A DNA stretch of 64,000 nucleotides from contig NZ_VTWS01000009.1 of the NCBI RefSeq assembly GCF_008727875.1, positions 62,001-126,000 on the forward strand, in the 5' to 3' direction. The stretch's first letter is position 1. Every line of letters starts with the position of its first letter. Shown here in pieces: positions 1-64,000 of this stretch. The notes beneath the pieces were generated by a model. That model worked only from the letters and a program-made list of their open reading frames with translations. It searched no databases and had not been told where the DNA came from. The DNA is from Larkinella humicola (lineage in GTDB: Bacteria > Bacteroidota > Bacteroidia > Cytophagales > Spirosomataceae). The translations under genes were made by a program, and so were the position numbers.

Positions 1-1
1 C

Positions 2-658
2 CGCGCCGAACTGCATTTCTGGTCGGGCGATGTTTTCAAGATTACCGCCCCCATCATTGCCGTGCTGGGCATGGACTGCGCGATGGGCAAGCGAACCACC
101 ACCCGGCTGCTGACCCAGGCCTGCCAGGCAGCCGGACTCCATGCGCAGATGATTTATACCGGCCAAACCGGCTGGCTCCAGGGCGGAAAATACGGTTTTA
201 TTTTCGACTCGACGCTCAACGATTTCATTTCCGGCGAAATCGAACACGCCCTCGTGTCGTGCTGGCAGGAAACCGGTGCCGATGTGCTGGTGATCGAAGG
301 CCAATCGTCGTTGCGGAATCCCAGCGGCCCGTGTGGATTGGAATTTATGGTTTCGGGCAATGCAAAACACGTTGTCCTGATGCACGCGCCCAAACGCACG
401 TATTTCGATTATGACGAGCATTGGGGCAAAATTCCGTCGGTGGAATCGGAAATCGAAATCATCCAAAAGTTCGGATCTGAGGTGATAGCACTAGCTTTAA
501 ACACGGAAAATTGCACCCTGGAAGAAACCAAGCAGTTTCAACAGGAATACACCGAACGGCTAGGCATTCCGGTGTTGCTGCCCCTCCAGGAAGGCCTGGC
601 GCCGGTGGTTCCGATCATCCGTCAACTTGTTGAAAAAACCGTTCATCATGCAGATTAA
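2..658 (+). CDS. DUF1611 family P-loop protein (DgcN-like), 5' end outside window
   Basis: The gene enters from the left edge: the frame is open from base 2 and no start codon is visible. The visible 218 residues carry a Walker A-like motif, GMDCAMGKRTT, near visible residue 23, and a hydrophobic strand ending in IEGQ that could serve as Walker B. This is the C-terminal P-loop domain of DUF1611. Known of the family: a DUF1611 protein named DgcN was described as acting on D-glutamate (N-acetylation) together with an enolase-superfamily epimerase, DgcA. Here the stop codon overlaps the ATG of just such an epimerase by 11 bases, and an amino acid permease follows, so translational coupling and a D-amino-acid or cell-wall peptide pathway are likely. 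The exact substrate is inference. Confidence 0.85.
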   Translation, partial: RAELHFWSGDVFKITAPIIAVLGMDCAMGKRTTTRLLTQACQAAGLHAQMIYTGQTGWLQGGKYGFIFDSTLNDFISGEIEHALVSCWQETGADVLVIEGQSSLRNPSGPCGLEFMVSGNAKHVVLMHAPKRTYFDYDEHWGKIPSVESEIEIIQKFGSEVIALALNTENCTLEETKQFQQEYTERLGIPVLLPLQEGLAPVVPIIRQLVEKTVHHAD

Positions 659-1721
659 ATCCATCCGGGCCTACCGCCGGGACCTGGCACTCACGAAACC
701 GTATACGATTGCCTACCAGACGATTTCGGCCGTTGAGAACATCTTTCTGACCGTCGAATTAGCCAACGGCATCATCGGCGTTGGGGCCGCCAACCCGTCG
801 CCGGAAGTGGTCGGCGAATCGCCGGATCAGACGTTCGCCAATCTGCAAAGTGACAGCATTGCCCGGTTTGTGGGCCGCGACATTCGCCATGCGTTTCAGT
901 TGATCGACGAAGCCGGGCAGCAGTTTCCAAATCTGCCCGGCACACTGGCGGCTTTCGACATTGCCCTCCACGATGCCCTCGGGCAGTTTCTGGGCATTCC
1001 GGTGGTCGAGCTGTACGGACAAAAAGTCAGGGCCTTACCCACTTCCATCACGATTGGGATCATGCCGATTGCCGAAACGCTGGAAGCCGCGCGCGAATAC
1101 ATTCAGCAGGGTTTCCGGGTGTTGAAAGTCAAAACCGGACTCGACGTCGCCGAAGACATCGGACGAATCCGAAAACTTCGGGAACAGTTTGGCCCCGACA
1201 TCGTGCTGCGCGTCGATGCCAATCAGGGGTATACCGTCGATCAGTTGATTCAGTTTATCGGACAGACCGACGACGCCAGCGTCGAACTGATCGAGCAACC
1301 GTTGCCGGTGGGAACGGAGGAAGAACTCCGCTCACTGCCGTTGCCTCTTCGCCAGCGCCTGGCCGCCGATGAATCGCTGAAAGGGGGTGAGGCCGCGCTG
1401 AAACTGGCGCAGGAGCCGCAACCGTTCGGGATTTTCAACATCAAACTCATGAAGTGCGGGGGAATCCGGGGCGCATTCGACATCGCGACGGTGGCCCGGC
1501 TGAGCCAGATTGAGCTGTTCTGGGGCTGCAACGACGAGAGTATTGTCAGCATTGCGGCCGCTTTGCACGCGGCTTTTGCCTGTCCACATACCCGCTACCT
1601 CGATCTGGACGGCAGCCTGGACCTCGCCGAAGACGTTGTCAAGGGCGGTTTTAGCATTGAAAATGGCCTGATGCGGCCCACCGGATTGCCCGGTTTGGGA
1701 CTCACCGACTTAACCCTGTAA
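648..1721 (+). CDS. Dipeptide epimerase / N-acyl amino acid racemase-like enolase-superfamily enzyme (DgcA-like)
   Basis: A 357-residue enolase-superfamily protein of the muconate-lactonizing/dipeptide epimerase subgroup. In order it shows the KxK pair LKVKTG (near residue 160), the metal ligands in RVDANQ (about 190), ELIEQP (about 215) and AADES (about 240), and the opposite-face lysine in NIKLMKCGG (about 266). Two lysines on opposite faces are the acid/base pair for 1,1-proton transfer, as in L-Ala-D/L-Glu epimerase. I chose the ATG at 648 because the family begins with MQIKSIRAYRR; a TTG at 627 would add seven residues. The start overlaps the upstream DUF1611 gene. With that partner it may epimerise N-acetyl-D-glutamate rather than a murein dipeptide; sequence alone cannot decide. 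Confidence 0.92.
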   Translation: MQIKSIRAYRRDLALTKPYTIAYQTISAVENIFLTVELANGIIGVGAANPSPEVVGESPDQTFANLQSDSIARFVGRDIRHAFQLIDEAGQQFPNLPGTLAAFDIALHDALGQFLGIPVVELYGQKVRALPTSITIGIMPIAETLEAAREYIQQGFRVLKVKTGLDVAEDIGRIRKLREQFGPDIVLRVDANQGYTVDQLIQFIGQTDDASVELIEQPLPVGTEEELRSLPLPLRQRLAADESLKGGEAALKLAQEPQPFGIFNIKLMKCGGIRGAFDIATVARLSQIELFWGCNDESIVSIAAALHAAFACPHTRYLDLDGSLDLAEDVVKGGFSIENGLMRPTGLPGLGLTDLTL

Positions 1722-1724
1722 CCG

Positions 1725-3092
1725 ATGAAACCAGCCCCTAAATTAGCCCGGGTATTGAGCTTGCCCACTGCTATTGTACTGGTGATCAGCGTCATGGTAG
1801 GATCGGGCGTATTCAAGAAAATCGCCCCGATGGCCGACGCCCTGCAGTCGCCCGGTCTGATTCTGCTTTGCTGGCTGCTGGCGGGGCTGGTGAGTCTGGC
1901 CGGTGCGCTGACCAATGCTGAAATGGCGGGCATGTTTCCGAATTCGGGGGGCGAATACATCTATTACCAGAAAGTCTACAACCGCTTTTTTGCCTTTATC
2001 TACGGCTGGAGCAATTTCACGGTGGTCAAAACGGCGGCTATTTCCGCGCTGGCGCACATCTTTGCCCAGTCGCTGGTCGGTTTGCTGGTGTTGAATGACG
2101 AAGCCGGATTCTGGACCAAAGGAATCGCTTCCGCGCTCATTATCCTCCTCAGCCTGGCCAGTTACCGCGGCATCCGGTTTGCGGGCGGCATCAGTTGGGT
2201 GCTGATGTGCGTCATTTTGCTCACCATTGTCGGGATCACCATCGCGGGGTTCAGTTCTCCGCTGGGCAGTTTCGACCACCTGAGCCGGAATAGCCCGGCC
2301 TTCGACGGCGGGGCTATTGAAGGGATGGTTCTGGTCAAAGCCCTCTTCATCGCGTCGCTGGGCGCTTTCTGGGGCTACGACGGCTGGAACAACATCGCAT
2401 TTCTGGGGGAGGAGATCCGGAATCCGCAGCGAAATTTGCCGCTAGCGCTTGGCATCGGCACCTTGTTCGTCGTGGGCCTGTACCTGCTCCTGAACGTCAT
2501 GTACGTATACGTATTGCCGATCGAGGAGTTGATCGCGCTTAACCAGACGCCCGGCCGGATTGCCGCCGTCGAAGTTATCCGGCGGGTCAGTGGCTCGACC
2601 GGGGCCACGCTGGTATCTGTCCTGATTTTGTGTACGACCTTCAACGCCACCAACAGTTCCATTCTGACATCGGCCCGGCTGTATTACGCGATGGCCCGCG
2701 ACGGTCTGTTTTTCAGCACGGTAGCCCGGATTCACCCCCGGTTTCAGTCGCCCTCGGTGTCGATTGTCTGGCAGGCGGTTTGGGCCGTGGCGCTGGTCTG
2801 GTCCGGCACGTTTGATCAATTGACGGATATGCTGGTCTTTGCGTCGTTCATTTTCTACGGTTCAACGGCCTTTGGCGTCCTGCTGCTCCGGCGATCCCAG
2901 CCCGATTTGTCCCGCCCCTATCGCGTTATCGGCTACCCGGTTTTGCCGGTCGTTTTCTGTCTTTTCTGCATGACGCTGGTGGTCATCACCCTCATCGAAC
3001 AGCCCCGCGAAGCGTTGATGGGGCTCGGATTGATTGCCACCGGAATTCCGTTTTACGGGTTTTGGTATCGGCAGAAACCGGGGAAAGTTTAG
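1725..3092 (+). CDS. APC-superfamily amino acid permease
   Basis: A 455-residue inner-membrane protein with about twelve hydrophobic segments. The first helix holds the APC signature VGSGVF (residues 26-31), which forms the substrate-binding break in the helix. Later segments include SLGAFWGYDGWNN, typical of the amino acid/polyamine permease family helix 6. The ATG lies three bases after the epimerase stop, so the gene is the third of a tight operon. It presumably imports the amino acid or short peptide-derived compound that the two upstream enzymes convert. No regulatory sequence is visible inside the operon. The substrate cannot be read from the sequence. Confidence 0.9.
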   Translation: MKPAPKLARVLSLPTAIVLVISVMVGSGVFKKIAPMADALQSPGLILLCWLLAGLVSLAGALTNAEMAGMFPNSGGEYIYYQKVYNRFFAFIYGWSNFTVVKTAAISALAHIFAQSLVGLLVLNDEAGFWTKGIASALIILLSLASYRGIRFAGGISWVLMCVILLTIVGITIAGFSSPLGSFDHLSRNSPAFDGGAIEGMVLVKALFIASLGAFWGYDGWNNIAFLGEEIRNPQRNLPLALGIGTLFVVGLYLLLNVMYVYVLPIEELIALNQTPGRIAAVEVIRRVSGSTGATLVSVLILCTTFNATNSSILTSARLYYAMARDGLFFSTVARIHPRFQSPSVSIVWQAVWAVALVWSGTFDQLTDMLVFASFIFYGSTAFGVLLLRRSQPDLSRPYRVIGYPVLPVVFCLFCMTLVVITLIEQPREALMGLGLIATGIPFYGFWYRQKPGKV

Positions 3093-3135
3093 GCGCGAAA
3101 AGCCTGATTGTGAATCATTCCGGACAACGTTGAGG

Positions 3136-3978
3136 CTACCCGTGCACCTTCTTAAATCCCATCGGGTTCACTCCGGTTACCTTTTTGAAAACCCGGTTGA
3201 AATACGATAAACTCTCAAAACCGCTTGCAAAACAGACTTCAGTCACCGACTGGTCGGCCAGCAACAGCCGCTTGGCTTCCCGAATTCGGTATTGGTTGAC
3301 AAATTCCGTGAACGTCATTCGGGTCATCTTTCGGAAATACCGGCAGAAAGCAGCCACGGTCAGGTTGGTCACATCGGCCAGTTCGGCCATCTCAATTTTC
3401 CGCTGGTAGTTAGCGTCGATAAACCGGTACACGCGCTGCAATCGCTGCTGTTCCTTCTGGTTATACGGAAATCCGACCGGGCGGTTGTTCAACAAAACCG
3501 ACTCCGACGAGGTGGCCAGTAGTTGAAAAATCTCCAGCAACTCGATCAGTTGACGGAAGTGGGACCGCCCGTGCAATCGCGCAAGCCGCTTTCCCACCAG
3601 CCGTTTGGTGTTGCCGTAAAACGCAACTCCCCAGCGGGCCTGATCGAACAAGCGGGCGATGGCGGCCAGCTCCGGCATTTTCTGAAAGTTATCCCGCAAA
3701 AAATCCTCCCGCATCTGAACCACAACTTTCCGGTAGTCCGTCCGAACCCCATAATCGAAGTTCAGATGCGGCACGTATGACCCGATAAACACCAGGTCGC
3801 TGCCTTCGTAGCGCGAAAGATGATCGCCCACATGGCGCGGACCGTCAGCGCCTTCGATGAAAACCAGCTCGAATTCCGGATGGAAATGCCACATGAAAAA
3901 ATCATTCAGATGGGGCGTCAGCAACAGCCGGAATGAACTGTCGCGATCGGGTTTGATTTCTTCCAAATACGCTTTCAT
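3136..3978 (-). CDS. AraC family transcriptional regulator with N-terminal cupin sensor
   Basis: A 280-residue regulator. The N-terminal part has a small cupin-type sensor segment (FMWHFHPEFELVFIEG at about residues 28-43, then GDHLSRYEGSDLVFIG). The C-terminal 100 residues hold the two AraC helix-turn-helix motifs: MAELADVTNLTVAAFCRYFRK, then VTEVCFASGFESLSYFNRVFKK, ending in the usual NPMGFKK. It is divergent from the phytanoyl-CoA dioxygenase-like gene across 150 bases and most likely controls it, possibly with a small-molecule effector in the cupin pocket. A palindrome TGTAC-n5-GTACA sits just upstream of its start. The 3' end faces the permease gene with a 43-base gap. Confidence 0.92.
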   Translation of the reverse strand: MKAYLEEIKPDRDSSFRLLLTPHLNDFFMWHFHPEFELVFIEGADGPRHVGDHLSRYEGSDLVFIGSYVPHLNFDYGVRTDYRKVVVQMREDFLRDNFQKMPELAAIARLFDQARWGVAFYGNTKRLVGKRLARLHGRSHFRQLIELLEIFQLLATSSESVLLNNRPVGFPYNQKEQQRLQRVYRFIDANYQRKIEMAELADVTNLTVAAFCRYFRKMTRMTFTEFVNQYRIREAKRLLLADQSVTEVCFASGFESLSYFNRVFKKVTGVNPMGFKKVHG

Positions 3979-3981
3979 CGC

Positions 3982-3996
3982 TGTACTATTTGTACA
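3982..3996. promoter_or_regulatory. Candidate operator TGTAC-n5-GTACA next to the AraC gene start
   Basis: A perfect inverted repeat with five-base half sites and a five-base centre lies three bases before the AraC-type start codon, partly overlapping a candidate -7 box. Its place between promoter and start codon would fit autorepression. AraC proteins more often bind direct repeats, so this is a weak call. Confidence 0.3.
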
Positions 3997-4002
3997 AAAC
4001 TA
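3995..4002 (-). promoter_or_regulatory. Candidate Bacteroidota -7 box (TAGTTTTG) for the AraC gene
   Basis: Read on the minus strand the sequence is TAGTTTTG, a full match to the Bacteroidota consensus TAnnTTTG, 17 bases before the start codon. A clear -33 element at the right distance is not evident, so confidence is modest. Confidence 0.35.
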
Positions 4003-4091
4003 TACATACTACCGCCAAATTAATAACCAATAGATCAATCCTGTTCAAGTATTGGCCAGTGGACGTGTAGCGTTCGCCGGTAGTCGGGTGC

Positions 4092-4099
4092 TACCTTTG
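4092..4099 (+). promoter_or_regulatory. Bacteroidota -7 box (TACCTTTG) for the dioxygenase gene
   Basis: TACCTTTG matches TAnnTTTG exactly and lies 29 bases before the ATG at 4129. A GTTCG at 4072 sits at about the distance of a -33 element; the same GTTCG spacing recurs before the box of the GH125 gene. Confidence 0.45.
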
Positions 4100-4128
4100 T
4101 CCTATCCAATCCTTAACTGATCCGACTT

Positions 4129-5094
4129 ATGGAATCAATGACACCAACAATGACCCCGGACAATGCCCACAAAGACATGCCCGGAAACCCGTCGACGGCC
4201 ACCAGCAGCCACCTCAAACTCAACGACCGCTCGAACGGAAAACCGCTTCGGGTGCTCTCGGAAGCCGATTGGCAGTTCTGGATGGAAAACGGCTACATCG
4301 TGATTAAAAATGCCGTATCAAAAGAACAGGCGGAACGTTTAGCGCAGTTTCTGTGGGAATTTGAAGAAAAAGACCCCAACGATCCGGAAACCTGGTATGC
4401 ACCACCCCGCGCCGAAATGAAAATGAAGGAGTTAAGCAACAGCGGTATGGTGGAGCTTTACAACCACCAGTATCTGTGGGATAACCGGCAGTCGCCCCGC
4501 ATTTATGACGCCTTTGTGGACATCTGGGGAACTGAAAAACTCTGGGTCACCATCGACCGCGCCAACCTTAACCTGCCCGCCCGACCCGGTTATGAATTCA
4601 AAGGCTTCATTCACTGGGATTACGACCCGGAAACCAAACCGCAAAACGTGCAGGGCGTACTGGCGCTGGCCGACCAAACCGACGAAAACATGGGCGGTTT
4701 TCAGTGCATTCCCGAACTCTACCGCACCTACGATACCTGGAAACTGACTCAGCCCGCCGACCGCGATCATTTTAAACCCGATACGACCGGTTTTGGGCTG
4801 GTAAAAGTAAAACTGGAAGCCGGCGATCTGCTGATTTTTAACAGCACACAACCACACGGCATTCGGCCGAACCGGACCACTGATAAAGTCCGGATTGCGC
4901 AATACATCTCCATGATGCCCGCCCAGGAAGACCATGAAACCCTGCGGCAGTGGCGCATCACGTCGTGGAAGGATCGCAAAGCCCCCGAAGGCTATGCCTT
5001 TCCCGGCGACCCGCGCGGCTGGGAACAATTGAAATACCAAACCGCTGAGTTGAGCGAGTTGGGCAAAAAACTGCTGGGGCTGGAAAGGTGGTGA
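4129..5094 (+). CDS. Phytanoyl-CoA dioxygenase (PhyH) family Fe(II)/2-oxoglutarate oxygenase
   Basis: A 321-residue cytosolic protein of the PhyH family. The double-stranded beta-helix iron ligands are visible: HWDYD near residue 162 gives the HxD pair, and TQPHGIRPNRT near residue 243 gives the distal histidine, followed by an arginine that would bind the 2-oxoglutarate carboxylate. Family members hydroxylate small metabolites with iron, oxygen and 2-oxoglutarate; the substrate is unknown here. The first 30 residues are low-complexity and rich in T, P and N, so a later start (M8 or M17) is possible. The gene is divergent from the AraC regulator, which is its probable controller. A palindromic repeat follows the stop codon. 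Confidence 0.88.
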   Translation: MESMTPTMTPDNAHKDMPGNPSTATSSHLKLNDRSNGKPLRVLSEADWQFWMENGYIVIKNAVSKEQAERLAQFLWEFEEKDPNDPETWYAPPRAEMKMKELSNSGMVELYNHQYLWDNRQSPRIYDAFVDIWGTEKLWVTIDRANLNLPARPGYEFKGFIHWDYDPETKPQNVQGVLALADQTDENMGGFQCIPELYRTYDTWKLTQPADRDHFKPDTTGFGLVKVKLEAGDLLIFNSTQPHGIRPNRTTDKVRIAQYISMMPAQEDHETLRQWRITSWKDRKAPEGYAFPGDPRGWEQLKYQTAELSELGKKLLGLERW

Positions 5095-5103
5095 TCTTTG
5101 CCG

Positions 5104-5186
5104 GATAGGAACACGGATGAAACGGATTTACACCGATTTTAACCTGTTTTGATCGGTTTCTGATTCGCATCCCGGTTCCCTGTTTC
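5104..5186. repeat. Interspersed palindrome, family A (GGAACrCGGATnnAACGGAT type), copy 1
   Basis: An imperfect inverted repeat beginning ATAGGAACACGGATGAAAC and ending with the complementary CGCATCCCGGTTCCCTG. It lies directly after the dioxygenase stop codon. Two better copies of the same family are at 7703-7775 and 19456-19530. It could act as a 3' hairpin. Confidence 0.6.
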
Positions 5187-5302
5187 AGAGGTCTGCCGGG
5201 GGCACACACCTCCCAAATCATAACAATTATCGAATTTCGGTAGTATTCATGTAGAGCGACACAACGAATGAGGAGCTTGATTTGAATAAAACCGGTAGCA
5301 GA

Positions 5303-7699
5303 ATGATTGGGAATAAAATCCATTTAACAGACCAATACAGCACCAAAAAACACCTGACGTTCAGTGGCTTAGTAGTATTTTTTCTAATATTCTCCTACGG
5401 CCTGTATGCCCAGAAAACCGCCGGAGGCAATCCGGTAGACAGTTTACCGGTTATTCCGCAACCCGGTATTCCGGTCGATAGCATCATTGCCCGGCTTGAA
5501 AAAGGGCATACGGCCTTAAACGACATCAGCAACCGAACCCGGCGGGGATTCAGCACCTGGCAAATCGAGAACAACCTTCCGGAAGTTCAGTCGTACGTCA
5601 AAACGATTCGGACTAACCTGGCGCTGTATCGAAAGGTGCACGACATGAAAAACATGCTCATGTTTCAGGTGCTGCTCGAGGACATGCAAACGCAGCTTAA
5701 GGTCTGGCGGGAAACACTTTCCGGGTATGAAAAACAATTGTCGGGCATGAACGGGCAGTTGATTTCGCTGGCGCGGGATTCGGTGCTGGTTCTCCCCGCC
5801 GATAGTTCATACCGGGCTTTGTATTTTAACTCACTGAAAGAATTGCGGCAACAGTGGATCGACGCCAGTGAATCGACCAATAAAAACCTGACCCGCATCA
5901 ATAAACTTCAGGCCGCTGTTTCCGACGGATATTTCGAAACCGCCGAGTTAACCAATGTCGTCAACGAGCGCATTCGGGAGTTTAACGTCAAAATTACCGG
6001 CAAGGAAACCGATTTTATCTGGGCCATTCCCAAAAGCGTGGGTTCCGACGATCACCTGGATAATTTGATCAAACGTTCCTACGAAGGACAGCGGGACATG
6101 CTGGCGTATTATTTCGACCGAAGTGCCGGCAACGGGTTCTACATGTTGATCATTGGTGCGGCCTTTTTTGCCTGGGTATACCGGAGTTTTTCGATTATCA
6201 AACGTCACGGAAAACCGCAGGAAATTCGGAAGGAATTAAAAATTAAATACCTCCGCGCCATGCCTGTTTTTCCGGTGCTGGTTCTCGTCTTTAATTTCGC
6301 TCCTTTTTTCGATCTTCGCCCCCCGGCCGTTTACGTCGAACTGACGCAGTTTATCCTTTTACTGGCGCTTACCGGTCTCTTTTTCCGAAGCTGGCCCCGG
6401 CAGCTTTTTCTCAACTGGCTGGCCATCGTTGCGCTGTATGTTCTGGTCATCATCACCCGAACGTCAATCATTGACCCGGGCATCACCTTCCGGCTTTGGC
6501 TCCTGATTCTCAATGCCATATCGGTCGTTTTCGGGTTCTTGTTTCTGTTCCGAATCCGCAAAACGCTCTCGCTCACCGGTTTTATCAAACAGGTTTCCAT
6601 TCTGTATATTATCCTGAATGTCCTGGCAGTCTTCTGCAATATTCTTGGCCGAATGAGCCTGGCGAAAATCTTCTCGACGGCGGCTATTTACGGCCTGACG
6701 CAGGCCGTTGGACTTTTCACGCTGATTCAGATTATCAACGAAGCCTTTGCGCTTCAGGTTGTGAGTGGAAAACTCGCCGATGGCATTGCCGCCCGGTTTA
6801 ATTACGCCAAACTGGAAATCGGCTTACACCGGCTGATGAGCGCCCTGGCCGTAATCGCCTGGCTGATTATTTTCACCAACAACCTCTACGTCTATAATGC
6901 CGTTTATCAAACCGTTTCCCATTTTTTAGGAACGGAACGAAGTGTTGGCAGCACGACCTTTACGTGGGGAAACATCGTGTTGTTTTTCCTGGTTCTATAC
7001 CTTTCCGGTGCGCTGCGGAAATACATTGGCTATTTTTTCGGAGAAACCGACGACGAAATCGGCGGAAACATCAGCAATGCCGATTCGCGGCTGGTGATGA
7101 TCCGGCTTTTCATGCTCATCGGCGGTTTTTTGTTCGCCATTCTGGCTTCCGGAATCGGGCTGGACAAGGTAACGGTGATTGTCGGTGCGTTGGGCGTCGG
7201 GATTGGGCTAGGGCTTCAGAACATTGTCAATAACCTGGTTTCCGGTATCATTCTGATCTTCGATAAACCGTTTCAGATCGGTGATTTTATCGAGATTACC
7301 AACAAAAAAGGGCGCGTGAAAACCATCGGAATTCGTTCCAGCCGCCTGCTCACAACGGAAGGTTCGGAAGTGATCATTCCCAACGGCGATCTGCTGTCGG
7401 GACAGGTCATTAACTGGACCATTAATCACAAAGCCAAACGAATTGAGCTGACCATTAAAGCTGATGCGGAACACGAATTAAGTACGCTGAAAGCATTGAT
7501 TAAAGAAGAGATCTCGAAACATCCGAACGCCGTGAAACGCCAGCAACCCGAAATTTTTCTCTCGACCATTACGAACGATGCCATCGAGTTAAAAGTGCGG
7601 GTCTGGATCAATTCGGTCAACAAAGAAGATCAGTTTCGGAGTGAAGTTTTGTTGAATCTGTACCGGCGGTTTAAAGAAGTGGGGATTAAGATGATGTAA
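5303..7699 (+). CDS. MscS family mechanosensitive channel, large form
   Basis: A 798-residue inner-membrane channel. An N-terminal signal-like segment (FSGLVVFFLIFSYGLYAQ) is followed by a periplasmic, partly coiled region to about residue 275, then roughly eleven membrane segments. The C-terminal third is the conserved MscS core: the pore helix VGALGVGIGLGLQNIVNN, then the beta domain FDKPFQIGDFIEI and the cytosolic cage region to the end. Large MscS proteins (MscK/MscM-like) open under membrane tension and release solutes on osmotic downshock. I chose the ATG at 5303; a TTG at 5282 has an AGGAG six bases upstream and would add seven residues. It appears monocistronic and is followed by a strong palindrome. 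Confidence 0.92.
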   Translation: MIGNKIHLTDQYSTKKHLTFSGLVVFFLIFSYGLYAQKTAGGNPVDSLPVIPQPGIPVDSIIARLEKGHTALNDISNRTRRGFSTWQIENNLPEVQSYVKTIRTNLALYRKVHDMKNMLMFQVLLEDMQTQLKVWRETLSGYEKQLSGMNGQLISLARDSVLVLPADSSYRALYFNSLKELRQQWIDASESTNKNLTRINKLQAAVSDGYFETAELTNVVNERIREFNVKITGKETDFIWAIPKSVGSDDHLDNLIKRSYEGQRDMLAYYFDRSAGNGFYMLIIGAAFFAWVYRSFSIIKRHGKPQEIRKELKIKYLRAMPVFPVLVLVFNFAPFFDLRPPAVYVELTQFILLLALTGLFFRSWPRQLFLNWLAIVALYVLVIITRTSIIDPGITFRLWLLILNAISVVFGFLFLFRIRKTLSLTGFIKQVSILYIILNVLAVFCNILGRMSLAKIFSTAAIYGLTQAVGLFTLIQIINEAFALQVVSGKLADGIAARFNYAKLEIGLHRLMSALAVIAWLIIFTNNLYVYNAVYQTVSHFLGTERSVGSTTFTWGNIVLFFLVLYLSGALRKYIGYFFGETDDEIGGNISNADSRLVMIRLFMLIGGFLFAILASGIGLDKVTVIVGALGVGIGLGLQNIVNNLVSGIILIFDKPFQIGDFIEITNKKGRVKTIGIRSSRLLTTEGSEVIIPNGDLLSGQVINWTINHKAKRIELTIKADAEHELSTLKALIKEEISKHPNAVKRQQPEIFLSTITNDAIELKVRVWINSVNKEDQFRSEVLLNLYRRFKEVGIKMM

Positions 7700-7702
7700 C
7701 GT

Positions 7703-7775
7703 TGACAGGAACACGGGTTGAACCGATTTTGCTCTGTGCTTATCTGTACAATCGGTTCAATCCGCGTTCCTGTCA
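7703..7775. repeat. Interspersed palindrome, family A, copy 2, between convergent genes
   Basis: Arms at 7703-7728 and 7750-7775 are complementary at 24 of 26 positions, with a 21-base loop. It begins four bases after the MscS stop and separates it from the convergent FtsX gene, so it may act as a bidirectional terminator or mRNA 3' stabiliser. No T-tract follows on either strand. Confidence 0.75.
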
Positions 7776-7817
7776 AAAAATTCTGCTTCCGCCCAAATCG
7801 GGGTGATGGAGTCCGGG

Positions 7818-10433
7818 TTACTCGCTTCGTAAACTCTTCACCGGATTGGACAAAGCCGCTTTTATAGTATGAAAACTGACGGTCAGCAACGCAATCACCA
7901 ACGCCAGCAGTCCGGCTGCGGCAAAAATCCACCCCGAAAGGCGGATGCGGTAGGAATAATCCTGAAGCCACTGGCTCATGGCGTACCACGTAATCGGAGT
8001 GGCCATTAGAAAGGCCATCAAAACCAGTTTCAGAAAGCCTCTGGATAAGAACGTAACGATCTGGCTCACCGTGGCGCCCAACACCTTCCGGATGCCGATT
8101 TCTTTCCGGGATTGCTCGACCGTGAAGGAGGTCAATCCGAATAACCCAAGACAGGAAATGAAAATTGCCAGGGCCGCAAAAAGGCCCGCTAAGGTTTTGG
8201 TACGCTGTTCGTTCTCGAATTTCTGCGCATATTCCTGATCCACAAACTGATAATCGAAGGGATAGGCCGGGTTGTATTTTCTGAAAGCATCTTCGGCTTT
8301 TGCCAGATTTTCCGCCGTCGAATTTGCGGGGTTGAACTTGATGTGCATGGTATTGAACCAGGCCCCCGGCCCCTGAATAACCACTGGCGGAATGGGGTTA
8401 TACGGCGACCCCACAATGTAATCCCTGACCACACCCACAACCCGCCAGCTTCGCTTTTGGTCCCGGTTGGAAAGCGTCTGCCCGACCGGATTTTTAAAGC
8501 CCATCAGCTTGACAGCGGTTTCGTTCAACACCACGGAAAAGCTATCCGCCGGGTACCGGTAACCATCGATATCCCGCCCTTCGACCAACGTCATGCCCGC
8601 CGTTCTGACCAGATCGGCATCCGAACTGAAGATCGTGATGGCGGTGTTGGTATCTTTTGGATTTTCGCCCGGCCACCGAAGCCCCCAGCTCCGCCAGCCG
8701 TCGTTCGTCAGGTCCGTCATGGTTTTTGTGACGGAAACCGCAGCCCCCGAACGAAGTAGTTCCTGTTTGATCGGCGCGTAATTCTTCTCAATGTCACCGA
8801 CAAAATTGACGTGAATCAAATCGTCGTTCGCGTAACCTTTGTCCCGTCCCTGGCCGTAAATGATCTGGTCGCGGACAATCATCGTGGCAGTAACAAGCAC
8901 GATGGCAAAGGTAAACTGGAGCACCACCAGCACTTTCCGGGGCGACAGGCCCAACTGGCTTTTTTTGAATTGCTTCGTAAAAATGCCGACCGGCTGGAAG
9001 GAGGAAAGGTAAAAAGCCGGGTAACTGCCCGCCAGCAAACTGGTGAGAACCACAAAGCCAACAGTACAGAGCCAGAACGAATACTGCTGGTAGGGAATCG
9101 AAAGCTGCGTGCCGATGAGCGTATCGAACGCCGGCAAGGCCAGCCCAACCAGTAACAGGGCAACGGCCCCGGCCAGACAGGCGGTGAGAAAGGCTTCAGT
9201 AATAAACTGCCCGATCAACGACCCGCGCCCGGCCCCGGCCACTTTCCGCACGCCAATTTCTTTCGCCCGTTTTTCACTTCGGGCCGTACTCAGGTTCATG
9301 AAGTTGATGCAGGCAATCAGCAAAATAAAGGCGGCAATCAGCCCAAACACGCGGACGGTTTCGATGCGCCCCCCCACCGGTTTTCCGTTTTCAAATTCAG
9401 CGTACAGGTGCCACTGGCTCAGCGGGAACAGGAAATGCGTCCAGACATCCCGGCGCCCCGCATACCGCTGCGTCAGGTCTTTGATTTTTGCCGTGAAGGC
9501 GGCCGGGTTCGTATTCGGTTTCAGCAAGACATACGTTGGCGTGTTGTTGCTGAGCCAGCTCTCGTTGCTCCAGCCGCTTCCCAGTTTTTTCAGATAATCC
9601 CACGGCAACAGGTATTCAAACGTAAAACGCGTATTTGGTGGTAAATCCTTTAAAACACCGGTGACCACGAAATGATCGACGGAATCGAGCCGGATCGTTT
9701 TGTTCAGCGCGTCGGTGGTGCCGAACAGCTTCCGGGCGAGTTTTTCGGTAATGACAATGGACGAAATCGTGGTGAGCTGCTCGTTTTTAGACCCTTCCAC
9801 CAACGGAAAGCTGAACAGTTGCAGGAAAGAAGGGTCCGCAAACGCCCCCGGAATACCGGTGAATCGGTTGTCATCGACCCGGATCAGAAACTGGTCGACG
9901 TCTTTTACCCGCGTAACGGCTTCTACTTCCGGATAATTTTGTTGCAAGGTCGGGGCCAGCGGTTGGGAGGTGACCGGTATCGCAACCGGTTCTCCACCTG
10001 CGCTGTTGGTGAGGCCATATACCTGATAAAGCCGGTCCTTGTGCTGATGAAATTTGTCGAAGCTAATCTCATTCTGGAGCCACAAGGCAATCAGGGCGGC
10101 TCCGGCCATGCCCACCGCCAGCCCACCGATGTTGATGATGGAGAAACTTTTCCCGCCCATTAGGTTGCGGAACGCAATTTTAAAATGGCTGTACAGCATG
10201 GTGGTAGGAGTTGGATTCGGATACTCGGATGGTTTTCGTTTAATGAATGATAGCCGGACATACGCCAGGACGTCCCGCTCATACCGTCGCCGGGCCTCGC
10301 GTTTGCCCAATCGTTCCGCACGACGATAAAACCGCTCGTGCAGGTCGCCCAGCACCTCTTCGTGCAGGTGGGGAGCAATCAGCCAGGTCAGGAGTTTGTC
10401 GGGCCAACGGGGCGGACACGGTTTTCGATTCAT
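7818..10433 (-). CDS. FtsX/MacB-type ABC transporter permease with cytosolic prefix domain (paralog 1)
   Basis: An 871-residue permease. The N-terminal 75 residues form the permease prefix domain (WPDKLLTWLIAPHLHEEVLGD, then arginine-rich ARRRYERDVLAYVRLSF). After that come a first membrane helix (SIINIGGLAVGMAGAALIAL), a large MacB-like periplasmic domain, FtsX helices with ACINFMNLSTARSEKRAKEIG, a second short MacB/FtsX unit with IGIRKVLGA, and a C-terminal SNPVKSLRSE. No ATPase gene lies nearby. Family members couple with a MacB-type ATPase for export or lipoprotein/peptide transport. I chose the ATG at 10433, since the prefix begins at MNRKPCPP. It is the last of four tandem paralogs under a PadR regulator. 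Confidence 0.9.
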   Translation of the reverse strand: MNRKPCPPRWPDKLLTWLIAPHLHEEVLGDLHERFYRRAERLGKREARRRYERDVLAYVRLSFIKRKPSEYPNPTPTTMLYSHFKIAFRNLMGGKSFSIINIGGLAVGMAGAALIALWLQNEISFDKFHQHKDRLYQVYGLTNSAGGEPVAIPVTSQPLAPTLQQNYPEVEAVTRVKDVDQFLIRVDDNRFTGIPGAFADPSFLQLFSFPLVEGSKNEQLTTISSIVITEKLARKLFGTTDALNKTIRLDSVDHFVVTGVLKDLPPNTRFTFEYLLPWDYLKKLGSGWSNESWLSNNTPTYVLLKPNTNPAAFTAKIKDLTQRYAGRRDVWTHFLFPLSQWHLYAEFENGKPVGGRIETVRVFGLIAAFILLIACINFMNLSTARSEKRAKEIGVRKVAGAGRGSLIGQFITEAFLTACLAGAVALLLVGLALPAFDTLIGTQLSIPYQQYSFWLCTVGFVVLTSLLAGSYPAFYLSSFQPVGIFTKQFKKSQLGLSPRKVLVVLQFTFAIVLVTATMIVRDQIIYGQGRDKGYANDDLIHVNFVGDIEKNYAPIKQELLRSGAAVSVTKTMTDLTNDGWRSWGLRWPGENPKDTNTAITIFSSDADLVRTAGMTLVEGRDIDGYRYPADSFSVVLNETAVKLMGFKNPVGQTLSNRDQKRSWRVVGVVRDYIVGSPYNPIPPVVIQGPGAWFNTMHIKFNPANSTAENLAKAEDAFRKYNPAYPFDYQFVDQEYAQKFENEQRTKTLAGLFAALAIFISCLGLFGLTSFTVEQSRKEIGIRKVLGATVSQIVTFLSRGFLKLVLMAFLMATPITWYAMSQWLQDYSYRIRLSGWIFAAAGLLALVIALLTVSFHTIKAALSNPVKSLRSE

Positions 10434-10557
10434 ATGGTTTAATATCAAATGATGAATAATAAATGTCAACTAGTAAAGTGGCTCCGCACGCTTTCAACGG
10501 GCTTCCTGAGTCATACTTTTACATTTATTATTTAGCATTTTGCATTCATGATTCCCT
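10336..10557. repeat. Near-identical 5' gene/intergenic block shared with 13076-13297, containing AT-rich palindrome family E copy 1
   Basis: About 220 bases covering the first 35 codons of the permease and the whole upstream gap are almost identical, at an offset of 2740 bases, to the same place before the next paralog. The gap itself holds complementary AT-rich arms (AATAATAAATG... and ...CATTTATTATT). The rest of the two genes is much more diverged, which points to recent recombination or gene conversion. Confidence 0.8.
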
Positions 10558-10563
10558 TCATTC

Positions 10564-13173
10564 TCACTCACTTCGCAGACTTTTTACCGGATTCACCAAA
10601 GCGGCTTTGATGCTTTGAAAACTCACCGTTAGCAGCGTAACCACCAAGGCGCCGATTCCCGAAGCCGCAAAAATCCACCACGATAACTCGGTACGGTATT
10701 CGTAATTCTGGAGCCAGTCCGACAGAACGTAGTAGGCCAGAGGAGCCGCCAGACAGAACGCGATGATGACCAGCACCACAAACTCCTTTGAGAGCAGCCG
10801 CCAGACCGTGAAGACCGAAGCCCCCAACACCTTGCGGATGCCGATTTCTTTGGTGCGCTGTTCGGCCATAAACGACGCTAACCCAAACAGACCCAGGCAA
10901 CTGATCAGAATTGCTAAACCGGAAAAAACACCTGCCAGCTTGCCAATGCGTTCTTCGTGGCCGAATTTCCGGGCATAGCCATCGTCCACAAATTTGTAGT
11001 CAAAAGGCGAGGCCGGACTGTAGGTTCTGAACACCTGCTCCACTTTGGCAAGGGCTTCACGGGCCGGAAGCTGGGGTGCCAGTTTGGCGTGGATGGTATT
11101 GGCCGCTTCATAATTCAAGACGAAAAAAGAAGGCTTAACCGGCTCAAAGGGAGACTCCCTGACCATATCCCTGACCATACCGGTTACGGTATACTTTGCC
11201 CCTCCCCACGTAATGATTTCGCCGATTGGGTTTTTGAAGCCCATCAATTTCACCGCCGTTTCATTGAGAATAACCGCTGCGGAGTCGGTAGAAAATTTTC
11301 GGGAAAAATCACGACCGGCTACCACCTGCCAGCCTACCGTTTTGCCATAATCATGCGTGATCCGGTTCGACATCATCAGGGGGCGCAGATCAGCGGCCTG
11401 CCCTCGCCAGCTAACATTCGTCATGCCCCCATTCTGAACCGTTATCGAAGCATCTGATTCCGCCATTTCAGCAACAGCGCCCGTTCCCAGCAAATCGCTG
11501 CGCAGTGACTCGTAATGTCCATACAGGTCCGGTGTATTCATCCTGATTTCAATCAGCCCGCTGCGATTATAGCCAACCGGTCGGTCTTTGGCGTGCTGGA
11601 TCTGGCGAAAAACGATAATGGTGCCGATGATCAGCGTCACCGAAACCGTAAACTGAAAGCCGACCAGTACTTTGCGGGGAACAGCCGCAAACCGTCCCAC
11701 CCGAAAAGCGCCTTTTAAAACTTTTACGGGCTGAAACGACGACAAATACAGAGCCGGGTAGCTGCCGGCAATCAAGCCGGTCAGTAAACTAAAGCCCAGT
11801 GCGGAAAGCCAGAACCCGGGATTCGACCATAAAAGGGTCATTTGTTTGTCGGCCATCTGATTGAAAAACGGTAACGTCAACCCGACGAACAGCAGCGATA
11901 CGACCAACGCCAACAGAGACAATACCAGCGATTCGCTAAAAAACTGGACGACCAACTGGCTCCGCACGGAGCCAACGGCTTTGCGAATACCGACTTCTCT
12001 GGCGCGTTTTTCGGACCGGGCGGTGCTCAGGTTCATGAAATTGATGCAGGCCAGCAGCAAAACAAAACTGCCGATGATGCCAAATAACCAGACAAAGACA
12101 ATCAGCCCCCCGGTATTGACGCCATCTTTAAAATCCGAATACAAATGCCACTTGCGCATCGGATGCAGAAAAAACTCCGGTTTATAGCCCGGCGGATTAT
12201 CCATTTTCATCCGGATATCCTTGATTTTGGCCGAAACCTCCTCGAAATCCGCACCCGGTTTGAGTTGCGCAAAGATCTGGTAATCGTTGTTATCCCATTT
12301 GTTCTGCGAGTCTTTGGCTCCCGCATCGATAGCCACGAACAACTTCCAGGGAGCCAGAAACGATACATCGCTGAAGGTGCTGTTCGAAGGAAAATCTTCG
12401 TAAACCCCCGACACCCTTAGATTCCGTTTATTATTCAGTTTAACCAGTTGGTTGACCGGATTCGCGGAACCAAAAAAGGCGGCTGCGGTCGATTCGGAAA
12501 GCAGAATCGAATTGACATCGTTCAAACCGGCATCGGTTCCGGTCCGCATTGTCAGAGACATCATTTTGGTAAAACCCGGTTCAACATACTTACCGATTTT
12601 GGTGAATTTTTGATTACCGGTGGCGTCCAGAACCGCTTCACGGGAAACCGCCAGACTGACCGATTCAAAATCGGGGTACTTGCTGCGCAGTTCGTTCGCC
12701 AGCGGGATTGGCAGAACAGCATACGAAGATTTTTCGGCATCGAACTTGACAAACTGCCAGAGCTGGGCAATTCGGTCGTAGTGTTTAGGCTGCTTATCGA
12801 ACGACAGCTCATCATACATCCAAAGCCCAATGAGCATCGCCACGGCCATAGCCGTGGCCAGTCCAAAAATATTGATGAACGAATAGGCCGGGTTTTTAAC
12901 CAGATTGCGGAAGGCAATTTTGAAATAGTTACTGATCATGTCCGTATTGGTGGGTTTAGAATACGCTGATGGTTTTCGTTTGATGAATGACAGCCGGACA
13001 TACGCCAGTACCTCCCGCCAATACCGTCGCCGGGCTTTGATCCCGCCCAGCCGCTCCGCCCGCCGGTGAAACCGTTCGTGCAGGTCGCCCAGCACCTCTT
13101 CGTGCAGGTGCGGAGCAATCAGCCAGGTCAGGAGTTTGTCGGGCCAACGGGGCGGACACGGTTTTCGATTCAT
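10564..13173 (-). CDS. FtsX/MacB-type ABC transporter permease with cytosolic prefix domain (paralog 2)
   Basis: An 869-residue paralog with the same layout: prefix domain (first 75 residues nearly identical to paralog 1), membrane helix FINIFGLATAMAVAMLIGLW, periplasmic MacB-like domain from about residue 110, FtsX core with ACINFMNLSTARSEKRAREVG, a second FtsX unit with ASFMAEQRTKEIGIRKVLGA, and the C-terminal VNPVKSLRSE. After the prefix it resembles paralog 3 more than paralog 1. The ATG at 13173 was chosen for the MNRKPCPP start. It lies between two AT-rich palindromes, so the four genes may be expressed as separate or processed units. Confidence 0.9.
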   Translation of the reverse strand: MNRKPCPPRWPDKLLTWLIAPHLHEEVLGDLHERFHRRAERLGGIKARRRYWREVLAYVRLSFIKRKPSAYSKPTNTDMISNYFKIAFRNLVKNPAYSFINIFGLATAMAVAMLIGLWMYDELSFDKQPKHYDRIAQLWQFVKFDAEKSSYAVLPIPLANELRSKYPDFESVSLAVSREAVLDATGNQKFTKIGKYVEPGFTKMMSLTMRTGTDAGLNDVNSILLSESTAAAFFGSANPVNQLVKLNNKRNLRVSGVYEDFPSNSTFSDVSFLAPWKLFVAIDAGAKDSQNKWDNNDYQIFAQLKPGADFEEVSAKIKDIRMKMDNPPGYKPEFFLHPMRKWHLYSDFKDGVNTGGLIVFVWLFGIIGSFVLLLACINFMNLSTARSEKRAREVGIRKAVGSVRSQLVVQFFSESLVLSLLALVVSLLFVGLTLPFFNQMADKQMTLLWSNPGFWLSALGFSLLTGLIAGSYPALYLSSFQPVKVLKGAFRVGRFAAVPRKVLVGFQFTVSVTLIIGTIIVFRQIQHAKDRPVGYNRSGLIEIRMNTPDLYGHYESLRSDLLGTGAVAEMAESDASITVQNGGMTNVSWRGQAADLRPLMMSNRITHDYGKTVGWQVVAGRDFSRKFSTDSAAVILNETAVKLMGFKNPIGEIITWGGAKYTVTGMVRDMVRESPFEPVKPSFFVLNYEAANTIHAKLAPQLPAREALAKVEQVFRTYSPASPFDYKFVDDGYARKFGHEERIGKLAGVFSGLAILISCLGLFGLASFMAEQRTKEIGIRKVLGASVFTVWRLLSKEFVVLVIIAFCLAAPLAYYVLSDWLQNYEYRTELSWWIFAASGIGALVVTLLTVSFQSIKAALVNPVKSLRSE

Positions 13174-13297
13174 ATGGTTTAATATCAAATGATGAATAAT
13201 AAATGTCAACTAGTAAAGTGGCTCCGCACGCTTTCAACGGGCTTCCTGAGTCATACTTTTACATTTATTATTTAGCATTTTGCATTCATGATTCCCG
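13076..13297. repeat. Second copy of the shared 5' block, with AT-rich palindrome family E copy 2
   Basis: The partner of 10336-10557; only scattered mismatches are seen (for example near 13111 and 13296). It covers the 5' end of paralog 2 and the gap to paralog 3. Confidence 0.8.
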
Positions 13298-13303
13298 TCA
13301 TTC

Positions 13304-15928
13304 TCATTCACTTCGCAGACTTTTTACCGGATTCATCAGGGCGGCTTTGATGCTCTGAAAGCTCACTGTCAGCAATGTAATCGCCAGGGCACCGAAGCCC
13401 GAAACCGCAAAAATCCACCAGGAGATTTCCGTGCGGTAGTCGTATTTTTGCAGCCAGTGATGCAGGAAATACCAGGCAATGGGCGTAGCGATCCCGAAGG
13501 CGATCACGACCAGCATCACAAAATCTTTGGATAATAACCGCCAGAGGTTGAAGACCGAGGCTCCCAGCACTTTGCGGACCCCAATTTCTTTGGTGCGCTG
13601 CTCGGCGACGAACGACGCCAGCCCGAACAAGCCCAGGCAACTGATGAAAATGGCCAGAGCAGCAAACACCGAAGCCAGTCGGCCAATCCGTTCTTCGGTG
13701 GCGAATTTCAACGCATACTGCTGATCCGAGAACTTGTAATCGAAAGGACTACCGGGATTGAACTGGCGAAAGACGGTTTCAATTTTAGCCATCGATTCAC
13801 TGGCACTCTGGTTGGGGTTCAAGCGGATATTGATCACGCTGGCCCACTCATAGCTCAACAGGAAAACCGTCTGATAAACCGGTTCGAAAGGCGAGCCCAT
13901 CACCAGGTCTTTGACCACGCCGATAATCCGATGCGGTTTTCCATTCCATTTGACCGTTTTGCCTACCGGATCTTTCAGGCCCATGTACCGGACGGCGGTT
14001 TCGTTCAGCACCATGCCCGACGAATCCGTTGAAAAGGCCCGGGAAAAATCGCGCCCTTCGATGAATTGCCAACCGACGGTTTTCCCAAAATCATGGGACA
14101 CGGCAACCGTCCCGAATTGCTCCTTCAAATTGGGGTCTTTGCCTTCCCAGTCGAACCCGATCAGCCGTGAATTCAAATTCGTTACCGGGGTCGAAGCGGT
14201 CGACATCTCCGTGACCGACCCCGTTTGCAGAAGTTCGTTGCGCAAGGCATTATAACGTCCGTACAATTCCGGTGTATTCATGGTAATCGTAATCAGGCCA
14301 CTGCGGTCGTAGCCAATTGGCCGGTTTTTCGCGTACTGGATCTGGCGAAAAACAATGATCGTACCGATGATCAGCGTGACGGAAACCGTGAACTGAACGA
14401 CGACCAGCACCTTCCGGGGAATGGAAGCAAACCGGCTCACCCGAAAAGTACCCTTCAGCACTTTGACGGGCAGGAAAGACGACAGGTAAAACGCCGGATA
14501 ACTGCCCGCCAGGATGCCGGTCAGAAAGCTGAAACCGATCCCGGAAAGCCAGAAAATGGGATTGGCCCACAGAATCGCAATGGTTTTATCGGCCACCTCG
14601 TTGAAGAACGGCAACATGAGCTGCACCAGCAGCAACGAGATCACAAAGGCAATCGCCACCACCAGCAGGGATTCGCTGAAGAACTGGCTGATCAACTGGC
14701 TTCGGAGGGAGCCAATGGCTTTGCGGATTCCCACCTCTTTCGCCCGCTTTTCCGACCGGGCCGTCGAGAGATTCATAAAGTTGATGCAGGCCAGAAAGAG
14801 CACAAAGACGCCGATGATGCCGAATAACCAGACGTACTGAATCCGGCCCTCTACGTTACCGGATTTGTCCCAGCCCGTATACAAATGCCAGCGGCTCATC
14901 GGATGCAAAAAAACTTCCGGCTTCATATACGCCGTTTCGGGAACATGCTTTAGCCTTAGATTTTTAATTTTTGCCGTAACAGCTTCAAAATCAGATTTCG
15001 CTGCAAGCTGAGCCAGAATTTGCCAGGAGTTGTTCCCCCAGTCGGCGTTGTCCTGCGCCTGCTTCACCCAGGACTCCGACGAAACGTACAAATCCCAGGG
15101 TGCCATAAATGTCATGTCCCGAAACGCGGTGTTGTGCGGTAAATCCTCGTAAATACCGGTTACCTTGACGTTCAGCTTATTATCGATCTTCACGATTTTG
15201 CCCAGCGGGTCTGCATCCCCAAAAAGCACGTCAGAAACGGATTGAGACAGGAGAATGGACGACGGATCTCGCAGTCCTTCCCGCGTCCCTTTGAGCATCT
15301 TCAGGGTCAGCAGATCGGGCGCTTCCGGGCTCATGAAATTCCCCGTTTTCGTCAATTTTGTGTCGCCATAGGCCAGGATATGCTCGCGGGTCCAGGAAGA
15401 CAGCACCACGGATATAAAATCATCGGCATACGCGGTGCGAAGTTCATTTCCCAACGGAATGGGCATGTACTCTCCGGCCCCAAACTCTCCGTTCACGACC
15501 GCACTTTGCATCACCTTGGCAATGCGGTCATACTTTTGGTGGTATGTATTGAAGGACAATTCGTCGTATATCCACAAGCCAATGAGCATCGCCACTGCCA
15601 TGCCCGTGGCCAGCCCGCCAATGTTGATGAGCGAATAGCCCTTGTGTTTCAGCAGGTTTCGTTGCGCGATTTTGAAATAATTTCGTAGCATGACAGGGCT
15701 TAGATAGAATGGTGAAGAATACGCCGATGGTTTTCGTTTCAGGTTTGACAACCGCAGATACGCCAGCACTTCCCGCCAGTAGCGTCGCCGGGCTTGGGCT
15801 TCGCCCAGCCGCTCCACCCGCCGGTGAAACCGTTCGTGCAGGTCGCCCAGCACCTCCTCGCGCAGGTGCGGAGCCACCAGCCAGGAAAGCAGTCGGTCAG
15901 GCCAGGAGGGCGGTTTTGGGGTTTTCAT
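13304..15928 (-). CDS. FtsX/MacB-type ABC transporter permease with cytosolic prefix domain (paralog 3)
   Basis: An 874-residue paralog. The prefix domain (PPSWPDRLLSWLVAPHLREEV, then ARRRYWREVLAYLRLS) is followed by SLINIGGLATGMAVAMLIGLW, a MacB-like periplasmic domain, the FtsX core with ACINFMNLSTARSEKRAKEVG, a second FtsX unit with LASFVAEQRTKEIGVRKVLGA, and the C-terminal MNPVKSLRSE. I chose the ATG at 15928 (MKTPKPPSW); a longer reading to 15991 runs into the repeated gap sequence and is unlikely. No frameshift or loss is visible, so it should be functional. Confidence 0.9.
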   Translation of the reverse strand: MKTPKPPSWPDRLLSWLVAPHLREEVLGDLHERFHRRVERLGEAQARRRYWREVLAYLRLSNLKRKPSAYSSPFYLSPVMLRNYFKIAQRNLLKHKGYSLINIGGLATGMAVAMLIGLWIYDELSFNTYHQKYDRIAKVMQSAVVNGEFGAGEYMPIPLGNELRTAYADDFISVVLSSWTREHILAYGDTKLTKTGNFMSPEAPDLLTLKMLKGTREGLRDPSSILLSQSVSDVLFGDADPLGKIVKIDNKLNVKVTGIYEDLPHNTAFRDMTFMAPWDLYVSSESWVKQAQDNADWGNNSWQILAQLAAKSDFEAVTAKIKNLRLKHVPETAYMKPEVFLHPMSRWHLYTGWDKSGNVEGRIQYVWLFGIIGVFVLFLACINFMNLSTARSEKRAKEVGIRKAIGSLRSQLISQFFSESLLVVAIAFVISLLLVQLMLPFFNEVADKTIAILWANPIFWLSGIGFSFLTGILAGSYPAFYLSSFLPVKVLKGTFRVSRFASIPRKVLVVVQFTVSVTLIIGTIIVFRQIQYAKNRPIGYDRSGLITITMNTPELYGRYNALRNELLQTGSVTEMSTASTPVTNLNSRLIGFDWEGKDPNLKEQFGTVAVSHDFGKTVGWQFIEGRDFSRAFSTDSSGMVLNETAVRYMGLKDPVGKTVKWNGKPHRIIGVVKDLVMGSPFEPVYQTVFLLSYEWASVINIRLNPNQSASESMAKIETVFRQFNPGSPFDYKFSDQQYALKFATEERIGRLASVFAALAIFISCLGLFGLASFVAEQRTKEIGVRKVLGASVFNLWRLLSKDFVMLVVIAFGIATPIAWYFLHHWLQKYDYRTEISWWIFAVSGFGALAITLLTVSFQSIKAALMNPVKSLRSE

Positions 15929-15937
15929 AAAATGAAT

Positions 15938-16048
15938 TTCAAATAATAAATGATGAATGTTAAATATTAAAGTGGCTCCGCACGCTTTCAACGTGCTTCC
16001 CTGGTCATACTTTTACATTTATTATTTAGCATTTTGCATTTATTATTC
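15938..16048. repeat. AT-rich palindrome family E, copy 3
   Basis: A gap between paralogs 3 and 4 with arms rich in AATAATAAATGATGAATG and its complement CATTTATTATTTAGCATTTTG, separated by a GC-richer loop with GTGGCTCCGCACGCTTTCAA, which is also present in copies 1 and 2. Confidence 0.7.
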
Positions 16049-16057
16049 CCCTCATTT

Positions 16058-18772
16058 TCACTCACTCCGCAGACTTTTCACCGGATTCATCAAGGCGGCT
16101 TTGATGCTTTGAAAACTCACCGTCAGCAGCGTAACGGCCAGCGCGCCAAAACCCGATGCGGCAAAAATCCACCACGCGATATCAATCTTGTAGGCAAAAC
16201 TTTGTAGCCACTGATTCATGGCATACCAGGCGATGGGCGAGGCAATCAGAATGGCAATCCAGACCAGCCGAAGAAAATCCCGGGAAAAGAGCATGATGAT
16301 CTGGCTTACCGAAGCACCCAGCACTTTCCGAATCCCGATTTCTTTGGTGCGCTGCTCGGTGGAAAACATGACCAGACCCAACAAACCGAGACAGGAAATC
16401 AGAATCGCCAGAACCGCAAACACATTGGAAAGCTTCGCCATCACCTCTTCGCTGCGGTACAGTTTTTCGTATTCCTGATCGATGAATTGATACGCAAAGG
16501 GGTAGTTTGGATTCAGTTCTTTATATACTTTTCCCAAACTGGCCAGTGCTTCTTTGGTCTTGCCGGCTTCGGTGCGCACGAGGATCACCCCGAAATACTC
16601 GTATTCCTTCACATCCATCACCAGCGGTTTGATGGGCTCGTGCAGCGAGTGCGTGTGATAGTCCTTGAGGATACCAATGATATGCCCCTTTTTTTGCCAG
16701 GCGGAGATCCATTTCCCGATGGGCTTTTTCAGCCCCATCTGCTTCACCGCTTCTTCATTCACCAGGAAGGCATCGGTCGAATCGGTCGCGTTGGCTCGGG
16801 AGAAATCGCGACCTTGGGCCACTTTCAGGTTCATGAGCTTCACAAAATCGAAGCCGACCGAGGTGGGTTTGAAGCCCACGGAAACATTCTTTTCCTTGCC
16901 TTCCCAATTGATCGCATCCTGGCTGGTGTTGGCCGCTCCGTCGTTGGCATCCACCACAAATCCCATGACGTGCGGAGCTTCGCTGCTGCGGTCGACCAGT
17001 GCAATACCCGGCATTCTGGAGACCTGTTCTTTAAATAACAGATAGTTGCGCTGCGTCATCAGTTCACCTTCAATCCGGACGTACAGCAGGTTTTCGCGAT
17101 CATAACCCAGATGCGTGTCCTGTACGTAGCGGGTCTGCCGGGATACGACGATGGTGGCCACCAGGAGAATAATAGCCAGTCCGAACTGAAAAACCGTCAA
17201 TCCCTGCCGAAACCAGATGGCGCTTTGCGTAAACCGCAAAACCCCTTTCAGAATGCGAACCGGTTGCAGCGAAGACAGAAAGAGTGCCGGGTAACTCCCC
17301 GCGATCGTGCCGGTGAAGACCGTCAGGCCAAGCAGCGAAACCCAGAAGGAAGGTTGGGTGAGGGGCGAGGCAATCTGTTTGCCTGTGAACGCATTAAAGA
17401 GGGGCATGAAAAGCGTTACCAGCAACAACGTAACCAGCATGGCCAGAAACGCGAGCAGCAACGCTTCGCCAAAAAATTGCCCGATCAGGTGGCCGCGTGT
17501 TGAGCCCAGCACTTTCCGAACGCCCACCTCTTTGGCCCGTTTGACGGAACGGGCTGTGGCCAGATTCATGAAATTGATACAGGCAATGAGTAAGATAAAC
17601 AGGGCGACACCACTAAAAATCCGGACGTATTCGATGCGTCCGCCATCGGGTTTACCATTCACAAAATTGCCGTGCAGATACTGTTCGCCAAACGGCTGAA
17701 GCCCGATCTGGGTTGTAACGCCGGTATTCCTGGCCAGCCGGGGTTGCAAAAACCGGTTGATTTTCGTCTCGACGGTTTTGGGGTCTGCCGTTTCCGCCAG
17801 TTGCACATACGTCCGGAAGTCGTTGGAAGCCCATTCCAGTTTACTTTTTTGGGCTTCCCAGGTAAGCAGAAAATCGAATTTCAGCGAGCTTTGTACCGGC
17901 AAATTTTCAAAAACTGCCGTTACCCTGAAATCCAGTTTGTTCTCATACCGGAGACTTTTACCCAGCGCATTCTGGGGACTGCCAAAAAACAGCTCGGCCA
18001 TTTTTCGGGAAATAGCCATACCGCCGATGTCGTTCAGGGCCGTTTCCGCATGACCCGCAATCAATGGATAGCTGAACATTTTAAAGAAATCCCGGCTCGC
18101 GCGGGAACCCTCCAGTTTGAATTTCTTTTCCCCCGTCTGAAACGTTTCGGGATGCCCCCACGGCAGTTCATACCCCGTAGCATAAAAGACGGTGTTTTGC
18201 ACTTCGGGAACCGCGGATTTCACATCCTCCAGTAAAAAAACCGCGCGCTGGTTCACCACCCGCATGGGCGTTCCGTATTTTCCATCCACCTTCCCAGGGC
18301 TTGAAAAGGTCTGATAGGCCGTATACAGGTTTTTGCCGTTCGCATGAAAAGTATCGACGCTCTCTTCATCCTGCACCCAAAGAAAAATAAACAGGCAGCA
18401 GATCATGCCCAGCGCCAGGCCAATCACGTTAATGGCGGAAAAAACCGGATTCTTGACCAGATTGCGAAAGGCGATTTTTACATAATTGCGTAGCATACCG
18501 GGCGTTAGAAAAAAAGGGGTTGGGTAGTCAGAAGATTGTCGTTTGATCATCGAAAGCCGCACATAGGCCAGAAGATCCCGCCAATACCGTCGCCGGGCCT
18601 TGGCTTCACCCAGCCGCTGCACCCGCAACTGATACCGCTCGTGCAGATCGCCCAGTACCTCCTCGCGCAGGTGCGGAGCAATCAGCCAGGTGAGCAGGCG
18701 GTCCGGCCAGCGGGGCGCGTGGTCCGGCATTCCGGTCCGACGATTCGGTTTTGGGGTTTGGGAGGACTTCAT
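16058..18772 (-). CDS. FtsX/MacB-type ABC transporter permease with cytosolic prefix domain (paralog 4)
   Basis: A 904-residue paralog and the first structural gene after the PadR regulator. The prefix (APRWPDRLLTWLIAPHLREEV, then ARRRYWRDLLAYVRLS) is followed by the helix VFSAINVIGLALGMICCLFIFLW, a periplasmic MacB-like domain, the FtsX core with ACINFMNLATARSVKRAKEVG, a second unit with LVMFSTEQRTKEIGIRKVLGA, and the C-terminal MNPVKSLRSE. It is the most diverged of the four in the periplasmic part. The start at 18772 gives a 14-residue extension before M15; either could be used. There is no ATPase or membrane-fusion gene in the cluster. Confidence 0.9.
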   Translation of the reverse strand: MKSSQTPKPNRRTGMPDHAPRWPDRLLTWLIAPHLREEVLGDLHERYQLRVQRLGEAKARRRYWRDLLAYVRLSMIKRQSSDYPTPFFLTPGMLRNYVKIAFRNLVKNPVFSAINVIGLALGMICCLFIFLWVQDEESVDTFHANGKNLYTAYQTFSSPGKVDGKYGTPMRVVNQRAVFLLEDVKSAVPEVQNTVFYATGYELPWGHPETFQTGEKKFKLEGSRASRDFFKMFSYPLIAGHAETALNDIGGMAISRKMAELFFGSPQNALGKSLRYENKLDFRVTAVFENLPVQSSLKFDFLLTWEAQKSKLEWASNDFRTYVQLAETADPKTVETKINRFLQPRLARNTGVTTQIGLQPFGEQYLHGNFVNGKPDGGRIEYVRIFSGVALFILLIACINFMNLATARSVKRAKEVGVRKVLGSTRGHLIGQFFGEALLLAFLAMLVTLLLVTLFMPLFNAFTGKQIASPLTQPSFWVSLLGLTVFTGTIAGSYPALFLSSLQPVRILKGVLRFTQSAIWFRQGLTVFQFGLAIILLVATIVVSRQTRYVQDTHLGYDRENLLYVRIEGELMTQRNYLLFKEQVSRMPGIALVDRSSEAPHVMGFVVDANDGAANTSQDAINWEGKEKNVSVGFKPTSVGFDFVKLMNLKVAQGRDFSRANATDSTDAFLVNEEAVKQMGLKKPIGKWISAWQKKGHIIGILKDYHTHSLHEPIKPLVMDVKEYEYFGVILVRTEAGKTKEALASLGKVYKELNPNYPFAYQFIDQEYEKLYRSEEVMAKLSNVFAVLAILISCLGLLGLVMFSTEQRTKEIGIRKVLGASVSQIIMLFSRDFLRLVWIAILIASPIAWYAMNQWLQSFAYKIDIAWWIFAASGFGALAVTLLTVSFQSIKAALMNPVKSLRSE

Positions 18773-18785
18773 TTTTCCAATTTCA

Positions 18786-18893
18786 AATAATAAATGATGA
18801 ATATTAAATGTAAAAGTTACTCTACCGGGTCCGGTTTTTAGAAGCCTTTTACATTCATCATTTTACATTTGATATTTATAATTTTTGATCATT
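18786..18893. repeat. AT-rich palindrome family E, copy 4
   Basis: Arms AATAATAAATGATGAATATT... and ...CATCATTTTACATTTGATAT flank a short GC-richer loop. It lies between the PadR gene and the first permease gene. Confidence 0.65.
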
Positions 18894-18896
18894 ATC

Positions 18897-19232
18897 CTAG
18901 CTCCACTCCAGCAGCGTTGGCGGTACAATGCGATCCCAGAGCCGGTTTCGGACCGAGCGAACTTCCGTCAGTACCCGGCCGCCCAGCGCCGAAACGGTGA
19001 ACAGCCGCTTCCGGCGTCCCCCGCGCTCCGCCGTTGCTTCGCCCAGCACCGAGGTCACATAGCCCTTTTGCTCCAGGCGTTGCAGAGCCGCGTGAACCGC
19101 TCCGGTACTGACGGTCTGGCCGGTTTCCCGTTCCAGCTCTTCCGCAATCATCACGGAATACGCTTTTGGCACCAGCACGGCCACGGCCAGTAAAACCACT
19201 TCTTCAAATTCGCCTAGATCACTGCGTCGCAT
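18897..19232 (-). CDS. PadR family transcriptional regulator
   Basis: A 111-residue PadR-type winged-helix protein. It shows the family pattern: LGEFEEVVLLAVAVL at the start, the recognition helix region TGAVHAALQRLEQKGYV (about residues 42-58), then the basic wing RGGRRKRLFTVSALG. PadR proteins are ligand-responsive repressors and are commonly found beside prefix-domain FtsX permease genes. It is the first gene of the minus-strand cluster and probably represses itself and the four permeases. The C-terminal dimerisation part is short, as in the smaller PadR-s1 group. Confidence 0.92.
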   Translation of the reverse strand: MRRSDLGEFEEVVLLAVAVLVPKAYSVMIAEELERETGQTVSTGAVHAALQRLEQKGYVTSVLGEATAERGGRRKRLFTVSALGGRVLTEVRSVRNRLWDRIVPPTLLEWS

Positions 19233-19373
19233 GAGCCAAAACCAGTTGGGTTAAGAGTCTGATTGATTTCTTCTATTTCCGTATATCAAATCTTTTGCCA
19301 AACCGGAAAAGGGGCGTTTCCGGCAAATAGACATATGTTTTTAAAACCGGAAACTAATTGTTCTGTCCGTTTT

Positions 19374-19404
19374 TGGACAATGTCTGTACGCATCTGGACA
19401 GTTT
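19374..19404 (+). promoter_or_regulatory. Candidate activator site: direct repeat TGGACA(A/G)T with 21-base period
   Basis: TGGACAATGT at 19374 and TGGACAGTTT at 19395 lie in the same orientation two helical turns apart, 53 and 74 bases upstream of a good -7 box. This is typical geometry for an AraC-type activator. GGACAAT also occurs in a 20-base repeat before the cupin gene (37756-37788). Confidence 0.4.
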
Positions 19405-19447
19405 GGTGGCGGCTGGAAAAAGGCCCGTTCGAAAGCCATTTATTTCC

Positions 19448-19455
19448 TACTTTTG
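19448..19455 (+). promoter_or_regulatory. Bacteroidota -7 box (TACTTTTG) for the GH125 gene
   Basis: A full match to TAnnTTTG. GTTCG at 19427 stands at the -33 distance. The predicted leader of about 80 bases contains the family A palindrome. Confidence 0.45.
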
Positions 19456-19530
19456 GTAATAGGAACGCGGATTTGACAGATTAAACGGATTGAATCTGTT
19501 TTGATCCGTTCAATCAGCGTTCCCATCACC
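19456..19530. repeat. Interspersed palindrome, family A, copy 3, in the GH125 leader
   Basis: The left arm begins TAATAGGAACGCGGATTTG and the right arm is TTGATCCGTTCAATCAGCG followed by TTCCC. Unlike copies 1 and 2 it lies upstream of a gene, inside the predicted 5' leader, and ends 12 bases before the start codon. Confidence 0.65.
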
Positions 19531-19542
19531 AGCCAACCGAGT

Positions 19543-20973
19543 ATGAATCGTCGTCATTTTATTCAACAATCCGCCGGAGCCAGTGCCGGTATCCTGCTGG
19601 GTGTTCAGCCGGTTTTTGCAACCCGCGAACCCGCTTTCCCGGTGGTTCGGGTGGCCGCCGACAAACGCAACTTCACCAGTGCCGCCGTCGAACGGGCGAT
19701 TGAACGCGTGAAGAAAACCGTCAAAGATCCCGAACTGGCCTGGCTTTTTGAAAATTGCTTTCCCAACACGCTCGACACCACCGTCCAGTTCAGTGAGGCT
19801 GGCGGCAAACCCGATACATTTGTTATTACGGGCGACATCGACGCCATGTGGCTGCGCGACAGCACTGCCCAGGTATGGCCGTATTTGCCGTTGACTAAAG
19901 ACGATGAACCCCTGCGGAAGCTGGTTGCGGGCGTGATCCGGCGGCAAACGCAGTGCATCAAACTCGACCCGTACGCCAACGCGTTCTATTCCGACCCGAA
20001 AAAGGAAGGTGAATGGAAGAAGGACATTACGGCCATGAAACCGGGTTTGCACGAGCGGAAGTGGGAACTCGACTCCCTTTGCTACGCCATCCGGCTGGCG
20101 TATCACTACTGGCAAACCACCGGCGACACCAGCCCTTTTGATGCCGACTGGGCCGACGCCATGCGGCTGGTCGTGAAAACCTGCCGCGAACAGCAGCGCA
20201 AAACCGGACCAGGTCCCTACAAATTTGGCCGCGAAACGTCGTGGTCGACGGATACCGTTCCGGGCAATGGCTACGGCAATCCAACGCGCCCGGTCGGGTT
20301 GATTCACAGCATTTTCCGCCCCTCCGACGACGCCACGGTTTTCCCGTTTCTGGTGCCGTCCAACTGGTTTGCGGTGGTATCGCTCCGGCAGGTGGCCACC
20401 ATGACTGATAAAATTAAACCCGATGCGGCTTTTGCGAACGAATGCCGGGCGCTGGCCGACGAAGTGGAGAAAGCGTTGAAGCAATACGCCGTTTATACGC
20501 ATCCGAAATTCGGCAAACTGTACGCGCTGGAAGTCGATGGATTTGGCAATCATCTGCTGCAGGACGACGCCAATGTGCCCAATCTGATTTCATTACCGTA
20601 TTTGGGAGCGGTTTCGGCCAGCGATCCCATCTATAAAAACACCCGCCGGTTTTCGCTCAGCGCCGACAATCCGTATTATTTCCGGGGAAAAGCCGCCGAA
20701 GGCATCGGCAGTCCGCACACGCTGGTGAACAACATCTGGCCCATGAGCCTGACCATGCGCGCACTCACCTCCACCGACGATCAGGAGATTCTGGCGCAAC
20801 TCCGCCAGTTGAAAAAGACCCACGCCAACACCGGTTTCATGCACGAATCCTTCGACAAAGACGATCCGGCGAAGTTCACCCGCAAATGGTTTGCCTGGTC
20901 CAATACGTTGTTCGGGGAGTTGATTCTGAAAGTGGTGAACGAACGACCACAACTGTTGAGCAAAGTATTATAG
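19543..20973 (+). CDS. Glycoside hydrolase family 125, exo-alpha-1,6-mannosidase
   Basis: A 476-residue GH125 enzyme with a twin-arginine-like signal (MNRRHFIQQSAG, then a hydrophobic AGILLG stretch), so it probably acts in the periplasm. The (alpha/alpha)6 barrel family motif TGDIDAMWLRDSTAQ (about residues 100-115) carries the catalytic acid aspartate, and NTGFMHESF near residue 430 carries the base glutamate. GH125 enzymes are metal-independent inverting exo-mannosidases acting on alpha-1,6-mannose of glycans. I chose the ATG at 19543 because it starts the Tat-like signal; upstream codons belong to a repeat. It has its own promoter and candidate operator and is followed by a large inverted repeat. 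Confidence 0.92.
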   Translation: MNRRHFIQQSAGASAGILLGVQPVFATREPAFPVVRVAADKRNFTSAAVERAIERVKKTVKDPELAWLFENCFPNTLDTTVQFSEAGGKPDTFVITGDIDAMWLRDSTAQVWPYLPLTKDDEPLRKLVAGVIRRQTQCIKLDPYANAFYSDPKKEGEWKKDITAMKPGLHERKWELDSLCYAIRLAYHYWQTTGDTSPFDADWADAMRLVVKTCREQQRKTGPGPYKFGRETSWSTDTVPGNGYGNPTRPVGLIHSIFRPSDDATVFPFLVPSNWFAVVSLRQVATMTDKIKPDAAFANECRALADEVEKALKQYAVYTHPKFGKLYALEVDGFGNHLLQDDANVPNLISLPYLGAVSASDPIYKNTRRFSLSADNPYYFRGKAAEGIGSPHTLVNNIWPMSLTMRALTSTDDQEILAQLRQLKKTHANTGFMHESFDKDDPAKFTRKWFAWSNTLFGELILKVVNERPQLLSKVL

Positions 20974-21094
20974 CCCTGACAGCGGTCGAAGACCCTGTCA
21001 GCGGCTAAAGACCCTGTCAGCGGCTAAAGACCCTGTCAGCAGCTAAAGACCCTGTCACCTAACCGCTGACAGGGTCTTCGACCGCTGTCAGGGT
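20974..21094. repeat. Family D palindrome with internal 19-base tandem repeats, between convergent genes
   Basis: Arms 20974-21004 and 21064-21094 are 31 bases long and perfectly complementary. The stretch between them is made of further 19-base units of the form CCCTGTCAGCGGCTAAAGA (about 4.4 units counting the left arm). It begins at the base after the GH125 stop codon and ends four bases before the TonB receptor stop. A one-unit relative is at 42199-42229, also abutting a stop codon. Probable bidirectional 3' structure. Confidence 0.85.
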
Positions 21095-21098
21095 TTCA

Positions 21099-23609
21099 TC
21101 ACCATTTTACGCCAACCGTCAGGAAGAACGCCCGCCCGTCGGACGGCAAAATTCCCGGACCGGGGTAGCCCGTTGCCCGGCGGGTGTAATAAAATTCATT
21201 CGTCAGGTTGTTGACGCTGCCTTCCAGTTTGAGCCACCGGTAAGTCCACGACAGCGAAAAATCCATGATGTGATAGGCCGGTATGCGTCCGACAACCCCC
21301 GAAAAACCGCCATCGATGGCGTTCGTCGCGTCGGAAAACTGGTCGGTCAGGTACGTAAACTGGAACGATGCTTTCAGGTTGCGGTAGCTCCACCGCATGC
21401 CCGATTTGAGGTTGACGGCGGGAACAAACTCGACTTCATTGCCTTCTACCCCCGGAATCTGGCTGTTGACATACCGCGAACGAATCAGGGCCAGATTGCC
21501 GAAAACCGACCAGCCCCAGCGATCGGACTGGTTTTCTAACAGCCGCAACAGTTCCACTTCGCCATACGACTCCAGCCCCACGATCAACGCCCGGCCGATG
21601 TTGGTCCGTTTGCGCAGAACACGGTCGTTTTCGTCGTAAAACTGCACTTCGCCAATGCGGTTTCCGTAGTTGAGCGCAAACAGACTCAGGTCATAATTCA
21701 GCACTTCGTTTTTCTCACCCCGCACGCCCACATCCGCCGAAAAACCGCGTTCATCCTGCAAATTGGGGTCGATCACCGCCGACGGGTTCGCGATTCGCAT
21801 GTCACTGAACGTAATCGATCGGTAATTCTGGGAGATGTTCCCGTAGGCTTCAAGCTGAGCCGACGGCTTGTAACTCAGGCCAATACCGGCAATCAGAAAA
21901 CCGCGCGGATTGACCCGTTTCTCCTGCGTTTTAGTAATATCGATGATGTTGCCCGCCAGATCGCGGACGACGTTGCCGTAGAAACCGTCGGCTGTGGTGC
22001 GGATGTGTTCGTAGCGCAGACCGGGCGTTATGGATACTTTCGAGTTCAGGAAAAGCACATTTTCGGCAAAAAACGAAACGTTTCGGTTCGGGAAACGGTA
22101 GTCGGACGACGTGAGTTGATCGGGTTCGACGAACGTAAAATCTGCGTTTTTGCCCGTTGGGCCAACGCCTTGTCGGCTGTGGTTGAAACCGTGGTAATAC
22201 CGGGTTCCGACCAGAATAACGCCGTCTTTTTGGCCCAGTTTATACCGGTTCAGAAACCGCCCTTCAAAACCCCAGTTTCGGAAATCACCGGCAATCAGAT
22301 CCCGCTCCACGCTTTCATTGTCGACCGTTGCCACGCGGTTGGGCCGAAAACCCAGCGAATACCGGGACGCCACCACGCCAAACGCCAGCAGGTTGATGTC
22401 CGACCGGCGGTTTACTTTCCAGTCGTAATGCACATTGAACAGGTTCCAGTCCACTTTAAACCAGTTTCGTTCCCGGTTCGATTGCCGGGGATCGTCCCGG
22501 AACATGGCGTCGCTCAACCCGCCCGGTTGCTGGGCCAGGTAGTCCATGTGCGTCACTTCCAGGCCGATTTTGGCGTCGTCGGTCAACTGGTAGTGCAGAT
22601 CGGCATAGAGGGTTTTGCTGTCGAAATGCGAATTGGGCCGCCAGCCGTCCGCCCGTTTATACTGAAAAAAGGCGTAATAACTCAGCTTTTTAGCCGTGCC
22701 GCTCACGCTGTTGAACGAGTTGAAAAAACCGAACGACCCCACGGTTTGCCGTGACGTCACTTCAATGGTTCGGTCGGTAACGGGCTGGCGCATTTCGAAA
22801 TTGAGCAACCCGCCAAACTGCGTTCCGTATTGCAGCGAAGCGGCTCCGCGCACAATCTTGATGCGTTTCAGTGCCTCCGTCGGCGGGGTGTAATAACTTT
22901 CGGGATAGCCCAGGGCGTCGGCGCTGATGTCGTAGCCGTTTTGCCGGACGTTGAAGTTCGACGTCCGGTTGGGGTCGAGGCCCCGGCCGCCGATGCTCAG
23001 TTGCAAACCGCCCCCGTCGTTTTCCCAGATGTTCAGACCGGCCACCCGCGCATACACCTGCCGGGCGTTGTTGGTGGCCAGGTTGGCGACCAGGTTGTCG
23101 GGCAAAATCACTTCCGATTTTTTGGCGGCAAAAATGGCCGTGCCTTCCACTTCGCGCAGCCGGGTCATGCCGAAACTGCCCTGCTGGGCCGTAACGGTCA
23201 CTTCCCGGAGCGTTTTTTCAGAACTTTCCAGCGAAATGTCAAGCGTCGTATCCGAGCGAACCGTCAGTTCGGTTTTAAACGGTTTGTGATTCAGGGAGAA
23301 AAACTGGAGTTGGTAGGTGCCGCTTTTTAAATTGGGAATGGTGAACTGCCCCAAACTGTCGGTCATAAAAATAGTCCGGGAGCCTTTCAGGTAGACGCTG
23401 GCCCCATCGACCAGCGCATTGCTCGTTTTTTCATGAACCAGCCCCCGCAGCGTGTGTTGGGCCAGACCGGCATTTGCAATTAGAAAGAATAGCAAAAATA
23501 CCCCTAAAGGGGACTTTCTGAATCTGGATGTTGCCGCGTCCAAGTCCCCTTTAGGACCGGGGTCGCGTACGACTTTAGGGGCAATCGATCTATAAACCTT
23601 TAATTTCAT
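21099..23609 (-). CDS. TonB-dependent outer membrane receptor (FecA-like) with carboxypeptidase-regulatory N-domain
   Basis: An 836-residue outer membrane receptor. After the signal core (VFLLFFLIANAGLAQ, residues 37-51) comes a CarbopepD_reg-like beta-sandwich to about residue 130, the plug (IGGRGLDPNRTSNFNVRQNG and VRGAASLQYGTQFGG), and a 22-strand barrel ending in aromatic FLTVGVKW. The plug resembles ferric-siderophore/FecA receptors. The start at 23609 overlaps the gamma-carboxylase gene by 20 bases, so it is the last gene of that operon. Oddity: a palindromic DNA element (23501-23581) is translated between the start codon and the signal core, giving an unusually long n-region of about 36 residues. 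Iron is the likely cargo, from the neighbours. Confidence 0.9.
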   Translation of the reverse strand: MKLKVYRSIAPKVVRDPGPKGDLDAATSRFRKSPLGVFLLFFLIANAGLAQHTLRGLVHEKTSNALVDGASVYLKGSRTIFMTDSLGQFTIPNLKSGTYQLQFFSLNHKPFKTELTVRSDTTLDISLESSEKTLREVTVTAQQGSFGMTRLREVEGTAIFAAKKSEVILPDNLVANLATNNARQVYARVAGLNIWENDGGGLQLSIGGRGLDPNRTSNFNVRQNGYDISADALGYPESYYTPPTEALKRIKIVRGAASLQYGTQFGGLLNFEMRQPVTDRTIEVTSRQTVGSFGFFNSFNSVSGTAKKLSYYAFFQYKRADGWRPNSHFDSKTLYADLHYQLTDDAKIGLEVTHMDYLAQQPGGLSDAMFRDDPRQSNRERNWFKVDWNLFNVHYDWKVNRRSDINLLAFGVVASRYSLGFRPNRVATVDNESVERDLIAGDFRNWGFEGRFLNRYKLGQKDGVILVGTRYYHGFNHSRQGVGPTGKNADFTFVEPDQLTSSDYRFPNRNVSFFAENVLFLNSKVSITPGLRYEHIRTTADGFYGNVVRDLAGNIIDITKTQEKRVNPRGFLIAGIGLSYKPSAQLEAYGNISQNYRSITFSDMRIANPSAVIDPNLQDERGFSADVGVRGEKNEVLNYDLSLFALNYGNRIGEVQFYDENDRVLRKRTNIGRALIVGLESYGEVELLRLLENQSDRWGWSVFGNLALIRSRYVNSQIPGVEGNEVEFVPAVNLKSGMRWSYRNLKASFQFTYLTDQFSDATNAIDGGFSGVVGRIPAYHIMDFSLSWTYRWLKLEGSVNNLTNEFYYTRRATGYPGPGILPSDGRAFFLTVGVKW
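23501..23581. repeat. Family H palindromic element inside the TonB receptor reading frame
   Basis: Inverted arms CCCCTAAAGGGGACTT and AAGTCCCCTTTAGG enclose a loop containing GCCGCGTCCAAG. It is translated as APKVVRDPGPKGDLDAA followed by FRKSPLG. Nearly the same DNA and peptide, in the same frame, occur in the unrelated gene at 27573-28937. Confidence 0.8.
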
Positions 23610-24939
23610 CGCCAAAGGGTAAAATCCACTTTTTGGGCCGGAACGAGTCGGTTTCCTGCGCCAGGTTGACCGTCGGGTCAATGTACGGTTTGCCCAGTCG
23701 ACCATTCAGACTGACGTAGGTATCGGCAAAAACTTTCGGGTTTTGAAAACCCTTCCGGGCGTACTGATCCCGCAGATACTGCGCAAACTGAACCAGCATA
23801 TCCGGCTGCGTCGCCATCATTTTCTCCTGCAAAGGCGTCAGGTATTCGTGGTTGTTGACGACGGCCTGCCGCCCCGATTCGTCCACGACTTTGAATTGAA
23901 CATGCCCCATTTTTTCCATCAGCATCACCCGCCACGAAAACCGGTAGCCCTCTTCCGACCAGAATAACTCGTTGGGATAGAGCGTATACCGAAAGGGAAA
24001 AAGGAGTTGGATGATGAAAAACAGAGCCAGCACGGATAACAGTCTCTTGGACTGTAGCCCGTTATAAATCAATATCTTATGACGCTCTAAAAGGTTATCT
24101 GGCAGGCGCAGCAGACGGCATAAAACCGCAATGATGCGTTGGTGAAAACCGGCGGAGAAAAAGATCAGAGCCGCCACGATCATGATGTACGGAAACATGC
24201 CGATGGGAAACAGAATGACGGTCAGCACGTGAAAAACCACCACGGCGACGTAGGCAAACGGGCGCGTGATGCGGTTGAGCAGCAAAAACGGAATGCTCAG
24301 GTCGTAGAGCGCGCCAAGCCAACTGAACGCATACGCCGTTTCTCGGTAGTTGAACAGAAAACCGATGATGGGTAAATCGTTGCGACCGGGCAACCAGATC
24401 CGGAGCGGAAGCGCTTCCAGCAGCCAGTCGGAGTTCAGTTTGGCCAGCCCAGCGTAGAGGTAAACGATCCCCATCAGCAGCCGCAAACTGTCGATCGTCC
24501 AGCGGGGAATCTGGTCATAAAACCGACGGGGATCTCGGTAAGTATCCACCGAAAAATAGACGTTAGCGGGCAGGAAGATCAGCAGAAACGCTACCAGGCT
24601 CACAAAATAATAGTGATTCAGGTAGGTGCTTTTGTCCATTAGTTCGATGTACGTAAAGCTCAGAAAAAGCAGCACGGAAGCCACCCGGTAGAACCAGCCA
24701 AGGGCCACCAGCAGCGCGCTGAGACCGCAGACGGCAAACAGCAGATAGGTGTATTCGCCGAGCGGTTCGATGAACTCAAAACCGTAATACGGAAAGAAAA
24801 AAGCCGGTTTGATGTAAAGCTCTTCGATCCAGCCTTTTGCCCAGAAACGAACGACACTGCCCAGGAGCATTACACCAAAGGCGATTCGGAAAACGGCCAA
24901 AGGAGCCGCTGAGGTGTATGTCCGAAAATACCGGCCCAT
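23590..24939 (-). CDS. Vitamin K-dependent gamma-carboxylase homolog (HTTM domain protein)
   Basis: A 449-residue inner-membrane protein. Several hydrophobic segments cover residues 1-280 and 300-320, followed by a soluble part. Segments line up with human GGCX as I remember it: NHYYFVSLVAF and ANVYFSVD with GGCX NHSYLYGLLAF and ANHYWSVD; YAGLAKLNSDW with IAGVKKLDADW (the lysine matches the proposed base Lys218); LFPIGMFPYIM with LFSIGMFSYVM; and, in the soluble part, PDMLVQFAQYL and the VSLNGR/IDPTVN region with ADMLKQYATCL and VSINDR/FDPRVD. The match therefore runs through the whole catalytic unit, not only the HTTM helices. Reduced menaquinone could serve as cofactor. ATGA overlap couples it to the imelysin gene upstream. 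Carboxylase activity is inferred. Confidence 0.88.
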   Translation of the reverse strand: MGRYFRTYTSAAPLAVFRIAFGVMLLGSVVRFWAKGWIEELYIKPAFFFPYYGFEFIEPLGEYTYLLFAVCGLSALLVALGWFYRVASVLLFLSFTYIELMDKSTYLNHYYFVSLVAFLLIFLPANVYFSVDTYRDPRRFYDQIPRWTIDSLRLLMGIVYLYAGLAKLNSDWLLEALPLRIWLPGRNDLPIIGFLFNYRETAYAFSWLGALYDLSIPFLLLNRITRPFAYVAVVVFHVLTVILFPIGMFPYIMIVAALIFFSAGFHQRIIAVLCRLLRLPDNLLERHKILIYNGLQSKRLLSVLALFFIIQLLFPFRYTLYPNELFWSEEGYRFSWRVMLMEKMGHVQFKVVDESGRQAVVNNHEYLTPLQEKMMATQPDMLVQFAQYLRDQYARKGFQNPKVFADTYVSLNGRLGKPYIDPTVNLAQETDSFRPKKWILPFGDEIKGL

Positions 24940-26099
24940 CAGTCGCCGTCCGTATCCACGTAGGTGATGGTGATGCTCATGGCCGACGTCATGTCCACTT
25001 TCAGCATTCGTACGGCTTTCTGCATTTCGGTGTAAACCGCCACCACCGCAGCATTATTCGTCTTAATTTCGTCGTGCAGATTCGGTTTCAGCGCATTCAG
25101 TTTCGCGTTGGTCGATTCAAACTGCGCGTTGATCACCTCCACCAGCGACTTCCCGGTCTGGCTGTCTTTGGCGCCCAGAGCGTTGAGGTAGCTTTTAAAA
25201 CCGGGTCCCTCCTGCCCCGTTTTCACGTCTTTCCCGTTGAAAAAATCAATGGCGGCCTGGTGGGCGGTTTTGGCCAGAACCAACGACAGGTCTTTTTTGT
25301 AAAACGCTTCCACTTTTTCGGGAGCCGGAGTGCCGCTGGCCATCACGCCCGTCGGAATTCCGAATTTCCCCGAACGGATATACCGCTCATAATGAAGTAC
25401 ATACCCATTGACCAGTTTCGAGGTTGAGCACCCCGCGTCGATGCCGGTACAGTTCACAAACTTGTCCCGGTAGCCACCGGTTGTCCACTCGGTCAGAACG
25501 GCGGTAAAAACTGTGTTCATCTGGGTGGTGATTCGCTTCAGGTAGGCAATCCGTTTGGCCGCATCCGCAGCCGTCGTATACCGCAGCAGGATGGCATTGT
25601 CGGTGGCCGCCAGGCCATTGATCAGGTAATCCAAAGCCGGAAAACCCTGTTTGGGGTACGCGGCTGGCAAGTCCATCACCGCCGAACCCGAGACGATATT
25701 CTCCTCAATCCCGGTCACGTTAGCGGGATAGATGTTAAAAAAATACCGGAGTGTCTGCGATTCTGCCGGGCCGACATCGAACAGCTCCACTTTTTGCCAT
25801 TCGGTATAAGCATCGACCCAGGCCTGCCGGAATTCCGTCAGCGTGGTTGGGTCGGGTTTGGCCGCAAAGGCTTCCGACTTCGCCCGCATCAGGTCAAATT
25901 TGGTTTTAAAATTGGCGTAGCCCGGCAGAATGATGTTGTCCGCCAGGTGCGTCAGCATCGCCTTGCGGTCGGTGCCAACAGGGTTTGTAGGATTCGGATC
26001 GGGGTCCGGATCGGGCGTATCCTTGCTGGTCGAACAAGCCCAGACCAACCCCAAAAAAGCAAACAAAAAACCGACGGTTTTCCAACTGAAATGTGCCAT
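24939..26099 (-). CDS. Imelysin-like lipoprotein (COG3489 type)
   Basis: A 386-residue lipoprotein: signal FLFAFLGLVWAC with the lipobox cysteine near residue 20, then a D/P-rich linker (DPDPDPNPTNP) and an all-helical imelysin/ICMP-like domain. The family motif GxHxxE appears in altered form as GFPALDYLING, with histidine replaced by proline and glutamate by aspartate, so the metal or protease site of classic imelysins is probably lost. Members of this group are tied to iron uptake. The stop overlaps the gamma-carboxylase start (ATGA). I chose the ATG at 26099; the longer frame would run through an intergenic palindrome. Confidence 0.85.
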   Translation of the reverse strand: MAHFSWKTVGFLFAFLGLVWACSTSKDTPDPDPDPNPTNPVGTDRKAMLTHLADNIILPGYANFKTKFDLMRAKSEAFAAKPDPTTLTEFRQAWVDAYTEWQKVELFDVGPAESQTLRYFFNIYPANVTGIEENIVSGSAVMDLPAAYPKQGFPALDYLINGLAATDNAILLRYTTAADAAKRIAYLKRITTQMNTVFTAVLTEWTTGGYRDKFVNCTGIDAGCSTSKLVNGYVLHYERYIRSGKFGIPTGVMASGTPAPEKVEAFYKKDLSLVLAKTAHQAAIDFFNGKDVKTGQEGPGFKSYLNALGAKDSQTGKSLVEVINAQFESTNAKLNALKPNLHDEIKTNNAAVVAVYTEMQKAVRMLKVDMTSAMSITITYVDTDGD

Positions 26100-26107
26100 A
26101 CTTAAAA

Positions 26108-26200
26108 ATGGTTTACGGTTTTCGGTATACTGTTTACAGTGGCTGACGTGTATGAAGCGCGCGTCAGCCACCGTAACCTGAAAACCGAAAACCATAAACC
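26108..26200. repeat. Interspersed palindrome, family F (GGTTTACGGTTTTC type), copy 1
   Basis: The left arm at 26108-26148 and right arm at 26162-26200 are imperfectly complementary, with perfect stretches such as GTGGCTGACG. It fills the gap between the DUF4856 and imelysin genes of one operon, so it could cause partial termination or mRNA processing. Confidence 0.7.
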
Positions 26201-26205
26201 CTACA

Positions 26206-27387
26206 TTAATTCGTGATCTTGAACTTCGTCCGGATGGCCGCAGCGGCTGCATCGATTTTGGTGTTGGTCAGCCCCCAGAAACCGTTCGGTGCCAGGATCA
26301 GTCCCGCCAGAATGGTGTCCGAGAAAGCCGCATCAGCCCCGTTTACTTTGCAAAACCGCAGCGAGTAAATGAATCCCAGTCCTTCGCCGATGGCGTGGGC
26401 ACGGGCTGCGTCGTTGGTTGCGTTCGTTTTCCATTTCCCCAGATAGCCTAAAGCCGCAGCAGCCAGGGCTTTTTCCAGGGCCGGGCGTAGAATAGCCACC
26501 TGCGCTTTCAGGGTCGTCGGGTCGTTGTTGACAATAGCCGCCCGGCCTTTCAGCAAGGACGTGTGGATTTTGGGGAAGTCTTCTTTATTGTATTCCCAGA
26601 GGTACGAACCGATGAAACTTTCGCCGGACGACGTAGCCGTTGCTTTGCTGCCATAAACCGGATTGGCCGTCAGCAAGCCGAAAATTTGATCCCAGTTGTG
26701 CTCCAGTTCGGTGTATTTTTTACCGGTTACCACTTTGGAATTGTCCAGTGCCAGGTTCTTGTCGCTCAGCAACACGTTGCTGATGTAATCGACCTGCATG
26801 CCGCCAATCATCGATTTCTGGATGATCTGGCCCCACTCAATGCCTCTGGCGTCCACCAGATAGGAACTGGTTCCCGTTACGAGCTTGCCCGCTTTGCCTT
26901 CCGACGCGATGGCCGTTACGGATTTGCTGGCGGTGGCAATCGGTCCAAAAGCGGCTTCCAGTGTTTTGCGTTCTTTTTCGGCATCAGCCGCTGGCAATGA
27001 CGAGGCAAAAATCGACCGCAGGTTAACGCCGGACGTATTCAAAGCCGCATCGGTAAAGGGGTTGCCGGTGTTGGAAAACATATTTTTCAATACGGTCGAA
27101 TCCAGCGTGGCGCCGGTTCCTACCGCCGTGCCGTTGTAGGTATTGATGGCGCGAAACATCAGGAGTTGGGTGCTACCCGGTGTCAGATCGACGGTTTTGG
27201 CACCGCTGACATCCGCAAAGAAGTTGGCGTAGGCCGTAGTGTCCGTTAATTTGGAATAGTCGATAGCCGAACGCAGGTTCTCAGGCGGTGTGATGCCATT
27301 GTCATCGTCGTCTTTGCTACAGGCGATCAGACTGGCGGTTACCAACACAATGGGAATGTATCGGGCAAGTACATTTAATTTGAACAT
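26206..27387 (-). CDS. DUF4856 domain lipoprotein
   Basis: A 393-residue lipoprotein with a lipobox at IVLVTASLIAC (cysteine at residue 23) followed by acidic SKDDDDN. The body matches DUF4856, a family I know from its recurrent place beside imelysin-like lipoproteins and TonB receptors; it begins with an IDYSKLTDTTAYANFF-like stretch. Its biochemical role is unknown. It is the first gene of the four-gene operon, preceded by a 185-base gap with an AT-rich candidate Fur-like dyad. Low-complexity acidic residues after the cysteine may bind metal, but that is speculation. Confidence 0.85.
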   Translation of the reverse strand: MFKLNVLARYIPIVLVTASLIACSKDDDDNGITPPENLRSAIDYSKLTDTTAYANFFADVSGAKTVDLTPGSTQLLMFRAINTYNGTAVGTGATLDSTVLKNMFSNTGNPFTDAALNTSGVNLRSIFASSLPAADAEKERKTLEAAFGPIATASKSVTAIASEGKAGKLVTGTSSYLVDARGIEWGQIIQKSMIGGMQVDYISNVLLSDKNLALDNSKVVTGKKYTELEHNWDQIFGLLTANPVYGSKATATSSGESFIGSYLWEYNKEDFPKIHTSLLKGRAAIVNNDPTTLKAQVAILRPALEKALAAAALGYLGKWKTNATNDAARAHAIGEGLGFIYSLRFCKVNGADAAFSDTILAGLILAPNGFWGLTNTKIDAAAAAIRTKFKITN

Positions 27388-27428
27388 GATGGATTCGATA
27401 AAAGGTTATTCTGCCGTAAATGTAAATA

Positions 27429-27452
27429 CTATTTAGACTGGTTATAAGATTA
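27429..27452. promoter_or_regulatory. Degenerate Fur-like dyad upstream of the DUF4856/TonB operon
   Basis: CTATTTAGACTGGTTATAAG lies about 45 bases before the start codon. It keeps the TATTTA...TTATAA halves seen in AT-rich Bacteroidota iron boxes, but the symmetry is weak. Its position and the iron-type operon make it worth recording; the call rests on partial memory of the motif. Confidence 0.25.
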
Positions 27453-27514
27453 TTAGTAAGAATGTTTTTAAATAAGATTTTAACCTGCTGAAAGTAAGAG
27501 CCTTATACTAGACG

Positions 27515-27557
27515 AAAAAAATCTGGTTCCGGCCAGAAATGGTACCAGAACCAGATT
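27515..27557 (-). terminator. Intrinsic terminator after the beta-barrel gene
   Basis: On the minus strand a 13-base-pair stem (arms 27545-27557 and 27520-27532, AATCTGGTTC paired with GAACCAGATT plus three more pairs) is followed by a run of T. It lies 16 bases past the stop codon at 27573. Confidence 0.75.
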
Positions 27558-27572
27558 CGCTGTCAATTGCAA

Positions 27573-28937
27573 TCACCGGACAGACTGAAAACCCAGCCGC
27601 AGGCTGACGCCCCCCGAACCAAGCAGAAGGTTTTCCCGCGTAAACGGCCCGATCGGATATTTCAGATACGGTTCAGCGGATAAGCGAAATTGGGTGCCGA
27701 TCCGGCGTTCCACGCCGATGGACAGATTGAGGATTCGACCCCAGTAAATTTTCTGGAAAGCCGGTGCGGCCTGGTTTATCGTTTCCTGCGCCGTCACGAA
27801 CTGTGTGGTCGTTTGTTCCTGCCCGTTGGTTCCCATCACCACCACCGTCACCTCTTTTTGCTGCTGGTAGGTGTAAGCGTACTGTTCGTTCAGAAAGGCG
27901 ACGGACGACAGGCCCGCTTCGGCGTAGAAGCCCAAATTAGCCGATTTTTTGGGTCGAAACCGTATGTTCAGCGGCAGATCGACCGCCGTGAGCCGAATGC
28001 TGGTCGAAATCAACTGGGGAATCGTCGAAACAACGAACACTTCCGGCCCGGCGGTTCCGAATTTTTGCTGCGCCATCGACAACCCGGTCGACAGGCTAAA
28101 CCGGCGGCTGATCGGAATTTCGGAAAAAAGTCCGCCCCCCACGGCTGGCGATGCCGAACTTCCCGCGGCATATACCGACTGCGGGGCCAGACTAACGCCC
28201 CAAATGGGCTTTTGCCCCATTTTAGACCGGTCTATTTTTGCCACCACCGGTTGGTCAGTCCATAGACTCAAGGGAAGTCCCAAAGGCCGGAGCGGGCGCT
28301 GGGTGATCGGTATGGATCGTGGCGTGATGAAGTCATACGAGCCGGTTTGGCTGATTGATTCGTCGGGGCGAATGCGAACGGCAATTGGTTCTGGCCTTGC
28401 GTCTAAAGTCGTGCGCGGCACCGGCCTTGCCCCTAAAGTCGTGCGCGACCCCGGCCCTAAAGGGGACTTTCTGAATCCAGATTTTGCCGCGTCCAAGTCC
28501 CCTTTAGGACCGGGGTCAAGAACAACTTTAGGGGCAAAACCGGGGTCGCGCACGACTCCAGGAGTGGAAAGCGAAAGCAGCGGTTTTCCATCAGGCTCAA
28601 CGGGTTCCTTTTTATAGATTAACCCCGCTCCTTCTACCCGGTGCTTCTCCACCAACGACGGAACGGTTTTCTTTCCCGAAAAACCGGTTTTGGGTTGATT
28701 TTTTGCCAGGGATTCCGAATCCTGCCGACCGACATACAGCCAAACCGGCACGCCCAGAACGCCGAGCAACAGACAGGCCGCCAGCGCATACCGGAACCAG
28801 ACCAGCGGTTGCCGCTGCTGCCGTTTGCGCCGGAGCCGCTGAAATTCCTCCCACGAACCGGGCTCGTAAGCCGGTTCATACCGTCCCATCGTCTTTCGGA
28901 TCTGATCGGTCAGCCGTTTATGGATAGAATCTTTCAT
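27573..28937 (-). CDS. Anti-sigma-like membrane protein with C-terminal outer-membrane beta-barrel-type domain
   Basis: A 454-residue protein. Residues 1-43 are a charged cytosolic-type segment (YEPAYEPGSWEEFQRLRRKRQ). Residues 46-68 form one membrane helix (FRYALAACLLLGVLGVPVWLYV). A proline/arginine-rich linker to about residue 245 is followed by a beta-rich C-terminal domain with alternating aromatic strands ending in LRLGFQSVR, as in PorT-like outer membrane beta-barrels. It overlaps the upstream ECF sigma gene by 20 bases, so an anti-sigma role is likely. The linker contains the family H repeat translated as KVVLDPGPKGDLDAAKSGF and FRKSPLG. An inner-membrane helix and a barrel in one chain is topologically odd. 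Confidence 0.75.
   Translation of the reverse strand: MKDSIHKRLTDQIRKTMGRYEPAYEPGSWEEFQRLRRKRQQRQPLVWFRYALAACLLLGVLGVPVWLYVGRQDSESLAKNQPKTGFSGKKTVPSLVEKHRVEGAGLIYKKEPVEPDGKPLLSLSTPGVVRDPGFAPKVVLDPGPKGDLDAAKSGFRKSPLGPGSRTTLGARPVPRTTLDARPEPIAVRIRPDESISQTGSYDFITPRSIPITQRPLRPLGLPLSLWTDQPVVAKIDRSKMGQKPIWGVSLAPQSVYAAGSSASPAVGGGLFSEIPISRRFSLSTGLSMAQQKFGTAGPEVFVVSTIPQLISTSIRLTAVDLPLNIRFRPKKSANLGFYAEAGLSSVAFLNEQYAYTYQQQKEVTVVVMGTNGQEQTTTQFVTAQETINQAAPAFQKIYWGRILNLSIGVERRIGTQFRLSAEPYLKYPIGPFTRENLLLGSGGVSLRLGFQSVR
28392..28560. repeat. Family H palindromic element, expanded copy, inside the anti-sigma/barrel reading frame
   Basis: The core CCCTAAAGGGGACTT ... AAGTCCCCTTTAGG at about 28455-28508 is flanked by degenerate tandem units of about 30 bases containing CTAAAGTCGTGCGCG and their inverted forms (ACTTTAGGGGC, GTCGCGCACGACT). 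The reading frame stays open through the whole block. Confidence 0.8.
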
Positions 28938-29493
28938 TGTGATTCGGGAAATAATTTTTCACCAACCGGGCAAGTTTTTCTTTCGCCCGAACCAGGTAAA
29001 CCCGCGACGAGCTGACCGACAGATTGAGTTGCCGGGCGATTTCGTCGTGCGAATAGCCTTCGATTTCGTATAAGTTAAACACCATGCGGTAGTGGTCGGG
29101 AAGGTGTTGGAGCAGGTTCAGAATGTCCTCCGCCGTGAGTTGGCTAATGACCGAATCTTCGAGGGCAACGGCCTGGCTGTCGGCCTGTTCCGGATCGAGG
29201 GCTTGGGCGTGCCTGGTCAGTTTCCGGTAATGATCGAGGGCGGTATTGACCACAATCCGGCGCAGCCAGCCTTTGAACGTTTCGTCAAACGCATACCGGT
29301 CGATCCGGTCGAAGACTTTCATAAAACTATCGTTGACCACGCTGCCCGCTTCCTGCCGGGCCGGGTGGTATCGCAACGCAATGGCCATTGTAAACCCGTA
29401 AAAATGTTTGTAAAACATTTCCTGGTGCTGCGGGCTGCCGTTCCGGCATCCTTCGATGAGTTGTCGTTCAAAAGGAGTACAATCTGGTGCCAT
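28918..29493 (-). CDS. ECF-type RNA polymerase sigma factor
   Basis: A 191-residue sigma-70 family ECF protein. Region 2 is seen as AGSVVNDSFMKVFDRIDRY with FKGWLRRIVVNTALDHYRK, and region 4 as LPDHYRMVFNLYEIEGYSHDE with LNLSVSSSRVYLVRAKEKL near the C-terminus. I chose the ATG at 29493; a GTG at 29541 would add 16 residues without family similarity. It is coupled to the downstream membrane/barrel gene by a 20-base overlap, the usual sigma/anti-sigma order. Two small secreted-protein genes precede it on the same strand with short gaps. Confidence 0.93.
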   Translation of the reverse strand: MAPDCTPFERQLIEGCRNGSPQHQEMFYKHFYGFTMAIALRYHPARQEAGSVVNDSFMKVFDRIDRYAFDETFKGWLRRIVVNTALDHYRKLTRHAQALDPEQADSQAVALEDSVISQLTAEDILNLLQHLPDHYRMVFNLYEIEGYSHDEIARQLNLSVSSSRVYLVRAKEKLARLVKNYFPNHNERFYP

Positions 29494-29563
29494 ATCACCG
29501 GCTGCGGGCGATAACAAAGAACGGTGAGCCCGACGGCCCACCGTTCCGGATATGAGTGGTATT

Positions 29564-30094
29564 TTACCGGTTGGAATTGGAAACGGTGCCGTCCGGGTTC
29601 AGCGTGGTGTCCTGCACCTTCGACCCGTTATAGACGACAAAGGTTGTATTGGAATGATCGCCTTCACCAATCACTTTGGTAACGTCAATTTTGAGCGTGT
29701 GTACGAGATCGGTCGGGCAGCCGGAAACGTCGCCGGTTTCATGAATCAGCGCCAGGTGGATCGTCGGCGGATAAATCATGATTTCGACCCCGTTCCAGAC
29801 GGCCTTGAAGGATTCGGGCGAACAACCGCCTTTCACTTTCACCGTCAGGATGTTGCCGTCACGGGTGACGTTCTCGATGGTAAACTGGGTTCCTTCGGCT
29901 TTGGTACGGGCGTTCATGGCCCGGTCGAATTCTTCGGCACTTTTTTGCAAACTCGTCAGGTCTTTGTCCGACGGGGCGGGTTCGTTGGCCGAATCCTGGT
30001 TACAGGCCCCGAGCGTCAACAGGACGGCCAGACTCAACAGAGCGGACATTTTTCGAACCATCAGGAAGCTGGATAAAATGGAATGGATTTTCAT
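29564..30094 (-). CDS. Putative lipoprotein of unknown function
   Basis: A 176-residue protein with an N-terminal hydrophobic stretch and lipobox LLTLGAC (cysteine near residue 31), so probably membrane-anchored. Starts at M12 or M16 would give a more usual signal length. The mature part is polar with two cysteines (GGCSPESF and SGCPTD) that could form a disulfide. I do not recognise the family. It lies 70 bases upstream of the ECF sigma gene on the same strand and may belong to the same transcript. Confidence 0.7.
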   Translation of the reverse strand: MKIHSILSSFLMVRKMSALLSLAVLLTLGACNQDSANEPAPSDKDLTSLQKSAEEFDRAMNARTKAEGTQFTIENVTRDGNILTVKVKGGCSPESFKAVWNGVEIMIYPPTIHLALIHETGDVSGCPTDLVHTLKIDVTKVIGEGDHSNTTFVVYNGSKVQDTTLNPDGTVSNSNR

Positions 30095-30182
30095 GGAAAT
30101 AAGTCTGTTTAGTGTTTACTAAACCCATGACGTAACGCGCGGAACGAACGCTACAACCCCTCGCATTTTTTTTGGGAAACCG

Positions 30183-30854
30183 TCAGTTCAACGCCGTTCC
30201 GATCACGCACGTCCGGTTATACGCTTCCACGATCTCGCCAAACCGGTTCCAGTCCCGGCGCGTGGCGGCCGGAAACTGCCGCACAAAGGCCGGGCAGTCG
30301 CCAAACAAAGCCTCGTGTTCCTCGTCGATGGTTCCTTTTTTCACGATGCGCGCGTTGGTCTGGTCTTTCACCACCACAAAGCTGAGGTCTTTCGGATTGG
30401 TGCCGATCGTGAAATTGCCGAAGGTATACTCCGCGCTTTTCTTCCAGCCGCTGGCGTCGAAGTACAGCGTAATTTTGCCCGGATGGCTCAGCCGTTCGAG
30501 CAGAGCGGTTTTTCCGTCTTTGCGCGGATTGGGCACCCGCTCAAAAACCACCTGCTCCCGTACGCGGGGAATGGCCCCGGTAGCATAGGCAAATTTTGGA
30601 ATGTCCTGGGCCACCAGACGGAGTTTCTCGCCTTTGAAGGTTATTTTTTTGTCGTCGGCCGTGCGCACTACGACGCTGGCCGGGGCGTCATTCACCATCG
30701 CGCCCACCCGGACTTTCCCGCGAATGGTATCGTTGTCGGTCGTTACGACATAGCCGTCGGTCCACGACGTGATGGCGCCCAGCGGAACATATTGGGCCAT
30801 TCCAACGGTGCTGCTCAACAGAGCCGCGAAGAAACTGATTTTTAACGTGTTCAT
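30183..30854 (-). CDS. Secreted protein of unknown function
   Basis: A 223-residue protein with a clear signal peptide (ISFFAALLSSTVGMAQ). The mature part begins with a segment GYVVTTDNDTIRGKVRVG, which resembles the N-terminal beta-sheet region of small exported proteins common in Cytophagales (a uses-DNDTIxGxV pattern), and ends in NRTCVIGTALN. No catalytic motif is visible. It precedes the lipoprotein and ECF sigma genes on the same strand with an 88-base gap, and follows a family F palindrome on its upstream side. Confidence 0.7.
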   Translation of the reverse strand: MNTLKISFFAALLSSTVGMAQYVPLGAITSWTDGYVVTTDNDTIRGKVRVGAMVNDAPASVVVRTADDKKITFKGEKLRLVAQDIPKFAYATGAIPRVREQVVFERVPNPRKDGKTALLERLSHPGKITLYFDASGWKKSAEYTFGNFTIGTNPKDLSFVVVKDQTNARIVKKGTIDEEHEALFGDCPAFVRQFPAATRRDWNRFGEIVEAYNRTCVIGTALN

Positions 30855-30880
30855 GGTTGTTGTTTACTTGGTTTAAAAAT

Positions 30881-30992
30881 GGTTTACGGTTTTCAGTTTA
30901 CGGTTTACGGTGCGGTTCCTCGCCGGGACTAACGCGCTGCAAAACCCGCCAGGAAGTATGCGTCAGCTACCGTAAACTGAAAACCGTAAACC
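30881..30992. repeat. Interspersed palindrome, family F, copy 2
   Basis: Arms 30881-30904 and 30969-30992 are 24 bases and perfectly complementary (GGTTTACGGTTTTCAGTTTA...). It fills the gap between the LytS-type kinase (whose stop it precedes by a few bases) and the secreted protein gene. Confidence 0.8.
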
Positions 30993-30999
30993 GAATTTA

Positions 31000-32142
31000 C
31001 TACCTCCGCAACAGCGGAACCCGCACCCGAAACTCCTCGCCGTCGTCTTTGATTTCCAGCGCGGGCAGGCCCAATCGGCGGAAGCGGTCGGTGAGCGTCC
31101 CCAGTCCGATGGGAATGGCCGTTACGCGGAGCGGTTTGCGCTGAATCGGATTGGTGACCAGCAACTCACCGTCTCCCAGGGTCTCAATCGTCAGCCGCAA
31201 CGGTTTTTCGGGCAAAATGACGTTGTACCGAATGGCATTTTCGACCAGCGTCTGGAGCGTCAACGGGGGCAGCATATCGTCCAGAAACCGGTCTTCCACC
31301 TGAATGTCGTACGAAATGGCCGGGCCAAACCGCGTTTGAATCAGAAACAGATACGACCGGATAAACGCCACCTCGCTGCGGAGCGAAGTCAATTCCCGCT
31401 CGCCTTCCTGCAACAAATACCGGTAGACGCTCGCCAGTTCGTCCAGAAACGCCCCGGCCTGTTTTTTGTCCTCGGTAATGAGTGACGACAACGAATTGAG
31501 CGAATTGAACAGAAAATGCGGGTTGACCTGGTTTTTCAGCGTGTCGTACTGGCTCTGCAAGGTCGCCTTTTTGAGCGCTTCGGCTTCCGTGATCGCTTCC
31601 CGGTTTTTCTGGAGGTAGTACATACTCTCGTAAATCACCCCCACCAGCAGGGCAAACAAAAGCGCCATGCCGATGTGAATCAGGTAAACGCGCGGAAATT
31701 CGGCCGGCGTAACCATCCCCGTAAAATCAACATGGCTCACCACCCAGGTTTCGATGGGTTGTACAGGAATGATCAGCAGCGAATACCCCAGAAACGTCGT
31801 CAGGATGCGTTGCCGGAACTGCGTCCGGTCGGCATAGCGCACCCGCACCTTCATCACCCACCACCGCAGCAATTGCCAGGCACAGGCGGTTGAAACCAGT
31901 CCCCAGAGAAAAGCCTGCGCAAAGAGACGCCAATCGTAGCCGTATTCATTCATGTAAAAAAACACGAACGGCAAAACCGCCACCGGTGTGCCGATGATTT
32001 GCAGCCATTTGTCGTTGATGGGCTCGACCCGGTTGCCGGGTTGGGTCAGGGTCACTTTGTTCACGGAATCGGGTTGTTCTCGTTTCGTATGGGCCGGATG
32101 CGAGGGCGTTGAACCGTTTGCTAAAAGTAGTTTACCGGCCAT
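31000..32142 (-). CDS. LytS-type sensor histidine kinase (PF06580 family)
   Basis: A 380-residue inner-membrane kinase: four membrane segments between about residues 45 and 175, then the His_kinase domain with the phosphorylation motif NQVNPHFLFNSLNSLSSL (about residue 205), and an HATPase with LQTLVENAIRYN and a weak G-box (PIGLGTLTDRFRRLG). Such kinases normally pair with a LytTR response regulator, but none lies next to it. The frame continues upstream to a TTG at 32187; the ATG at 32142 is preferred. It is divergent from the thioredoxin-like gene across about 140 bases. Confidence 0.88.
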   Translation of the reverse strand: MAGKLLLANGSTPSHPAHTKREQPDSVNKVTLTQPGNRVEPINDKWLQIIGTPVAVLPFVFFYMNEYGYDWRLFAQAFLWGLVSTACAWQLLRWWVMKVRVRYADRTQFRQRILTTFLGYSLLIIPVQPIETWVVSHVDFTGMVTPAEFPRVYLIHIGMALLFALLVGVIYESMYYLQKNREAITEAEALKKATLQSQYDTLKNQVNPHFLFNSLNSLSSLITEDKKQAGAFLDELASVYRYLLQEGERELTSLRSEVAFIRSYLFLIQTRFGPAISYDIQVEDRFLDDMLPPLTLQTLVENAIRYNVILPEKPLRLTIETLGDGELLVTNPIQRKPLRVTAIPIGLGTLTDRFRRLGLPALEIKDDGEEFRVRVPLLRR

Positions 32143-32281
32143 TTGTTTCAAAAGATAGTCGGTTGAATCCGCATTTTTAGCCCACAAACCGTCAGATTCC
32201 GGTATGGATTTTTCCCGTATGGTTTTATTTCATTATTTTCAGGTTAAAGTAGAGTATTCCTACACAACACGAACTATTCCG

Positions 32282-33418
32282 ATGAGTATCAATCTCTTCA
32301 TCAAAAGGCTGTACCGACTGTCCGGACTGGTCGTTCTGATCGGCACGCTGGCTTTTATGCCGAAAGCGGATCACAAAACTCTGGAAATTGGCGCTTCGGC
32401 TCCGGATTTCTCGCTCCCCGGCGTCGACGGAAAGCAGTATAGCCTGAAAAGCTTTGCCGGTTCACCCGCGCTGGTCATCGTGTTCAGTTGTAACCACTGC
32501 CCCACCGCGCAGGCCTACGAAGACCGCCTGATTCAGTTGGTGACCGATTACAAACCGAAAAAGGTGAACTTTGTCGTCATTTCGCCCAACAGCCCGGCCA
32601 CCGTGAGCCTGGCCGAACTGGGCTACACCGATCTGAGCGACAGTTTCGCCGAGATGAAGGTGCGCGCCAAAGCGAAGGGCTATAATTTTCCGTATCTCTA
32701 CGACGGCGACACGCAAACCACGTCGGAGAAATACGGCCCGGTGGCGACGCCCCACGTTTTCATTTTCGACAAAGACCGCAAGCTGCAATACGCCGGGCGG
32801 TTCGATGCGAAGGAAAAACCGGGCTCGGCCAACGCCGAAGATGCCCGGACGGCGCTGGATGCGGTATTGGCCGGTCAGAAGGTGCCGATGGCCACCACCA
32901 AAACCTTCGGCTGTTCGGTGAAATGGATCGAAAAGAGTGATTACATCAGGAAACAGCAGGCTGAATGGGCGAAACGACCGGTTTCCCTGGCCGATGTGGA
33001 CGTGGCTGGTCTGAAAAAACTGATCAAAAACGATTCCGACAAACTGCGGCTGATCAACGTCTGGGCGACCTGGTGCGGGCCGTGTGTGCAGGAATTTCCG
33101 GAGTTCATCACCATCGACCGGATGTACCGCGAGCGGGATTTCGAGTTCGTGACGGTTTCGGCCGACAAGCCCGACAAAAAAGCCAAAGCCCTCGAATTTT
33201 TGAAGAAGAAGGAAGCCTCCAACCAGAATTACCTGTTCAGTTCGGACGACAAATACGCGCTGATCGAAGCCATCGATCCCAACTGGCAGGGCGCTTTGCC
33301 CTACACGATTCTGGTGGAGCCGGGCGGCAAAATCGTCTACAGCAAACAAGGGCCGATCGATCCGCTGGAAATGAAACGGAAGATTGTGGAAAACCGGCTG
33401 ATCGGGCGGTATTATTGA
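32282..33418 (+). CDS. Double-domain redoxin: peroxiredoxin-like domain plus TlpA-like thioredoxin
   Basis: A 378-residue exported or membrane-anchored protein. After an N-terminal hydrophobic helix (LSGLVVLIGTLAFMP) comes an AhpC/TSA-redoxin domain (residues 30-200) with an unusual SCNHCPTAQAY active site. A second thioredoxin domain (about 245-378) has the classic WATWCGPCVQEFPEF motif and the cis-proline segment LPYTILVEPGG. The first domain's CxxC is typical of redoxins annotated as thiol-disulfide isomerases; together they could relay electrons or reduce envelope disulfides. I chose the ATG at 32282 (MSINLF). It is followed by a 40-base perfect inverted repeat. Confidence 0.9.
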   Translation: MSINLFIKRLYRLSGLVVLIGTLAFMPKADHKTLEIGASAPDFSLPGVDGKQYSLKSFAGSPALVIVFSCNHCPTAQAYEDRLIQLVTDYKPKKVNFVVISPNSPATVSLAELGYTDLSDSFAEMKVRAKAKGYNFPYLYDGDTQTTSEKYGPVATPHVFIFDKDRKLQYAGRFDAKEKPGSANAEDARTALDAVLAGQKVPMATTKTFGCSVKWIEKSDYIRKQQAEWAKRPVSLADVDVAGLKKLIKNDSDKLRLINVWATWCGPCVQEFPEFITIDRMYRERDFEFVTVSADKPDKKAKALEFLKKKEASNQNYLFSSDDKYALIEAIDPNWQGALPYTILVEPGGKIVYSKQGPIDPLEMKRKIVENRLIGRYY

Positions 33419-33437
33419 GAAGCAGTTTTTTAAAATA

Positions 33438-33534
33438 AATAATAAATGTAAAATGATGAATGCTAAATGTAAAAGTGGGCTGACGCGCCTGAAACACTTT
33501 TACATTTAGCATTCATCATTTTACATTTATTATT
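33438..33534. repeat. AT-rich palindrome family E, copy 5, perfect 40-base arms
   Basis: Arms 33438-33477 and 33495-33534 are fully complementary over 40 bases with a 17-base loop. The arm sequence starts AATAATAAATGTAAAATG and is the clearest version of the element found between the FtsX paralogs 15-23 kb away. It lies 20 bases after the redoxin stop codon. Confidence 0.9.
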
Positions 33535-33648
33535 CCCCAAAAAGTCTCTTCATTTAATTAAAAAGTACATTTAACGATCAGGACACCGCTCCGATTGATT
33601 TTCATTTATAAATTTGTTTTCTCTTTCCGGGCTTTGACAAAACCCACC

Positions 33649-36600
33649 TTGAAAACCGCGAGCCTTCTGACAGGCCTGATTCTTAGTTTTTTTACGCTGG
33701 CAAACGCCCAGCAGTTCGCGGCCTCGGTGAAACACTACGGGCCGGAAAATGGCCTGTCGCACCGCGAAGTGAATGCCATTTCTCAGGACAAACAGGGGTT
33801 CATGTGGTTCGGAACCAAGTTCGGTCTCAATCGCTTCGATGGCAAAACCTTCACCACATTCACCAAGGGCCACAACGGATTTTATTTTGATGATATTCAG
33901 TCGATTGCCCGGGACGCCGACGGAAATTTGTGGCTGATGGGCCTCAAAAGCCAAACCAATATTGCGGTATTTAATCCGCTGACAAACCAGTCGATTGCGT
34001 TAAAGAAAAGGTTTGAAAAGCAACAACTTCCGACTTCATTTACGGATCTTCAGGGCTTGGTGAGCAGTGATAACGGAACCATTTATCTAACAAACTACCA
34101 ACCCGCTGCGCTCCTCTCCTATCATCCGACCTCGGGCCTGCGGGTGGTTTCGCTTCCGCAATTTAAGTCGCTGGGCACGTTTCGGGCCACCGCCCACAAC
34201 ACCGTCTGGGCGATTGCGGATGAAAACCGGCTCGTTGAACTCACCGCCGATGGGCGTATTTTACGTCAGTTTTCGCACGGAAAAGACGTCGTCAGTTGGT
34301 GCTTGGGAAAGCGAAACGCCGGGATTGAATTCTTCTACACGGTGTATAATCCGGCCCAAAAACAGCGTCACCAGTTTTTTAGCGTCGATGAATCGGGGCA
34401 TCGGCGGGAGTGGTCATCGGTTTTGCTCGAATCGATGAAAAGGTATATTGGACCTGTTTGCTATCCATTCGATCGAACCGGTTTGATCTGGGATGGCATC
34501 AGTTTACGGGACTCAACCAACCAAACGTTACTCACCATTGCCGGCCAGACTTCCGGCGAAACCATCGAAAACCGGAGTTTTTACCGCGACCGAAGCGGGC
34601 AATTCTGGTTGGGAACCAGTTTCGGCGTTTACCAGGTCAAATTAACTCACAATCACTTTCACCGGTTCTTTTACCAGGAAAGTAATAAAGCAGAACAAGC
34701 AGCGACCCGGGGCATCACCGTGCTGGGCGATCAGGTCTTCGCCAATCTGGAAAAACGGGGTCTCTTTGCGGTTCCGGGAGCGGGTGGCTTACCCAAAAAG
34801 TTGTACGGGAACACGGTTTTTGCGTACGGCTTAGCCTCGGATGGGCAGGGAGAGATTTACGCCGGAAACGGGAATCAACTGGTTCAGTATAATTCCCAAT
34901 CGCGCCGTTCTTCCACTATCCCGTTGTCCGATGCGTCCTCCATCTGGGCTCTCCATCCCCTTACCCCGGCGTCCTGGTTGGTCGGAACGCCAACCGGCCT
35001 CCGGTTTGTGGATACTCAAACCGGGCAGTCAAAACCATTTACGGCTTATCATCAGTTTAAAGAACTGGCTCAGGCTCATGTGCTCCACATCGCGCCCGAC
35101 CGGCAGGGCACCATCTGGCTTGGTTCCAACACGGGTTTGTATGTCGTTGACCCCGCCAGGGGCATCACCGCCCGCTACTGGAGTGGCGGCAAAGGCGGTT
35201 TTTACCTGCCCGCCGACAATTTTCAGCATGTCTACCAGGATGCGAAAGGCATTTACTGGCTCGCGACGGCCAATGCCGGCCTGATCCGCTGGGATCGCCC
35301 CAAAAACCGCTTTCGTCGGTTCCGACGTTCGGAAGGCTTATCGAACGATAATATTTACGCGATTTACCCCGACCGGCGGGGCAATCTGTGGATGAGCAGC
35401 GACTACGGAATTATGCGGTTCGATCCGGTTCGGCTGACCACCCGGACGTATTTTGTGCAGGATGGCATTACGCACAACGAATTCAACCGGATTTCGCATT
35501 TTCAGGATAAAACCGGGCGAATTTATTTCGGCGGCCTCAACGGTATTACTGCCTTCGATCCACGGGATTTGGAAGCCGAAAAACCGCCCGTTACGCTCCC
35601 GATGCGAATCGTTGGGTTTCGGCAGTTTGACCAAAACATCAACCAGATCGTTGACAAAACCGCCGATTTGAACCAAACTCACCAAATCACCATCCGACCC
35701 GGTGACCAGACTGCCGTACTCGATTTTGCGCTGCTGAATTACGCCGATGCCGAAAAAAACGTCTACGCCTATCATTTTAAGGGTCTGGACAATGCCTGGA
35801 CGCACCAGGCGGAGTCGTCGCTGCGGCTCGGAAACTTACCCTACGGCACGTATCAATTGCTGATCAAAGGGCAGGCTTCCAACGGACAGTGGTCGGCTAA
35901 TACACTGACGATTCCGATTGAGGTTCTCCGGCCTTTTTACCTACAAATCTGGTTTATGATCCTGACGGTTTTGCTGCTGATTGGCGGGATCTGGGGCTGG
36001 CTGCGGTGGCGCATCTGGAACCACCAGCAGGAACAGAAACGACTGCAAACCGAAATCCGACAGGCCACCGCCCAAATTCAGGACGACAAAGAAATCATTG
36101 CCCAACAGGCGCAGGTGCTGCAACGGCTGAACGAAACCAAATCCCGGTTTTTTGCCAATATTTCCCACGAATTCCGCACACCCCTGACGGTTATTCTGGG
36201 CATGTCGTCGGAACTGAAACGGGATGAGCCATCCAACCGGATTCGACAGGCATCCGACCTGATCGAACGCAACGGGAGCAACCTGCTGCGGTTGATCAAC
36301 CAGATTCTGGATCTGTCGAAACTCGAAGCGGGCGAAATGCAACTCCAGCCCGTTCGGTCGGATCTGGTTCGTTTCAGCCGGTACCTTGCCGAATCGTTTC
36401 AGTCGATGGCGGACCGCAAAGCCATTCAACTCCATTTCCGGTCCGATGTAGAAACCTGCGAAACGGATTTCGATCAGGATAAACTACAGGACATTCTTTC
36501 GAATCTGTTAACGAATGCCCTGAAATTTGCCCCCGTGGGGGGCGACGTGTATTTCCATCTGGTCATTCACGACAACTGGAATCCGCCGGGCGAGGGTTTT

Positions 36601-37755
36601 TACGAGGACATTTCTCCCACCAAACACCGCAGTGAACCCTGGTTTTCGATCCGGGTGCGCGACACCGGGCCGGGCATCGAACCCGAGAGTTTGCGCCACA
36701 TTTTCGACCGGTTTTTTCAGGTTTCCATCCGCCCGGTTTCCGAAACCGGTGGAACCGGCATCGGGCTGTCGCTGGTGCGCGAACTGGTGCTCCTGATGAA
36801 CGGCGGACTGGCGGTGCGGAGTTTACCCGGCGAGGGCGCCGAGTTTGTGGTCAGTTTGCCCCGTACCCAAAAGGCTCCGCCAACCGACGTTACGCCAACC
36901 GACGTTGCGACCACCGGCCTTGTTCTGATCAGCCCGCAAAACCGGGTCGAAACCGAACCGGAGGCTCCGGTTGCCGGTGACAAACCGGTGCTGCTGCTGG
37001 TGGAAGATAATGACGATGTCGCCACGTACATCCAATCCTGCCTTGGGAACGAGTACCGGATTCTTCGGGGCGAAAACGGCCAAACCGGTATTGATCTGGC
37101 GTTTTCAACCATACCGGACCTGCTTTTGAGCGACGTCATGATGCCGCAGAAGGACGGTTTTCAAGTGTGTGATGAATTGAAAAACGATCCGCGCACCAGC
37201 CACATTCCCATCGTGTTACTGACCGCCAAAGCCGCTGCCAGCGACCGCATCAGCGGGCTCCGGCGGGGCGCGGATGCTTACCTGACCAAACCCTTTCAGC
37301 GGGAAGAATTGCGGGTGGTGCTGGAAAACCAGCTTCAGTCCCGGCGAATCCTGCAGGCGCATTACAGCCAACTGGCGCTAAAAACCGGCGCACCCGATCC
37401 GACAGTTGCCGAAGGAACCGATCCACTGGAAAACCTTTTCCTGCTGAAGCTGCGGACGGCGCTGGAAGAGCAGCTGGACAATCCCGATTTTTCGATTGAG
37501 GCCATTTGCCAACGGATGCGCATGAGTCGCTCCACGCTTCACCTCAAGCTGGTTGCCCTCACCGGCATGTCCACGACCCGGTATATTCGGGCGCTTCGGC
37601 TGGGCAAAGCCAAAGAACTGCTGGCCGCTTCGGATCTGAATATTTCAGAAGTGGCCTACGCCGTCGGTTTTGAAGACCCCAAGTATTTCAGCCGGGTATT
37701 TTCCGACGAATTCGGCATTTCGCCCGCCAGTTTTCGGCTTTCTGGCCCCAATTAA
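33649..37755 (+). CDS. Hybrid two-component system protein (propeller sensor, histidine kinase, receiver, AraC HTH)
   Basis: About 1368 residues spanning the inner membrane. A signal peptide (LLTGLILSFFTLANAQ) is followed by periplasmic beta-propeller repeats (for example DKQGFMWFGTKFGLNRFDG), a Y_Y_Y domain, a membrane helix (IWFMILTVLLLIGGIWGW), HisKA (ANISHEFRTPLTVIL), an HATPase (LLTNALKFAP, DTGPGI, GTGIGLSLV), a receiver (LLLVEDNDD, phospho-Asp in LLSDVMMP) and a C-terminal AraC HTH (VAYAVGFEDPKYFSRVF). Such HTCS proteins sense glycan fragments and activate nearby glycan genes. No ATG begins the frame; TTG codons at 33595, 33634 and 33649 are available, and 33649 gives the best signal peptide. 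The cupin gene downstream, with direct repeats in its promoter, is a likely target. Confidence 0.92.
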   Translation: MKTASLLTGLILSFFTLANAQQFAASVKHYGPENGLSHREVNAISQDKQGFMWFGTKFGLNRFDGKTFTTFTKGHNGFYFDDIQSIARDADGNLWLMGLKSQTNIAVFNPLTNQSIALKKRFEKQQLPTSFTDLQGLVSSDNGTIYLTNYQPAALLSYHPTSGLRVVSLPQFKSLGTFRATAHNTVWAIADENRLVELTADGRILRQFSHGKDVVSWCLGKRNAGIEFFYTVYNPAQKQRHQFFSVDESGHRREWSSVLLESMKRYIGPVCYPFDRTGLIWDGISLRDSTNQTLLTIAGQTSGETIENRSFYRDRSGQFWLGTSFGVYQVKLTHNHFHRFFYQESNKAEQAATRGITVLGDQVFANLEKRGLFAVPGAGGLPKKLYGNTVFAYGLASDGQGEIYAGNGNQLVQYNSQSRRSSTIPLSDASSIWALHPLTPASWLVGTPTGLRFVDTQTGQSKPFTAYHQFKELAQAHVLHIAPDRQGTIWLGSNTGLYVVDPARGITARYWSGGKGGFYLPADNFQHVYQDAKGIYWLATANAGLIRWDRPKNRFRRFRRSEGLSNDNIYAIYPDRRGNLWMSSDYGIMRFDPVRLTTRTYFVQDGITHNEFNRISHFQDKTGRIYFGGLNGITAFDPRDLEAEKPPVTLPMRIVGFRQFDQNINQIVDKTADLNQTHQITIRPGDQTAVLDFALLNYADAEKNVYAYHFKGLDNAWTHQAESSLRLGNLPYGTYQLLIKGQASNGQWSANTLTIPIEVLRPFYLQIWFMILTVLLLIGGIWGWLRWRIWNHQQEQKRLQTEIRQATAQIQDDKEIIAQQAQVLQRLNETKSRFFANISHEFRTPLTVILGMSSELKRDEPSNRIRQASDLIERNGSNLLRLINQILDLSKLEAGEMQLQPVRSDLVRFSRYLAESFQSMADRKAIQLHFRSDVETCETDFDQDKLQDILSNLLTNALKFAPVGGDVYFHLVIHDNWNPPGEGFYEDISPTKHRSEPWFSIRVRDTGPGIEPESLRHIFDRFFQVSIRPVSETGGTGIGLSLVRELVLLMNGGLAVRSLPGEGAEFVVSLPRTQKAPPTDVTPTDVATTGLVLISPQNRVETEPEAPVAGDKPVLLLVEDNDDVATYIQSCLGNEYRILRGENGQTGIDLAFSTIPDLLLSDVMMPQKDGFQVCDELKNDPRTSHIPIVLLTAKAAASDRISGLRRGADAYLTKPFQREELRVVLENQLQSRRILQAHYSQLALKTGAPDPTVAEGTDPLENLFLLKLRTALEEQLDNPDFSIEAICQRMRMSRSTLHLKLVALTGMSTTRYIRALRLGKAKELLAASDLNISEVAYAVGFEDPKYFSRVFSDEFGISPASFRLSGPN

Positions 37756-37788
37756 ACAATAGTCCACCATTTCGGACAATAGTCCACC
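37756..37788 (+). promoter_or_regulatory. Candidate activator site: direct repeat ACAATAGTCCACC with 20-base period
   Basis: ACAATAGTCCACC occurs at 37756 and again at 37776, and the second copy is preceded by GG, giving the dyad GGAC-AATA-GTCC. The repeats start at the hybrid regulator's stop codon and end about 22 bases before a near-consensus -7 box, a normal place for an AraC-type activator. Confidence 0.5.
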
Positions 37789-37809
37789 TCCCTACACACC
37801 CCGCTTCCG

Positions 37810-37817
37810 TATCCTTG
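37810..37817 (+). promoter_or_regulatory. Candidate -7 box (TATCCTTG) for the cupin gene
   Basis: One mismatch to TAnnTTTG; it lies just downstream of the 20-base direct repeats and 88 bases before the ATG at 37905. Confidence 0.35.
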
Positions 37818-37904
37818 TGTCGCTAACCAGGGCCTGAAAACCGGTCACTGGAAACTGCATTTTCCACCGGCAGGTGGCTCCTGCCCTTATTTAAAACAGC
37901 GACC

Positions 37905-38450
37905 ATGAAAGAGTTAGACAAAACGGATTCGGATCGAATTCTGGATTTTCCAGCCGCCGGCATGTGGTGGCAAATTACCAAAGACACGCAAGAGACCAAC
38001 GGGGCTTTTTTTGAAGTCATTAATGTGCTGGTGCCCGGTTTTGAGGGGCCTCCGCAGCACATTCACCCCCAGGCCGAGGAAAGCTATCAGGTGTTGGAAG
38101 GCACGCTGGATGTGTGGATCGACGGACAATGGCGGCTGGTCAAACCGGGCGAAACCGCAACCGTTCCGGCGGGTGTGCCGCATACGCTCAAAAATTCACA
38201 TCCCGAACCGGTTCGGCTCCTCAACATCCACAAGCCTGCCCTCGGTTTTGAGCGGTTTTTCCGGCGGATGCACACCCTGATTACCAGTGGAAAAATGACG
38301 CTGCCGCCAAAGAACTTCGGTTCCCTGATCCGGATTTCGATGCTTTTCGTGGACCACGAAAAAGAAATCAAGTCGGCCAACCCGCCCCACGGGCTCATGC
38401 GGTTTCTGGCTTTCGTTGGCAGTTCGCTCGGGTACAAGCTGCCGGACTGA
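37905..38450 (+). CDS. Cupin domain protein
   Basis: A 181-residue single-cupin protein. Motif 1 reads PPQHIHPQAEESYQVLEG (HxH and E metal ligands, about residues 50-67) and motif 2 reads GETATVPAGVPHTLKN (about 83-98, with the fourth ligand His). The C-terminal 80 residues are helical with hydrophobic stretches (GLMRFLAFVGSSLGYKL). No signal peptide is seen. The enzymatic role is unknown; cupins of this size may be dioxygenases or sugar isomerases. It follows the hybrid regulator and carries a candidate operator in its promoter, so it may be induced by it. Confidence 0.85.
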   Translation: MKELDKTDSDRILDFPAAGMWWQITKDTQETNGAFFEVINVLVPGFEGPPQHIHPQAEESYQVLEGTLDVWIDGQWRLVKPGETATVPAGVPHTLKNSHPEPVRLLNIHKPALGFERFFRRMHTLITSGKMTLPPKNFGSLIRISMLFVDHEKEIKSANPPHGLMRFLAFVGSSLGYKLPD

Positions 38451-38531
38451 CAACCCGTAAAAACCGACCACCACGCATCGAACCGATGCTCCGGCGGTTT
38501 CCATTTTTCGTCCTTAATCGATCCATGTAAA

Positions 38532-41500
38532 ATGAAGAAACGTTTTACCTCACTATTCCCGACCGAGGCCATCGCGGCATTGCGTACCCGGTTTTTATTA
38601 CTGGGTTGCCTGCTCGGTTTTTCGCTGATCGTTTCCGCCCAGACGACCACCCGGTTTGTGTCGACAACCGGCACCAACTCCAATCCGGCGACGGCCACCA
38701 GTTGGGCCACCGCCACCGCCGATTTGCAGGGCGCCATCAACTCGCTCAGCGCGGGCGGTGAGGTGTGGGTGGCCGGGGGAACCTACAAACCCACCACCGG
38801 AACCAACCGCGACATTAGCTTCAGCCTGAAGAACAACGTTGCCATCTACGGCGGTTTTGTGGGAACGGAAGCCAACCGCAGCGAGCGACCCGCCCTCAAC
38901 CTGACCACCCCGTCCAGCACCACCCTGAGTGGTGACATTGGGACGGTGGGCGACCCCGCCGACAACAGCTATCATGTCATATTCAACTCAGGCATCACCA
39001 GTACGGCCATCCTGAACGGGTTTGTAATTACGGGTGGGAATGCCAGCTTTAATAATTTGAGCAATTTTAGGGCTACCGGTGGGGGGATGTTGAATGCTAA
39101 TTCCAACCCAACCCTGATCAATTGTCGTTTCATATCGAATACATCTTTTAGTGGTGGTGGGGGAATCTATAATTACGCATACTCTAATCCCAACCTGACC
39201 AACTGTAGTTTTATGTTAAATACGGCTACTGATGGAGGAGGGGTCTATAATACTGACTCCAGTCCCAGTCTGACCAATTGTAGCTTTACGTCAAATACGG
39301 CTACTAATGGAGGGGGAATGCTTAATGGTACTGAATGTTATCCGATACTCACCAACTGTAGTTTTATGTTAAATACGGCTACTGATGGAGGAGGGGTCTA
39401 TAACTATTCTGCCGCCAGTCCCAGCCTGACCAATTGTAGCTTTACGTCAAATACCGCTGTTGATGTCGCGGGGGGGATGTTTAATGTTAATTCCAGTCCC
39501 AGTCTGACCAGTTGTAGATTTACGTCAAATACAGCTGGTTCTTTTGGGGGAGGAATGGTGAGTCAGAGTTCCAGTTTCAGCCTGACCAACTGTAGCTTTA
39601 CGTCAAATACCGCAAGTTATGGTGGGGGAATAGTTACTAATAACTCCAGTTCCAGCCTGATCAACTGTAGCTTTACGTCAAATACAGCTATAAATAGCAC
39701 TGGAGGGGGATTCTTTAATTCTACCTTCAGCAATACCAATCTCATCAATTGCATTTTCTGGAACAATGGAGGAAGTAATTCGATATATGTCGATGCAACC
39801 TCAGCGACAACGGCCAGCTACAGTCTGTTCGAAACTTCGGTAACCAACTACACTGGCTCCCACAACCTCACTACCGCCACCTCACCCTTTGTCAGTTCGG
39901 ATAACCTCCAACTGACGGCCTGTTCCGCGGCTGTCAATGCCGGTGATCCGGCCAGCGCCACGGCGGTTTCCGGCCCCTACAGTGTTACGGCCCTGCCCCA
40001 GACGGATCTGGCCGGGAATCCCCGCATTTACGGAAACCGGGTCGACATGGGCGCTTACGAGTTTCAGGGAGAACCGGGAGCCATCACCGTGTCAACCCTG
40101 GCTTCTTCCGCCAGCGTCACCATCGGGCAGGCGATTAGTCTGTCGGCAACGGTAACGGGCGGCAGTAACCTGAGTTATGGCTGGGCTGCCCCAGCTGGAG
40201 CCAACCTGAGCAGCACCACAACCAACCCCGTGAGTGCCACCTTGCTCACCACCGGCCCCAAAGCCTTTACAGTGACGGTCACCAATCTCAGCTCAGGCTG
40301 CACCGCCACCAGCAGTGTCACTGTAACGGGCAATACGGCTCCCACGGCCACCATCACGCCGTCGAGTGCGACGCTGACCTGCGCCAGTCCGACCGTCAGC
40401 CTGACCGCCAGCGGGGGAAGCTCCTACCGCTGGGACGACAATTCCACGAATGCCATCCGAACCGTCAGTGCCGCCGGACCGTATTCCGTCACCGTCACGG
40501 CGGACGGGGGTTGTTCGGCCTCTACTAGTATTACGGTTTCGGGAAATACCAGTACTCCTGCGCCCCCCAATCTGACCAGCACGACCGTCACGCAAGGAGC
40601 ACCAACGGTCAACTTAACCGCCAGCAACTGTGCCGGAACTCTCACCTGGAACGGCCCGGGCGGTTCGTCGGGAACCGGAGCCATTTCTGTCCAGACAACG
40701 AACCCCGGCACTTTCGTCTACCAGGCCACTTGTAACGTCGGTGGTTGTGTCAGTGATCCGGCCAGTGTAACCGTCGTGGTCACCGCGCCGACCGTCACCG
40801 GTTCCTTCGATGGGTTCATTTACGGAGGAGATTGCACCAGTTTCCGGGGCTGGGCCTGGGATCGCAACAAACCCAATACCGCCATTTTGGTCGAGATTCT
40901 GGTGGATTCCGAAAGCAAGGGTACGATTCTGGCCAACGAGTTTCGGCAGGATTTGAAAGATGGTGGCAAGGGCAATGGGATTCATGCGTTTCGGTGGACT
41001 ATTCCGGATGAGCTGAAAGATGGCGAAGTACATACGCTCTCCGCCACTGTGGTGGGTAGCGGTTTTACCCTCAAGGACGGCCCGAAAACCATCCGCTGCC
41101 AGAACGGAACCCCTCCGCCCCCACCGAATAAACCGCCCGTCGCTCCCACGATGACGCCATTGACCACCCAGCAGGGGGTGACTTTTACCACGACCTTACC
41201 GGTTTTCACCGATCCGGAAAACGGTGCCCTGAGCTATGCGCTGGCAGGTCTGCCTGCTGGCCTTACCTTCACCAGCGGTACCCGGCAGATTAGCGGAAAA
41301 ACCGAGATCGCGGGAAGCTTTGCGCTAACCTACTCGGCGACCGATGAGAAAGGAGCGATGAACAGCGTGAGTTTCAACCTGACCGTCAATCCGGCCGAAA
41401 CCGTCGTCACGGGCAGCTTCGAAGGCTATCTGGACAAACTCGATTGCGGAGGAATTCGCGGCTGGGTCTGGGATCGCAACAAACCCAATACCCCGGTCAC

Positions 41501-42011
41501 GGTCGAATTTTACCTCGAACCCAGTCCGGGAACCATCACGCCTTTGGGCAGTACGCTGGCTAATATTTACCGGGTCGATCTGAAAGAGGCCGGAAAAGGC
41601 AATGGCGCACATGCGTATAATTTCACGCCACCGGGCAGCGTCACCAACGGCACCAGGGTGCTGGCGCGGGTGCTGGGTTCTACGTTCGTTTTGAAAGGGT
41701 CACCGAAGGAATACCAGTGTAATGCCCCAACCCGGTTGTCAGCCGAATCTACTTCTGACTTACAGGTGACGGTTTTGGGCAACCCGGTTTCGAATCAGGT
41801 CGAGGTAGAAATCCGGGGAGCCGAAGGAAAACCACTGCACGTGCAGTTGACGGACGTCAATGGGCATCTGGTCAGTGAGCAGCAGGTAAAACAAGCAAGT
41901 CGGGTTGAACACCACAGGCTCCCGGTTTTCCATCAGGCACCGGGAATGCTGTTGCTGCGGGTCAGTACGCCAACCCAGCAAAAAACCGTAAAGATTTTGA
42001 AAGGAAAGTAA
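38532..42011 (+). CDS. Large secreted beta-helix/Ig-like protein with type IX secretion sorting domain
   Basis: A 1159-residue secreted protein. A signal peptide (LLLGCLLGFSLIVSAQ) is followed by a right-handed beta-helix with about eight near-identical 26-residue repeats (pattern LTNCSFTSNTAxxGGGxxN, residues 190-410). Next come PKD/Ig-like segments (about 520-755), two related modules of about 95 residues (GSFDGFIYGGDC... and GSFEGYLDKLDC..., each with RGWxWDRNKPN) flanking a He_PIG-like Ig domain, and a C-terminal T9SS sorting domain (VTVLGNPVSNQVEVEIRG ... KTVKILKGK). Likely a cell-surface adhesin or glycan-binding protein; no catalytic residues are recognised. A perfect hairpin follows the stop. 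Confidence 0.88.
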   Translation: MKKRFTSLFPTEAIAALRTRFLLLGCLLGFSLIVSAQTTTRFVSTTGTNSNPATATSWATATADLQGAINSLSAGGEVWVAGGTYKPTTGTNRDISFSLKNNVAIYGGFVGTEANRSERPALNLTTPSSTTLSGDIGTVGDPADNSYHVIFNSGITSTAILNGFVITGGNASFNNLSNFRATGGGMLNANSNPTLINCRFISNTSFSGGGGIYNYAYSNPNLTNCSFMLNTATDGGGVYNTDSSPSLTNCSFTSNTATNGGGMLNGTECYPILTNCSFMLNTATDGGGVYNYSAASPSLTNCSFTSNTAVDVAGGMFNVNSSPSLTSCRFTSNTAGSFGGGMVSQSSSFSLTNCSFTSNTASYGGGIVTNNSSSSLINCSFTSNTAINSTGGGFFNSTFSNTNLINCIFWNNGGSNSIYVDATSATTASYSLFETSVTNYTGSHNLTTATSPFVSSDNLQLTACSAAVNAGDPASATAVSGPYSVTALPQTDLAGNPRIYGNRVDMGAYEFQGEPGAITVSTLASSASVTIGQAISLSATVTGGSNLSYGWAAPAGANLSSTTTNPVSATLLTTGPKAFTVTVTNLSSGCTATSSVTVTGNTAPTATITPSSATLTCASPTVSLTASGGSSYRWDDNSTNAIRTVSAAGPYSVTVTADGGCSASTSITVSGNTSTPAPPNLTSTTVTQGAPTVNLTASNCAGTLTWNGPGGSSGTGAISVQTTNPGTFVYQATCNVGGCVSDPASVTVVVTAPTVTGSFDGFIYGGDCTSFRGWAWDRNKPNTAILVEILVDSESKGTILANEFRQDLKDGGKGNGIHAFRWTIPDELKDGEVHTLSATVVGSGFTLKDGPKTIRCQNGTPPPPPNKPPVAPTMTPLTTQQGVTFTTTLPVFTDPENGALSYALAGLPAGLTFTSGTRQISGKTEIAGSFALTYSATDEKGAMNSVSFNLTVNPAETVVTGSFEGYLDKLDCGGIRGWVWDRNKPNTPVTVEFYLEPSPGTITPLGSTLANIYRVDLKEAGKGNGAHAYNFTPPGSVTNGTRVLARVLGSTFVLKGSPKEYQCNAPTRLSAESTSDLQVTVLGNPVSNQVEVEIRGAEGKPLHVQLTDVNGHLVSEQQVKQASRVEHHRLPVFHQAPGMLLLRVSTPTQQKTVKILKGK
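39087..39770 (+). repeat. Intragenic tandem repeats encoding the beta-helix rungs
   Basis: About eight units of 75-84 bases, with stretches identical between units; for example a 53-base run starting ACCAACTGTAGTTTTATG is found at about 39199 and again at about 39351. This stretch is visibly more AT-rich than the flanking coding sequence. Confidence 0.85.
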
Positions 42012-42013
42012 GA

Positions 42014-42059
42014 GCCAAGGTTGGGTAGCACTCTGTCTGGAGTGCTACCCAACCTTGGC
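42014..42059 (+). terminator. Strong hairpin after the beta-helix gene
   Basis: Arms 42014-42033 and 42040-42059 pair over 20 bases (GCCAAGGTTGGGTAGCACTC) with a six-base loop, starting two bases after the stop codon. There is no T-tract, so it may be a 3' stabilising or Bacteroidota-type terminator rather than a classic intrinsic one. Confidence 0.65.
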
Positions 42060-42061
42060 CT

Positions 42062-42198
42062 GAAGGTACTGGAACGGCTGGAGAAGGAGTTTACGGGCGC
42101 GGCCAAGTGCCTTTTCCGTATCGCTTTATGCGGTAATGATTCGATTTGGGCGATTTTTGACTTTTGTTCTCTCAATTATACAATTGCTCCAGTCTCAA
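42062..42198. other. Intergenic segment without recognised gene
   Basis: The stretch is open on the plus strand in one frame (containing LERLEKEFTGAAKCLFRIALCG), which looks protein-like, but it has no start signal or family I recognise. It may be a gene remnant or chance. Confidence 0.2.
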
Positions 42199-42229
42199 CC
42201 GCTGACAGGGCTTGCAGCCGCTGTCAGGG
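42199..42229. repeat. Family D palindrome unit, copy 2
   Basis: CCGCTGACAGGGCTTGCAGC followed by CGCTGTCAGGG is a variant of the 31-base arm at 21064-21094. It ends one base before the MFS gene's stop codon. Confidence 0.75.
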
Positions 42230-43471
42230 TTACGTTAAAACCACCTCCTCCGTGGGATCGATGCGGAGCCAGAGCAGGCAACTGCACAACAACAGAAATG
42301 CAATCAGAAACAGCGGCAGGTTGAAATCGCCGGTGAGGTTGACGATGTAGCCGAACAACACGCCCAGAAAAACCGCCCCCAACTGCCCGACGGTGTTCAT
42401 GGCACCCGACACCATGCCCGACTGACTCCGGCCCACATCATTGCAAACTGCAAACGAAACCGGGAGCGTCAAGTCCTTGAAACCCATGCCCATCGACAGA
42501 AAAATTGCGGCTGTTTGATTGTCTTCCGTCAGTGCCGACAGCAGGATCATCACCGCCGAAAGCCCCAGTCCCACGATGCCCACCACCCGCCGACCGACTT
42601 TTAACCCGTAGCGTTTCGATAACCAATCGCTCAAATAACCGCCCGTGAAGCAGCCGATGGCACCCAGAAAAAAGGGCAGCGTCGAAAAAAGCTGCATGTG
42701 TTCTTTATCGAAATGCCGCCCTTCCTTGAGGTAGGTCGGTAGCCAACCCGTGAAGAAATAGGCACCATACATGTAAAAATGGAACATCAGCATAATGGCC
42801 CACATGTTTTGACTCCGCAAAACCGCCCGCCAGGGAATGTGGTGGCTGGAAATGCGAAACCGCCGGTTTTCTTCGATGTGAGCAAGTTCGTCGGCGGTGA
42901 TGTTTTGTTTTTCGTTGGGAAAATCGCGAAACCAGATATACCAGCAAACCGCCCAAACCAGACCCAGCAAACCCATCGCGTAGAAAGACGCCCGCCAGCC
43001 GAAGTGCGTGGCCACCGGCACCACGATCCAGGGGGCCAGCATTCCGCCCACGCGACCAGCGGCCCAGATGTAGGCCTGCGCCCGACCGGTTTCCTGCCGC
43101 GGAAACCAGCGGGAAACCACGATGGAAGCATTGGGATAGGCCCCGGCTTCGCCCGCACCGAACAGAAACCGCACGATGACCAGATAAAGCCAGCTCGTGG
43201 CGGTGCCGGTGAGCGCCGTGAAAACCGACCACCAGCCCACCACCCGCGTCAATACCCGCCGGGGTCCCAGCCGGTCGCCGAGGGCACCGGTTGGCAGTTC
43301 AAAAAGGGCGTAGGAAAGCGCGAAGGCACTCAGGATCCAGCCCCACTGATCGTTCCCGATCTTTAAGTCACTCTTGATGTCCGATGCGACCAGCGAAATG
43401 CAGGTTCGGTCGATGTAGGTAATGGTGGAAAGCGCAAATAAAAACGAGAGTACCCGGGAACGGTAATTCAT
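42230..43471 (-). CDS. MFS transporter, anion:cation symporter (hexuronate/organic anion) type
   Basis: A 413-residue inner-membrane protein with about twelve helices. The first helix carries the ACS-family pattern ALSTITYIDRTCISLV, and the loop between helices 2 and 3 has the MFS signature GALGDRLGPRRVL. ACS members import hexuronates, galactonate or similar organic anions with protons; the precise substrate is unknown. I chose the ATG at 43471 (MNYRSRV). It converges on the beta-helix gene, separated by hairpins, and is divergent from the broken DUF1016 gene. Confidence 0.9.
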   Translation of the reverse strand: MNYRSRVLSFLFALSTITYIDRTCISLVASDIKSDLKIGNDQWGWILSAFALSYALFELPTGALGDRLGPRRVLTRVVGWWSVFTALTGTATSWLYLVIVRFLFGAGEAGAYPNASIVVSRWFPRQETGRAQAYIWAAGRVGGMLAPWIVVPVATHFGWRASFYAMGLLGLVWAVCWYIWFRDFPNEKQNITADELAHIEENRRFRISSHHIPWRAVLRSQNMWAIMLMFHFYMYGAYFFTGWLPTYLKEGRHFDKEHMQLFSTLPFFLGAIGCFTGGYLSDWLSKRYGLKVGRRVVGIVGLGLSAVMILLSALTEDNQTAAIFLSMGMGFKDLTLPVSFAVCNDVGRSQSGMVSGAMNTVGQLGAVFLGVLFGYIVNLTGDFNLPLFLIAFLLLCSCLLWLRIDPTEEVVLT

Positions 43472-43612
43472 GTGAAGGGCCGTGGTGAAATCCGGTCTCA
43501 AAATAGTGAATTACTGGACAGGATTGTAGTGAATATAAAGGTTGTTCGAAAACTCGTGAAATCGGAAACGATTAATAACCCGTTGATTAGGATTTTTCGG
43601 ATCGTAAACTCA

Positions 43613-43620
43613 TAACTTTG
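43613..43620 (+). promoter_or_regulatory. Bacteroidota -7 box (TAACTTTG) before the DUF1016 gene
   Basis: A full match to TAnnTTTG, 61 bases before the ATG, with a TTTTCG about 18 bases upstream. The promoter looks intact although the gene behind it is broken. Confidence 0.4.
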
Positions 43621-43680
43621 GCAGTCTTTTTGGTCCGCCAATAGGTCTTTCCACCCCTCTGAACTCTCCAAATTTTAACA

Positions 43681-44685
43681 ATGAATCCAATTCCCTACTT
43701 TGCTGAACTACTTACGCTAATTCAACAGGCCCGGCAGCGTGCGATAGCCCATGTGAACCGGGAACTGATCGATCTGTATTGGAATGTCGGAGCCTACATC
43801 AGTCGAAAAGTAGAAACCAGTGAATGGGGCGATGCTACCGTTGTGCAATTAGCTGATTATCTACAAAAGTAACACCCTGACTGGATAGGGTTTAGTTATA
43901 GAGGCCTCTACCGAATGAGGAGGTTTTATGAAACTTATCGCAATGCCCCCGAAGTTTTGACAGCAGTGCTGTCAAAAATAAGCTGGACAAATCATCTCAC
44001 TATTTTGGCTCAATGCAAAACGCCGGAAGAACGACAATTCTACTTGTTGCTTACGACAAGAGAGCGATACAGTTCTCGCGAACTCGAACGCCAGATTGCA
44101 GCGGGTGTCTATGAACGGGTCATGCTTTCACCCAATGTGTCCACAGTGAGGACCCAATTACAGGAACAAGCTCGCGACTCGTTTGGCGAGGGCATTTTCC
44201 GGGATCAATACGTATTTGAATTTCTTGATTTGCCCGAGCGTCACTCTGAACGCGACCTGCAACGGGCTTTGATCCAGAACATGAAACGCTTTTTACTCGA
44301 ATTGGGCCGTGATTTTACGTTTATGGGCGAAGAATATCCCGTTTAGGTGGGAATGCGCGATTTCCGGCTGGATCTGCTGTTTTATCACCGTGATCTGCAG
44401 TGTCTGGTGGCTTTTGAGTTGAAAGCCGGACCGTTTGAACCGGAGTATATAGGTAAACTTAATTTCTATCTGGAAGCGCTGGACCGCGATGTACGCAAGC
44501 CCCACGAGAATCCCAGTATTGGCGTGTTGCTTTGCGCCAGCAGCGACCAGGCCGTGGTGGAATACGCCCTCAGCCGGACGCTGTCGCCCACGCTGGTGGC
44601 TGACTATACCCGCCAATTACCCGACAAGCACCTGCTCGAAGCTAAATTGGCTGAATTTTATCAATTCAATCAATCCAGCACATGA
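43681..44685 (+). pseudogene. DUF1016 / YhcG-type PDDEXK nuclease gene with two in-frame stops
   Basis: One continuous frame of 334 codons matches the DUF1016 family from end to end: an N-terminal part (LIQQARQRAIAHVNRELIDLYWNVG), a middle part (FYETYRNAPEVLTAVLSKISWTNHL) and a PDDEXK-like C-terminal domain (RDFRLDLLFYHR ... FELKAG). It is interrupted by TAA at 43870 (before HPDWIGFSYRGLYRMRRF) and TAG at 44344 (within YPV-stop-VGMRDFRLDL, where relatives have YPVQVG). The second is probably CAG to TAG, and both fit single C-to-T changes. No frameshift is seen. Relatives are often linked to restriction-modification or mobile defence loci; no such partner is present here. Confidence 0.85.
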
Positions 44686-44722
44686 ATAGAAGTACCCGTC
44701 TGCACGGCATTTAACCAAATAC

Positions 44723-45061
44723 TCATACAAAATCCTCCCGCATCGGCGTAAACACATCCACTAGTACACCGGCTTCCAGGGCTACGGCACCGTGGGGCAC
44801 ATCCGGGGGCAGGTGGTAAACGTCCCCGGCTTTCAGTTCGCGGGTTTCGCCGGCAATCGTGATCGCAAACCGCCCGCTTTCGATATAACTCATCTGCGTG
44901 TGGTAATGGTGGTGAATGGCCCCGATGCCACCCGCGTCAAAGGCCACTTTCACCAGCATCAGATGGGCATCATACGCCATGATTTTGCGTCGAACACCGG
45001 GGCCAACGGTTTCCCAGGGCCGGTTTTCATCGTTGATAAAAAGAGAATCGAGCGTTGCCAT
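44723..45061 (-). CDS. KdgF-like cupin protein
   Basis: A 112-residue single-domain cupin. It shows IHHHYHTQMSYIESG (metal ligands of motif 1, about residues 47-61) and GDVYHLPPDVPHGA (motif 2), plus WETVGPGVRRKIMAYD and FTPMREDF at the ends, which match KdgF-type cupins. KdgF converts unsaturated uronates from pectin or alginate to linear ketones; this protein may do so or bind another sugar acid. I chose the ATG at 45061, as the family starts just before this point; the frame runs on to 45130. It is near, but not clearly co-transcribed with, the hexuronate-type MFS gene. Confidence 0.82.
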   Translation of the reverse strand: MATLDSLFINDENRPWETVGPGVRRKIMAYDAHLMLVKVAFDAGGIGAIHHHYHTQMSYIESGRFAITIAGETRELKAGDVYHLPPDVPHGAVALEAGVLVDVFTPMREDFV

Positions 45062-45283
45062 CCAAGATTGGTTTTTACATGAGACTTTCCCGGCAAAAAT
45101 ACCAGAATACGCCATACCAACCGCCCTCATTGGAAGAATACCCTGAATACGGCACTGGCTGGCCCGGTTTTCGGGAAGGCCCTAACGATAGATTTTCGCT
45201 TTTCAGGCAAAAAAATCAACAATTAACCGTTTATCTTAGTTGATTAAACCGCATATACCAGCCCTTGATTGGGCTGATTTGAA

Positions 45284-46462
45284 ATGGATAAACCACCCCA
45301 GGATTCAGCTCAAGACCCCTTAGTAACCGAAATTTCACGATTGCGTGCGTTGATGGACAGCGCCCAGTCGGCTTTATTCCTGCTGCAACCGGTTCGAAAC
45401 GATCAGGGCGAAGTAACGGATTTCCGGTTTTCCATTGTGAATAAAAAACTGGCGATCTTTGTCGACCAGGAACCCTCCGCTCTCCTTGGCGAACTCCACA
45501 GCCGGTGGTTTCCGACCTACAAAACCAACGGCATTTTCGACCATTATTGCCGGGCACTCACCCAGGATGAGCCCCTCAAACTCGAACACCACTACAACAG
45601 CGACGGCATGGACCGCTGGCTGACGGTCGTAGCCGACCGGTTTGGCGATGAGCTTCGGGTTACGTTTCTGGATATTACCGAAAATAAACGCATCCAGCAT
45701 CAGCTGGAAGCCACCATCCACCAGATCCGGAATTCCAACGAAAATCTGGAGCAGTTTGCCTACATCGCATCCCACGATTTGCAGGAACCGTTACGAAAAC
45801 TGCAGGCTTTCGGCGATGTGCTGCAAAGTCAGTTTGCGGATAGTCTGGCCGATGGCGAAGTAGACCTCGTCCGCCGGATTCAGAATTCGGCCAAACGGAT
45901 GCAGGTACTGGTGCGCGATCTGCTGACGTATTCGCGCCTGTCGACTCAAACGGAACCGTTTGAAAACATCTCGCTGGCGCGTTTAATCAAGGAAGTGCTG
46001 GGGGATCTGGAAATGTCGATTTCGGAGAAAAAAGCCATTGTTAAGGTAGCTCCGTTGCCTAATTTGCTCGGAAATCCGCTGCGCTTGCGGCAGTTGTTCC
46101 AGAATCTGGTTGCCAATGCCATCAAATTTCAGAAAGCCGACCAGAAACCGGAGATTCAGATCAATGCCCGCTATCCCGAACCCGAAGACTTGCCGGAAGA
46201 ACTGCAGAGCCAGTCCCAGCGGCTCTTTCTGCTGGTTGAAGTGGCGGATAATGGAATCGGTTTTGACGAAAAATACAAATCGCGGATTTTTCAACCCTTC
46301 CAGCGGCTGGAAAGCCGGTCGGCCTACAGCGGAACGGGCATCGGGCTGGCAGTCTGTAAAAAAGTAGCCGAAATTCACGGCGGAGCCATTGACGTATCCA
46401 GCCAGGTCGGGAGGGGTGCCACCTTCAAAGTGTTTCTGCCGGTATATGGCAGAACGGGTTAA
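45284..46462 (+). CDS. PAS-domain sensor histidine kinase
   Basis: A 392-residue kinase without membrane helices. Residues 15-135 form a PAS-like domain. A coiled linker leads to HisKA with YIASHDLQEPLRKLQ (phospho-His near residue 164), then an HATPase (FQNLVANAIKFQ, VADNGIGFD, GTGIGLAVCKKV). The HisKA/HATPase part belongs to the same type as phytochrome kinases. No receiver is attached. Its stop overlaps that of the convergent heme oxygenase gene (TTAA), so it may work with the single-domain response regulator of the neighbouring phytochrome operon. That link is inference. Confidence 0.9.
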   Translation: MDKPPQDSAQDPLVTEISRLRALMDSAQSALFLLQPVRNDQGEVTDFRFSIVNKKLAIFVDQEPSALLGELHSRWFPTYKTNGIFDHYCRALTQDEPLKLEHHYNSDGMDRWLTVVADRFGDELRVTFLDITENKRIQHQLEATIHQIRNSNENLEQFAYIASHDLQEPLRKLQAFGDVLQSQFADSLADGEVDLVRRIQNSAKRMQVLVRDLLTYSRLSTQTEPFENISLARLIKEVLGDLEMSISEKKAIVKVAPLPNLLGNPLRLRQLFQNLVANAIKFQKADQKPEIQINARYPEPEDLPEELQSQSQRLFLLVEVADNGIGFDEKYKSRIFQPFQRLESRSAYSGTGIGLAVCKKVAEIHGGAIDVSSQVGRGATFKVFLPVYGRTG

Positions 46463-47049
46463 GCTACCGCCTGACGCTGCGGTTGTGTATGTCTGAAAAT
46501 GTCGTGATACGCTAAGAAAGCCCGTTGAGCCGCTTCGATAATCCGGTCGTGATTTGCCTCTTCCTGAGCAGCCAGAATTGCCCCGAACGCTTTCCATTTG
46601 TCCAGGGCTTCGACGCCATAGCCCCGGTAAAACCGGGCATTTATAAGCAGGGGTTGCAGTTCCGGGCTTTTCTGCAAATAATGCATCACCGCTTTCCCCC
46701 CCAGCATCGAGCCTTCGCCCACGTAAGCTGCTCCCAGCAAGTCAATGGGCGACCAATGCTGAAACAAATCAGGTCTACTGTCTGGCAAGTCCATGTTCAA
46801 CTCGGCCAAATCCGCTTCCAGCCAGGGCGTTTTCCGGCGGTCGTTTTGATCGTAAGACCGAAAAAAAACGGGATTTTGATCGATGGCGGCCTCCAGCGCC
46901 TGGTGAAACGTCCAATGTGCCTGCAACAAATGCCGGTACTGCTCCGGATGCATCGCACCGGCCCGTAAGGGTTCGGTATAGAGCAAGGCCTCCGTTTGTT
47001 CATGTAAGGCACGGGTTTCGTGCCGCAGTCGTTCCGCTACCGTCATCAT
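46459..47049 (-). CDS. bphO: Heme oxygenase, biliverdin-producing (BphO-like)
   Basis: A 196-residue all-helical protein of the heme oxygenase family. The proximal heme ligand is probably His16 in RALHEQTEALL, and the distal helix signature appears as YVGEGSMLGGK (glycine-rich helix, about residues 110-120). The enzyme opens heme to biliverdin IX-alpha, the chromophore of bacteriophytochromes, releasing iron and CO. The start overlaps the stop of the response regulator gene (ATGA), and the bacteriophytochrome gene is 12 bases further upstream, so the operon makes both the sensor and its pigment. Confidence 0.92.
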   Translation of the reverse strand: MMTVAERLRHETRALHEQTEALLYTEPLRAGAMHPEQYRHLLQAHWTFHQALEAAIDQNPVFFRSYDQNDRRKTPWLEADLAELNMDLPDSRPDLFQHWSPIDLLGAAYVGEGSMLGGKAVMHYLQKSPELQPLLINARFYRGYGVEALDKWKAFGAILAAQEEANHDRIIEAAQRAFLAYHDIFRHTQPQRQAVA

Positions 47050-47474
47050 GCGTTTACTACATTGTTATCGATCAACCAGAAGTCGCACAGCCGACGCAAC
47101 AACTGCCCGATCGATTGGTACGTACCCGGTTTGACGACATAGGCATTTGCACCGAGTTGAAACGACTGGCTGATGTCCTGTGGATTGTCGGAAGTGCTGA
47201 AAACCACAATTGGCAATAGCCGCGTCCGGGACAGCGAACGCGCTCTTTCAATGATATCAAACCCGCTGTATTCCGACAAATCCAGATCGAGCAGCAGCAG
47301 CTTGGGCAGGGGAGCCGTCTCGGTCTGGTATTTTCCTTCGGCACTCAGGTAATCAAGGGCTTCGGAGCCCACATTGATCACTTTGTAGGAGATCGTTTTC
47401 TCCATTTTCCGCATCACCCGACCAAAAACGTCGGCATCGTCCGGATTATCTTCAACATACAAGAGATCTAACAT
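47046..47474 (-). CDS. Single-domain response regulator (Rcp1-like)
   Basis: A 142-residue receiver domain without output module. The acidic pocket is seen in LLYVEDNPDDADVF, the phospho-acceptor region in KLLLLDLDLSEYSGFDII, the conserved Ser/Thr in VVFSTSDNP and the lysine in AYVVKPGTY. Single-domain receivers of this kind are the usual partners of phytochrome kinases. The gene lies between bacteriophytochrome (12 bases upstream) and heme oxygenase (four-base overlap). The output is presumably protein-protein interaction or phosphorelay, not DNA binding. Confidence 0.92.
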   Translation of the reverse strand: MLDLLYVEDNPDDADVFGRVMRKMEKTISYKVINVGSEALDYLSAEGKYQTETAPLPKLLLLDLDLSEYSGFDIIERARSLSRTRLLPIVVFSTSDNPQDISQSFQLGANAYVVKPGTYQSIGQLLRRLCDFWLIDNNVVNA

Positions 47475-47486
47475 TGTCGTACAAGG

Positions 47487-49760
47487 TTACGGAGTCTGTT
47501 GCTCCTTTGGAAACGAAACTGAAAACCGGGTTTCACGATTGGGTTCGCTGTGAAACCAGATTTTTCCCCGGTGCCGGTTGATGATCCGCTTGACAATGGC
47601 CAGTCCGACCCCGGTTCCGTCAAAGCTGGCCGCATTTTCCAAACGCTTGAAAAGGTCAAACATTTTAGCGGCATGCTTCATATCGAAGCCAATCCCATTG
47701 TCTTTCACGGTATACGTTACTTCATCGCTGGTTTCCCGGCCTTCCACCCAAACCACCGCTTCCGGGACTCGCTGGGTGTATTTGGCGGCATTGGAAATCA
47801 GATTCGTGAACACCTGGTTCACCATCGTAGGATCACCATAAATCGACGGCATCGCACCAAATTCGATCTGGACGTTCCGGTTTTTATTCTTTTCAGTGAT
47901 CAGAATTTCGTCCCGAATCACGTCCAGCATTTTTGGCATGTCCAGTTTTGTGAAATTCAACTCGGTGCGTCCCATCCGGGAATAATACAAAATATGTCGG
48001 ATCAGGGATCGCATTCGCTCCGTCGAATCCAGAATTTTCTGAAACATCACGCGCGTGTCGTCATCCATCGTGGCACCCTGTTCTTCCAGAATGATTTCGG
48101 AATAACAGCGAATCGACGACAGGGGCGTCCGCAAATCGTGCGAAACCGTATAGCTGAACGCATCCAGTTCTTCATAAGCCACCCGCAGCCGTTCGTTCAA
48201 TTGCCGGACTTCGTTGGCTTTGCGGGCCACCACCTGCAACACATCTTCCCGCAGCTTGATGGCGACCGCGAGTTCAGCATCCCGCCAGGGTTCCGACGTA
48301 TTGCGAACGGTTTGCGACCATGCCTCAAAACTCTTACGCGGGTGCAAATGCTGCCGGCCGTTTTCCGAAACCGTCACGGGTTTATCCGGATTGCCCGCCC
48401 AGGTCACCTGCCGAACCTGCTCCGGTTTAAACCACAGCAAATATTCATCCAGTTCCTTCGACAAAGCAATGGCCAGCACCCCGGAAGCCACTTCCCGGAA
48501 GGATTCGGCCGGTGGATACAGCTCCGGCAAACGGTCTGTTTCAAAAACCGTATCGAATTCCTGCGTTTTGAGCCAGTTCGTAATCCCGGCCACCGCCGAT
48601 TCGGTGGGGGTTTTGCCCATGCAATAAAAGGTATTGTCAAACGCCAACACCGCCCCCGTGGCACTGTTGATGTGTAACGCCGTCAACGGGTGTTGGGTCA
48701 AACCCACCACAACATCCCAGTCTTTCAGAATCTGGCTATTGAGCGTTTGCCCGTTCTGCTGAATCTGAAACAGAAGCGATTGGTCCTCTTCGTCCTTCCG
48801 GAATTCGAGGGCCGACGACAGCAACTGGCTGACAAATTTAGCCGCCTGCCGGGCCGGAAAATCGACAAACCGGGGCGTCGAATGGTGGCAGGAAATCAGT
48901 CCCCACAGTTCACCGCGGTAGAGCAGCGAAATACTCATGGAGGCCTGTACACCCATATTTTTCAGATACTCGATGTGAATCGGCGACACCGCCCGCAGCA
49001 CCGAATGGGTCAAATCCAGCGGCTGGCCTTCTGCCTGCTCTCCGTCACGCAGTGAAAAAATGGGCGAAGGGGCGCTTTTCACATCGGCAATAATCCGCAC
49101 CAGATTGGTTTTGTACAACTCCCGGGCCTGCCGCGGAATGTCCGAAGCCGGATAATGCAGGCCCAGATACGATTCCAGGTGCGATTCTTTCTCTTCGGCG
49201 ATTACCTCGCCGTGCCAGTCGGCGGCAAACCGGTAGACCATCACACGGTCATAGCCAATGATCTGCTTCACCCGCCGGGCGGTATTCTGGATCAGTTCGA
49301 TCAGCGTCCGGTTGGATTGCACTTCGCTCAACGCATCAGCAATCAACTGTTGTTCAAAATGGGCATGAGCGGCCACCGCCGATTCCCATTCCAGAATGAT
49401 CAGGGTATCGTGTTGGTGGGCAATCAGATTCCATTCGTTCCCGTTAATGCGAAACCGGTGCGGGTTCATCCGCGACCAGGCGTTCTCCCGTTTTCCCACG
49501 TTCAGAATCGACACCAGTTCGGCGGCCGTCAGGTCGGTTTCAGTCAGCAGGGCATCGAGCGGTTTTCCCAGCAGATCGGTCGCCGGCCGGTTTACAAACG
49601 TGCTGCTGTTCTCGCTACAATAGCGAATAACAAAATCATTTGCCGAAATGGCCACTAAAAAGCCGTGGGACTGGATATAACCGGGAATGTGAATAGGCTC
49701 TGTTTCACAATTGGTCAAATTGATTCCTGAAGGGGCTATGTTGGCTGTTGGTACAATCAT
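47487..49760 (-). CDS. bphP: Bacteriophytochrome, light-regulated histidine kinase
   Basis: A 757-residue cytosolic photoreceptor. The N-terminal PAS domain has the biliverdin-attaching cysteine at residue 18 in NCETEPIHIPGYIQSHG. The GAF domain (about 145-305) holds the chromophore motif HYPASDIPRQARELY. The PHY domain follows (about 320-505, including the tongue region with WAGNPDKPV), then HisKA (FSYTVSHDLRTPLSS, His near 540) and an HATPase (FTNLISNAAKYTQ, DNGIGFD, GTGVGLAIVKRI). It switches between red- and far-red-absorbing states and phosphorylates the downstream receiver. It is the first gene of the phytochrome-receiver-heme oxygenase operon, with a consensus -7 box 59 bases upstream. 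Confidence 0.95.
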   Translation of the reverse strand: MIVPTANIAPSGINLTNCETEPIHIPGYIQSHGFLVAISANDFVIRYCSENSSTFVNRPATDLLGKPLDALLTETDLTAAELVSILNVGKRENAWSRMNPHRFRINGNEWNLIAHQHDTLIILEWESAVAAHAHFEQQLIADALSEVQSNRTLIELIQNTARRVKQIIGYDRVMVYRFAADWHGEVIAEEKESHLESYLGLHYPASDIPRQARELYKTNLVRIIADVKSAPSPIFSLRDGEQAEGQPLDLTHSVLRAVSPIHIEYLKNMGVQASMSISLLYRGELWGLISCHHSTPRFVDFPARQAAKFVSQLLSSALEFRKDEEDQSLLFQIQQNGQTLNSQILKDWDVVVGLTQHPLTALHINSATGAVLAFDNTFYCMGKTPTESAVAGITNWLKTQEFDTVFETDRLPELYPPAESFREVASGVLAIALSKELDEYLLWFKPEQVRQVTWAGNPDKPVTVSENGRQHLHPRKSFEAWSQTVRNTSEPWRDAELAVAIKLREDVLQVVARKANEVRQLNERLRVAYEELDAFSYTVSHDLRTPLSSIRCYSEIILEEQGATMDDDTRVMFQKILDSTERMRSLIRHILYYSRMGRTELNFTKLDMPKMLDVIRDEILITEKNKNRNVQIEFGAMPSIYGDPTMVNQVFTNLISNAAKYTQRVPEAVVWVEGRETSDEVTYTVKDNGIGFDMKHAAKMFDLFKRLENAASFDGTGVGLAIVKRIINRHRGKIWFHSEPNRETRFSVSFPKEQQTP

Positions 49761-49818
49761 TTTATAGGGGTAACAGACCTGCGCGGTCTTTATTCTGTCT
49801 TAGCTGAGGTTTTGTAAG

Positions 49819-49826
49819 CAAACGTA
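49819..49826 (-). promoter_or_regulatory. Bacteroidota -7 box (TACGTTTG) for the phytochrome operon
   Basis: Read on the minus strand, TACGTTTG matches TAnnTTTG fully and lies 59 bases before the start codon at 49760. The -33 region is T-rich but has no distinct motif. Confidence 0.45.
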
Positions 49827-50067
49827 TAAGGTAAAAAAAGAGGGGGCATCCGAGCAAATAAAACTCAAAAAACTTAGTTTGGGTTTAAAAAACCGGATTA
49901 AAAATATGGAAAAACGCGGATGACCACTGCGCCAACATCAGCATATGCACAGAGTGATTGTACTAAATTTTGTCCTTTTTGCCGCTTTTTCGATGATTTC
50001 TGAACCCTATTTTCGAAATCTGCCACGAACCTTTACATTTACCGCTCTATTCCAACCCGGATTGCTT
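49827..50067. other. AT-rich intergenic region between bphP and the GH16 gene
   Basis: No gene, RNA or repeat is recognised here. It contains A-runs and the upstream signals of two divergent genes. A frame open from 49945 runs into the GH16 gene, but its first 41 residues are not GH16-like. Confidence 0.4.
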
Positions 50068-50886
50068 ATGACCCCGCTTTACTGCCTGATTCTCTGTCTT
50101 TTTGCCAGGCCATCTGCTCCACCAACCGCCGACTGGAAGCTGGTCTGGGCCGATGAATTCAACACCCCCGGCCCACCCGATCCAAAGAAATGGGCCTTCG
50201 AAACCGGTTTTGTCCGCAACAACGAGCTTCAATGGTACCAGCCCGACAACGCCCGCTGCGAAAACGGTTTGCTCATCATCGAAGGCCGTCGGGAAAACCG
50301 CCCGAATCCTACTCATCAGCCCGGCAGCACCAATTGGAAAACCAGCCGCGACTCCATCCGGTATACGGCCGCCAGCCTGCTGACCAAAGGGCGGCACCAG
50401 TGGCAATACGGCCGGTTTGAAATGCGGGGACGGATCGACACCCGTCCGGGTCTCTGGCCCGCGTTCTGGACGCTGGGCGTGTCGGGCGAGTGGCCGGCCA
50501 ACGGCGAAATCGACATCATGGAATATTACCGGAACATGCTGCTTGCCAATGTCGCCTGGGGAACGAATGAAAAGTGGAAAGCAGCATGGCGGACGACGAA
50601 GAAACCCATCACCGACTTCACCGATCCAAAGTGGTCGGCGAAATTCCACACCTGGCGCATGGATTGGGACCAGGATTTTATCAAACTGTACGTGGATGAT
50701 CAGTTGCTCAACGCGGTGGCGCTGTCGACCACGATCAACGGCGACGGCAGCGGCAAAACCCCGTTCCACCAACCGCACTATCTGCTCCTGAACCTCGCCA
50801 TCGGCGGTCAGAACGGCGGTGACCCCTCGGCAACGAAATTCCCGGCGCGGTTTGAAGTGGATTATGTGCGGGTTTATCAGCAATGA
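50068..50886 (+). CDS. Glycoside hydrolase family 16 beta-glucanase (laminarinase-like)
   Basis: A 272-residue secreted enzyme. The ATG at 50068 begins a signal peptide (LYCLILCLFA). The beta-jelly-roll domain starts at WKLVWADEFNTPGPPDPKKW and carries the GH16 catalytic signature GEIDIMEYY (nucleophile and acid glutamates with the central Asp, near residue 155), preceded by the substrate-groove segment GLWPAFWTLG. Family members of this form cut beta-1,3 or mixed beta-1,3/1,4 glucans with retention. The end (FEVDYVRVYQQ) is the usual last strand, so no carbohydrate-binding module is present. A palindrome follows at once. Confidence 0.92.
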   Translation: MTPLYCLILCLFARPSAPPTADWKLVWADEFNTPGPPDPKKWAFETGFVRNNELQWYQPDNARCENGLLIIEGRRENRPNPTHQPGSTNWKTSRDSIRYTAASLLTKGRHQWQYGRFEMRGRIDTRPGLWPAFWTLGVSGEWPANGEIDIMEYYRNMLLANVAWGTNEKWKAAWRTTKKPITDFTDPKWSAKFHTWRMDWDQDFIKLYVDDQLLNAVALSTTINGDGSGKTPFHQPHYLLLNLAIGGQNGGDPSATKFPARFEVDYVRVYQQ

Positions 50887-50894
50887 GGTGTTGT

Positions 50895-50982
50895 TTCGCG
50901 GAGTTGAGCGGAGTAAAAAGGAGTTACGCAGAGAAAATTAATTACTCCCTAAACTCTCTTTTACTCCGCTCAACTCCGCGAA
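50895..50982. repeat. Interspersed palindrome, family G (CGCGGAGTTGAGCGGAG type), between convergent genes
   Basis: Arms 50895-50918 and 50959-50982 are 24 bases and perfectly complementary, with further imperfect pairing outside. It sits between the GH16 stop and the convergent LytTR regulator stop. Confidence 0.8.
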
Positions 50983-50990
50983 ATACCTCC

Positions 50991-51674
50991 TCACTTCCGC
51001 AAAAGACGTTGCTCCAGTGCCTGCCGGTAGCTGGCGGCCAGCGGGATGGTGACGTGGCCCACCGTTACCTGGTGTCGTTCCAGTTTGCGGATCGCTTTCA
51101 GCGCCACGACATACGATTTGTGGACCCGGACAAACTGGTCACCTGGCAGCATTTCGATCATTTCCGACAACGTCATGCGAGTAGATACCTGCCGGTTTTC
51201 TTCGTGAATGAAGAGCAGGTTGGTGTCTGAATGGATGTAGAGCACCTCACTGAGATTCATCCGCACCCAGTCGTAGCCATCTTTCACAAAAATGCTCGAC
51301 GGTTCCCCGCGTTGCAGCAGGTATTGCGTGTAGGCGCGGTTGCAGCTCTGCAAAAACCGGCCGAAGGCGATGGGTTTCAGCAAATAATCGAGGGCATTCA
51401 GGGCAAACCCCTCCAGGGCATAGTCGGCGTAGGCGGTCGTAAAAACAATCGATTTGTTGAGCGGAGCGATCAGTTGGGCAAAATCCGTCCCGCTCAGATC
51501 CGGCATTCGAATATCCAGAAAAATCAAATCAACCCGTTGGGTGTGCAGGAAATTCAGCGCATCGGTCGTATTCAGAAAAGGTTGAACCAACTCCAGAAAC
51601 GGCACTTTTTCGGCATACCGGCTCAAGACCTCCAGGGCTGCGGGTTCGTCATCGATGGCAATGGCTCGGAGCAT
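50991..51674 (-). CDS. LytTR family response regulator
   Basis: A 227-residue regulator. The receiver (residues 1-120) shows AIDDEPAA, the phospho-Asp region LIFLDIRMPDLSG, and LDYLLKP. The LytTR DNA-binding domain (about 130-225) has ILYIHSDTNLLFIH-type strands and FVRVHKSYVVALKAI. It pairs with the LytS-type kinase gene six bases upstream. LytTR proteins bind imperfect direct repeats; no site was identified. It is the last gene of a four-gene minus-strand operon. Confidence 0.94.
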   Translation of the reverse strand: MLRAIAIDDEPAALEVLSRYAEKVPFLELVQPFLNTTDALNFLHTQRVDLIFLDIRMPDLSGTDFAQLIAPLNKSIVFTTAYADYALEGFALNALDYLLKPIAFGRFLQSCNRAYTQYLLQRGEPSSIFVKDGYDWVRMNLSEVLYIHSDTNLLFIHEENRQVSTRMTLSEMIEMLPGDQFVRVHKSYVVALKAIRKLERHQVTVGHVTIPLAASYRQALEQRLLRK

Positions 51675-51680
51675 AGGTAA

Positions 51681-52706
51681 TTATAAATCAATGCGTAAGG
51701 TAACGACAAATGCCTGATCGGTTTGCGAAATCTGCAACTCATGCCGGTTGGGATAGAGCAGTGCCAGGCGCTTGCGGGCGTTGGCAATGCCGGTTCCGGA
51801 GCCGGTTTTCGTACCGGCTGTGGCTCCGATTGTATTGACAACGCGTAACTGGAGCTGTCGGTTTTCGACTGTCACGTCCAGTTCCAGCTTCGTTGGGTGA
51901 ATGAGACTGACACCATACTGAAACATGTTTTCGACAAACGGAATCAGCAACAGAGGAGGCAGTTGCGCCGGTTGGCCGTCCCACTCCAGCCGGGTGTGCA
52001 GATGCAACGTGTCCAGGTGCGGCAACCGGGCGCGTTGCAGGGCCAAATATTTTTCCAGAAACTGAAACTCCTGTTCGACAGAAATCACCGGGCGTGTCGA
52101 GTCCTTCAAAGTAAACCGCAGAATGCCGGACAACTGTTCAATCAGATCCGCCACCGATTCGTTGTCCGATTGCTGGGCTTCGTTGTAGATGGTATTCAGC
52201 GCATTAAACAAAAAATGGGGATTGATCTGGGCCTTTAACGCCGTTAGTTCGGCTTCCGTTTTTTGCTGGATCAGTTGCTGCTGCTGCCGCCGGGTTTGCA
52301 GCACATCGGCGATAAAACCGTAGAGAATCAGAAAGCCCACCAGCAGCACAGTGACCAGAATATTTTCGTCCACAAAAGCGGGTTCCTGATCGGTACGAAC
52401 TTGTAGGGCTTCGAAGAGCAACCAGGCGAAAAGGCACAACCAGCACCAGTAATACGGCCGTTTTTTTTCCTGATGCATCCACCGCCGGAAAGCCAGCCGG
52501 TAATTCAGAAAAGCCAGCAACCCCATACAGAGCAGCAAAAAAAGCAGGCCCAGCAGATACCGCATCAGGCTGCCTAAATCCGGCAGTTCCTGATCCCGCC
52601 GGGGCCAGACGACCTGATAGAGCCGCCACCCCCAGTAGGTGAGCAGGGCCAGCAGGGAAACTGCCAGCAGCAGGGATGACCGGAAAAACACAAAACGTCG
52701 GTTCAT
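51681..52706 (-). CDS. LytS-type sensor histidine kinase
   Basis: A 341-residue inner-membrane kinase. Four membrane helices (residues about 7-30, 47-68, 80-100, 112-135) are followed by the His_kinase domain with LKAQINPHFLFNALNTIYNEA (about residue 160) and an HATPase (LIPFVENMFQYGV, GSGTGIANARKRLALLYP). It is the partner of the LytTR regulator immediately downstream (gap six bases). Its small sensor region suggests that the signal is detected in the membrane. The two upstream envelope-protein genes may feed or reflect this signal. Confidence 0.93.
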   Translation of the reverse strand: MNRRFVFFRSSLLLAVSLLALLTYWGWRLYQVVWPRRDQELPDLGSLMRYLLGLLFLLLCMGLLAFLNYRLAFRRWMHQEKKRPYYWCWLCLFAWLLFEALQVRTDQEPAFVDENILVTVLLVGFLILYGFIADVLQTRRQQQQLIQQKTEAELTALKAQINPHFLFNALNTIYNEAQQSDNESVADLIEQLSGILRFTLKDSTRPVISVEQEFQFLEKYLALQRARLPHLDTLHLHTRLEWDGQPAQLPPLLLIPFVENMFQYGVSLIHPTKLELDVTVENRQLQLRVVNTIGATAGTKTGSGTGIANARKRLALLYPNRHELQISQTDQAFVVTLRIDL

Positions 52707-52718
52707 GAACGGGTGACC

Positions 52719-53144
52719 TTAATCGGGTTGCAGGACTGGCCGGACGGTTTCGGGTTTCATCCGACGCAATTCCTGCCGGGCCTGCTGCGGATCGACCGGC
52801 GCCATCAGCATCATGGAACTCAGGAAATCAACCTCCACAACCGCCTTGATGTAATAGGTCTGACCCGCCTGCACCCGTACCCAAAGCGGTCGGCTATCGG
52901 TAAAATAATCACTGATGAACTCAATTTTAATCCGGCCCGGCGGTACGGGCAGTTGAACATACCGATTGGGCGACAGTTCGCCGACTTTTTGATCGTTTAT
53001 TTTGAAGGCATAGGCTTTGCCCAATCCCGAAATAAACTCTTTTTCGCGATACAAAATCAATTGCGCCGGTTCGGTTTGGATCGGTTGCCGGTTGTCATTT
53101 GCCACCAAAACTGACATCAGCAGACTGAACAGAAGCGTTTTCAT
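52719..53144 (-). CDS. DUF2846-like exported protein
   Basis: A 141-residue protein with a short hydrophobic N-terminus (LLFSLLMSVLVAND). The body has the DUF2846 pattern: ILYREKEFISGLGKAYAF, then KVGELSPNRYVQLPVPPGRI and VQAGQTYYIKAVVE. The family is of unknown function, with short beta-sandwich proteins of the envelope. Its start overlaps the stop of the upstream membrane protein gene (ATGA), and 12 bases separate it from the LytS gene, so all four genes form one operon. Confidence 0.75.
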   Translation of the reverse strand: MKTLLFSLLMSVLVANDNRQPIQTEPAQLILYREKEFISGLGKAYAFKINDQKVGELSPNRYVQLPVPPGRIKIEFISDYFTDSRPLWVRVQAGQTYYIKAVVEVDFLSSMMLMAPVDPQQARQELRRMKPETVRPVLQPD

Positions 53145-53893
53145 GGCTTACGGCGCGCCATGTAGTTGCGGGAAATATACAGCCCTACCTGGAAATAGAA
53201 TTGGCCCAGGCGTTCCTTCGGAGCATCCACGAGTTGATAAGCCTCAGAATGCCAGGGAGTACGTTGAAAACTGCGCCGGTAACCGACCCGGCTAACCCAT
53301 TGAAACGTATTAGGCCGTTTTTCACGTTGCGCAACCTCCACATTCACATCCCAGAAACCGGTGGTCTGTTTTAAAGAAGGTACACTTGCGGGTGGCGTAT
53401 ATTGGAGTATATTCTGAAACGAAACCACCTGACTGCTGGGTCGAAACAAGCTGTATTCGTAGTTAATACTGCCCAAACCGGCGTTGATAAAGACCCGTTT
53501 GTTGCGCGTATTGGCCACATCGTATCCCAGTAGGAATGTCAAACCGCTGACACTCTGGCTCCGGGCAAACAGGGATGTGCCTTTTTTATCGGGCGGCAGT
53601 AAGCTTTTGTCAATCCCAAAAAACGCTTGCAGGGTCACTTTAAATCGTTGTCGCCGATAGGCAAAAGCCGCCAGCGCCATCCGGTCCAGCGACTTGTCTA
53701 CTTTAACCTGATTGTCACGAAAATACCTCTGCATAGCGGGCAGATGAGTTACCGCATACGCAAACCCGGGTTCCATGATCAAGCTGGATCTGAAATTGCT
53801 TTTGGCGGGAATGACGGGGGCGGCCGTGGAATCGTCGGATTGTCCCCAAACCGGAGAAGCGGCCAGAAGTGCGATTAAAAAAGTGAGTTTCAT
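53141..53893 (-). CDS. Outer membrane beta-barrel-like protein of unknown function
   Basis: A 250-residue exported protein. The ATG at 53893 begins the signal MKLTFLIALLAASPVWGQ. The mature part alternates aromatic and polar residues in strand-like stretches (FKVTLQAFFGID, GLTFLLGYDVAN, FQWVSRVGYRRSF, FYFQVGLYISRNY), as in small outer membrane barrels. I do not recognise a named family. It is the first gene of the operon with DUF2846, LytS and LytTR, suggesting the two-component system watches or controls outer membrane state. Confidence 0.7.
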   Translation of the reverse strand: MKLTFLIALLAASPVWGQSDDSTAAPVIPAKSNFRSSLIMEPGFAYAVTHLPAMQRYFRDNQVKVDKSLDRMALAAFAYRRQRFKVTLQAFFGIDKSLLPPDKKGTSLFARSQSVSGLTFLLGYDVANTRNKRVFINAGLGSINYEYSLFRPSSQVVSFQNILQYTPPASVPSLKQTTGFWDVNVEVAQREKRPNTFQWVSRVGYRRSFQRTPWHSEAYQLVDAPKERLGQFYFQVGLYISRNYMARRKP

Positions 53894-54112
53894 AGGTAGT
53901 TGCCTGAACGAGTGTACTTCAAAAAAACCGGTAGAAAATTCCGTTTCCAAACGGGTGTGGGTAATGCTGCAAAGTTTGTGGTCAAACCGCTCAACTATGT
54001 GTTCATGATCCGGTAAATATTACTTTAACATTCCCTTTACACCGAACGATTCGTCGGTAAAATTGAAATGATTAAGTTTGTCCGCTTACGGTTCGACTAT
54101 TCCTCTACCCCT

Positions 54113-55369
54113 ATGAAACGGTTTTACGTACTTGCCTGCCTGTTTGTTTTCGGAAACGCCTTGATCAGCTACGGCCAGACGGTGGGCCAGCCGCTGCCGG
54201 TCTGGCAGGAAGGCTATCTGGACATCCACCAGATCAATACCGGTCGCGGCAATTCGGCGTTTTTGATCCTGCCCGATGGCACCACAGCCCTGATCGACGC
54301 CGGTGAGCTGGATCTGACCGACCCGCGAACGACGAGCCCGCGCAACACCCCCGCCCGGCCCAGTGCCGACCGCCATGCCGGGGAGTGGATTGCCCGCTAT
54401 GCCCGCAAAGCCCAAAGTTTTCGCCCTGATCCGGCCATCGACTACGCCATCATGACCCATTTTCACGACGACCACATGGGGGCGCCGTCGTCGGCTTCCA
54501 AAAAATCGGCGGGCGGTTATCTGCTCACGGGGATTACCGAAGTGGGTGAACACATTCCCATCCGAACCGTCATCGACCGGGGCTGGCCGGATTACAACTA
54601 CCCTCGCTCCTTCGAGCAGGACCCGCTGGTGACGAATTACCGGAAGTTTCTGAGCTGGCAAATGCAGAACAAAGCCCTGAAAGTGGAGCGGTTGCAGGCC
54701 GGACGCAACGACCAGATTCGGTTGCTGAAACAACCCGCGAAATACAGGGACCGGTTTGAAATCCGGAATCTGGCCGTCAACGGTGAGATCTGGACGGGCG
54801 TTGGGTCGGTCACGCGTCAGCATTTCCCGGAACTGAAATCGCTGCCCCAAAATCAGTATCCGAACGAGAACATGTGCAGCATGGCGTTGCGACTGAGCTA
54901 CGGCAAATTCGATTATTTTTCGGGGGGCGACATTCCCGGCGTCCTGCAATTCGGCGCGCCGATGTGGCACGATGTCGAAACACCGGTGGCGCGGTCGGTT
55001 GGGCCGGTGGAGGTGCAATTGCTCGATCACCACGGCAACCGCGATTCGCAGAACGGTTTTCTGCTCGGCAGCCTGCGCCCCCGCGTGCTGGTGATTCCGG
55101 TCTGGTCGTCCGACCATCCGGGACACGATGTGCTAGCGCGGATTTACACGCAGCAGGTCTACGCGGGCGACCGCGACGTATTTGCCACTGACATGCTGGA
55201 AGCCAACAAGCTGGTGATCGGCGAGATGCTAAACCGTCTAAAAAGCGATTCCGGGCATGTGCTGGTGCGGGTCGATCCGGGCGGAGATACCTACCGCGTT
55301 CTCATTCTGGAAGACACCGACGAGTCGTTCCGGGTAAAAGCCATTCACGGCCCATATCAGTCGCGGTAA
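54113..55369 (+). CDS. Secreted metallo-beta-lactamase-fold hydrolase (ComEC C-domain-like)
   Basis: A 418-residue exported protein. The ATG at 54113 starts the signal MKRFYVLACLFVFGNALISYGQ. The metallo-beta-lactamase fold begins with LDIHQINTGRGNSAFLILPDGTTALIDAG and has the zinc motif HFHDDHMG (HxHxDH, near residue 118); later metal-site segments are YFSGGDIPG and LLDHHGNRD. This type resembles the periplasmic hydrolase domain of ComEC and related phosphodiesterases. Substrate unknown. It converges on the PhoD pair with only 21 bases between stops, so a link with phosphate or nucleotide scavenging is possible. Confidence 0.85.
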   Translation: MKRFYVLACLFVFGNALISYGQTVGQPLPVWQEGYLDIHQINTGRGNSAFLILPDGTTALIDAGELDLTDPRTTSPRNTPARPSADRHAGEWIARYARKAQSFRPDPAIDYAIMTHFHDDHMGAPSSASKKSAGGYLLTGITEVGEHIPIRTVIDRGWPDYNYPRSFEQDPLVTNYRKFLSWQMQNKALKVERLQAGRNDQIRLLKQPAKYRDRFEIRNLAVNGEIWTGVGSVTRQHFPELKSLPQNQYPNENMCSMALRLSYGKFDYFSGGDIPGVLQFGAPMWHDVETPVARSVGPVEVQLLDHHGNRDSQNGFLLGSLRPRVLVIPVWSSDHPGHDVLARIYTQQVYAGDRDVFATDMLEANKLVIGEMLNRLKSDSGHVLVRVDPGGDTYRVLILEDTDESFRVKAIHGPYQSR

Positions 55370-55390
55370 TTTTTACGACGGAAAGAACCG

Positions 55391-56407
55391 TTAAAAGGAA
55401 ATTTCCTGGGTCAGATACGTCGCCTGATGGTCGCCGTTGATCCGAACCGTCGCCGTTTTTCTGGCCCAGTCGATGGTGAACAAGCCGTAGTTCAGGTCGA
55501 AAACCACCTTGCCAACCCGCAGGGCGTTCGGCTCATCACGCGGTTTGGCCGTATGCGTCAAGCCACTGCTGGTGATGTCGTATAACTCGTAACCCAACCC
55601 CGGAACGCTGATTTTGGACACTTCGGCAATGTGCCGATCGCCACTGATCAGCATGGCACCTTTCGGTTTTGTTTTGCCTAACAGATCGAAAAACCGCTGC
55701 CGGGCGGTGGGGTAATTCCCCCACTTTTCGTAGATATGGTCGTTAGCCAGAAACTGAATCCCGCATCCAATGATGTGGACATCGGCGTCGGATTTCGTCA
55801 ACTGTTGCTCCAGCCACTGCCATTGCGCTTCGCCCAGAATATCCCCGGACGGATCGGGCGCATTGACTTTGTTGACTTTTTTCAACGGATCGCGGAAATA
55901 CCGGCCATCGAGCAGAATTACCTTCACCCGTTGGCCTTTTGGCCCGTAAACGTGCGACGAGTAAGCGCCTTCCTGCTTCCGCAAGGGGCTGCTGGCCGAT
56001 ACGTCCAGAAAATCCAGCATCAACTGTTGGCTTTCCTTCCGGCGCGGATATTCCTTGCCGCCATCGTTGACGCCGTAATCGTGGTCATCCCAAACGCCAA
56101 TGATTTTGGTGGACTGCCGCAACTGGCCATAAATAGGGTTGGATTTCTGCCGGTCGTATTTGGCCTTCAGCGTATCCAGGTTTTCCGAATCGCCGTAAAT
56201 GTTGTCGCCGAGCCAGATCCAGACCTCCGGTTTTTGAGCCACAATATCATCCCAAAGTGGTTGGGGCCGTTTCTGATCGCTGCACGAACCGAAGGCAATC
56301 GTAGTAACGGGTTGCTGACTGGCGGAAGCCGCCGTTTCGGTTTTCGGGGTGCGGCACCCCGTCCAGAGCGTGCAGCCAAGCAAGCCGAGTAAAAAAATAG
56401 TTTTCAT
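55391..56407 (-). CDS. PhoD-like phosphodiesterase/alkaline phosphatase lipoprotein (copy 2)
   Basis: A 338-residue lipoprotein: lipobox LWTGC (cysteine near residue 18), then the PhoD-like metallophosphatase core with FGSCSDQKR, WLGDNIYGDS, IGVWDDHDYGVND, LLDGRYFRD and ISGDRHIAE. PhoD enzymes release phosphate from phosphodiesters or monoesters with Fe/Ca metals. The ATG at 56407 is preferred over an upstream in-frame start at 56419. It lies 25 bases downstream of a close paralog and shares 532 identical bases with it (55771-56302 against 56813-57344), covering the N-terminal half of the enzyme. Confidence 0.9.
   Translation of the reverse strand: MKTIFLLGLLGCTLWTGCRTPKTETAASASQQPVTTIAFGSCSDQKRPQPLWDDIVAQKPEVWIWLGDNIYGDSENLDTLKAKYDRQKSNPIYGQLRQSTKIIGVWDDHDYGVNDGGKEYPRRKESQQLMLDFLDVSASSPLRKQEGAYSSHVYGPKGQRVKVILLDGRYFRDPLKKVNKVNAPDPSGDILGEAQWQWLEQQLTKSDADVHIIGCGIQFLANDHIYEKWGNYPTARQRFFDLLGKTKPKGAMLISGDRHIAEVSKISVPGLGYELYDITSSGLTHTAKPRDEPNALRVGKVVFDLNYGLFTIDWARKTATVRINGDHQATYLTQEISF
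55771..56302. repeat. 532-base direct repeat identical to 56813-57344
   Basis: Line-by-line comparison at an offset of 1042 bases shows no difference over this stretch, whereas the flanking parts of the two genes differ at many positions. Both copies are coding. Confidence 0.9.
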
Positions 56408-56432
56408 AACGTTGAGCAATCAGGAAGCTGTA

Positions 56433-57440
56433 TCAAAACGGTATTTCCTGCGTCAGATACGTCGCCCGGTTGTCGCCGTTCACCCGAACGGTTGCCGTTT
56501 TTCTGGCCCAGTCGATGGAAAACAAGCCGTAATTCAGGTCAAATGCCATTTTGCCAACGCGGTATGCATTCGGTTGTTCGTAGGGTTTGGAGGTGTGCGT
56601 CAGACCACTGCTGGTGATGTCGTAGAGATCGTAGCCCAGTCCCGGCAGGCTGATTTTGGAAATTTCGGCGATGTGCCGGTCACCACTGATCAGCATCGCC
56701 CCTTTCGGCTTCGTTTTGCTCAACAAATCGAAAAACCGCTGCCGGGCGGTGGGAAAATTCCCCCACTTCTCGGACGTATGGTCGTTGGCCAGAAACTGGA
56801 TTCCACACCCGATGATGTGGACATCGGCGTCGGATTTCGTCAACTGTTGCTCCAGCCACTGCCATTGCGCTTCGCCCAGAATATCCCCGGACGGATCGGG
56901 CGCATTGACTTTGTTGACTTTTTTCAACGGATCGCGGAAATACCGGCCATCGAGCAGAATTACCTTCACCCGTTGGCCTTTTGGCCCGTAAACGTGCGAC
57001 GAGTAAGCGCCTTCCTGCTTCCGCAAGGGGCTGCTGGCCGATACGTCCAGAAAATCCAGCATCAACTGTTGGCTTTCCTTCCGGCGCGGATATTCCTTGC
57101 CGCCATCGTTGACGCCGTAATCGTGGTCATCCCAAACGCCAATGATTTTGGTGGACTGCCGCAACTGGCCATAAATAGGGTTGGATTTCTGCCGGTCGTA
57201 TTTGGCCTTCAGCGTATCCAGGTTTTCCGAATCGCCGTAAATGTTGTCGCCGAGCCAGATCCAGACCTCCGGTTTTTGAGCCACAATATCATCCCAAAGT
57301 GGTTGGGGCCGTTTCTGATCGCTGCACGAACCGAAGGCAATCGTGGTGACGGGCTTCTCGCGGGCGGAAGCCGCTGTTTCGGTTTTTGGGGTGCGGCACC
57401 CCGTCCAGACCAGCAGGCCAAGTAGAACTAATTTTTTCAT
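56433..57440 (-). CDS. PhoD-like phosphodiesterase/alkaline phosphatase lipoprotein (copy 1)
   Basis: A 335-residue paralog and the upstream member of the pair. Lipobox VWTGC (cysteine near residue 14); the same catalytic segments FGSCSDQKR, GDNIYGDS, WDDHDYGVND and SGDRHIAE. The C-terminal 150 residues differ from copy 2 at scattered positions (for example HTSEKWGNF against HIYEKWGNY). The start MKKLVLLG at 57440 has AGGAGG-like sequence a few bases upstream. The two genes are probably co-transcribed. A terminator of the preceding DUF1338 gene lies just upstream. Confidence 0.9.
   Translation of the reverse strand: MKKLVLLGLLVWTGCRTPKTETAASAREKPVTTIAFGSCSDQKRPQPLWDDIVAQKPEVWIWLGDNIYGDSENLDTLKAKYDRQKSNPIYGQLRQSTKIIGVWDDHDYGVNDGGKEYPRRKESQQLMLDFLDVSASSPLRKQEGAYSSHVYGPKGQRVKVILLDGRYFRDPLKKVNKVNAPDPSGDILGEAQWQWLEQQLTKSDADVHIIGCGIQFLANDHTSEKWGNFPTARQRFFDLLSKTKPKGAMLISGDRHIAEISKISLPGLGYDLYDITSSGLTHTSKPYEQPNAYRVGKMAFDLNYGLFSIDWARKTATVRVNGDNRATYLTQEIPF
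56813..57344. repeat. 532-base direct repeat identical to 55771-56302
   Basis: The partner copy within the upstream PhoD-like gene. Confidence 0.9.
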
Positions 57441-57474
57441 ACAGGAGGTTTGGGTCGTTAATTCCTGTAAATGT

Positions 57475-57505
57475 AAAAAAGTTGATTCGTTTCTGAATCA
57501 ACTTT
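57475..57505 (-). terminator. Intrinsic terminator of the DUF1338 gene
   Basis: On the minus strand an 11-base-pair stem (AAAGTTGATTC paired with GAATCAACTTT, arms 57495-57505 and 57478-57488, six-base loop) runs straight into TTTTTT. It lies 30 bases beyond the DUF1338 stop codon. Confidence 0.75.
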
Positions 57506-57535
57506 ACCATTTGTTAACAGAAGAAGCCGGGTTGA

Positions 57536-58447
57536 TTATTTCCCGGTCTGCGATGTAAACGTGCTCTCAAAAATCTTGTCGGCATTACCGGCTTCAAAAC
57601 CATCGCGCCGGTGTTCGCGCCGGATCTGATCGGCGGGCAGGTGCTGAAACTCGGGCAACACCCGCCGTTCGGCAAACTCGACGTACGAGCCGGCAATGCG
57701 ATGGATCTTGCCGTCGGCAAATTCGGCGTCAATCATCTGGGCAACGGTCGAGGCCTGCAACAGACCTTCGTCCGGACTAATTTTAATTGTCCCGCCCGCT
57801 GTGTTGAGCTTAATTCCGCGCCGTTCCAGAAAAGCGACAAAGTCCTGGACGGTGTTGTATCCCGGTTTCAGGTTGTGCACACTGATCGTGAAGTGGTTGA
57901 GGTAATAGCGGTTGTAAATCACCCAGGCGGCATATTCGCTTTCGTTCAGCAACGTCCGGTAGTCGTCGAGGGTGGGAATCTGCCAGAGCGGCTGATGCAG
58001 AAACTGATCGACGGCCCCGGCATCGTCCAGATCCAGCGCATCGACCGGATCGAAAACGACGGTATCCGTGTACTTGTAAATGACATGCTGGGCTTCGTCT
58101 GACAAATCCTGTACCCGCAGTTCACTCACAAAAATGCGCGGATAATGCGGTTTCGGCGGACTGTACCACCAGGCGTTCAGTTTCTTTTCCTTAAAGTCAT
58201 ACGGTTCGCGTTTTTCGTAACCGTAGTGCAGAAAGATCTTTTCGAACGACTGGATTCCGAGGCTCGGCACGCCCATCGTCCGGAACGCAATGTGGTCATT
58301 TTCAATCTCATCAACGGCCCGAATCACGTTTTCATCAATGAGCGCATCGACGATTTTCAACACGTCGGGAACGCGTTCCCGATACCGGCTCATCAGCCCG
58401 TCGAGGACGGCGTCGAGGGTTTTCAGTCTTTCGGATGGAGTGGTCAT
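57536..58447 (-). CDS. DUF1338 family protein (short 2-oxoadipate dioxygenase/HglS relative)
   Basis: A 303-residue cytosolic protein of the DUF1338 (YdcJ/HglS) family. The metal-site pattern is visible: DHIAFR (His and the nearby substrate-binding Arg, near residue 52), NHFTISVHN (second His, about 190) and YVEFAERR (Glu, about 265). In HglS these residues bind iron and 2-oxoadipate, which is oxidatively decarboxylated to 2-hydroxyglutarate in D-lysine catabolism. This protein is clearly shorter than the roughly 450-residue YdcJ/HglS type, so its substrate may differ. I chose the ATG at 58447; a TTG at 58468 is also possible. It is 39 bases downstream of the GH20 gene and ends in a terminator. 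Confidence 0.88.
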   Translation of the reverse strand: MTTPSERLKTLDAVLDGLMSRYRERVPDVLKIVDALIDENVIRAVDEIENDHIAFRTMGVPSLGIQSFEKIFLHYGYEKREPYDFKEKKLNAWWYSPPKPHYPRIFVSELRVQDLSDEAQHVIYKYTDTVVFDPVDALDLDDAGAVDQFLHQPLWQIPTLDDYRTLLNESEYAAWVIYNRYYLNHFTISVHNLKPGYNTVQDFVAFLERRGIKLNTAGGTIKISPDEGLLQASTVAQMIDAEFADGKIHRIAGSYVEFAERRVLPEFQHLPADQIRREHRRDGFEAGNADKIFESTFTSQTGK

Positions 58448-58486
58448 GTTGTCATCGGTTTCTTTCAAGTAAAGATACCAATTTTG

Positions 58487-60802
58487 TCATTCCACCACCA
58501 CCTCATCCACCGACACCGCCGTCGGCAACCCTTCCCTTGGCAACCCCGCCGGAGCTGCTCCGGCATTTTTGGCTTTGATGCGCACATACCGCGCCCGGGC
58601 GGTTTTGAAATCGGCCACCACCGGCAACATGCCCCACGATCCTTCAAGCGGATATTTGACAGGCTGGCTGATCGCGTCCTTGTAGGTCGTGCCATCCTGA
58701 GATAACCCGATTTCGACAGCAGAAGGCGGAAAATCATTGTACGAAATACGCTTCAGGAAGTTGGCCGACACTTTGGTTACGGGCCGCACCTCGCCGAGAT
58801 CGATCGTCACCTCCAGATCTTCGCCGGTTATGCTCACCCATTCCGACTTGTTGCGGGGGCTCTGGGCCACCTGTCCATCGGTCAGTTTTTTCTTCGTCGG
58901 GTCGGCTTTTTCGGCAGCGGTATTGGCGTAGGTATACGGTTTTCCTTTCGCCCGGTGAATGTAAAACGTTTCCTCAAATTTGGCTCCGGCGGTTGTCACG
59001 GCTTTGATCGTCGTTGTTTTTTTCAGCGCAATCGGCATCGTGTATTCGGTCGAGGTCGTGGACGGTTGTTTGCCGTTGGTCGTGTAGTAAATCTTGCTGT
59101 CGGAATCAAGCTTTTCCAGCCGAACCTGCAACTGGTCGGCGTCGGTAAACTGCGTCACGGCGCGCACATCGAGCAGTCGTTTGGAATAGTTGACATTCAG
59201 GTAATTCAGGCGTTTCAGGTGTTCCTTCAGGCGCATCGCAAAATCCTCGAAATTGCGCGGTCCCTTTGGCATCCAGCCGATTTCGGCCAGCGCCGACGCC
59301 CGCGGAAAAACCATGTACTCCACGTGCTGCGTCGTCGGAATGTATTCGGTCCAGACGTTGCCCTGCACCCCCAGAATGTATTTTTGCTGGTCGGGCGTCA
59401 GTTCGGCGGGCGTCGGCTCGTAGCTGTACACTTTTTCGATGGGCAAATATCCGCCACCCGCCAACGGTTCCTGCGCCGGATTGCCCTGATACTGATCCAG
59501 ATAGCAGAACTCGCCGGGCGTCATCACCACATTGTGTTTCTGTTTGGCGGCTTCAATTCCGCCTTCCGTCCCGCGCCAGCTCATCACCGTTGCGTTGGGA
59601 GCCAGACCCCCTTCCAGAATTTCGTCCCAGCCAATGATAGCCCGGCCTTTCGAGTTCACAAACTTTTCGATGCGCTGAATGAAATAGCTCTGCAACTCGT
59701 GTTCGTCTTTGAGCTTCAGTTTTTTGATCAGATCCTGGCAGAATGCACTCGCTTTCCAGGCGTCTTTCGGGCATTCGTCTCCGCCGATGTGAATGTATTT
59801 GCCGGGAAACAGCGCCATCACTTCCGTCAACACATGCTGCAAAAACACGAACGTTGGCTCATTGGGGCAGTAGACGTCTTTGAAAATGCCCCAGCGTGTC
59901 GCCACCTCGTATTTTTTGGCCGCATCGCACGAAAATTCGGGATAGGAAGCCAGAGCCGCCAGCGCGTGGCCCGGCATTTCAATTTCGGGAACAATCGTCA
60001 CGTGCCGGGCGGCCGCATACCGAACCACCTCCTTGATCTGTTCCTGCGTATAAAAACCGCCGTATTCTTTTCCATCGTACTGAAACGGGTAGTTTTCGGC
60101 ATTGTGACCCACCACAGTTTCCTTGCGTTTGGAACCAACTTGCGTCAGTTTGGGGTATTTTTTAATCTCGATCCGCCAGCCCTGGTCGTCGGTCAAATGC
60201 CAGTGGAAGGTGTTGAGTTTGTGCATCGCCATCAGGTCGATAAACCGCTTGACGAACGACACGGGCATGAAATGTCGACTAACATCGAGCATCAGCCCCC
60301 GGTAGCCGTAGCGGGGCCGGTCGAGAAGCTGGCAGGCCGGAATGGTCCAGGCCACGTTGTCGACTTTTGCGGGGCTGAAAACCGCCGTCGGCAGAAGTTG
60401 CAGGAGCGTTTGTACGGCGTAGAAATAGCCCTTGGGCGTTTCGGCTTCCACCACAATCCGTTCCGGTTTCACGTTCAGCACATAGCCTTCCGGGCCACAG
60501 CGACCGGCTTTATGCGTCTGAAAAACAATGTGCTTTCCTTTCGCCAGGGCGGGTGTTGCCGACGCCACCGCAACCTGAAAACCGCTGGCGGTTTTCAGTT
60601 GACCGGCCAGCGTTTGGGCGGCTGCCCGCTGCCCCGCGTCTTTGGCGGCAATGACGATGCGTGTAGCGGGCGAAACCGTAAAGTGGCCGTCGCTACCCGC
60701 AAACTGGGCCGGAAAAGGAAGCAGGTTGTAAGCGTTGTCGGATTGGGCAATCAGGGAAAACGAAAGCGTAAGACAGACCAGGAAGGCAACAAGGTGTTTC
60801 AT
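58487..60802 (-). CDS. Glycoside hydrolase family 20 beta-N-acetylhexosaminidase
   Basis: A 771-residue secreted enzyme. A signal peptide (MKHLVAFLVCLTLSFSLIAQ) is followed by the GH20b domain (about 30-150), the GH20 catalytic barrel (about 155-500) with WHLTDDQGWRIEIKKYP and the catalytic Asp-Glu pair in HIGGDECPKDAW, then a chitobiase C-terminal-like domain (KIYYTTNGKQPSTTSTEYT) and an F5/8-type carbohydrate-binding domain at the end. It removes terminal GlcNAc/GalNAc from chitin oligomers or glycoproteins by substrate-assisted catalysis. Start 60802 gives the signal peptide. A -7 box lies 28 bases upstream. Confidence 0.94.
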   Translation of the reverse strand: MKHLVAFLVCLTLSFSLIAQSDNAYNLLPFPAQFAGSDGHFTVSPATRIVIAAKDAGQRAAAQTLAGQLKTASGFQVAVASATPALAKGKHIVFQTHKAGRCGPEGYVLNVKPERIVVEAETPKGYFYAVQTLLQLLPTAVFSPAKVDNVAWTIPACQLLDRPRYGYRGLMLDVSRHFMPVSFVKRFIDLMAMHKLNTFHWHLTDDQGWRIEIKKYPKLTQVGSKRKETVVGHNAENYPFQYDGKEYGGFYTQEQIKEVVRYAAARHVTIVPEIEMPGHALAALASYPEFSCDAAKKYEVATRWGIFKDVYCPNEPTFVFLQHVLTEVMALFPGKYIHIGGDECPKDAWKASAFCQDLIKKLKLKDEHELQSYFIQRIEKFVNSKGRAIIGWDEILEGGLAPNATVMSWRGTEGGIEAAKQKHNVVMTPGEFCYLDQYQGNPAQEPLAGGGYLPIEKVYSYEPTPAELTPDQQKYILGVQGNVWTEYIPTTQHVEYMVFPRASALAEIGWMPKGPRNFEDFAMRLKEHLKRLNYLNVNYSKRLLDVRAVTQFTDADQLQVRLEKLDSDSKIYYTTNGKQPSTTSTEYTMPIALKKTTTIKAVTTAGAKFEETFYIHRAKGKPYTYANTAAEKADPTKKKLTDGQVAQSPRNKSEWVSITGEDLEVTIDLGEVRPVTKVSANFLKRISYNDFPPSAVEIGLSQDGTTYKDAISQPVKYPLEGSWGMLPVVADFKTARARYVRIKAKNAGAAPAGLPREGLPTAVSVDEVVVE

Positions 60803-60829
60803 GAAGAACGGACGGTGGTTGGCAAAATT

Positions 60830-60837
60830 CAAAGGTA
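60830..60837 (-). promoter_or_regulatory. Bacteroidota -7 box (TACCTTTG) for the GH20 gene
   Basis: On the minus strand TACCTTTG matches TAnnTTTG fully, 28 bases before the ATG; the same octamer serves the dioxygenase gene at 4092. Confidence 0.45.
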
Positions 60838-60879
60838 GGCAAAAAGGGATTTCTCCCTTCCAGATTCATAGCGAACGGC

Positions 60880-63800
60880 TCAAACGGGTTCCTGAAGCGT
60901 CAGTGGCAGTCGAATCACAACCTGCGTTCCGGCCGGTTCGCCGTCGTCATTCCATTTGTCGATGATTTTTGCTCCCGCTTCTTTTCCGCTGCGCTGCTGA
61001 ATCAGTTGCAGTCGTTCCTCCGTCACTTTCAGGCCGACGCTCTGGTGCGACGAGGTCGCGTGGCTTTTGAGGGATGCGGCTTTTTGCCGACCCACCCCAT
61101 CGTCGTCCACCATGCACTCCAGGTGTTCACCGACGGGTTTGATGCAAACCCGGATGGAGCCCCGGCTTTTTTTGTGGGCCATGCCGTGCAGAATCGCGTT
61201 TTCAATGTAGGGCTGAATAATCATCGGCGGAATGGAAACCCGCTCCTGGTCCAGCGACGGATCGGTTTCAATCGAAAAATCGAACTGGTGGCCAAACCGC
61301 AGTTGTTCCAGTTCCAGATACAGTTGAAGCTGTTCGGTTTCGCTGGCCAGCGTCACCCATTCCTGCCGCGAATTGCCCAGAATCAGCCGCATCAGCCGGG
61401 CAAATTTGACCAGATATTTATCCGCATTGTCACTGTCGTTTTGCAGCACAAAAAGCCGGACGGCATTCAGCGAATTGTACAGGAAGTGGGGGTTCATCTG
61501 CGAGCGCAGCGCCTTCATTTCCGAGGTGGCAATCCGTTCCCGCAGTTCGCTTTTCTCCTGTTGCTCCTTCGCCACCCGGCGGTTGCGCCACTGGGCAATG
61601 AAAACCACGAGGGCAATGAGCGCACCGATGGCCGAGAGCCGAAACCACCAGGTTTCCCAGAAGGGCGTCCGGATCATCACCCGCATCCGGTAACCCTCCC
61701 GGTTCCAGATGCCGTCGTTGTTGGCCGCAATGACGTGCAGCACATAGTCGCCGGAAGGCACATTGGTGTAGCTGGCAAACGGACGGTTTCCGGTCTGGTT
61801 CCAGCGTTCCTCGAAGCCTTCGAGCCGGTAGGCATACCGGTTGGCGCCGGGGTTGTCGAAATTCAGGGCCGCGATTTCAAAACTGAACTGATTCTGGTCG
61901 TAATCGAGACCGATGTCCGGCGGATTGGCCGAAATGTTCCGCAAGTACTCCCGCCCGTTGACTTTGAAGGAAGTCAGATACACCGGCGGCACAAAGCGAT
62001 TGATCCGAACCCGGCCGGGCTGAATGTAGACCAGCCCCCGCATGGCGCCGAAGTAAAGCCGTCCTTTCGAATCACGCTCGCTCGACCCCGACTCAAATTC
62101 GGTCATCGGCAGGCCGTCGGCTTCATCGAAGGGAATAAAACGAAGCTGACGAATATCGGTCACCGCCACCCCGTTGGAAGTACTGATCCAGAGCGTATCG
62201 CCAGTTAGTCGCAGGCCGGCAATGTCGCTGTTGGGCAGGCCGTGGCGGGTCGTAAAGACATCGAAGCGTTTGGTTTGTTCGTCGAGCCGGGCCAGGCCAT
62301 TGTCCGTGCTGATCCAGAGCTTTCCGGTTTCATCTTCGGCAAAATCCGTTACTCCTTCGTCGGGCAAACTGTGGGGATCTTCTTCGCGGTGGACGTACTG
62401 ATCCAGCAGTTTCAGGTCAGGGCTGATTTTAAAAACCGGCCCTAAACCGCCTACCCACAAATTGCCGAAGCGATCGAGATAAAGTGTGTTGTAGTTCTTT
62501 CCGGGCAGTTTCCGGATGCGTTCGTCGTTGAACTGGTTGCTAAAGGTACGGGTGCGGGGGTCATAAATCGTCAATTTCTCGTTCGTACCGATGTATACCC
62601 GGTTATCCCGCCCCTGAATGACGGAAAAGACCTGATTGCCGGCCACAAAATCGCGTCGTTTGGGGTTAAAAACCGGGTAGTCGGCCGGATCGTCGGCGGA
62701 TGGCAGGCAAGGAATGTGTTCAAACCGCTGCGTTACCGTATCCAGTCGGCTCAGGCCCGTAAACTGCCCCACCCACACGTCCCCGTTGCGGTCGGCCAGG
62801 GCCGAATACGTCAGGTTGTTCCGGAGGCTGGCCGGATCCTGCGGGTCATGCCGGTAGACCCGATAGGATTGTCTTTGCGGATCGATCATCGTCAGGCCGT
62901 CGCGGGTAGCGATCCAGAGACGGTCTTTCAGATCAAACGAAAGCGAGGCCGCATCCAGCCCCAGGGTTGAAACGGGGTGGTAGCCAACGTCGTCGAAAAG
63001 AGAGCGAAACTTGTCAACTTTGGGGTTAAACCAACTCACCCCGGCGTCGTCGGAACCAACCCAAATGATGCCCGCCCGGTCTTCGAACAAGGTTTTTAAT
63101 GAATTTGAAACGAGACTTCGGGGGTTATTTTCGTCGTTCTTGTAACCTAAAAACCGGTTTTTAGTCGCATCATACCGGTACAGTCCTTCCCCTGCCGTGC
63201 AGATCCAGACGGTTTCGTTCCGGGTAATCAGGATCGACGCAATGCCCTGGCTTACGCGGATGGGCAAATTCCGAAACTGGCCGGTGGCCGGATCCAGAAT
63301 TGCAACCCGCCCTTTTTTAGTACCCACATACATCGCCCCCGAACGCGGATGCCGGGCCAGCGACAACACATAATCATCCGGCAAAGAGGTGGGAATCGAC
63401 TCCGCATGGCGAAAGGTCCGGAATTGCTTCGTTTGCCGGTTATACGCATAGAGTCCGGCCTGGGTAGCAATCCAGAGGGTGGGGCCATCGGCCAGCAGAT
63501 ACCGGATCGAATTGGCGGTTGGGCGGTCGGTAGAGTCGGACGGAACGGTGAGCAAACTGGCTTTTTCCGTAACCGGATCGAAGCGTACGATTCCGCCGTT
63601 GGTTCCCAACCACAGCACGCCATCGGTGCTTTGTGCCGCCGTCCGGACGAAGTTACAGCCGTCGCCCAAAGCCGTGAAATAAAACCGTTTGACGGCCTGC
63701 GTTTGTGGGTCGATGCGGTTCAATCCCTTTTGAGCGCCGATCCACAGGATGCCGTCCCGCGCCTTAAAAACGGAGCGGACAATGCGGTGGGAAAGCGATT

Positions 63801-64000
63801 GGGGGTTTCCGATCTGGGGGGCATAATTGATGCAACGCAGTCCGTCGAAGCGGGTGACGCCGTTCACCGTCCCGATCCAGATAAACCCCAGATCATCCTG
63901 TGCAATAGACGATGTAAAATTTGTGGCCAGCCCCTGGCGCAGTGATAAGCGTTGAAACGACAGCGTGGGAGACTGGGCCAGCACCTTCAAACTGAGCAGC
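60880..64000 (-). CDS. Propeller-sensor LytS-type histidine kinase, 5' end outside window
   Basis: About 1040 visible residues; the frame is still open at the right edge, where LLSLKVLAQ looks like the end of a signal peptide, so the true start lies beyond base 64000. Periplasmic two-component-regulator propeller repeats (DDLGFIWIGTVNGVTRFDG and many similar) are followed by a Y_Y_Y domain (about 700-765), a membrane helix (WWFRLSAIGALIALVVFIAQW), a His_kinase domain (LRSQMNPHFLYNSLNAVRLF) and an HATPase (IIQPYIENAILHGM, DDDGVGR). Unlike the hybrid regulator at 33649 it ends without receiver or HTH. A LytTR partner would be expected elsewhere. Confidence 0.92.
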   Translation of the reverse strand, partial: LLSLKVLAQSPTLSFQRLSLRQGLATNFTSSIAQDDLGFIWIGTVNGVTRFDGLRCINYAPQIGNPQSLSHRIVRSVFKARDGILWIGAQKGLNRIDPQTQAVKRFYFTALGDGCNFVRTAAQSTDGVLWLGTNGGIVRFDPVTEKASLLTVPSDSTDRPTANSIRYLLADGPTLWIATQAGLYAYNRQTKQFRTFRHAESIPTSLPDDYVLSLARHPRSGAMYVGTKKGRVAILDPATGQFRNLPIRVSQGIASILITRNETVWICTAGEGLYRYDATKNRFLGYKNDENNPRSLVSNSLKTLFEDRAGIIWVGSDDAGVSWFNPKVDKFRSLFDDVGYHPVSTLGLDAASLSFDLKDRLWIATRDGLTMIDPQRQSYRVYRHDPQDPASLRNNLTYSALADRNGDVWVGQFTGLSRLDTVTQRFEHIPCLPSADDPADYPVFNPKRRDFVAGNQVFSVIQGRDNRVYIGTNEKLTIYDPRTRTFSNQFNDERIRKLPGKNYNTLYLDRFGNLWVGGLGPVFKISPDLKLLDQYVHREEDPHSLPDEGVTDFAEDETGKLWISTDNGLARLDEQTKRFDVFTTRHGLPNSDIAGLRLTGDTLWISTSNGVAVTDIRQLRFIPFDEADGLPMTEFESGSSERDSKGRLYFGAMRGLVYIQPGRVRINRFVPPVYLTSFKVNGREYLRNISANPPDIGLDYDQNQFSFEIAALNFDNPGANRYAYRLEGFEERWNQTGNRPFASYTNVPSGDYVLHVIAANNDGIWNREGYRMRVMIRTPFWETWWFRLSAIGALIALVVFIAQWRNRRVAKEQQEKSELRERIATSEMKALRSQMNPHFLYNSLNAVRLFVLQNDSDNADKYLVKFARLMRLILGNSRQEWVTLASETEQLQLYLELEQLRFGHQFDFSIETDPSLDQERVSIPPMIIQPYIENAILHGMAHKKSRGSIRVCIKPVGEHLECMVDDDGVGRQKAASLKSHATSSHQSVGLKVTEERLQLIQQRSGKEAGAKIIDKWNDDGEPAGTQVVIRLPLTLQEPV

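Follow-up and report, generated by a model that had tools for sequence, protein, structure and literature searches.

What does a vitamin K-dependent carboxylase do in a bacterium, and on which protein would it act? To our knowledge, the bacterial members of this family have no settled function. We analysed one of them in a window of 64,000 nt of Larkinella humicola (GCF_008727875.1, contig NZ_VTWS01000009.1, positions 62,001-126,000), where a sequence-only reading had proposed a full-length gamma-carboxylase homologue in an imelysin/TonB operon, with Gla residues on one of the exported partners. The features, in window coordinates, are:

21099..23609, minus strand: TonB-dependent receptor, probably starting at 23609 although its longest ORF opens at 23705; overlaps the 3' end of the carboxylase gene
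23590..24939, minus strand: VKGC-family membrane carboxylase homologue (HTTM and VKGC lumenal domain), from Pfam, phmmer and structure superposition
24939..26099, minus strand: imelysin lipoprotein (M75; putatively IPPA-type) with lipobox Cys22; likely start 26099 (the longest ORF starts at 26252)
24942..24956, minus strand: C-terminal tail of the imelysin, DTDGD-COOH; DGD invariant in homologues, unstructured in the AF2 model
26206..27387, minus strand: DUF4856 lipoprotein, at the head of the operon, from Pfam and conserved locus order
27455..27473, minus strand: Fur-box-like site, degenerate (5 mismatches of 19), upstream of the DUF4856 gene: ATTTAAAAACATTCTTACT

The carboxylase gene encodes 449 aa and matches both Pfam PF05090 (HTTM; 262 bits, E 7e-78) and PF22777 (VKGC_lumenal_dom; 195 bits, E 1e-57), each with a cut-off of 27.7 bits; a profile search of control genomes found HTTM in 3/14 and PF22777 in 0/14. 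Up to E 1, phmmer matches among PDB sequences were human GGCX constructs only (8 distinct sequences), the best (E 1.3e-40) pairing residues 9-442 with human GGCX 59-505. The similarity proposed for the soluble region was recovered, with phmmer aligning PDMLVQFAQYL/ADMLKQYATCL, VSLNGR/VSINDR and IDPTVN/FDPRVD. A structural comparison with GGCX, suggested as a check at the outset, agreed: the AF2 model superposes on GGCX cryo-EM chains (structures such as 9l6q, 9bvk and 9wfc) with Z 33.1 and rmsd 2.9 over 435 aligned residues at 28% identity, and the next unrelated row reached only Z 4.6. The human enzyme shares the HTTM and VKGC lumenal domain but is 758 aa long, and much of its propeptide-binding region is missing from the window protein. 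‘Full-length’ had to be dropped: alignments stop at human 505-510, where the bacterial protein ends, nothing in it corresponds to human 506-758, and F49 and Y388 stand where GGCX has the C99-C450 disulphide, with Cys at neither column in 64 homologues.

The active site is retained. The base lysine proposed in AGLAKLNSDW is K167, equivalent to human K218, and the histidine proposed in NHYYF is H109, equivalent to H160; N108 and W172 correspond to N159 and W223. In an alignment to GGCX, K167, H109 and N108 are identical in 64/64 operon homologues, as is each residue of the vitamin K ring pocket shared with human GGCX (F236, F244, F249 and W172 for F286, F294, F299 and W223). GGCX G259 is also kept, and the Glu-pocket Y395 column holds Tyr in 52 and Phe in 12 of the 64. 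The clade carries its own substitutions near the vitamin K pocket and near the Glu pocket. Two are clade-wide, as read in all 64 operon loci and four further loci: M401, part of the same vitamin K pocket and located in the TMD-PBD linker, becomes Val, and N290, in the vitamin K tail tunnel, becomes Thr. Further differences from GGCX are K217 to Ala, N158 to Leu and H404 to Glu. By its domains, residues and fold, the protein belongs to the VKGC family, in a distinct bacterial clade, and it would probably be active as an enzyme. Homology and conserved residues thus stood, and the claimed extent did not. Menaquinone biosynthesis is represented in the genome (MenD TIGR00173, 425 bits against a cut-off of 244); VKOR (PF07884) had 0 matches there, which leaves epoxide recycling unexplained.

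The gene sits in an operon ordered DUF4856, imelysin, carboxylase, TonB receptor. The proposed coupling to both neighbours is borne out by overlaps at both junctions: the imelysin stop overlaps the carboxylase start (TGATG), and the likely receptor ATG, at 23609 and chosen by judgement, lies inside the 3' end of the carboxylase gene. Both operon members named initially are confirmed, and DUF4856 is added as a fourth, in first position. All four genes occur in this order in 62/81 loci (64/81 if DUF4856 is not required), and the imelysin-carboxylase-receptor order is found in 75/80 named loci. The best NCBIfam resemblances of the receptor are to siderophore and ferric dicitrate receptors, below cut-offs. 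For DUF4856, no solved structural relative scored better than E 0.37, and a kinship with imelysin by profile was rejected, as hhalign aligned the signal peptides only.

Regulation points to iron. A Fur box with ≤4 mismatches precedes the first operon gene in 114/136 loci, against a background of 0.9% in shuffles, 1/160 upstream of the carboxylase and 0/141 upstream of the receptor. Ahead of its DUF4856 gene, Larkinella soli (L168) carries a site with 3 mismatches, ATTTAAAAATATTCTCAAT. The window's own copy, with 5/19 mismatches, is unconvincing alone; its upstream region holds no 19-base palindrome with ≥8 pairs, and sigma-70 and terminator scans gave results close to chance. In Riemerella anatipestifer, four genes with neighbouring tags, RAYM_09779, 09784, 09789 and 09794, annotated as TonB receptor, ‘Vitamin K-dependent gamma-carboxylase’, imelysin lipoprotein and hypothetical protein, show raised expression when iron is restricted and when fur is mutated (PMC5609570). 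Their resemblance to the present set is one of annotation; they appear there as table rows, and the passages on them give no Fur box and do not discuss a role for the carboxylase (PMC5609570). RAYM_09794 could, at a guess, be the DUF4856 counterpart. In the open-licence literature searched, gamma-carboxylase and imelysin were found together in one paper, PMC5609570, and imelysin together with HTTM or with DUF4856 in none. At the family level, this gene set is iron-regulated and under Fur, and it is present in many Bacteroidota. Of the iron or calcium uptake suggested originally, iron is supported, through the Fur boxes and the Riemerella regulation; calcium found no support.

The imelysin matches PF09375 (E 1e-26) and superposes on PDB 3pf0 with Z 30.4, but also on ICMP 7xrx with Z 33.1, so a fold match by itself is not diagnostic of IPPA; its profile and tail suggest the IPPA type. 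The profile aligns through the last residue of 3pf0 (Psychrobacter), which ends TDGD, aligned to the window tail, with its last six residues disordered in the crystal. IPPA imelysins (3pf0; PA4372, VC1266; PMC3143127) share the fold and differ in having DHOR and DUF1513 as neighbours, whereas the window imelysin is a lipoprotein beside the carboxylase, DUF4856 and receptor. ‘DGD’ is absent from the main text of PMC3143127; we propose here that a C-terminal DGD is a feature of IPPA-type imelysins, and its invariance is itself a finding. The DGD end is identical in 49/49 aligned carboxylase-associated imelysins. None of their Glu residues is fully invariant: Glu238 and Glu264 each occur in 48/49, the exceptions being Gln (L163 at E238, L258 at E264). 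In L258 the very next residue is Glu, which leaves E264 perhaps truly invariant; its column is, however, also Glu in 10/21 tail-less imelysins and 3/5 alphaproteobacterial imelysins and is thus not specific to carboxylase-bearing genomes. With two Glu only nearly invariant and Asp-Gly-Asp completely invariant, the enzyme may make something other than Gla.

Across 395 genomes of the phylum, 72/72 with an imelysin ending -DGD carry a carboxylase of the operon clade, compared with 0/15 of those with only other imelysins. Conversely, all 72 genomes that carry an operon-clade carboxylase also encode the tailed imelysin, even where the two genes are unlinked (G116, two Roseivirga genomes and G296). 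Two of eight Larkinella relatives lack the carboxylase, and both also lack the imelysin; in Persicobacter, an imelysin-DHOR-tailed imelysin run is joined directly to the carboxylase. These are plain counts over genomes, and the co-occurrence partly reflects shared operon inheritance. Because the clade occurs only with the tailed imelysin in the genomes examined, that imelysin is the prime suspect as substrate. The suggestion that an exported partner carries Gla is thereby sharpened towards the tailed imelysin as candidate, DUF4856 apparently not being constant (no PF16148 match in G116).

We therefore favour, at a probability of about one in two, a reading in which this clade modifies the upstream IPPA-type imelysin as a metal ligand in Fur-controlled iron uptake. 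The carboxylase would be menaquinol-dependent and act at the periplasmic face of the inner membrane, either adding a carboxylate to an acidic residue of the imelysin lipoprotein or leaving the residue otherwise oxidised by the vitamin K base; the modified imelysin would then be tuned as a metal ligand, presumably for iron, working with DUF4856 and the TonB receptor. The enzyme would most probably act on, or dock at, the flexible, invariant Asp-Gly-Asp end, which offers a specific candidate peptide; E238 and E264 are the alternatives. Of the initial interpretation, the lumenal homology, catalytic residues and iron-linked operon are kept. One carboxylase clade thus gains a constant genomic partner, an iron-uptake setting and clade-specific substitutions near the active site. 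If the clade is active, vitamin K-dependent protein carboxylation would be a means of acquiring iron that is widespread among bacteria, with a bearing on the origin of the animal clotting enzyme.

The most serious competitor, which we regard as a substantial minority possibility, treats the DGD tail as common to IPPA proteins in general, a metal ligand or a docking site for a peroxidase or a receptor, unrelated to the carboxylase, and the pairing as inherited with the operon. The tail is indeed not unique to carboxylase-bearing genomes, an idea that we rejected: it is kept in 3pf0 and in five alphaproteobacterial imelysins, one record per genus, and need not depend on the carboxylase. The window carboxylase had no match on those five records, a comparison that covers these replicons and draws on 9 of 25 plasmid matches; a Pseudoalteromonas imelysin that was examined has no DGD tail. 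Against a generic role, the tail never occurs without the operon-clade carboxylase in the 395 genomes, unlinked genes included.

An unlikely alternative is that the protein is no longer a carboxylase and oxidises menaquinol, epoxidase-like, for another reaction, for example in the redox chemistry of iron, a role proposed for the Leptospira homologue. Leptospira has an iron-responsive imelysin-DHOR-imelysin operon, and its vitamin K-dependent carboxylase homologue is reportedly an epoxidase without carboxylase activity; the likeness, a bacterial VKGC protein in an organism with an imelysin operon, is by description. Loss of carboxylation would fit the M401 and N290 replacements and the absence of much of the propeptide clamp, but the Glu pocket is kept (N159 and H160 throughout, Y395 as Tyr or Phe).

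Classical Gla on the receptor or DUF4856, with the imelysin merely a neighbour, is rather improbable: both are exported, mostly co-encoded and have conserved Glu (receptor E481, E548, E566, E652 and E712, each 64/64; DUF4856 E341, 62/62), but conserved Glu in a beta-barrel would be expected on other grounds, the G116 carboxylase has no neighbour of either family and its genome no PF16148 (DUF4856) match, although divergent relatives can escape that model, Persicobacter has neither evident among the ORFs listed, and in Roseivirga the receptor adjoins the imelysin, away from the carboxylase.

Within the favoured reading, a narrower version is more doubtful still, namely a C-terminal aspartate carboxylase, with menaquinol-dependent beta-carboxylation of the imelysin DGD yielding a citrate-like tricarboxylate that would chelate ferric iron and either deliver it to the FecA-like receptor or accept it from there. 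If true, beta-carboxyaspartate with a free alpha-carboxylate on a flexible tail would be a vitamin K-dependent Asp modification outside animals.

Orphan carboxylase loci gave no substrate hint, no partner gene being common to all, and no DGD-like end was present among ORFs of ≥60 aa in the 19 stretches scanned. A ribF-type gene precedes the carboxylase in 10/16 orphan loci and a serS-type gene follows it in 7; one member of each was checked by Pfam, as were the DHOR, imelysin and SusD readings.

The VKGC-family gene, whose homologue in humans encodes the carboxylase GGCX, occupies one feature of the window:

23590-24939, minus strand: VKGC-family gene, 449-aa ORF

Its product belongs to the VKGC family. 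Pfam places HTTM at residues 9-263 (E 7e-78) and VKGC_lumenal_dom at 298-444 (E 1e-57), and residues 9-442 align to human GGCX 59-505 (129 identities over 425 aligned positions), bearing out an earlier sequence-only reading that the similarity reaches into the soluble region. With a limit of E 1, nothing but human GGCX constructs matched among PDB sequences; these comprise 8 distinct sequences, the best at E 1.3e-40. An AlphaFold2 model built from a 50-sequence VKGC alignment (A1; pLDDT 94.4, pTM 0.92) supplied the comparison with GGCX proposed in that reading: its best superposition on the cryo-EM chains aligned 435 residues (Z 33.1, rmsd 2.9), each of the 16 rows scoring Z >= 5 was GGCX, the row after these had Z 4.6, and Foldseek agreed. 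The description 'full-length' was wrong; unlike the human enzyme, the protein lacks the C99-C450 disulphide and anything after about human 505, and it is not a complete GGCX.

The base lysine and histidine are retained, as the same reading held. Using residue roles in GGCX from PMC12589487 and human numbering, N159, H160, K218, W223, G259, F286, F294 and F299 are identical in 64/64 operon homologues. K217, ascribed a role in binding and not catalysis in that paper, is Ala in all 64; the replacements N158L, N290T, M401V and H404E are likewise present in 64/64 each, and at Y395 the tyrosine is kept in 52 homologues and replaced by Phe in 12. Two of these substitutions, Thr240 and Val338 in the numbering of the window's protein (human N290 and M401), mark the operon clade (37/37 operon rows of A1 and 80/80 named loci), with Asn and Met in all 13 orphan rows, that is, VKGCs with no imelysin nearby. 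Glu342 accompanies the pair, yet also occurs in two orphan VKGCs, and in L273, an operon-clade gene outside these sets, residue 240 is Val. In a 60-row tree (quick search, unrooted, long branches), one branch with SH-aLRT 100 separates operon VKGCs, including one from Persicobacter (L258), from human GGCX, orphan VKGCs and plasmid-borne Paracoccus and Bernardetia copies.

The surrounding imelysin/TonB receptor operon, also noted in the sequence-only reading, recurs. Across 81 loci (the window plus 80 fetched stretches, covering 74 of 78 non-window VKGC matches and 6 same-genus matches), 64 have the order imelysin-VKGC-TonB receptor, 62 of these with DUF4856 in front. Three of the four initially omitted matches, fetched later, have the three genes adjacent; the fourth (G296) has its imelysin on another contig. 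A second, partly overlapping set of 80 named genome loci has the order in 75 and an imelysin in 76, Larkinella soli being the best match to the window (77%); of the remaining five, the two from Roseivirga contain DUF4856-VKGC alone, and the stretches of the other three, judging by their lengths, end where the absent gene would lie. DUF4856 is the loosest member, because 14 of the 62 proteins reach just 48-200 bits against a profile built from the same set and Pfam PF16148 misses several of these. DUF4856 genes also occur in other settings in genomes without PF22777 (L123-L126), near receptor-plug and SusD-family genes in L123 and a TonB receptor in L125. Some VKGC matches are interrupted: a single in-frame stop occurs in those of G053, G109 and G131, and a gene split into two frames in G243 (L104).

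The imelysin is a lipoprotein with a lipobox Cys in 64/64 operon loci, and its C terminus is Asp-Gly-Asp (DGD) followed by the stop in 63 and DGDS in one (L107); all 76 imelysins of the named loci end DGD, and three further imelysins in the operon loci have no such tail. Among 395 phylum genomes, PF22777 occurs in 82. By raw genome counts, uncorrected for relatedness, it accompanies the tailed imelysin in 72/72 genomes and occurs in 0/15 with only tail-less imelysins, all 72 tails and 15 non-tails having been read letter by letter. VKGCs of the 72 carry operon-clade residues, the exceptions being L273 and L272, which is cut by a contig end and shows just part of them; the 10 genomes with PF22777 and no tailed imelysin all have orphan-type Asn240/Met338. 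Both genes are missing from the same two of eight relatives in the window's genus, and in six families containing both states (f1, f2, f3, f5, f22, f23) they vary in step among the genomes listed, most of which are genomes with a match.

The tailed imelysin is the partner always present in the genomes examined, since unlinked cases still have one; the receptor family was looked for at the fetched loci. G116 has an operon-clade VKGC (L086) that adjoins neither an imelysin nor a DUF4856 or receptor gene of the operon families, and a profile search found no PF16148 match in the genome; its tailed imelysin lies elsewhere, within an imelysin-DHOR-imelysin operon (L163). Both Roseivirga genomes (8.6 and 8.2 Mb) have a distant tailed imelysin with a receptor beside it, as expected, and a Persicobacter psychrovividus plasmid (L258) carries imelysin-DHOR-DGD-tailed imelysin-VKGC as a single run of genes, which unites both contexts of tailed imelysins.

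Iron responsiveness is documented in Riemerella anatipestifer, where Table 4 of PMC5609570 gives the presumed counterparts of the four operon genes ratios of 2.1-3.1 when iron is restricted and, in a fur mutant supplied with iron, of 1.4-1.9. The table's source lists no Fur box for them in the text consulted; its Fur consensus derives from EMSA on four promoters, none from the VKGC operon. Taking the first Met of each ORF as the start, and among related loci, we found this consensus (<= 4 mismatches) upstream of 114/136 DUF4856 genes (84%) versus 0.9% in sequence given a simple shuffle of base pairs; at <= 3 mismatches it precedes 82/136 versus 0.15 expected. Within the same loci, it precedes VKGC in 1/160 cases and the receptor in 0/141 (<= 4 mismatches). 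Iron-responsive imelysin-DHOR-imelysin operons have been reported in Leptospira.

We put the probability that VKGC modifies the imelysin at about one half. By analogy with GGCX, the active side, lumenal there, would correspond to the periplasm, which would make a lipoprotein that is exported and anchored in the membrane a natural substrate. The presence of MenD indicates menaquinone synthesis; a profile search found no VKOR in the window's own genome. A change of substrate would fit both the substitutions near the substrate and cofactor and the partial loss of the propeptide clamp. We hypothesize that the imelysin tail is a substrate. D384-G385-D386 is invariant over 49 VKGC-associated imelysins, where E238 and E264 are each Glu in 48 (E264 perhaps 49 if one row is shifted); in the imelysin model, residues 381-386 have a mean pLDDT of 60. 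Carboxylation of the terminal Asp itself seems improbable. The animal enzyme reportedly carboxylates Asp in vitro, and a Leptospira homologue is said to have epoxidase-only activity. In the open-licence literature searched, gamma-carboxylase and imelysin appear together only in PMC5609570, as table rows.

A tail unrelated to VKGC is the main alternative, and can hold together with imelysin modification, confidence in the two overlapping. The tail looks like a general trait of IPPA-type imelysins, because alphaproteobacterial imelysins (Azospirillum, Phaeobacter, Sulfitobacter, Shinella and Sinorhizobium, one record each) also end DGD and the window VKGC had no match on these five plasmid records. 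DUF1513 follows the tailed imelysin in the three annotated records, and a di-haem oxidoreductase (two, plus Shinella by Pfam) or c-type cytochrome gene precedes it. An alignment of 27 tailed imelysins, drawn from both Bacteroidota and Alphaproteobacteria, has six invariant columns: P125, G152, W205, D384, G385 and D386. PDB 3pf0, an IPPA-family imelysin, ends TDGD; its last six residues are disordered in the crystal, and 'DGD' has no hits in the main text of its structure paper (PMC3143127). For proteobacterial tailed imelysins (L252, L253, L254, L256, L260, 3pf0), the other imelysin of the operon lacks DGD where read.

Orphan VKGCs (L053, L054, L056, L061, L063, L065, L116 and others) form a second clade, whose diagnostic positions hold Asn and Met as in the human enzyme; they have no evident partner and adjoin ribF- and serS-type genes in many f7 genomes. 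Plasmid p1 of the alphaproteobacterium Paracoccus albus carries a VKGC-family gene (L257, 6938-8329) next to a DUF393 gene, with no annotated imelysin near. Directly upstream of the window operon (27573-29541) lie an ECF sigma factor gene and then an OMP_b-brl_2 protein gene, with homologues (phmmer E 1e-5) in only 10 and 6 of 81 loci. A 14-bp inverted repeat, AAGTCCCCTTTAGG, with a 25-nt loop occurs twice in the window (23503-23555 and 28456-28508; arms, 4 found versus 0.02 expected), inside the receptor's N-terminal region and an outer-membrane-protein-like gene, suggesting that a palindromic element has inserted into genes.
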